DNA of 20,857 nt. Source: a virus. The stretch covers positions 1 through 20,857 of IMG/VR virus record IMGVR_UViG_3300042328_001218. One strand, given 5' to 3'. The notes beneath the pieces were generated by a model, which was not told the origin of the DNA, made no database searches, and was given only the letters and a program-made list of their open reading frames with translations. Position numbers and translations under genes: made by a program. Shown here in pieces: positions 1-20,857 of this stretch. How positions within the stretch are numbered: the stretch's first letter is position 1; each line of letters starts with the position of its first letter.

Positions 1-1
1 T

Positions 2-787
2 AAAGCAGTCAAACCAACCAATCAATTAAAAATGATCGAAGACGCGGTTGTTATTTACCGTATCTCAAGAGCACCAGAACGCAGAGTATTCTACATCGAC
101 GTTGGTAACTTACCTAAGTTAAAAGCAGAGCAATACGTCAATGATATTATGAATAAGTTTCGTAATAAAATTGTCTATGATGCTACAACAGGTGAAGTTC
201 GGGATGATCGTCGCCATCTAAGTATGATGGAGGATTTTTGGATGCCTCGTCGCGAAGGCGGTAAAGGCACAGAAATTACCACGCTTCCTGGCGGACAAAC
301 GCTGGGTCAGATAGAAGATGTGCAATACTTCCAAAACAAATTATATCAAGCATTGAATGTACCATTAGGCAGACTTCAACCGCAACAGGGATTTAGTTTA
401 GGTCGTTCAACAGAGATTACGAGAGAAGAAGTAAAGTTTAATAAATTCATCACCCGATTGCGTAAAAAATTCGCCAATCTATTATCGGATGCGTTGAAGA
501 TACAATTAGTTGCTAAAGGTATTATCCGCGAAGATGAATGGTCAGAGATTAAACAATTTATTCAATTTGACTTTCAGAAGGATAATTATTTTTCTGAATT
601 AAAAGAAGCAGAAGTATTAATGAACCGCGTTCAGATGCTTCAACAGATTACTCCCTATGTTGGGCAGTATTACAGTTTTGAGTGGATTCGCAAAAATGTA
701 TTAATGATGAGCGATGATGATATTAAATTAATTGCTCAACAAAATCAAGCTGAACCACCCATTTCACCTGAAGAACAAGGACAATAA
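2..787 (+). CDS. gp20: Portal vertex protein gp20 (C-terminal part, 5' end outside window)
   Basis: This is the C-terminal 261 residues or so of the T4-type portal protein, the dodecameric ring at the unique capsid vertex that nucleates head assembly and through which DNA is packaged. The frame is open to the left edge, so the ATG at 32 is internal and not the start. Residues after it (EDAVVIYRISRAPERRVFYI, then YDATTGEV and the later DNYFSELKEAEVL) closely follow the T4 gp20 sequence as I remember it. The tail is Gln/Glu-rich, as in the family. It lies 3 bases upstream of the gene 67 homologue and heads the head-gene operon 20-67-68-21-22-23. Identification is firm; only the missing N-terminus is unknown. 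Confidence 0.95.
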   Translation, partial: KAVKPTNQLKMIEDAVVIYRISRAPERRVFYIDVGNLPKLKAEQYVNDIMNKFRNKIVYDATTGEVRDDRRHLSMMEDFWMPRREGGKGTEITTLPGGQTLGQIEDVQYFQNKLYQALNVPLGRLQPQQGFSLGRSTEITREEVKFNKFITRLRKKFANLLSDALKIQLVAKGIIREDEWSEIKQFIQFDFQKDNYFSELKEAEVLMNRVQMLQQITPYVGQYYSFEWIRKNVLMMSDDDIKLIAQQNQAEPPISPEEQGQ

Positions 788-790
788 ACA

Positions 791-988
791 ATGTTAAAAG
801 AAAATATCGAGAATTTAATTAATGCAATTGCTGGCGGTGATACCATCGAAATTGAAAATAATTTCAATACTGTCATGGCACATAAAATTGCAGACAAATT
901 GGAGTCTATGAGAGCGGATGTTGCTCAAGGTATGTTTACTGGTAGCCGAGTAGTTGAAGAATCAGTCGAACCAGAAGTTGAAGAATAA
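791..988 (+). CDS. gp67: Prohead core protein gp67-like
   Basis: A 65-residue acidic protein directly after the portal gene. In T4, gp67 (PIP) is a small internal prohead core protein that is cut to peptides by gp21 during maturation. This protein has the same organisation: a helical N-terminal half (ENIENLINAIAGGDTIEIEN, MAHKIADKLESMR) and a Glu-rich tail ending EPEVEE. It is slightly shorter than T4 gp67 (about 80 residues). The start follows the portal stop by 3 bases, and its stop overlaps the next ATG by one base (TAATG), implying coupled translation. The call rests on size, composition and position between 20 and 21. Confidence 0.8.
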   Translation: MLKENIENLINAIAGGDTIEIENNFNTVMAHKIADKLESMRADVAQGMFTGSRVVEESVEPEVEE

Positions 989-1545
989 TGAATTATTCAC
1001 AGTTTTCTAAAAAGTTAAATACTACCTTAACAGGAATGGATATTCGCGAGTCTATCCATTTCTATGGGTCTGTCATTCAATGCGCCAACGACAGCATTTT
1101 AATTGACAATGCGAAAACTGATTATACATCAATATCAGAAGCAAAACAACATTTAAAATATCAAGAACAAACAAAAACTATTATCAAAGATTTACAAGAA
1201 CAAGTTTACCAAGATAATAAACAAAAAATTGCTGATATTATCAATGAAGAACATAACATAAAAGTTACTAATAACATCATTGATTCTTATATTAAACTTG
1301 CTTCTGATAAAACGTTCTCAATTGACCCAGTAGTGCATCAAATCAGAGAAATGAATAAGCTAGACACTATTGTCAATGGTAAAATTCATTATATTCTTGA
1401 AGATAATTCAGTTGTTGCTATCAATTCTGAAACTCAAAAATTAATAAATAATATAGCAAATAATAATTTAAAAGTCGTTGATTATATGAAAGAAAGTTCG
1501 GATAACTTTCTAAACATAATCAATGTCATATTACAGGAACAATAA
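988..1545 (+). CDS. Probable prohead core protein in the gp68 position
   Basis: A 185-residue, Asn/Lys/Ile-rich, apparently helical protein translationally coupled to gene 67 (TAATG overlap). In T4 the slot between gp67 and gp21 holds gp68, a minor prohead core protein. I see no motif that proves homology: the middle (KTIIKDLQEQVYQDNKQKIA) looks like an amphipathic helix, and the rest is a mix of short helices. It is longer than T4 gp68 (about 140 residues). Codon use is more AT-rich than in its neighbours. The gp68 assignment is inference from synteny; an unrelated accessory virion protein is possible. Confidence 0.5.
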   Translation: MNYSQFSKKLNTTLTGMDIRESIHFYGSVIQCANDSILIDNAKTDYTSISEAKQHLKYQEQTKTIIKDLQEQVYQDNKQKIADIINEEHNIKVTNNIIDSYIKLASDKTFSIDPVVHQIREMNKLDTIVNGKIHYILEDNSVVAINSETQKLINNIANNNLKVVDYMKESSDNFLNIINVILQEQ

Positions 1546-1546
1546 A

Positions 1547-1999
1547 ATGGCAGCATTATTAAAAGCGGTCCAATTAGTAACGGATTCAGAAGCAATCGTA
1601 AAGATTTCAGGAAACGACACTGCGCCGGCAATTATCGATATTAAAACAGACATTCTCGCCGCTAATCAAATCGTATATCCAGTGGGCGGTAATGTTGTCG
1701 CAAATATCATTGGGTTTCAATGGGCAGGCGAACCAGGTGCTATCTACAAAATTGATAGAAATGGTGTAAGAGTTGCGTCTTTACTTGCCGATAATGGCAA
1801 CTTCATGGATTTTGTTGAATTATTCCCATCAGAACCTACTGAAAATGGTAGCAATATTTCAGTCACTATCGTCGATAAAGATGGCGCGGCAGTACAAGGC
1901 GAAGTCTGGATTCGTATTAGAAAAGTATCTGGCTATGCATCTAAAACTGAAACTGCTGTTTATAGTGTCTACGATGATTTAACACAAGTGGGTAGTTAA
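1547..1999 (+). CDS. Uncharacterised beta-rich protein within the capsid operon
   Basis: A 150-residue protein of unknown function between the gp68-like gene and the protease gene. I chose the ATG at 1547, preceded by AGGA about 9 bases upstream; an in-frame ATG at 1523 would overlap the upstream gene by 23 bases. The sequence is rich in short Val/Ile strands and Gly turns (VYPVGGNVVANIIGFQWAGE, then VTIVDKDGAAVQGEVWIRIR), typical of a compact beta domain. No signal peptide or membrane segment is visible. Lying inside the head operon and made with capsid proteins, it may be a capsid decoration or head accessory protein, but that is inference from context and fold impression only. Confidence 0.7.
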   Translation: MAALLKAVQLVTDSEAIVKISGNDTAPAIIDIKTDILAANQIVYPVGGNVVANIIGFQWAGEPGAIYKIDRNGVRVASLLADNGNFMDFVELFPSEPTENGSNISVTIVDKDGAAVQGEVWIRIRKVSGYASKTETAVYSVYDDLTQVGS

Positions 2000-2012
2000 A
2001 GGGATTTAACAG

Positions 2013-2663
2013 ATGAAACTAATACAGGAATTAAACGAATCGGTTCAACTGATTGTTGAAGAAAAACTTGGGAAAGAAAAGCAATATTATATAGAAGGAA
2101 TATTCCTCCAGTCCAATATTAAAAATAGAAACGGGAGAATGTATCCAGAATCAATAATGGATAAAGAAGTCAACCGTTATATTAAAGAAAAGGTAAATAC
2201 TAATTCTGCATACGGGGAAATGACGCATCCCGAAACGCCGCATGTTGATCTTAAAAATGTTTCTCATTTGATCACCTCATTGAAAAAAGACGGCACTAAT
2301 TGGATCGGTAAAGCAAAAATTCTTGAAACACCAATGGGTAGAATTGCTGAAGGTATTTTGAAAGGTGGCGGTAGATTGGGGGTTTCTAGTCGCGCACTCG
2401 GTTCTCTAAAAATGAATAATGAAGGTGTTAATATAGTTCAAAGCGATTTCCTTTTGAGCACGGCGGCAGATATTGTTGGAGATCCAAGTGCCCCCGACGC
2501 ATTTGTCAACGGCATCATGGAATCTGCCGAATGGATTTATCAAGATGGAAAATTCGAGAGAATTGCCGATGAAGCAAAAAGAACAATTAGAAAAGCATCA
2601 TCGATGAATTTAGAAGAACAGAAAGCAATCGCTTTTGCAAACTTTTTACGCAGTATTAAGTAA
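2013..2663 (+). CDS. gp21: Prohead core protease gp21
   Basis: A 216-residue homologue of T4 gp21, the serine protease packed in the prohead core. It activates itself and then cleaves capsid and core proteins after (L/I)xE motifs so the head can expand. Visible hallmarks are the N-terminal strand region (YYIEGIFLQSNIKNRNGRMY), the catalytic His in GEMTHPE (H72) and the catalytic Ser in GRLGVSSRALG (S125/S126), followed by LSTAADIVGDPSAPDA. Length matches the family (T4 about 212). Start ATG at 2013 follows AGGGAT. It lies immediately upstream of its main substrates, gp22 and gp23, in the same transcript. Confidence is high. Confidence 0.93.
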   Translation: MKLIQELNESVQLIVEEKLGKEKQYYIEGIFLQSNIKNRNGRMYPESIMDKEVNRYIKEKVNTNSAYGEMTHPETPHVDLKNVSHLITSLKKDGTNWIGKAKILETPMGRIAEGILKGGGRLGVSSRALGSLKMNNEGVNIVQSDFLLSTAADIVGDPSAPDAFVNGIMESAEWIYQDGKFERIADEAKRTIRKASSMNLEEQKAIAFANFLRSIK

Positions 2664-2673
2664 AAATAATTTT

Positions 2674-2681
2674 AATAAATA
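2674..2681 (+). promoter_or_regulatory. Candidate late promoter (AATAAATA) before gene 22
   Basis: The 8-mer AATAAATA lies 28 bases before the gene 22 start, in the only sizeable gap within the head operon. T4 late promoters are TATAAATA, recognised by gp55-RNA polymerase, and T4-like cyanophages have been described with NATAAATA. The distance leaves room for a short leader with the AGAGG ribosome site at 2696-2700. The sequence is AT-rich, so chance matches are possible. Confidence 0.5.
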
Positions 2682-2708
2682 AAATATATTAATTAAGAGG
2701 TTATATAA

Positions 2709-3590
2709 ATGAGCATTGACAAAAAAATTGCCGAGATCGTGGAAGAATCCAAATTGGCAGGATTAATTGTAGAGAATGAAGAAGCAGTGGAAGAAGTTGT
2801 TGAAGACGAAATCCCTGTTGAAGAAGTTGCGGTTGTCGAAGAATCATTAAAAGTAGATGTTTCTGCTGATGTTGATGCTTTGATGAACGGCGAATCATTA
2901 TCAGAAGAATTTAGAACTAAAGCAGCGACCATTTTCGAAAGTGCCGTTGTCGTGCGCGTTAAAGAAGAAGTTGCGCGTTTAGAAGAAGAATTTGATGTAA
3001 AACTTGCAGAGCAAGTTGAATCAATTACAGAGGGTCTTGTTGAAAAAGTTGATGGATACCTCGACTATGTTGTCGAGCAGTGGATTAGTGAGAATGAAAT
3101 CGCCCTTGAACATGGTATCAAAACTGACATTATGGAATCTTTCATTTCTGGTATGAAAGGACTTTTCCAAGAACATTATATTGAAGTTCCTGAAGAAAAG
3201 TATGACGTACTAGGCGAAATGGAAGCAAAAATTGACAGTCTTGAAGCTAAACTTGACGAACAAGTTTCTAAAAATATTGATTTGAAAAAATCATTACAAG
3301 AAGCTACTCGTAAAGAAATCGTTGGTATGGTCAGCGAAGGTTTGACCGCGACTGAAGTTGAGAAATTCTCAGGTTTAGTTGAAGAATTGGTATTTGAAAG
3401 CGAAGAAGCATTCAAAACTAAAGTACAAACCATCCGTGAAAGTTATTTCACTGGTAAACCGCAACAAAGCACTATTCATTCAGTAGTAACTGATTCTCCA
3501 GTTGAATTGAATGAATCAAAAGGTTCTGTATCTGCAGATCCTTCTATTGCCGCATATTTAAATGCAATTAAACAACTTGACTCAAAATAA
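2709..3590 (+). CDS. gp22: Prohead scaffolding core protein gp22
   Basis: A 293-residue, strongly acidic, largely coiled-coil protein in the position and of the type of T4 gp22, the main scaffold of the prohead core that gp21 degrades during maturation. The N-terminal third is a run of Glu/Val repeats (EEAVEEVVEDEIPVEEVAVV); the centre has heptad-like helices (MEAKIDSLEAKLDEQVSKNI). Many (L/I)xE tripeptides are available for cleavage. An AGAGG ribosome site at 2696-2700 supports the ATG at 2709. Its stop is 13 bases before the gene 23 start. The low-complexity N-terminus is not a reading-frame error, because the frame stays open and codon use is consistent. Confidence 0.9.
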   Translation: MSIDKKIAEIVEESKLAGLIVENEEAVEEVVEDEIPVEEVAVVEESLKVDVSADVDALMNGESLSEEFRTKAATIFESAVVVRVKEEVARLEEEFDVKLAEQVESITEGLVEKVDGYLDYVVEQWISENEIALEHGIKTDIMESFISGMKGLFQEHYIEVPEEKYDVLGEMEAKIDSLEAKLDEQVSKNIDLKKSLQEATRKEIVGMVSEGLTATEVEKFSGLVEELVFESEEAFKTKVQTIRESYFTGKPQQSTIHSVVTDSPVELNESKGSVSADPSIAAYLNAIKQLDSK

Positions 3591-3603
3591 AAAGGAAATA
3601 AAA

Positions 3604-4971
3604 ATGGAACAAGATCGTAGAGCTCTTTTAGAAAAATGGGCACCAATTATCGACGCTGATGGCGTTACTGTTAAAGACCATGGTCGTCGTACTGACTTGG
3701 CTGTTATCTTAGAAAACCAACACCAAGACCAAGTTAAATCAGCACAAGCAATGGGCGTGTTATCAGAAACTGCTTACGCGCCTGCTAACTTTGGCGGTTC
3801 AACTGGTTTGAACGCTGTCTCAACTGGCGGTTATGCACCTGCTACTTCAACTGGTGGCGTTGCTGGTTTCGATCCAGTCTTGATCAATTTAGTACGTCGT
3901 GCTATGCCACAACTGATCGCATATGACGTTGCTGGTGTTCAACCAATGACTCAACCTACTGGTTTGATCTTCGCAATGCGTTCAAAATATACCAACCAAA
4001 CTGGTACTGAAGCATTGTTCAACGAAGCAAACACAGCATTCTCAGGCGCTGGTACACATGACGGTTCAGACCCAACTGAAACTGGTACTTATGCAACTGG
4101 TACAGGTATGACTACTGCTAACGCTGAAAAATTAGGTTCAGATGCTGGTACTAACCCATTCCCAGAAATGGCATTCTCAATTGAAAAAACTTCAGTTGTT
4201 GCTAAAACTCGCGCATTGAAAGCTGAATACTCAATCGAATTGGCACAAGATTTGAAAGCAGTACATGGTTTGGACGCCGAAGGCGAATTGAGCAAAATTC
4301 TTTCTACTGAAATTTTGGCTGAAATCAACCGCGAAGTTATCCGTACTATCTACACTACTTCATACCGTGGTGCACAAAATGGTACAGCAACTGCCGGTAT
4401 TTTCGACTTAGACGTTGACTCAAACGGTCGTTGGTCAGTTGAAAAATTCAAAGGTTTGTTGTTCCAAATTGAACGCGAAGCAAACGCTATCGCACAGTTA
4501 ACTCGTCGTGGTCGTGGTAACTTCATCATCTGTTCTTCTGACGTAGCATCTGCGTTGGCAATGGCGGGCGTATTAGACTACGCTCCTGCGTTGTCTACTG
4601 GTTTGAACGTTGACGAAGCATCTACTACATTTGCTGGTATCTTGAACGGTAAATATAAAGTTTATGTTGATCCATATTCAGGCGGTCAAAACTTAAACCA
4701 CGCTGGCAACCCAAGCGGTTCACAATTCTTCACTGTTGGTTATAAAGGTGCTTCAGCATGGGATGCTGGTTTGTTCTACTGCCCATACGTTCCACTACAA
4801 CAAGTACGTGCGATTGATCCTAACACCATGCAACCTAAGTTCGGTTTCAAAACAAGATATGGTTTAGTTGCCAACCCGTTTGTTGACTTGTTGGATGGTT
4901 CAGGCGATGTTAGTTTGACTGCAAACAAGAATTTTTATTATCGATCTGTCCGAGTACAGAACCTAATGTAA
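3604..4971 (+). CDS. gp23: Major capsid protein gp23
   Basis: A 455-residue HK97-fold major capsid protein of the T4 gp23 family. The start is the ATG at 3604, with AAGGA 8 bases upstream; an upstream in-frame ATG at 3562 lies inside gene 22 and lacks a site. The N-terminal propeptide (about residues 1-55) ends in LSE, a good gp21 (L/I)xE cleavage site, so mature protein would start at T56. Familiar family segments include PQLIAYDVAGVQPMTQPTGLIFAMR, KAEYSIELAQDLKAVHGLDAE and the C-terminal FKTRYGLVANPF (quoted in parts). It is shorter than T4 gp23 (521). Its codon choice looks biased and repetitive (GGT, ACT, AAC, TTC), as expected of the most abundant virion protein. A terminator follows. 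Confidence 0.97.
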   Translation: MEQDRRALLEKWAPIIDADGVTVKDHGRRTDLAVILENQHQDQVKSAQAMGVLSETAYAPANFGGSTGLNAVSTGGYAPATSTGGVAGFDPVLINLVRRAMPQLIAYDVAGVQPMTQPTGLIFAMRSKYTNQTGTEALFNEANTAFSGAGTHDGSDPTETGTYATGTGMTTANAEKLGSDAGTNPFPEMAFSIEKTSVVAKTRALKAEYSIELAQDLKAVHGLDAEGELSKILSTEILAEINREVIRTIYTTSYRGAQNGTATAGIFDLDVDSNGRWSVEKFKGLLFQIEREANAIAQLTRRGRGNFIICSSDVASALAMAGVLDYAPALSTGLNVDEASTTFAGILNGKYKVYVDPYSGGQNLNHAGNPSGSQFFTVGYKGASAWDAGLFYCPYVPLQQVRAIDPNTMQPKFGFKTRYGLVANPFVDLLDGSGDVSLTANKNFYYRSVRVQNLM

Positions 4972-4996
4972 CTTATTGATTTTAAAGGACTTTTTC

Positions 4997-5050
4997 AAGT
5001 CCATTGTGAAGAAGGGGTCGCAAGACCCCTTTTTTATGAATTCTGAAAAA
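4997..5050 (+). repeat. 54-bp direct repeat, copy 1 (gene 23 terminator region)
   Basis: An exact 54-base match to 6315-6368. It covers the right arm of a small upstream hairpin (AAGTCC), the GNRA-loop terminator and the following TTTTTTATGAATTCTGAAAAA. This copy is judged the native one, because it retains the left arm GGACTT (4987-4992), giving a second hairpin GGACTT-TTTC-AAGTCC. Copy 2 lacks that left arm. Confidence 0.95.
5012..5035 (+). terminator. Intrinsic terminator after gene 23
   Basis: Perfect 8-bp stem AAGGGGTC / GACCCCTT closed by a GCAA (GNRA) tetraloop and followed by a T-run (six Ts in all). It lies 41 bases after the gene 23 stop and should end the head operon transcript. 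Confidence 0.92.
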
Positions 5051-5058
5051 CGATTTTG

Positions 5059-5066
5059 TATAAATA
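5059..5066 (+). promoter_or_regulatory. Late promoter TATAAATA for the HNH endonuclease
   Basis: An exact match to the T4 late promoter core TATAAATA, just inside the insertion, 8 bases past repeat copy 1 and 87 bases before the endonuclease ATG. Since the gene 23 terminator blocks read-through, this would give the inserted gene its own late expression through gp55. Confidence 0.7.
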
Positions 5067-5152
5067 ATAAGTATATTTAAAAAAATGCTAATCGCGATGT
5101 ACCACCATCCATTAGCTCTAAACATATTTCAACACTATTACAAGGAACAGTT

Positions 5153-6301
5153 ATGTCCAGCGAAACTATTTATTCTATTCTTTCATCTAAACCTCATAAT
5201 CCACATTATCTTAACAGATATTGGAAATTTATTCAATATTGTCAAAAACATAATTTATCGTCAATAGATAATACTCCGCTAGAAGAACATCACGTATGCC
5301 CAAAGGCAAAAGATTTATTTCCTGAATATTCTTCATTTAAGAAAAATGAGTGGAATTTAATAACATTAACCTGTCGCCAACATATATTAGCGCACGTTTT
5401 GTTATGGAAAACATATGGCGGTTCTCAGACATTTGCATTAGATTATATGATAAACAGGGGTAATAATTCATACGGCAATCCTCGCAGTAGTAGAAAAACA
5501 CCGCCATCAATTATAATACGTTATTCAGCAAAATTAAAAGAATTATCTATATTAGAAGAAAAAGGATTTGCTACCTATAAAGATTCTTCTGGCAATAAGT
5601 ATTATTTGCACAAAAATGATCCGCTAATCAAAGAATTCAAATTGGTTGGGAATAATAAAGGAATGCTGCATGATGAAAATTCTAAGAAAAAAATGTCTCG
5701 TGCTAAATTCTTAAATAAAAAAATTAAATTGTATTTTTTAAATTGTAAAATTTCTGTTAAATTATTTTCAGATGAGTTTCATAATTATATTTCACAGGGA
5801 TGGAGTACAACAAAAACTGAAGATGATAAAAAATATATTTCTGTATTACAAAGCGAAAAAGTAAGTAAAAAATTAACAGGCAAAGTTAATTATATGACTC
5901 CAGACGGGATATATTTTGGAAAATTACTTAGAACTGATCCGTTGATAAAAGAATTAAATTTATTACCACATTTGACAGATAAAATGATAAATCAAAGAAG
6001 TAGTAGATCTAAATTAGCTTCTGCTGCTAATACTGGATCTCAGATATATAATAACGGCGTAAAAGAAAAAAAATTTAAAGATGAAGTTCCAGATGGTTGG
6101 GTTAAAGGCAGATTGCCGAGGTCTAAAGAATATGACAATAATCACAAAAATGCAACAGCAAAGGCACATAAAAATACATATTGTTGGAATAATGGAATTA
6201 AATGCATAAAATTACCCGCATCAGAACACCCTGGAGACGGCTGGGCGAAGGGAATGTTGCCTAGAAAGAGTAAAAATAAAAAACGAACAAAAAATAAATA
6301 A
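5153..6301 (+). CDS. HNH homing endonuclease with C-terminal DNA-binding repeats
   Basis: A 382-residue endonuclease of the phage homing type. An N-terminal helix (PHYLNRYWKFIQYC) leads into an HNH core: EEHHVCPKA (H46/H47), WNLITL (N68) and RQHILAHVLLWK (H77, H81). The rest is built of NUMOD-like modules: two copies of a unit containing DPLIKE(F/L), and two C-terminal units of the form WNNGIK...GDGWAKGMLP / YNNGVK...PDGWVKGRLP. These repeats are thought to read a long asymmetric DNA target. The C-terminus is Lys-rich. The ATG at 5153 has AAGGA upstream. A different AT-rich codon style from gene 23 and the flanking repeats support recent arrival. Its target is unknown, probably a neighbouring gene in uninfected relatives. 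Confidence 0.88.
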   Translation: MSSETIYSILSSKPHNPHYLNRYWKFIQYCQKHNLSSIDNTPLEEHHVCPKAKDLFPEYSSFKKNEWNLITLTCRQHILAHVLLWKTYGGSQTFALDYMINRGNNSYGNPRSSRKTPPSIIIRYSAKLKELSILEEKGFATYKDSSGNKYYLHKNDPLIKEFKLVGNNKGMLHDENSKKKMSRAKFLNKKIKLYFLNCKISVKLFSDEFHNYISQGWSTTKTEDDKKYISVLQSEKVSKKLTGKVNYMTPDGIYFGKLLRTDPLIKELNLLPHLTDKMINQRSSRSKLASAANTGSQIYNNGVKEKKFKDEVPDGWVKGRLPRSKEYDNNHKNATAKAHKNTYCWNNGIKCIKLPASEHPGDGWAKGMLPRKSKNKKRTKNK

Positions 6302-6314
6302 TTAAATCAAAAAT

Positions 6315-6368
6315 AAGTCCATTGTGAAGAAGGGGTCGCAAGACCCCTTTTTTATGAATTCTGAAAAA
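6315..6368 (+). repeat. 54-bp direct repeat, copy 2
   Basis: Identical over all 54 bases to 4997-5050. It begins 14 bases after the endonuclease stop codon. The sequences flanking the two copies differ on both sides, so the match ends sharply. Confidence 0.95.
6330..6353 (+). terminator. Intrinsic terminator after the HNH endonuclease
   Basis: Second copy of the AAGGGGTC-GCAA-GACCCCTT hairpin with T-run, inside the direct repeat. It ends the endonuclease transcript and also separates it from the convergent minus-strand gene. Confidence 0.9.
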
Positions 6369-6371
6369 TAA

Positions 6372-6896
6372 TCACGTTGGATAATGCTTTAAAAATTCTG
6401 TTAATGATCTATTATCGCAGGTATTTCCTATCATATAATCCATCAACTCAATTTCATCTTGAGATCTCATGCATATACTATGATAAATTTCTTTTGCGGT
6501 TTGGCTAAATTCTGCATCAGTTTCATATCCAGTTTTCACTTTACTTGTAGACGGGTTGATGTCTTCTTGAAATCTTAATAATCCTAGCGTGCAATAATCA
6601 TATGGGAGAATTATTTTCTTTTCTATGAATCCGCTTGGTATAGGCGTTGTTATTTCAATTCTATCTTTAATATAGAAATCAAATACATCATCTCCGAAAT
6701 ATTCGCATATAGTATAATCGTTTAACTGCACAAAATATGGAATTTCGACTAATCTTATGTCATTATGATAACAATAATCTCTAAGCATATAGTCTCTATA
6801 AATTGTCTTAGACTGCGTATAATGAGTCGGTCCATTAAATTCCACGAAAAGAAGTTGACCGTTATGCGGCATTATTAAAGAATAATCAACTCTCAT
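6372..6896 (-). CDS. Vsr/DUF559-like nuclease, main fragment of a frameshifted gene
   Basis: A 174-residue minus-strand frame with nuclease hallmarks near its start: RVDYSL, then LLFVEFNGPTHY, then YRDYMLRDYC and LVEIPYF. This order (D, then E with G..H, then D..R) resembles the PD-(D/E)xK-related Vsr/DUF559 and EDxHD homing endonucleases. Those families also need an upstream helix with a Glu and a Gln-containing strand. Both are found in the short frame just upstream (6904-7014), one frame away. The ATG at 6896 therefore looks like an internal Met and not a true start, and no convincing ribosome site precedes it. As it stands the product lacks part of the active-site fold. The gene converges on the HNH endonuclease. 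The nuclease family is inferred from motifs. Confidence 0.65.
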   Translation of the reverse strand: MRVDYSLIMPHNGQLLFVEFNGPTHYTQSKTIYRDYMLRDYCYHNDIRLVEIPYFVQLNDYTICEYFGDDVFDFYIKDRIEITTPIPSGFIEKKIILPYDYCTLGLLRFQEDINPSTSKVKTGYETDAEFSQTAKEIYHSICMRSQDEIELMDYMIGNTCDNRSLTEFLKHYPT

Positions 6897-6903
6897 GTTT
6901 TTA

Positions 6904-7014
6904 TTAAAAATATTTTATTTTATGCTGTGGGTTTGGTTCTACATCAAACATTTCATAAAGAACGTTTTTTAAGTTTTTCTCGGATAAATAAGGATCAATT
7001 TTTAATCGTTTCAT
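6904..7014 (-). pseudogene. N-terminal fragment of the frameshifted nuclease gene
   Basis: A 36-codon minus-strand frame starting at ATG 7014 behind a good GGAG ribosome site and a sigma70-like promoter. The peptide contains SEKNLKNVLYEMF and NPQHKIKYF, matching the Glu-bearing helix and Gln strand at the start of Vsr/DUF559-type nucleases. It stops at TAA 6904-6906, directly at a T5 run (A5 at 6906-6910 on the + strand). Losing one T would read through as KYFNKNMRVDYSL into the 174-residue frame, giving one protein of about 213 residues. The promoter and ribosome site therefore belong to the full gene. The cause could be a real mutation, a sequencing error or programmed frameshifting. Confidence 0.65.
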
Positions 7015-7038
7015 GTTTTTTCTCCATAATGAAATTTT

Positions 7039-7067
7039 AGTATACTCGCAAAACGGATTTACGTCAA
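7039..7067 (-). promoter_or_regulatory. Sigma70-like early promoter for the minus-strand nuclease gene
   Basis: Read on the minus strand: TTGACG, 17 bases, TATACT. The start codon at 7014 is about 25 bases past the -10 box. The -10 box and spacer length are shared with three + strand promoters in this window. Confidence 0.75.
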
Positions 7068-7069
7068 GC

Positions 7070-7077
7070 GATAAATA
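7070..7077 (+). promoter_or_regulatory. Candidate late promoter (GATAAATA) for the tail-tube-like gene
   Basis: GATAAATA followed by C lies 28 bases before the ATG at 7105, the same distance as AATAAATA before gene 22. It fits the NATAAATA form of T4-like late promoters. It is back to back with the minus-strand early promoter. Confidence 0.5.
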
Positions 7078-7104
7078 CACAATTACCCATTTTTAGTATT
7101 CATT

Positions 7105-7635
7105 ATGCCAGCATCTAATCTTACCTGTCCCTTACCAGCGAATTTTAATCCATTATCACCAAATGGATTTAATTTTTCTATTACCAAAATACCCGAGATT
7201 ACATTTTATTGCCAAGAAGTCAATTTGCCTGGTATTACACTTGCGTCTATTGATATTCTATCACCACTGACCTTAAACCCATTCGCAGGTGATCTTATAT
7301 CGTATGATGAATTAACCGTGCAGTTTCTGGTTGATGCCGAGATGATCAATTATCAAGCGGTCTATAACTGGTTAACGGGTCTTGGATTTCCCAATGGTTA
7401 TGAACAATATATAAACTTCACGAATAGTCAAAACGCGCCAACTAAAGGTACAGTTGATTATTCTGATGGCACTTTACAGATTTTAAATAGTAACAATCAA
7501 CCGGCAAAAACTATTCATTTTATTGATTTGATTCCGGTTTCGTTGAGTTCAATGACATTTACAAGCACAGCAACTGATGTTAATTACATTGTTGGAGTAG
7601 CATCATTTAAATTTGATAGATACAATTTCGTTTAA
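7105..7635 (+). CDS. Tail-tube-fold structural protein (gp19/gp54-like)
   Basis: A 176-residue virion protein of the T4-like tail tube fold. The pattern is characteristic: FNFSITKIPEITFYCQEVNL then PGI, a basic/hydrophobic link, DLISYDELTVQFLVDAEM, YNWLTGLGFP, then a second half with YSDGTLQIL, a spaced IHFIDLIPVSLS, and a final strand VGVASFKFDRYNFV. This matches tail tube (gp19) and related baseplate/terminator proteins (gp54 type) in layout. In T4-like cyanophages I recall gene 3 (tail completion) occupying the slot between 23 and uvsY, and T4 gp3 is also about 176 residues, so a tail-terminator role is possible. Which tube-fold paralogue it is cannot be settled by eye. Confidence 0.7.
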   Translation: MPASNLTCPLPANFNPLSPNGFNFSITKIPEITFYCQEVNLPGITLASIDILSPLTLNPFAGDLISYDELTVQFLVDAEMINYQAVYNWLTGLGFPNGYEQYINFTNSQNAPTKGTVDYSDGTLQILNSNNQPAKTIHFIDLIPVSLSSMTFTSTATDVNYIVGVASFKFDRYNFV

Positions 7636-7653
7636 TTATTTTTGAGGTATATT

Positions 7654-8094
7654 ATGGCAACGATTGAAGAGTTGTTGAATGAATGGGATGAAGATTCTGT
7701 TATGGATGATAATCATATTAGCGATGAATCGATTCGCGTTCCAAAGTTACATGCCAAGTACGTGCGATATTTAATCCAAGCGAAACTTAAAATCACTAAA
7801 TTACAAAATGATTTTAACGTCCTAAAGAAAACAAAGTTCCGATATTATCGCGGCGAACTTTCCAGAGAAGAATTGACTGAATTACAATGGGAACAATGGC
7901 AAGGCGTCAAACCGCTTAAAAATGAACTTGATCAATTTCTTGATGGCGATTCAGATTTGAATAATATGAAGGTTAAGATTGAATATCTACAGACGATGGT
8001 TTACTTGTTAGAATCTATACTTGGACAGATTAAAGCGAGGGATTGGCAAATTCGTAATATGTTAGAACACAAGAAGTTCTTAGCAGGTAGTTAA
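7654..8094 (+). CDS. uvsY: Recombination mediator UvsY
   Basis: A 146-residue helical protein of the T4 UvsY family. UvsY helps load the UvsX recombinase onto single-stranded DNA covered by gp32 during recombination-dependent replication. The recognisable segments are KFRYYRGELSREELTELQWE (T4: ARLDYYSGRGDGDEF), the middle acidic helix, and the C-terminal LESILGQIKARDWQIRNMLE (T4: FCSGALDAIKSRGFAIKHIQ). Length is near T4's 137. I start at ATG 7654, which has GAGG 6 bases upstream; a TTG at 7642 in the same frame is less likely. It is followed by UvsW, with which it works. Confidence 0.88.
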   Translation: MATIEELLNEWDEDSVMDDNHISDESIRVPKLHAKYVRYLIQAKLKITKLQNDFNVLKKTKFRYYRGELSREELTELQWEQWQGVKPLKNELDQFLDGDSDLNNMKVKIEYLQTMVYLLESILGQIKARDWQIRNMLEHKKFLAGS

Positions 8095-8125
8095 TAATAA
8101 TCAGTTAATAAGAGTTACATCAACC

Positions 8126-8140
8126 GCTAACACAGTTAGC
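8126..8140 (+). promoter_or_regulatory. Small hairpin in the uvsY-uvsW gap
   Basis: Inverted repeat GCTAAC-ACA-GTTAGC in the 92-base gap before uvsW. There is no T-run, so it is not an intrinsic terminator. It could be an mRNA structure in the uvsW leader, where no clear ribosome site is visible. The function is unknown and chance is not excluded. Confidence 0.35.
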
Positions 8141-8186
8141 ATACCTTAGTTACAAAGAAAAGTAAAGACTCAAATCAAAACATTTT

Positions 8187-9674
8187 ATGATTAAAGTAGA
8201 AAAACGCAACGAAGTGTACATAAGAGTCTTTTCTGACCCTTCCATTGAACAAGAACTTTCCGATTTCTTTAAGTTTAGAGTAAAAGGTTATCAATTTACT
8301 CCTTCTTATAAAGCAAAAATGTGGGACGGATTCGTTAGACTCTACAATCTACATACTAAAATGTTGTATACTGGGTTGCTTAACTACGTCTTAGAATTCG
8401 CTAAAAGAAATGATTATGATATAGAAATACCCGATGAACTATTAATCATTAATAATATTTCCAGGGATGATGTACAATTGTTTTCGGATTCGTTAAATCT
8501 TTCTGCTAGAGGCGATTCTATCTCGCTAAGAGATTATCAAGTTGATGGTATTCACCGAGCAATAAGTACAAATAGAGTAACTTTGTTATCGCCAACCGCC
8601 AGCGGTAAATCTGGAATGATTTACGCGTTAATAAAATGGCATTTAAATGTTGGGCGTAAAATATTATTAATTGTTCCAAGCACGATGTTAGTCGAACAGA
8701 TGTATGCGGACTTTGAAGATTATTCATCTTTCAATAAATTTTCTGTTAATGATAATGTACAGAAACTTTACTCTGGGTTTACTAAAGAGTTCACCAAAAA
8801 TGTATTAATATCAACTTGGCAATCTTTAATAACCATTAAACAAAAATCATTTTTTGAACAGTTTGACGTCGCTATTGTCGACGAATGTCATCTTGCTAAG
8901 GCAGCATCAATTTCAAGCGTGATGGAAAAATGTTCTAATGCAAAATATAGAATTGGCGCAACCGGAACCATCGACGAAAGTTCAAAAACCAATAAACTTA
9001 CGTTAGAAGGGTTATTTGGTCCAGTTTATAAGGTTATATCAACTAAAGAATTAATGGATCAAGGTTCGGTTGTAAACCTTAAAATTAAATGCGTTGTGTT
9101 GAAATACGACGAACCGACAAGAAAGATGTTCAAGGGAACTGAATATCAGAAGGAACTTGATTGGTTAGTTACCCATCCAGAACGTAATAAGTTTATACGT
9201 AACCTTGCTATATCCACCGAAGGAAATACTCTTGTTTTATTTAATTACGTGGATAAACACGGTAAAGTGTTATTTGAAATGATTCGCAATAAAGTTCATG
9301 ACGGAAGACCCGTTTATTTTATCCACGGTGGTATTGACACAAAAGACCGAGAAGAAATACGAAACATTGTAAAGAATCATAATAACGCAATTATAGTCGC
9401 CAGTTACGGGACATTGAGCACAGGTACAAATATTCCTAGTATACAAAATGTAATATTTGCGCACCCTTCTAAATCTAAAATACGTAACCTTCAATCGATA
9501 GGTCGAGGGTTAAGATTAGATGATGGTAAAAGCGAATGTGCGTTATTTGATATCGCCGATAATTTACAGTGGAAATCTTGGAAAAATATCACCCTTACGC
9601 ACGCCATAGAACGTTATAAAATATATGCGGAAGAACAATTTAAAATGAAAATCATAGAAGTGGATATAAAATGA
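8187..9674 (+). CDS. uvsW: RNA-DNA and DNA helicase UvsW
   Basis: A 495-residue superfamily 2 helicase matching T4 UvsW (503). UvsW unwinds R-loops and branched recombination intermediates and switches replication from origins to recombination. The N-terminal DNA-binding region (IEQELSDFFKFRVKGYQFTP, AKMWDGFVRLY) parallels T4 FHELRDFFSFEADGYRF / NWDGRIRL. Helicase motifs follow: Walker A PTASGKS (K141), DECH (D232-H235), GATGT, the domain-2 FIHGGIDTKDREEIR, IIVASYGTLSTGTNIP and motif VI QSIGRGLR. No strong ribosome site precedes ATG 8187. Its stop overlaps the next gene's start (ATGA). Confidence 0.95.
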   Translation: MIKVEKRNEVYIRVFSDPSIEQELSDFFKFRVKGYQFTPSYKAKMWDGFVRLYNLHTKMLYTGLLNYVLEFAKRNDYDIEIPDELLIINNISRDDVQLFSDSLNLSARGDSISLRDYQVDGIHRAISTNRVTLLSPTASGKSGMIYALIKWHLNVGRKILLIVPSTMLVEQMYADFEDYSSFNKFSVNDNVQKLYSGFTKEFTKNVLISTWQSLITIKQKSFFEQFDVAIVDECHLAKAASISSVMEKCSNAKYRIGATGTIDESSKTNKLTLEGLFGPVYKVISTKELMDQGSVVNLKIKCVVLKYDEPTRKMFKGTEYQKELDWLVTHPERNKFIRNLAISTEGNTLVLFNYVDKHGKVLFEMIRNKVHDGRPVYFIHGGIDTKDREEIRNIVKNHNNAIIVASYGTLSTGTNIPSIQNVIFAHPSKSKIRNLQSIGRGLRLDDGKSECALFDIADNLQWKSWKNITLTHAIERYKIYAEEQFKMKIIEVDIK

Positions 9675-10072
9675 TAGAACATGATTATGTTACAATTAAA
9701 TTAATTAATGGCGATACCGTTATATGCGTATTGATATCCGATGAAGAAGATTCAATGACCATCATGTATCCAATTTGTATGAAACCTGTTCGAGTTGAAG
9801 TAGAAAACAAAGCAAAAGAAGTTATGGTTGGTTCGCCTTGGTGTTCATTTACAGACGATCCGATATTTGAAATATACAAACAAGATGTTATTATAATAAA
9901 ACCTTTGAATCAGTCTACGATTGAATATTATAAAAATATGGTTGATATGACGCAATTTGAAGAAGATTATGAAGAACAATTATCCGAAACTTACGACAAT
10001 CTTCAAATCGAATACATCAACGAACTACCCGAAGAGTTTTTCTTCGTCCCTGGAAACAAGACCGTGAACTAG
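9671..10072 (+). CDS. Small protein with an Sm-like N-terminal pattern, function unknown
   Basis: A 133-residue protein translationally coupled to uvsW (ATGA overlap). The N-terminal part, VTIKLINGDTVICVLISDEE followed by DSMTIMYPICMK, reads like an Sm/LSm beta-barrel strand pattern (V-K-L-x-G-D-x-V-x-G-x-L). The C-terminal half is acidic (DMTQFEEDYEEQLSETYDNL). If it is Sm-like it may bind RNA, but the homology is only a visual impression and Sm2 features are not clear. It sits between recombination genes and the late sigma gene. Confidence 0.75.
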   Translation: MIEHDYVTIKLINGDTVICVLISDEEDSMTIMYPICMKPVRVEVENKAKEVMVGSPWCSFTDDPIFEIYKQDVIIIKPLNQSTIEYYKNMVDMTQFEEDYEEQLSETYDNLQIEYINELPEEFFFVPGNKTVN

Positions 10073-10077
10073 GTCTT
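10058..10077 (+). terminator. Possible weak terminator overlapping the gene 55 promoter
   Basis: Stem AAGACC / GGTCTT with an 8-base loop, followed by TACTTTTTC. It spans the stop codon of the upstream gene and runs into the -35 box at 10076. The stem is short and the T-run interrupted. Confidence 0.4.
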
Positions 10078-10104
10078 TACTTTTTCAAGTTAGCGGGGTA
10101 TACT
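10076..10104 (+). promoter_or_regulatory. Sigma70-like early promoter for gene 55
   Basis: TTTACT at 10076-10081, a 17-base spacer, TATACT at 10099-10104. The ATG of gene 55 at 10137 is 32 bases past the -10 box. It allows the late sigma factor to be made before late transcription begins. Confidence 0.75.
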
Positions 10105-10136
10105 TGGTTTACACAATTAAAGAAAGGAACCTCGCT

Positions 10137-10745
10137 ATGTCAAAAGAAGCACCGAAACGCCAGTATGTGGACAACGATGCGTTTTTCGAAGCAATGCAAG
10201 AACGTATTAAATTAGTCAAAGAAGCAGAAGAACAAGGTTTACCTAACCCTAGAATTACCGATTTTCTTGGTGAATGTATATTTAAAATTGCAACTAACTT
10301 CTCTAATTTAAGAAGTTTCAATAGATACCCATTCAAAGAAGATATGGTTCTTGACGGCGTAGAAAATTGTTTAAAAGTCATCGACAATTTTGATGAAAAT
10401 AAAACGCAAAATCCGTTTTCTTATTTTACACAAATAGTTTATTTCGCATTCCTTCGAAGAATCTCTAAAGAGAAAAAACAAGTTTATATTCGAAGTAAAC
10501 TATTAACGTCTAATGCACTGGATTTACAGGAACTTCAAGAACACGACGAACAAGGCGATTTCACTAATCATTATATTGAATACATGAAAGCATTCAATAA
10601 TTTTGACGGTTCCGCATTTGAAAAACCTAAAAAAGAAAAAAACTTGAATGCAGCATACAAAGGCGCTACATTAGATGAATTATGGGAGGAATTAGATGAA
10701 CTCGACGATACAATCGCTCCTGAGACAAGCGGGAATCCGTCGTAG
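10137..10745 (+). CDS. gp55: Late-transcription sigma factor gp55
   Basis: A 202-residue homologue of T4 gp55 (185), the small sigma-like factor that directs host RNA polymerase to TATAAATA late promoters. Matching segments include YPFKEDMVLDGVENCLKVID (T4: SWKQEMIADGIEASIKGL), NFDENKTQNPFSYFTQIVYF (T4: NFDETKYKNPHAYITQACF) and LRRISKEKKQV (T4: VQRIKKERKEV). Near the C-terminus TLDELWE (178-184) resembles T4's clamp-binding SLDFLYE, which links late transcription to the sliding clamp. I start at ATG 10137, preceded by AAAGGA. The gene overlaps the next by 50 bases, unusually long for this phage, adding an 18-residue tail beyond the clamp motif. Confidence 0.92.
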   Translation: MSKEAPKRQYVDNDAFFEAMQERIKLVKEAEEQGLPNPRITDFLGECIFKIATNFSNLRSFNRYPFKEDMVLDGVENCLKVIDNFDENKTQNPFSYFTQIVYFAFLRRISKEKKQVYIRSKLLTSNALDLQELQEHDEQGDFTNHYIEYMKAFNNFDGSAFEKPKKEKNLNAAYKGATLDELWEELDELDDTIAPETSGNPS

Positions 10746-11799
10746 ACTCCGCGCAAGAAAGAACAGAAGAGTTAGTTATTTTTCACCAGAAGAAAAAGTG
10801 AGTTTTGTAATGAATAAAGATATAGTGATGGGCGTTGGCTCATTTGATGAATATGTGTCGGGTACTATTCAACAAAAACGATTGAAAGAAAATAAAGAAA
10901 TTTATCACAAAGAAGTAAAAATTATTGCATCACAAAAAGAATGGAGAGAATTTCTTGAAAGAGAATATGTTGACAAATATAGAATTGTTCAAACAAGAAG
11001 TAATGGTGGCTGGATCATCGCTGATGCAATGGATAGTTATATTGATTACTATTGTTCTGGTACCACCACTACTCTTAGTTTTATTGGGGATAGGGATTTT
11101 GTCATTAGTAATAAAGAGTATATCGAGAGTGTTTATCAAGTAGCAGAATCCTATATCAATTGGATGTATGACTCAAACGGCAGTTATATCTCAATGGCAT
11201 TGGAGACTGATACTCTGCCGATTGATTCCATGTATCCATTTTTAAATGGTGAAACATTGGAAAGCTACTATGACCGATTCCTAAAATCATCAGCATCTAT
11301 TTTATTATTGGTGGGCGATCCTGGCACGGGTAAAACAAGTTTTATTAAAGGATTACTAAGTTATGCCAAAACTTCCGCAACTGTTACTTATGATCCCGCT
11401 ATATTGGATAAAGACTCTATTTTTGCAGACTGGATGGAAGATTCCGATTCGACTGTATTAGTGTTAGAAGACATGGATATGTTCTTATCTGCTAGAACGG
11501 AAGGAAATAATCTTATGCACCGTTTCCTTAACGTATCAAACGGATTAATTACTGCCAAGGGTAAGAAGATGATTTTCTCCACTAACTTACCAAGCATTCG
11601 AGATGTTGATCCTGCTCTAACAAGACCTGGTAGATGTTTTGAGGCATTAAAATTCGGTTCATTGACTAAGGATCAAGCATCTAAAGTTGCAGAAGATTTA
11701 AACATTGGATTGGTGTCAGATAAAGATTCCTATACAATCGCTGGAATCTTCCATGAAATGAATATTAAACCTGTTAATAAATTTGGTTTTAATCAATAA
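10696..11799 (+). CDS. BCS1-like AAA+ ATPase
   Basis: A 367-residue protein with a basic N-terminus (RRRLRARKNRR), an unrecognised alpha/beta domain (about 60-180) and a C-terminal classical AAA module. The AAA module has Walker A GDPGTGKT (207-214), Walker B VLVLEDMD (E258-D259), sensor-1 region MIFSTNLPS and the DPALTRPGR arginine-finger/sensor segment. The wording around Walker B and RPGR is closest to BCS1-type AAA proteins. GAGGA 6 bases before ATG 10696 supports this start despite the 50-base overlap with gene 55. T4-like relatives often carry an ATPase near here. The role (unfolding or remodelling a virion or replication protein) is unknown. Confidence 0.85.
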   Translation: MNSTIQSLLRQAGIRRRLRARKNRRVSYFSPEEKVSFVMNKDIVMGVGSFDEYVSGTIQQKRLKENKEIYHKEVKIIASQKEWREFLEREYVDKYRIVQTRSNGGWIIADAMDSYIDYYCSGTTTTLSFIGDRDFVISNKEYIESVYQVAESYINWMYDSNGSYISMALETDTLPIDSMYPFLNGETLESYYDRFLKSSASILLLVGDPGTGKTSFIKGLLSYAKTSATVTYDPAILDKDSIFADWMEDSDSTVLVLEDMDMFLSARTEGNNLMHRFLNVSNGLITAKGKKMIFSTNLPSIRDVDPALTRPGRCFEALKFGSLTKDQASKVAEDLNIGLVSDKDSYTIAGIFHEMNIKPVNKFGFNQ

Positions 11800-11802
11800 A
11801 TA
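11795..11802 (+). promoter_or_regulatory. Candidate late promoter (AATAAATA) for the cyclic di-GMP gene
   Basis: AATAAATA overlaps the stop codon of the AAA gene and lies 31 bases before the ATG at 11834, the spacing seen before gene 22 and the tail-tube-like gene (28 bases each). It would place the PAS-GGDEF-EAL gene under gp55 control. AT-rich composition makes chance plausible. Confidence 0.4.
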
Positions 11803-11833
11803 ATGATTATTAACTAATTCCTCGGGTAATCAT

Positions 11834-13549
11834 ATGTCCATCAATTCTAACCCAGAAAAACAGTTGGAGGATGCGGCATATGATTTCTTTCATTCGTCGC
11901 ACGAAGCAATTTATACGGCTGATTTAGACGGTTTAATCCTAGCGTGTAACGCCAGATTAACATTGCTTACAGGTTATTCAACAGAAGAATTAATCGGTAG
12001 CCATACTAGAATGCTTAAATCGGGTATCTACGATAGCGAATTCTATAGGATTATGTGGGATTCAATCAAAGAATATGGATTCTGGCACGGTCAGATAACT
12101 AATAGACGAAAAGACGGTTCATTCTATACCGTCATTACCACTATCACTTCTGTATATGATGCAGACGGGACACCAATTCGATACTTATCGGTTGGTAGCG
12201 ATATCACACAAATAATTGAAAATAAAAATCAGTTGGAATATTCCGCTTATTATGATAGTCTAACAGGTATACCCAATCGATTATTGTTATTGGATAGAAT
12301 TAAACAATCAATTTCCTATTCAAACAGAAACAAAACTTTCGTTGCAATTCTATACATTGATTTGGATGGATTCAAAGACATCAATGATAATCTAGGACAT
12401 GATGTTGGCGATGAATTCCTGAAAGAAATCAGTCAGCGCATGAAATCAATACTCAGGGAATCTGATACCATTGCCAGATTGGGCGGCGATGAATTTGTTA
12501 TCGTATTGAACAATCTAACCGATAAAAAAGATTGTGAAGTACCCGCTAAAAAGATATTACAAATCTGTTCATCGCCAATAGAAATTGATGGTATATTACT
12601 TCAGACATCAGCCAGCATTGGTATCAGTTTTCATCCTGCAGAACCCTATGCAGTAGAAGCAGATGCATTGATTAGACAAGCTGATCAAAGTATGTACATT
12701 GCCAAAATGCAAGGCAAAAATCAATGCCATATCTATGATAAGATGGAAGATGATCCAATTACTACTAGACAGGAAATGATTGATCAGATTCATCCTTCTT
12801 TGCAGCGAGGTGATTTCTTTCTGTGTTATCAGCCAAAGATTAATATGATCACGGGCGATTTGATTGGCGTAGAAGCATTGCTCAGATGGAAACACCCTAC
12901 TCGCGGTATACTTGCACCAATGGAGTTTTTAAACATTATACAAAAGACGCCGATTGGTGTACAAGTATCCTGTTGGGTTATAAAGGAAGCATTGCGACAA
13001 TCTTCAGTCTGGAAAGAAGATGGGTTGTATATACCCATTAGCGTTAATTTAGATCCCGTTGTATTGAGCCAATGCGATTTTGTTGATAAATTGAATACTA
13101 TAATCCATCAACGCCCAAATTTTAACCCAGGCGATATTTCGTTTGAAATCCTCGAATCATCAATCATAGAAGATAATAAAAGAGTATCTGAAATCATTGA
13201 CCAATGCAAAGAAATGGGTATTACATTTGGGTTAGACGATTTTGGTACGGGATATTCCTCATTATCCCACATCAGAAATCTTTCGATTGATCATATCAAA
13301 ATTGATAAAAGTTTTGTTATGAATTTAATCCACAACCCAATCGATAGGGTTATAGTGGAAAGTATCATCAATCTATCTAACGCATTGAATCTAACTGTTA
13401 TTGCCGAAGGTGTAGAAACAGCGGAACAAGGCAGAGAACTGATTAAAATGGGATGCACGTATGCCCAAGGGTACTACATATCAAAACCAATCCTACCCGA
13501 GAAAATTCCGTTTTGGCTACGAGAATGGAAACTTTCGTCTTATTTTTGA
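11834..13549 (+). CDS. PAS-GGDEF-EAL cyclic di-GMP synthase/phosphodiesterase
   Basis: A 571-residue soluble signalling protein that makes and/or breaks cyclic di-GMP. Domains: PAS/PAC (about 14-135: YTADLDGLILACNARL, LTGYSTEELIG, GFWHGQITNRRKDGSFY, SVGSDIT); GGDEF (about 138-300) with DLDGFKDINDNLGH, an intact GGDEF (217-221) and an inhibitory I-site RESD (208-211) exactly five residues before it; EAL (about 315-565) with EAL (E347), SVNL (N405), FEILES (E438), DDFGTGYSS (D468, D469), IKIDKSF (K489), AEGVET (E525) and AQGYY (Q545). These are the metal and general-base residues known for active EAL enzymes such as RocR, at matching spacing. There is no signal peptide or membrane segment. Both activities look possible; the net direction is unknown. 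Phage genes on both sides exclude host DNA. The ribosome site is weak. Confidence 0.95.
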   Translation: MSINSNPEKQLEDAAYDFFHSSHEAIYTADLDGLILACNARLTLLTGYSTEELIGSHTRMLKSGIYDSEFYRIMWDSIKEYGFWHGQITNRRKDGSFYTVITTITSVYDADGTPIRYLSVGSDITQIIENKNQLEYSAYYDSLTGIPNRLLLLDRIKQSISYSNRNKTFVAILYIDLDGFKDINDNLGHDVGDEFLKEISQRMKSILRESDTIARLGGDEFVIVLNNLTDKKDCEVPAKKILQICSSPIEIDGILLQTSASIGISFHPAEPYAVEADALIRQADQSMYIAKMQGKNQCHIYDKMEDDPITTRQEMIDQIHPSLQRGDFFLCYQPKINMITGDLIGVEALLRWKHPTRGILAPMEFLNIIQKTPIGVQVSCWVIKEALRQSSVWKEDGLYIPISVNLDPVVLSQCDFVDKLNTIIHQRPNFNPGDISFEILESSIIEDNKRVSEIIDQCKEMGITFGLDDFGTGYSSLSHIRNLSIDHIKIDKSFVMNLIHNPIDRVIVESIINLSNALNLTVIAEGVETAEQGRELIKMGCTYAQGYYISKPILPEKIPFWLREWKLSSYF

Positions 13550-13558
13550 AAAAAGTTC

Positions 13559-13587
13559 TTGCCTTCCGTTCTGAGATGCGGTATACT
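13559..13587 (+). promoter_or_regulatory. Sigma70-like early promoter for the small-gene cluster
   Basis: TTGCCT at 13559-13564, a 17-base spacer, TATACT at 13582-13587. It heads a run of small genes reaching 15946 and possibly gp47/46. Confidence 0.72.
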
Positions 13588-13597
13588 TATGTGCATA

Positions 13598-13617
13598 GGT
13601 AAGGGGCGTTCCTTGCC
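13598..13617 (+). promoter_or_regulatory. 5' leader hairpin
   Basis: GGTAAGG - GGCGTT - CCTTGCC forms a 7-bp RNA stem (one G-U pair) starting about 4 bases after the expected transcription start. A stem-loop at the extreme 5' end often protects mRNA from decay. There is no T-run, so it is not a terminator. Confidence 0.5.
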
Positions 13618-13634
13618 AACTAGGAGAGAATAAT

Positions 13635-13844
13635 ATGAAAAGATTTAAACCACTAATAGCAATATTAATAACATTAACATCAACACCGTTTCTGGTAATA
13701 TTCTATATTAGTATGTACAAATTGAGTATCCATCTAATTTCGCTGGAAACATTTGGTACACAAGAGTACATTGGTACTATTCTAGTCTGTTTTTTAACTC
13801 TTAGATTTTTAGGTAGCTATTCTAGTCTGTTTTTTAACTCTTAG
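13635..13844 (+). CDS. Small membrane protein with a C-terminus altered by duplication
   Basis: A 69-residue hydrophobic protein: basic start (MKRFKP), a first membrane segment at about 7-28 (LIAILITLTSTPFLVIFYIS) and a second at about 46-60 (IGTILVCFLTLRFLG). AGGAG 9 bases upstream makes ATG 13635 firm. A 40-bp tandem duplication (13777-13856) shifts the frame: the protein now ends SYSSLFFNS at 13844. With a single repeat copy it would end GRARQIHFPRDEA, stopping three bases before the next gene's ATG. Function unknown; as the first gene behind an early promoter it may act on the host membrane, which is inference. Confidence 0.75.
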   Translation: MKRFKPLIAILITLTSTPFLVIFYISMYKLSIHLISLETFGTQEYIGTILVCFLTLRFLGSYSSLFFNS

Positions 13845-13856
13845 ATTTTTAGGTAG
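13777..13856 (+). repeat. 40-bp perfect tandem duplication
   Basis: Two identical 40-base copies, 13777-13816 and 13817-13856, directly adjacent. The unit is not a multiple of three and covers the 3' end of the small membrane protein gene. Confidence 0.97.
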
Positions 13857-13895
13857 AGCAAGACAAATACATTTTCCAAGAGATGAGGCATAATA

Positions 13896-14225
13896 ATGAG
13901 TAAAGTAAAACAAACACTAGAAGAAACTGCAGTCGAATTTGAAACATTTCAACAGAAATTACCTGTTGTAGAGGGCAAACCCAGTATCGCCAATTGGACG
14001 ATTCAAATCAGATTCTATACAAGAGAACAGTGTTACAAATTAATTGAATTGCTATCAAAAGAACCTGTAGTGTATCCATTTAATTTTGATTGTATCTTCA
14101 ACGGGGAATTTGAAGAATACTGGTTAACCATTAATGATATGCAATGGGCAACTAATCTGACTAAACTGGGTCAACTATTGGAACAATGTGATTATGGTTC
14201 GTTTCAAACTAAAGAAAGCAATTAG
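13896..14225 (+). CDS. Uncharacterised early protein
   Basis: A 109-residue protein that I do not recognise. GAGG 7 bases before ATG 13896 supports the start. The sequence mixes helices (VKQTLEETAVEFETFQQKL, REQCYKLIELLSKE) with strands (WTIQIRFYT, FNFDCIFNGEF, YWLTIND), suggesting a small soluble alpha/beta protein. No membrane segment or known motif. It belongs to the early small-gene run and is 14 bases from the next gene. Confidence 0.75.
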   Translation: MSKVKQTLEETAVEFETFQQKLPVVEGKPSIANWTIQIRFYTREQCYKLIELLSKEPVVYPFNFDCIFNGEFEEYWLTINDMQWATNLTKLGQLLEQCDYGSFQTKESN

Positions 14226-14239
14226 AATTGGAGTATATT

Positions 14240-14479
14240 ATGCAAATTGATGCAACAAACATGTTTTTAGTTTATAATACCGTTACCGATATTTGTTCTG
14301 AACACAGAATACCGATAAAACCTGAGTGGTCTTGTCCTTTTGTTCAAACTCAAGTTTATGATCAACATTCTAAAAGTTGGCGATTTATGTTTGCTAATTA
14401 TGACATAACTGATGAATTTATTATAATTTACTTTAATGTTAAAGATATCTATAAGATTTCAGTAGCGGCCGCCAAATAA
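14240..14479 (+). CDS. Uncharacterised small protein
   Basis: A 79-residue protein, unrecognised. The ATG at 14240 has GGAG 7 bases upstream; a TTG 12 bases earlier in the same frame is less likely. Sequence features are aromatic-rich strands (SWRFMFANYDITDEFIIIYF) and an Ala-Ala-Ala-Lys end. Two Cys (ICSEHR, WSCPF) are too far apart and too few for a zinc site. Probably an early accessory protein. Confidence 0.7.
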   Translation: MQIDATNMFLVYNTVTDICSEHRIPIKPEWSCPFVQTQVYDQHSKSWRFMFANYDITDEFIIIYFNVKDIYKISVAAAK

Positions 14480-14488
14480 AAAAGACAA

Positions 14489-14523
14489 CCGATTCTGATG
14501 TATCTAACAGAAGAAAGAATCGG
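14489..14523 (+). promoter_or_regulatory. Hairpin enclosing a possible start codon
   Basis: Perfect 8-bp inverted repeat CCGATTCT / AGAATCGG with a 19-base loop that contains the ATG at 14498. No T-run. It could fold the translation start of the 39-codon frame, or be part of a structured untranslated region between 14480 and 14708. Confidence 0.4.
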
Positions 14524-14617
14524 ATGGATTTATGATGATAAAAGATTCTATATAAAGAATACGTGGCTAGATAGGAGATATTATGGAAGGTTTATTAATG
14601 ACAAAGGCATCCATTAA
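14498..14617 (+). CDS. Possible 39-residue peptide
   Basis: A short frame, MYLTEERIGWIYDDKRFYIK then NTWLDRRYYGRFINDKGIH, rich in aromatic and charged residues. It lacks a good ribosome site, overlaps the next small frame by 35 bases, and begins inside the loop of the 14489-14523 hairpin. The composition looks protein-like, but it may be untranslated. Confidence 0.35.
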   Translation: MYLTEERIGWIYDDKRFYIKNTWLDRRYYGRFINDKGIH

Positions 14618-14705
14618 CCCAACCTCGATTAGATTTATGCCAGATGGCAACACAGAAGTGTTGAGAATAGAACCGTTGGGTTCTATTCTCTGGAATGGTA
14701 GATAA
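14583..14705 (+). CDS. Small protein of 40 residues
   Basis: A 40-codon frame with a strong AGGAG ribosome site 6 bases before ATG 14583, ending 3 bases before the next gene's ATG. Peptide: MEGLLMTKASINPTSIRFMP, then an acidic segment and LGSILWNGR. The last third of the gene contains a perfect 12-bp hairpin, so base choice there may be constrained by RNA structure. Function unknown. Confidence 0.55.
   Translation: MEGLLMTKASINPTSIRFMPDGNTEVLRIEPLGSILWNGR
14663..14690 (+). promoter_or_regulatory. Perfect 12-bp hairpin with 4-base loop
   Basis: GAGAATAGAACC, loop GTTG, GGTTCTATTCTC: a fully complementary stem inside the 3' end of the 40-residue gene and 18 bases before the next start codon. 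No T-run follows, so it is not a standard terminator. It may be a processing site, translational control element or DNA cruciform. Confidence 0.75.
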
Positions 14706-14708
14706 AAT

Positions 14709-14999
14709 ATGACTCAAAAATTATTTCAACATAAACATTTAAATCATGGTAAAGATTCATATACTGTTGGCGACATTTTTGTATATGAAAGTGTATATTA
14801 TATCTTAGCAGTTTCCAGTCATAATTTCGGTAGCGGAGGTTATGTTGTATTGATAAATTTATACTCAGGCGGTATTTGGGACGTCCACACATCTGTAAAA
14901 GATATCGGTAAAATTACAGTATCGGAATTGTCTGATATTATTGGTTCTGATGTATCTAGGTTTAGATATGTTCCAAAATTAATTATCACAGAGGAATAA
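14709..14999 (+). CDS. Uncharacterised 96-residue protein
   Basis: An unrecognised beta-rich protein (YTVGDIFVYESVYYILAVSS, GGYVVLINLYSGGIWDV). The pattern GDIFVYES..YYILAV..., then GYVVLINLYSG, resembles small SH3-like barrels in which a short protein reads 'vGdif...yyilv', but this is impression only. The ribosome site is weak, and the strong hairpin at 14663-14690 lies just upstream. The stop overlaps the next start by one base (TAATG). Confidence 0.7.
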   Translation: MTQKLFQHKHLNHGKDSYTVGDIFVYESVYYILAVSSHNFGSGGYVVLINLYSGGIWDVHTSVKDIGKITVSELSDIIGSDVSRFRYVPKLIITEE

Positions 15000-15349
15000 T
15001 GTTTGTAATGAAAAAGTTTAAATATTATAAAGAAGGTATTGTTTATGCTAATGATGATACTGAAGCATTAAACAAATTGAATAATGATGTTACAGAATTA
15101 TGGGAAGAAGTTGAAGGTTTAGAGAGATGGGATGATGAGTTGCCAAATTCTGAACAAAAATATGTTAATATTCAGTATATTCTCGTTTCTAGTGAATATG
15201 ATAAAGAACAACTATTAAAAGCATTTGAGTATATCCACGATTGTCGCGGAATTGATACAGATTATATGGCTGTAAATACAATCGCGCATTTATATCTACA
15301 ACCTGATAATATTATTGTAACCAAAGATTCTAATGAATCAATAATATAA
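14999..15349 (+). CDS. Uncharacterised acidic protein
   Basis: A 116-residue protein, coupled to the previous gene by TAATG. An alternative ATG at 15008 (MKKFKYYKEG) is possible; GAGG at 14991-14994 sits 4 bases from the first and 13 from the second. The sequence is acidic and helical in the middle (TEALNKLNNDVTELWEEVEG) with a later segment YDKEQLLKAFEYIHDCRGID. No known motif. Probably a cytoplasmic early protein. Confidence 0.68.
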   Translation: MFVMKKFKYYKEGIVYANDDTEALNKLNNDVTELWEEVEGLERWDDELPNSEQKYVNIQYILVSSEYDKEQLLKAFEYIHDCRGIDTDYMAVNTIAHLYLQPDNIIVTKDSNESII

Positions 15350-15363
15350 AGGAAAAATTAAAA

Positions 15364-15591
15364 ATGACATATACAATAGAATTGAGTAAAAACTCAATCC
15401 AAAATTTGGATAAACAAGAATTAACTGATAGACATATTATACTCGTCAAAGTTGATGTAAAGGATATGCCGGCGCACAAAGCAATCAAATTTATGAGAGA
15501 TATTAGTAAAGAATTTGCTGATAAAGTTGCTCCAGCTGAAATAATTGTCATGCCATTAGAAAATACTATCGAAGTATTTGCAAAAAAGTGA
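15364..15591 (+). CDS. Uncharacterised 75-residue protein
   Basis: A short alpha/beta protein with AAGG upstream of ATG 15364. Visible pattern: strand RHIILVKVDV, helix AHKAIKFMRDISKEFADKV, strand EIIVMPL, strand TIEVFAKK. This beta-alpha-beta order suggests a ferredoxin-like small domain, which is inference. Function unknown. Confidence 0.7.
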   Translation: MTYTIELSKNSIQNLDKQELTDRHIILVKVDVKDMPAHKAIKFMRDISKEFADKVAPAEIIVMPLENTIEVFAKK

Positions 15592-15616
15592 TTATGAAAC
15601 GGATTAAGGAATAATA

Positions 15617-15718
15617 ATGACTAAATTTAAAGTTCCTGGTGTAGTTGATATTGTTGAAAATTGTGATGGCGATTTAGATTGTGCCATATTTACTATCAAA
15701 AAAAGAATTTGGAGTTGA
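15617..15718 (+). CDS. Possible 33-residue peptide
   Basis: A small frame with AAGGA 6 bases before ATG 15617 and a stop 3 bases before the next start. Peptide MTKFKVPGVVDIVENCDGDL then DCAIFTIKKRIWS. Tight spacing and a good ribosome site favour translation. No known family. Confidence 0.5.
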   Translation: MTKFKVPGVVDIVENCDGDLDCAIFTIKKRIWS

Positions 15719-15721
15719 AGA

Positions 15722-15946
15722 ATGAAACCTAAAGTAAAATACTATTTCAATCAATTCTGTGAAGATCGGAAATTTCTGGCATTTAATGAAAGATATGATT
15801 TTATCTGGAAAGATTTTGATGATGAAGATTTAGCATGGGAAGCGTTTGTTCATCTTGCCACTATGATCCAACAACAATTTGGCACAATTAATCTTGAATT
15901 AGAACTTCTAAAGAAATATGTAGCTATATCATCCGAGGATAATTGA
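15722..15946 (+). CDS. Uncharacterised 74-residue protein
   Basis: A small helical, aromatic-rich protein (YYFNQFCEDRKFLAFNERYD, WEAFVHLATMIQQQFG). GGAG 7 bases before ATG 15722. Its stop is 3 bases before gene 47, so it is probably cotranscribed with the recombination nuclease genes. Function unknown. Confidence 0.7.
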   Translation: MKPKVKYYFNQFCEDRKFLAFNERYDFIWKDFDDEDLAWEAFVHLATMIQQQFGTINLELELLKKYVAISSEDN

Positions 15947-15949
15947 AGA

Positions 15950-17005
15950 ATGAAAGCAGTTTTAATTTCCGACCAGCATATAGGAGCAAGGGAAAATAGT
16001 ACCATCATCCTTGAACATCAACGTAAATTTTATGATGAGATATTTTTTCCTTATCTGATAGAGAATAATATCAATATAATTATTGGTCTAGGCGATTTCT
16101 GGGATAAAAGAAAATATACCAATAATTATATTGCTGAACAAGCAAAACGATTATACTTTGATAAATTAGTTGAATATGGAATTTATCATTACATGATAGT
16201 AGGAAATCACGATTGTGCGTTCAAAAATTCTCTATTCCCAAACACCCCAAGAACATTACTAGCTGAGTATTCCAATCTGCATATCATTGATGAGCCACAA
16301 ACGGTATCAGTTGATGGTATTGACATCGCTATGATTCCTTGGATTTGCCAAGATAATTACGATGCTTCAATGAACGAAATTGCTACGTCGAAGGCAGATA
16401 TTTGTATGCTTCATGCAGAAATCTCTGGATTTCAGATGTATCGCGGCGTTGAATCGCATGGCGGTTTATCTCAATCAATGTTCGACCGATATGATAAAGC
16501 ATTTTCCGGTCATTACCACCATCGGTCAACTAAAGGCAATATTACCTATCTTGGTACGCCTTATGAACTAACTTGGCAAGATTATGGTGATCCTAAAGGA
16601 TTCCATACTTTCGACCTTGCTACTAGGGAGTTGACTTTTATTGAAAATCCGAATAAACTATTCGTTAAGATTGAATACAATGATTTAGATCAAGAACCCG
16701 TTGATTTGAGTGGTTTACAAATCAAAGATACTTACGTAAAATTAATTGTAGTCAACAAGACCGATTTCTATAAGTATGATCAGTTCTTGAATAAATTGTA
16801 TAACAAAGGTGCTTATGAGATTAAAATTATCGAAGACATCGGAGATTTCTCTACTGGCGAACTGTCGGATGACATTAAATTAGAAGATACGCAGTCTGTT
16901 CTAAATCACTATATTGAATCAATCGAAACTGACGTTGATACTGTAAAAATTAAATCATACATTCAATCGCTTTATGCGGAAGCGTTGAACTTGGAAATGG
17001 CATAA
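15950..17005 (+). CDS. gp47: Recombination endonuclease subunit gp47 (SbcD/Mre11-like)
   Basis: A 351-residue metallophosphoesterase, the nuclease half of the gp46/gp47 complex that resects DNA ends for recombination and helps degrade host DNA. All calcineurin-type motifs are present in order: D8-x-H10 (LISDQHIG), GDFWD (D49), GNHD (N86-H87), LHAE (H155) and GHYHH (H188, H190). Length is close to T4 gp47 (339). The C-terminal third would form the capping and gp46-binding region. The stop overlaps the gene 46 start (TAATG), so the two subunits are translationally coupled. Confidence 0.96.
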   Translation: MKAVLISDQHIGARENSTIILEHQRKFYDEIFFPYLIENNINIIIGLGDFWDKRKYTNNYIAEQAKRLYFDKLVEYGIYHYMIVGNHDCAFKNSLFPNTPRTLLAEYSNLHIIDEPQTVSVDGIDIAMIPWICQDNYDASMNEIATSKADICMLHAEISGFQMYRGVESHGGLSQSMFDRYDKAFSGHYHHRSTKGNITYLGTPYELTWQDYGDPKGFHTFDLATRELTFIENPNKLFVKIEYNDLDQEPVDLSGLQIKDTYVKLIVVNKTDFYKYDQFLNKLYNKGAYEIKIIEDIGDFSTGELSDDIKLEDTQSVLNHYIESIETDVDTVKIKSYIQSLYAEALNLEMA

Positions 17006-18723
17006 TGGCGACTATTCACTTTAAATACGTAGAGTATAAGAATTTCCTTTCAACCGGTAATTCTGCGAATAAAATCGTATTGGATAAATCAAGAACTACA
17101 TTAATAATGGGTAAAAATGGCGAAGGTAAATCGACCATTCTTGATGCCATTACGTTTTGTTTATTTGGCAAACCGTTCAGAGATATTAAACTCGGGCAAT
17201 TAGTTAATTCAATCAACGGAAAACAATTGACGGTTACCAGCGAGTTCATTGTTGGTAACAAACAATATAAAGTGATTCGCGGACTCAAACCCAATATCTT
17301 TGAAATCTATGCCGATGGTATTATGATTAATCAAGATGCATCTGCAAAAGATTATCAGAAAATTCTGGAACAACAAATTTTACGGTTGAACTATAAAACT
17401 TTCACGCAGGTTGTAATTTTGGGTTCCGCGTCTTTCGTGCCTTTTATGCAACTTAAAACAAGTCAACGCCGCGAGGTCGTGGAAGACATTCTTGACATTC
17501 GGATATTCTCTGTCATGAATCAGTTACTAAGGGATCGTGCATCTTCTACTAAAGATTCTATTGCAAAGTTAGACGCTGAGATTAAAGTAGCAAAGGCAAA
17601 GGTAGAATCCCAGACAGCAATTATCAAAGCAATGACTGCTGCGAAAACTGATACGGTCAGGTCTTTGCTTGATAAAATTCATCAAAACGAATCCCAGATA
17701 GAACAATCGCAAGTCACTTCGGAACTGCTGACCGCAGAAATTACAAAGTTACGGGAACGAACGACCGAAAAAAGTAGATTGGAAGAAGACATCAACCGTA
17801 TCAATAAAATGGTAAGTAAGTATTCTGCCACGATTGACCACCAGACAAACCACGTACATTTTTTCAACGATAACTCTGTTTGCTCAACCTGTTCCCAAGA
17901 AATCACAGAAGAGTATAAACAGGAAGTGATTGCTGGATTGCAAGATAAAATTGATGAAGAACAAACGAAGATTACTCAATTAGAAAAAGCGCATATTAAT
18001 CTGAAAGAATCTTTGGCAAAAATACAATCTGTTCAAAATGAAATAACAGATAAAAACATAGAGTTATCGACTACCAATAATACAATTTCGTTATTGAATA
18101 AACAGATAACTCAGTTCCGCGCGGAAATAGAATCGGTTGAACAGGATACATCAAATGTTGATGAAGAGAAACGTAAACTAAAAGAGTTAGCATCGGTAAC
18201 GGTATCTCAAATCAATCAAAAAACTTCATTATTAGAATTGAGAGAACTCCAGGAAGTTTCTAATCAATTATTGAAAGATACAGGTATTAAAACTGCTATC
18301 ATCAGAGAATATCTACCGGTAATGAATACGTTAATCAATAAGTATCTGGCAATCATGGACACTTATATCAAATTCGAGTTAGACGAATCATTTAATGAAA
18401 CCATTAAATCTAGGTTTAGAGATGAGTTCACTTATGCTTCGTTTTCCGAAGGCGAAAAACGCAAACTTGACGTTGCAATTTTGTTTGCTTGGAGGCAAAT
18501 CGCCAGATTGAAAAACTCAGTCAACACGAACCTATTAATCATGGACGAAATCGCGGATTCCTCATTAGATGACACGGCAACGGAATCTTTATTGACTATG
18601 ATAAACTCATTGGAGTCTGATACAAACGTGTTCGTTATATCACACCGCGGTGACATATTGAACGACAAATTTCACTCAGTTTTGCGCATAGAGAAGCGCA
18701 ACGATTTTTCTGTAATTGCTTAA
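17005..18723 (+). CDS. gp46: Recombination endonuclease subunit gp46 (SbcC/Rad50-like)
   Basis: A 572-residue SMC-family ATPase that partners gp47. Walker A GKNGEGKS (36-43) follows a typical N-terminal strand (FKYVEYKNFLSTG). Two long coiled-coil arms flank a zinc hook CSTC (C293, C296). The ABC signature FSEGEKR (S481-E484) and Walker B LLIMDEIADSS (D514-E515) follow, ending with the H-loop VISHRGD. Length matches T4 gp46 (560). It is the last gene of this transcript; a terminator lies about 150 bases downstream. Confidence 0.97.
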   Translation: MATIHFKYVEYKNFLSTGNSANKIVLDKSRTTLIMGKNGEGKSTILDAITFCLFGKPFRDIKLGQLVNSINGKQLTVTSEFIVGNKQYKVIRGLKPNIFEIYADGIMINQDASAKDYQKILEQQILRLNYKTFTQVVILGSASFVPFMQLKTSQRREVVEDILDIRIFSVMNQLLRDRASSTKDSIAKLDAEIKVAKAKVESQTAIIKAMTAAKTDTVRSLLDKIHQNESQIEQSQVTSELLTAEITKLRERTTEKSRLEEDINRINKMVSKYSATIDHQTNHVHFFNDNSVCSTCSQEITEEYKQEVIAGLQDKIDEEQTKITQLEKAHINLKESLAKIQSVQNEITDKNIELSTTNNTISLLNKQITQFRAEIESVEQDTSNVDEEKRKLKELASVTVSQINQKTSLLELRELQEVSNQLLKDTGIKTAIIREYLPVMNTLINKYLAIMDTYIKFELDESFNETIKSRFRDEFTYASFSEGEKRKLDVAILFAWRQIARLKNSVNTNLLIMDEIADSSLDDTATESLLTMINSLESDTNVFVISHRGDILNDKFHSVLRIEKRNDFSVIA

Positions 18724-18872
18724 TAAAATCAATAAGTTACGCGAATTTGATACCATTTTAACGACGAGTTAATTTTTTCGCCCTACCTTTCCTGCGGTTT
18801 GATGAAAAATCCATGATTTTACCGTTGTAACTCTTTGTTTAATAAGTGGTTTTTTAATTGAATTTCATTTTT

Positions 18873-18905
18873 AAAGACTGTTTCCTAAAACGAAACAGTC
18901 TTTTT
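18873..18905 (+). terminator. Intrinsic terminator after gp46
   Basis: A 12-bp stem AAAGACTGTTTC / GAAACAGTCTTT with a 7-base loop, ending in a T-run. The 149 bases between the gp46 stop and this hairpin contain no convincing gene on either strand. Confidence 0.9.
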
Positions 18906-18927
18906 CCTTCTGGCATTAAAAAAGTTC

Positions 18928-18956
18928 TTTACTTTTGGAAGTATTCGACGTATACT
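18928..18956 (+). promoter_or_regulatory. Sigma70-like early promoter for the vWA gene
   Basis: TTTACT at 18928-18933, a 17-base spacer, TATACT at 18951-18956. It sits between the gp46 terminator and a GGAG ribosome site at 18977-18980. The -35 and -10 boxes are identical to those of gene 55. Confidence 0.8.
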
Positions 18957-18985
18957 ATGCGTATAGTTTGAATTTTGGAGTTATT

Positions 18986-20857
18986 ATGAATCAAGTGATC
19001 GACATTACCGCTAAACTTCTGGCAACAGAAAATCTTACCATCATTAAAAAACCTTGCAGAACTGCCGCGTTTGACACCGAATCCCGCGAACTAATTCTTC
19101 CTGTTTGGAAAGACATGACCCCAGAAATCGAAGGGATGTTGGTCGGTCACGAAGTTGGTCATGCTCTTTATACCACCCTTGATATTATTGATGCTGTCAA
19201 AGATAACAAAAAACTTCATACTTATTTGAACGTCATCGAGGATGTTCGAGTAGAAAAGTTAATGAAACGCAAATACCCTGGATTGCGCAAAACCTTTACT
19301 GCTGGTTATAAACAGTTAAATGATCGCGACTTCTTCGGCGTAAGCGAAATCGCTGATATGTCCACTTTGAATCTTATTGACAGAATCAATATGTGGTACA
19401 AAGTTGGATTTTCCGCAAACGTCAAATTCTCTAAAACCGAGATGGAATTTGTTAACCGCACCGAAAGAACTGAAACTTCTAAAGAGGTAATTCAACTTGC
19501 ACAGGAAATCTATGATTATTCAAAAGAACAGTTAGAGAAGAATCCGCAACAACAAAAACCGCAATTGCAAATGGAAGATCCAGAAGGCGATGATGATTCA
19601 TACGATGATTCCGAATATATGGAATTTGATGAATCTGACTCCGATGAATCAGAAACTCCTAGTGATGTTGATGCAGAATCAACAGATGACGATCAAGGCA
19701 CTGGCGAAACTTCTGCATCTGATGGTTCAAGTAACCGCGAAATGACCGAAGAAGAACTGGAAGAAGCATTAGAATCAATTACCGATAAAGCATTGTCAAA
19801 TGCCATCGATGAGTTAGCAGATACCTCGGTGCAGTATAACTACCATACTCTAGCAACTGATTATGATATTGATTTTATCATTCCAGTAAAAACAATTTTG
19901 GATGAAACCAAAGACGTTGATGATTATCCAAAAATGATTACTAGATGTGGAACTGAGATGGACCAGTCCGTCGATGATGCGTTTAATACATTCAAAACTA
20001 ACGCCAATCGTACGGTATCTTATTTGGTAAAAGAATTTGAAATGAAAAAAGCGGCAACTGCTTACAAAAGAACCCAGACTTCAAAATCGGGTTCGCTTGA
20101 TATGTCGAAAATCTTTGCTTACCAGTTGAACGATGATTTGTTCAAACGGGTTACCGCCATTAAAAGGGGTAAAAACCACGGTATGATGTTTTTACTGGAC
20201 TGGTCCGGTTCGATGAGTAATGTCATTCATGATACACTTGAACAAGTAATTACTCTGGCAATGTTTTGTCATCGCGCGCAGATTCCGTTCCAAGTATTGG
20301 CGTTTACCGATCATTATTATAGAAACTTCGATAAAGACAACACTGCTTATTATGAACGAGTAAAAGCGAGAAGGGTAGATTACCGTAATAAACAATTTAC
20401 ATTAAATAATACCGTAGACACTTGTAATCTGTTGGAATTCTTTAATGACAAAATGTCTACGAGAGAATTTAATGTCATGGCAAAACGATTATTTAACACG
20501 TTTGCGTTCATTCATGGTAGTTATAATTTAGGTTCAACGCCATTGAATCAATCATTGGCATTTATGACTGAATACCTTGGTTCATTTATTCGCAAAAATA
20601 ATATTGAAAAAATGTCCTTTATTACGTTGACTGACGGCATGGGTGATAGTTTACGTTCGTCCAGTCCGTTTTATTCCGGAAAAATTGATAAAATTAAAAA
20701 CTTTATTACCGATCCAATTACTAAAATCACTTACCCTTTCAAAATCACTTACCCTTTCAAAGAAAATTCGGTTGAACAAACAGGTACATTATTAAAAATT
20801 ATTAAAGACAGATACAACGTTAATAACATTGGTTTTTATATCGCATCTAAAGCATCC
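18986..20857 (+). CDS. CobT-like protein with HExxH motif and vWA domain (3' end outside window)
   Basis: At least 624 residues, open at the right edge. Domains: an N-terminal zinc-peptidase-like region with HEVGH (55-59) and downstream acidic NVIEDVRVE (possible third ligand, E85 or E90); a very acidic low-complexity linker (about 190-255, Asp/Glu/Ser); a helical segment; and a von Willebrand A domain with MIDAS DWSGSMS (D405, S407, S409), the conserved Thr in GSTPLNQ, and LTDGMGD. Acidic linker plus vWA is the CobT layout; CobT-type proteins work with MoxR/CobS-type AAA+ ATPases to insert metals or remodel proteins. Similar proteins occur in T4-like cyanophages. ATG 18986 follows GGAG. Metal-peptidase activity is inferred. 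It contains an in-frame 18-bp duplication. Confidence 0.88.
   Translation, partial: MNQVIDITAKLLATENLTIIKKPCRTAAFDTESRELILPVWKDMTPEIEGMLVGHEVGHALYTTLDIIDAVKDNKKLHTYLNVIEDVRVEKLMKRKYPGLRKTFTAGYKQLNDRDFFGVSEIADMSTLNLIDRINMWYKVGFSANVKFSKTEMEFVNRTERTETSKEVIQLAQEIYDYSKEQLEKNPQQQKPQLQMEDPEGDDDSYDDSEYMEFDESDSDESETPSDVDAESTDDDQGTGETSASDGSSNREMTEEELEEALESITDKALSNAIDELADTSVQYNYHTLATDYDIDFIIPVKTILDETKDVDDYPKMITRCGTEMDQSVDDAFNTFKTNANRTVSYLVKEFEMKKAATAYKRTQTSKSGSLDMSKIFAYQLNDDLFKRVTAIKRGKNHGMMFLLDWSGSMSNVIHDTLEQVITLAMFCHRAQIPFQVLAFTDHYYRNFDKDNTAYYERVKARRVDYRNKQFTLNNTVDTCNLLEFFNDKMSTREFNVMAKRLFNTFAFIHGSYNLGSTPLNQSLAFMTEYLGSFIRKNNIEKMSFITLTDGMGDSLRSSSPFYSGKIDKIKNFITDPITKITYPFKITYPFKENSVEQTGTLLKIIKDRYNVNNIGFYIASKAS
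20723..20758 (+). repeat. 18-bp perfect tandem duplication within the vWA gene
   Basis: Two identical adjacent 18-base copies (20723-20740 and 20741-20758) that encode KITYPF twice. The frame is preserved. Confidence 0.95.

Follow-up and report, generated by a model that had tools for sequence, protein, structure and literature searches.

A PAS-GGDEF-EAL protein with intact cyclic di-GMP motifs in an accessory slot of a T4-like phage

INTRODUCTION

In many bacteria, the choice between swimming and sticking is governed chiefly by cyclic di-GMP. What, then, would a T4-like phage do with a protein that joins a PAS sensor to both a synthase and a hydrolase domain for this messenger? The question arises from one gene in a 20,857-base IMG/VR virus record, the whole of which is called the window here. 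Diguanylate cyclases or GGDEF domains of phages are already in print, as far as the accessible parts of the sources go (PMC7785012, PMC8471281, PMC5512222). A figure legend on glacier viruses also names a diguanylate cyclase (available part of PMC8290583), and in PMC7824862 the relevant terms are confined, in the accessible part, to the references. We asked whether the gene truly belongs to the phage, whether its domains are intact, where it came from, and what it may do.

RESULTS

The gene (11834..13549, plus strand) begins with ATG and appears in the ORF list as a 571-aa protein. Pfam recognizes PAS (residues 19-124; 11888..12205), GGDEF (residues 138-297; 12245..12724), and EAL (residues 319-552; 12788..13489) domains on the plus strand, with 59.2, 156.9, and 219.6 bits against cut-offs of 22.6, 23.8, and 31.3, respectively. 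With the three domains this far above threshold, the full-length PAS-GGDEF-EAL enzyme described in the earlier note stands. The protein also matches PHROG 11823 (693 positions, annotated as unknown function) at 486 bits, so a relative of it is already present in phage or prophage data.

The motifs of both cyclic di-GMP domains are preserved. The RxxD I-site (R208-D211; 12455..12466, plus strand) lies nine residues upstream of G217 in the GGDEF motif (residues 217-221; 12482..12496, plus strand), and E347 and the DDFGTG stretch (468-473) are in place in the EAL domain, the former within EALLRW. In an alignment of 154 homologs, the GGDEF motif and the I-site are the commonest residues at their positions, as are D176, N184, D193, and K291, and all 12 of the EAL residues compared (Q333, E347, N405, E438, E441, D468, D469, K489, D491, E525, E528, and Q545). 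We assume that the metal, guanine, I-site, and catalytic roles of these positions carry over from work on PleD and RocR. Only two departures from the common form were noted. The first is L440, at a position that is mostly T in the EITE motif of other homologs; yet, of the close bacterial homologs, 40 of 55 have L there, compared with 1 of 99 others, which marks it as a subfamily trait rather than damage. The second, K295, is R in many homologs; among the same 55, K occurs in 30 and R in 23. Thus, the motif, its inhibitory site at the right distance, and the EAL catalytic residues, all claimed at first sight of the DNA, withstand comparison with homologs. The intact motifs are consistent with catalytic activity of both domains, and we consider it very likely that the gene is functional.

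Sequence searches place the phage PAS nearest to the solved structure 3ewk ("Sensor protein"; 2.3e-25) and then to NifL (2gj3; 1.1e-12), with phototropins and Aer as weaker matches. We take 3ewk to be MmoS. MmoS, NifL, and Aer are FAD redox sensors, and the phage domain is probably a redox/flavin sensor as well. LOV domains carry the motif GxNCRFLQ; in an alignment by eye, the LOV photoactive cysteine was not found in the phage protein, which has GSHTRMLK at the motif place and T at the cysteine position. Light, one of the cues that the earlier note had entertained, is therefore unlikely, and the weakness of the phototropin matches relative to MmoS and NifL tells against it too.

An AlphaFold2 model of the 571-aa protein reached a mean pLDDT of 88.5 and a pTM of 0.49; the domains are thus secure, whereas their mutual arrangement is uncertain. 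Fold matches to the model include DosP, MorA, PA0575, MucR, and PA0861, a PAS-GGDEF-EAL protein. PA0861 (5xgb) from Pseudomonas aeruginosa, presumably RbdA, resembles the phage protein in domain order and fold, at 26% identity across the aligned part. RbdA is membrane-anchored in its host, unlike the phage protein, which is predicted to be soluble.

Family searches show that the gene is embedded in a phage backbone. Upstream of it run the gp20 portal, the gp21 protease, the Gp23 major capsid protein that marks the T4-like backbone (3562..4971, plus strand), UvsW, a late sigma factor, and an AAA ATPase (10696..11799, plus strand); small ORFs, an SbcD-like gp47 (15950..17005, plus strand), an SMC/AAA protein, and a peptidase follow. 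That the gene comes after a phage AAA gene and within phage genes, as initially proposed, is confirmed by this search. The T4-like character is given by gp20, gp21, Gp23, gp47, UvsW, a gp55-type sigma factor, and a gp46-type protein in T4-like order, where gp46 is assigned by place plus its SMC/AAA match and gp22 by place alone. The best listed Gp23 matches are to cyanophage and one marine virus (57.6-60.9%) and name no host. Within the window, the T4 late motif TATAAATA has a single occurrence, distant from the PAS-GGDEF-EAL gene, and sigma70-like promoter sites show no excess over shuffled sequence.

Comparison of relatives identifies the AAA and gp47 genes as the conserved left and right borders of an accessory slot, which, besides the PAS-GGDEF-EAL gene, contains small ORFs (13550..15949, plus strand); one of these, of 109 aa (13896-14225), has no PHROGs match. 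The gap between the two borders measures 4,150 nt in the window, -7 to 147 nt in ten of twelve relatives (two of which, L013 and L014, give the same values and are perhaps one virus), 1,422 nt in L012, and 2,619 nt in L011. This variation in size indicates that the slot holds differing accessory genes. None of the twelve relatives that span AAA to gp47 carries a PAS-GGDEF-EAL gene in the slot. A further record (L032) shares the backbone as far as the AAA protein, of which it holds the first 50 residues. By reading, the slot of L012 contains an ORF (L012:3812-4588) that resembles PEP-CTERM cargo, its start being like a signal peptide and its C-terminal tail reading VPLP.

For the window and for the second record of this phage described below, IMG/VR either classes the sequence as a fragment or gives no completeness value. 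When viral contigs were scanned, the gene was recovered at 99% identity, with both flanks, in a 43,996-base record (L002), and the upstream flank plus 927 nt of the gene, with zero differences, in another (L003); judged by their names, these two come from different data sets. A chimeric assembly is ruled out by the agreement of the window with L002 at both flanks and with L003 at the upstream junction. The earlier note had singled out loss of the gene from between its flanks as the sign of such a chimera, and in L002 the gene is kept together with both. These records confirm it as a genuine phage gene. The window and L002 copies differ by an indel pair at codons 2-3 and by 12 substitutions, of which 9 are synonymous versus 3.7 expected by random placement (P=0.0017), although the 12 bunch within about 200 nt and possibly represent one recombination tract instead of independent changes. 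The synonymous excess may be read as a sign of protein-level constraint.

The two records also differ outside the gene. A 382-aa ORF that follows gp23 in the window (5153-6301) is without a counterpart there in L002; it has no Pfam match and is perhaps a mobile homing-type gene. Two perfect tandem 40-base units (13777-13856) cover the end of a 69-aa ORF, where L002 has a single copy. Finally, 18 bases of the peptidase gene (20723-20740) are missing, in frame, in L002.

Is such a gene common among phages? Searches found GGDEF in 0/50 and EAL in 0/50 records, drawn from 95 IMG/VR records that are related or bear curli or CHASE2, and tblastn of the phage protein against the sequence fetched for 79 loci of these kinds gave no match. 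A phage collection yielded 156 matching records, all below 60% identity, the best-ranked covering 80% of the protein at 35.5%. Of the 156, we inspected the 40 at the top of the ranking and 60 at even spacing; many of these are unannotated faecal contigs or, by length and gene names, bacterial-looking records (e.g., Acinetobacter "phage MD-2021a" and Salmonella records), and they were rejected as phage precedents. Cyanophage AS-1 contig_14 (1.7 kb, without annotation) matches at 28%. The supposed rarity of the gene in phages is borne out by the relatives and by the low identities in the phage collection.

The top bacterial matches span nearly the full length, with 44-46% identity, and in named genomes identity reaches 40% at best. 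Plasmids of Aeromonas (pKAM330_4) and Aromatoleum (EbN1 plasmid 1) match residues 1-566 or 19-565 at 42%. With the best three or four candidates scored per genome, matches at E <= 1e-125 were found in 30 of 369 genomes of the class of Vibrio sinus and in 66 of 300 genomes of the order of a Comamonadaceae genome. A tree of 99 rows, built by a quick method, recovered a 49-row clade with support 100 in which the phage pair is sister to the other 47 rows; both phage rows are flagged for unusual letter make-up, which makes this placement less sure. The phage protein thereby falls in the ExLE gammaproteobacterial PAS-GGDEF-EAL subfamily, with which it shares the domain order and L in place of T. The branch of the two phage rows is long and lone (1.21 changes per site), and key residues are retained along it. 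The tree suggested in the earlier note to find the donor lineage thus placed the subfamily and left the donor species unfound, the best bacterial identity being 46%. Together with the long branch, this figure argues against a recent capture from any genome examined. Most of the bacterial relatives exceed the phage protein in length (47 of 48 listed places lie in open frames of >650 aa), in contrast to the bare core encoded by the phage. The phage protein, compared in this way, is a predicted soluble core of a longer bacterial sensor type.

The second record, which extends past the window, adds further genes. In it, Pfam identifies a 690-aa CHASE2-nucleotidyl cyclase (L009:1565-3637), a 265-aa flagellin (L009:4733-5530), and, on the strand opposite the flagellin, a curli cluster of CsgF, CsgG, curlin repeat, and FecR (L009:7088-10785), all of the latter over cut-off; these genes are known from this one record, outside the window. 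The N-terminal flagellin domain exceeds its cut-off and the C-terminal one reaches 21.7 against a cut-off of 23. No Pfam family matches the 120-aa ORF that follows the flagellin, and our guess is a FliS- or FlaF-like protein. Ahead of the cyclase, the record also contains putative sliding-clamp- and clamp-loader-like frames, by reading, and a GH19 endolysin-like protein just below cut-off (23.9 versus 25.5 bits). When 20 relatives of the curlin-repeat protein were aligned, 8 of them matched the curlin repeat model. Relatives of CsgG occur at 65 viral loci, the phage's own counted, of which 63 keep the order CsgF-CsgG-curlin-like-FecR and 40 show a cyclase match of at least 40% identity in the fetched stretch.

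Viral csgF/csgG genes had been reported earlier (accessible parts of PMC7029224 and PMC9004378), and a pelagiphage curli (T8SS) module with CsgA/B, FecR, and adenylate cyclase has been published (PMC9599517, as far as available). This module shares CsgF/CsgG/curlin, FecR, and the kind of cyclase with the second record. The main text of PMC9599517 contains, in its available part, neither "c-di-gmp" nor "flagell", and both gene kinds are additions in the present phage; c-di-GMP terms do not occur in the accessible parts of PMC9599517, PMC7029224, and PMC9004378.

Phage-borne GGDEF-EAL is not unique to the present phage; other large phage-like IMG/VR records have it. A scan of viral contigs with the family alignment found 286 relatives, of which the best 79 loci were kept. 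PAS-GGDEF-EAL is present in phage-like records of 92,872 bases (L150; RNA ligase and DHFR near by) and 89,963 bases (L161; adjoining a tail-fibre gene), and a 184,280-base record (L149) holds the same protein stretch as L150. Gp23 was sought in the whole records of 50 of 77 loci, this phage's own excluded, and three matched: records of 328,096 and 543,035 bases strongly, and one of 115,428 bases (G095) marginally, over 30 model positions. The G095 match consists of two short separate Gp23-like pieces (27162-27251 and 42984-43091), which could reflect chance or a capsid gene that is split or divergent.

The two strong Gp23 records also carry flagellin. In the 328-kb record, flagellin, FlaG, and a FliS-like ORF (FliS below cut-off) lie about 5.5 kb after the GGDEF-EAL gene (L217:14839-16368), and a second, weaker GGDEF occurs elsewhere. 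The 543-kb record has GGDEF-EAL among replication-type frames, a second GGDEF, and a flagellin-FlbT-FlaF module about 14 kb off (L274:4889-6505), which we take to be an alphaproteobacterial-type flagellin set with regulators. In a search of 30 records, flagellin was found in 3/3 with GGDEF-EAL and clear Gp23 versus 0/27 others (18 curli or backbone relatives and 9 large GGDEF-EAL records without a Gp23 match), but two of the three were known beforehand and the 543-kb record is the sole blind match. The fetched pieces of G095 yielded no flagellin in tblastn with three flagellins, which recovered known flagellins in control loci; if this record is counted, the figure becomes 3/4. In a viral scan, the flagellin of the window phage had no match other than itself, and three aligned flagellins found seven viral loci, three on records with GGDEF and four on records without, two of the latter being short fragments. 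The link between GGDEF-EAL and flagellin among Gp23 phages is thus suggestive only, tempered by these four of seven loci.

DISCUSSION

Our results are best explained, with a probability that we set a little above even, by a phage that acquired a sensor core of gammaproteobacterial origin (GTDB sense) and uses it as a PAS-gated set-point enzyme for host cyclic di-GMP. This reading starts from what is observed, i.e., the protein's identity, its intact motifs, its location in a phage, the sign of constraint, and the empty sites in relatives. The accessory gene between AAA and gp47 would be the soluble PAS-GGDEF-EAL core of such a sensor, acting in the cytoplasm during infection. Both activities may operate in a dimer that the PAS, with a ligand of the redox/flavin type, biases in the direction of either GGDEF synthesis or EAL hydrolysis, so as to override the host cyclic di-GMP pool, on which the choice between motility and matrix depends. 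We infer these properties, as well as any coupling to curli, nucleotidyl cyclase, and flagellin. The curli and flagellin genes of the second record strengthen the reading in terms of biofilm and motility. Weighing against the set-point explanation are L440, the bunching of the substitutions, the flagged phage rows in the tree, the lack of a promoter signal near the gene, the confinement of the curli, cyclase, and flagellin genes to one record outside the window, the missing flagellin in G095, and the uncertain domain arrangement of the model.

Two narrower forms of the set-point explanation fix the direction of the effect. The enzyme could be a net phosphodiesterase in which GGDEF binds GTP and switches EAL on, so that the phage lowers cyclic di-GMP, cells leave the matrix, and the phage spreads, a possibility that we rate appreciable but short of even. 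In RbdA, GGDEF mainly binds GTP and turns on EAL, and PA0861 is a solved PAS-GGDEF-EAL protein among the closest by both sequence and fold; moreover, EAL is the top-scoring domain, with all twelve checked residues retained. A pure GTP binder, however, would need neither an intact GGDEF motif and metal site nor the I-site. Curli goes with high cyclic di-GMP in enteric bacteria, and the phage's own curli would likewise suit high rather than low levels. This last point and the intact GGDEF and I-site speak for a net cyclase, which would raise cyclic di-GMP to drive matrix or curli and host aggregation; we regard this version as possible but rather unlikely. The EAL residues are equally intact, and PAS-GGDEF-EAL proteins of solved structure such as RbdA and DosP act as hydrolases. 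The literature, in its accessible parts, points both ways: lysogens of the Bordetella siphovirus LK3, which carries a diguanylate cyclase, are reported to be hyperbiofilm formers (PMC8471281), a precedent for the net cyclase, and "sibling capture" has been suggested for curli phages (PMC7029224), but the curli-bearing methylophage Melnitz gave no clumping (PMC9004378).

Explanations outside host surface control fare worse. The gene might be a passenger, i.e., a bacterial gene caught without selection, as its presence in one phage lineage only and the varying slot contents of relatives would allow. We give this very little credence, since key residues are kept along the 1.21 branch at a best bacterial identity of 46%, the substitutions show a synonymous excess, and three records have the gene in common. 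Counter-defence, with EAL clearing the cyclic di-GMP alarm of a CBASS-STING-type system, also seems highly improbable. Phages do degrade defence nucleotides, but the anti-CBASS enzymes known to us are small and single-domain, and an intact cyclase with a PAS sensor is hardly expected in such an enzyme. The retained cyclase domain leaves the depletion of cyclic di-GMP as anti-defence, put forward in the earlier note, a weak proposal, even with phage degradation of defence nucleotides on record (available part of PMC12657218).

A broader proposal is that large Gp23-type phages carry a kit for taking over the host surface state, made up of a cyclic di-GMP synthase/hydrolase and their own flagellin, to which curli fibres and a nucleotidyl cyclase would be added in the present phage. 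We hold this to be doubtful, and slightly more so in view of G095 and its missing flagellin. If true, the infected cell would be re-dressed, with the second messenger and the filaments that it governs both being viral.

Known phage proteins of this kind differ from the one reported here. Bacillus phage G gp350 (40% identity) and SP-15 carry a GGDEF, and only this part is matched. Bordetella LK3, a Yuavirus, and a Mu-like virus have a diguanylate cyclase named and, in the accessible parts of the sources, no EAL named; LK3 is described as temperate, and a transposase is present in the Mu-like virus (PMC8471281, PMC7785012). As far as these sources go, a T4-like backbone is not described for any of the five. 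Diguanylate cyclases of phages are therefore known, as is phage curli accompanied by adenylate cyclase, and the novelty is a full PAS-GGDEF-EAL protein in a T4-like phage, of which no case was found in the literature searched, which covers few subscription journals.

To conclude, with a sensor-synthase-hydrolase rather than a bare cyclase, a T4-like phage might set the swimming/sticking switch according to the state of the infected cell. Such a phage would open to experiment the question of whether phages control the motility and aggregation of their hosts so as to better the next round of infection and, likewise, what purpose viral curli and viral flagellin may have.
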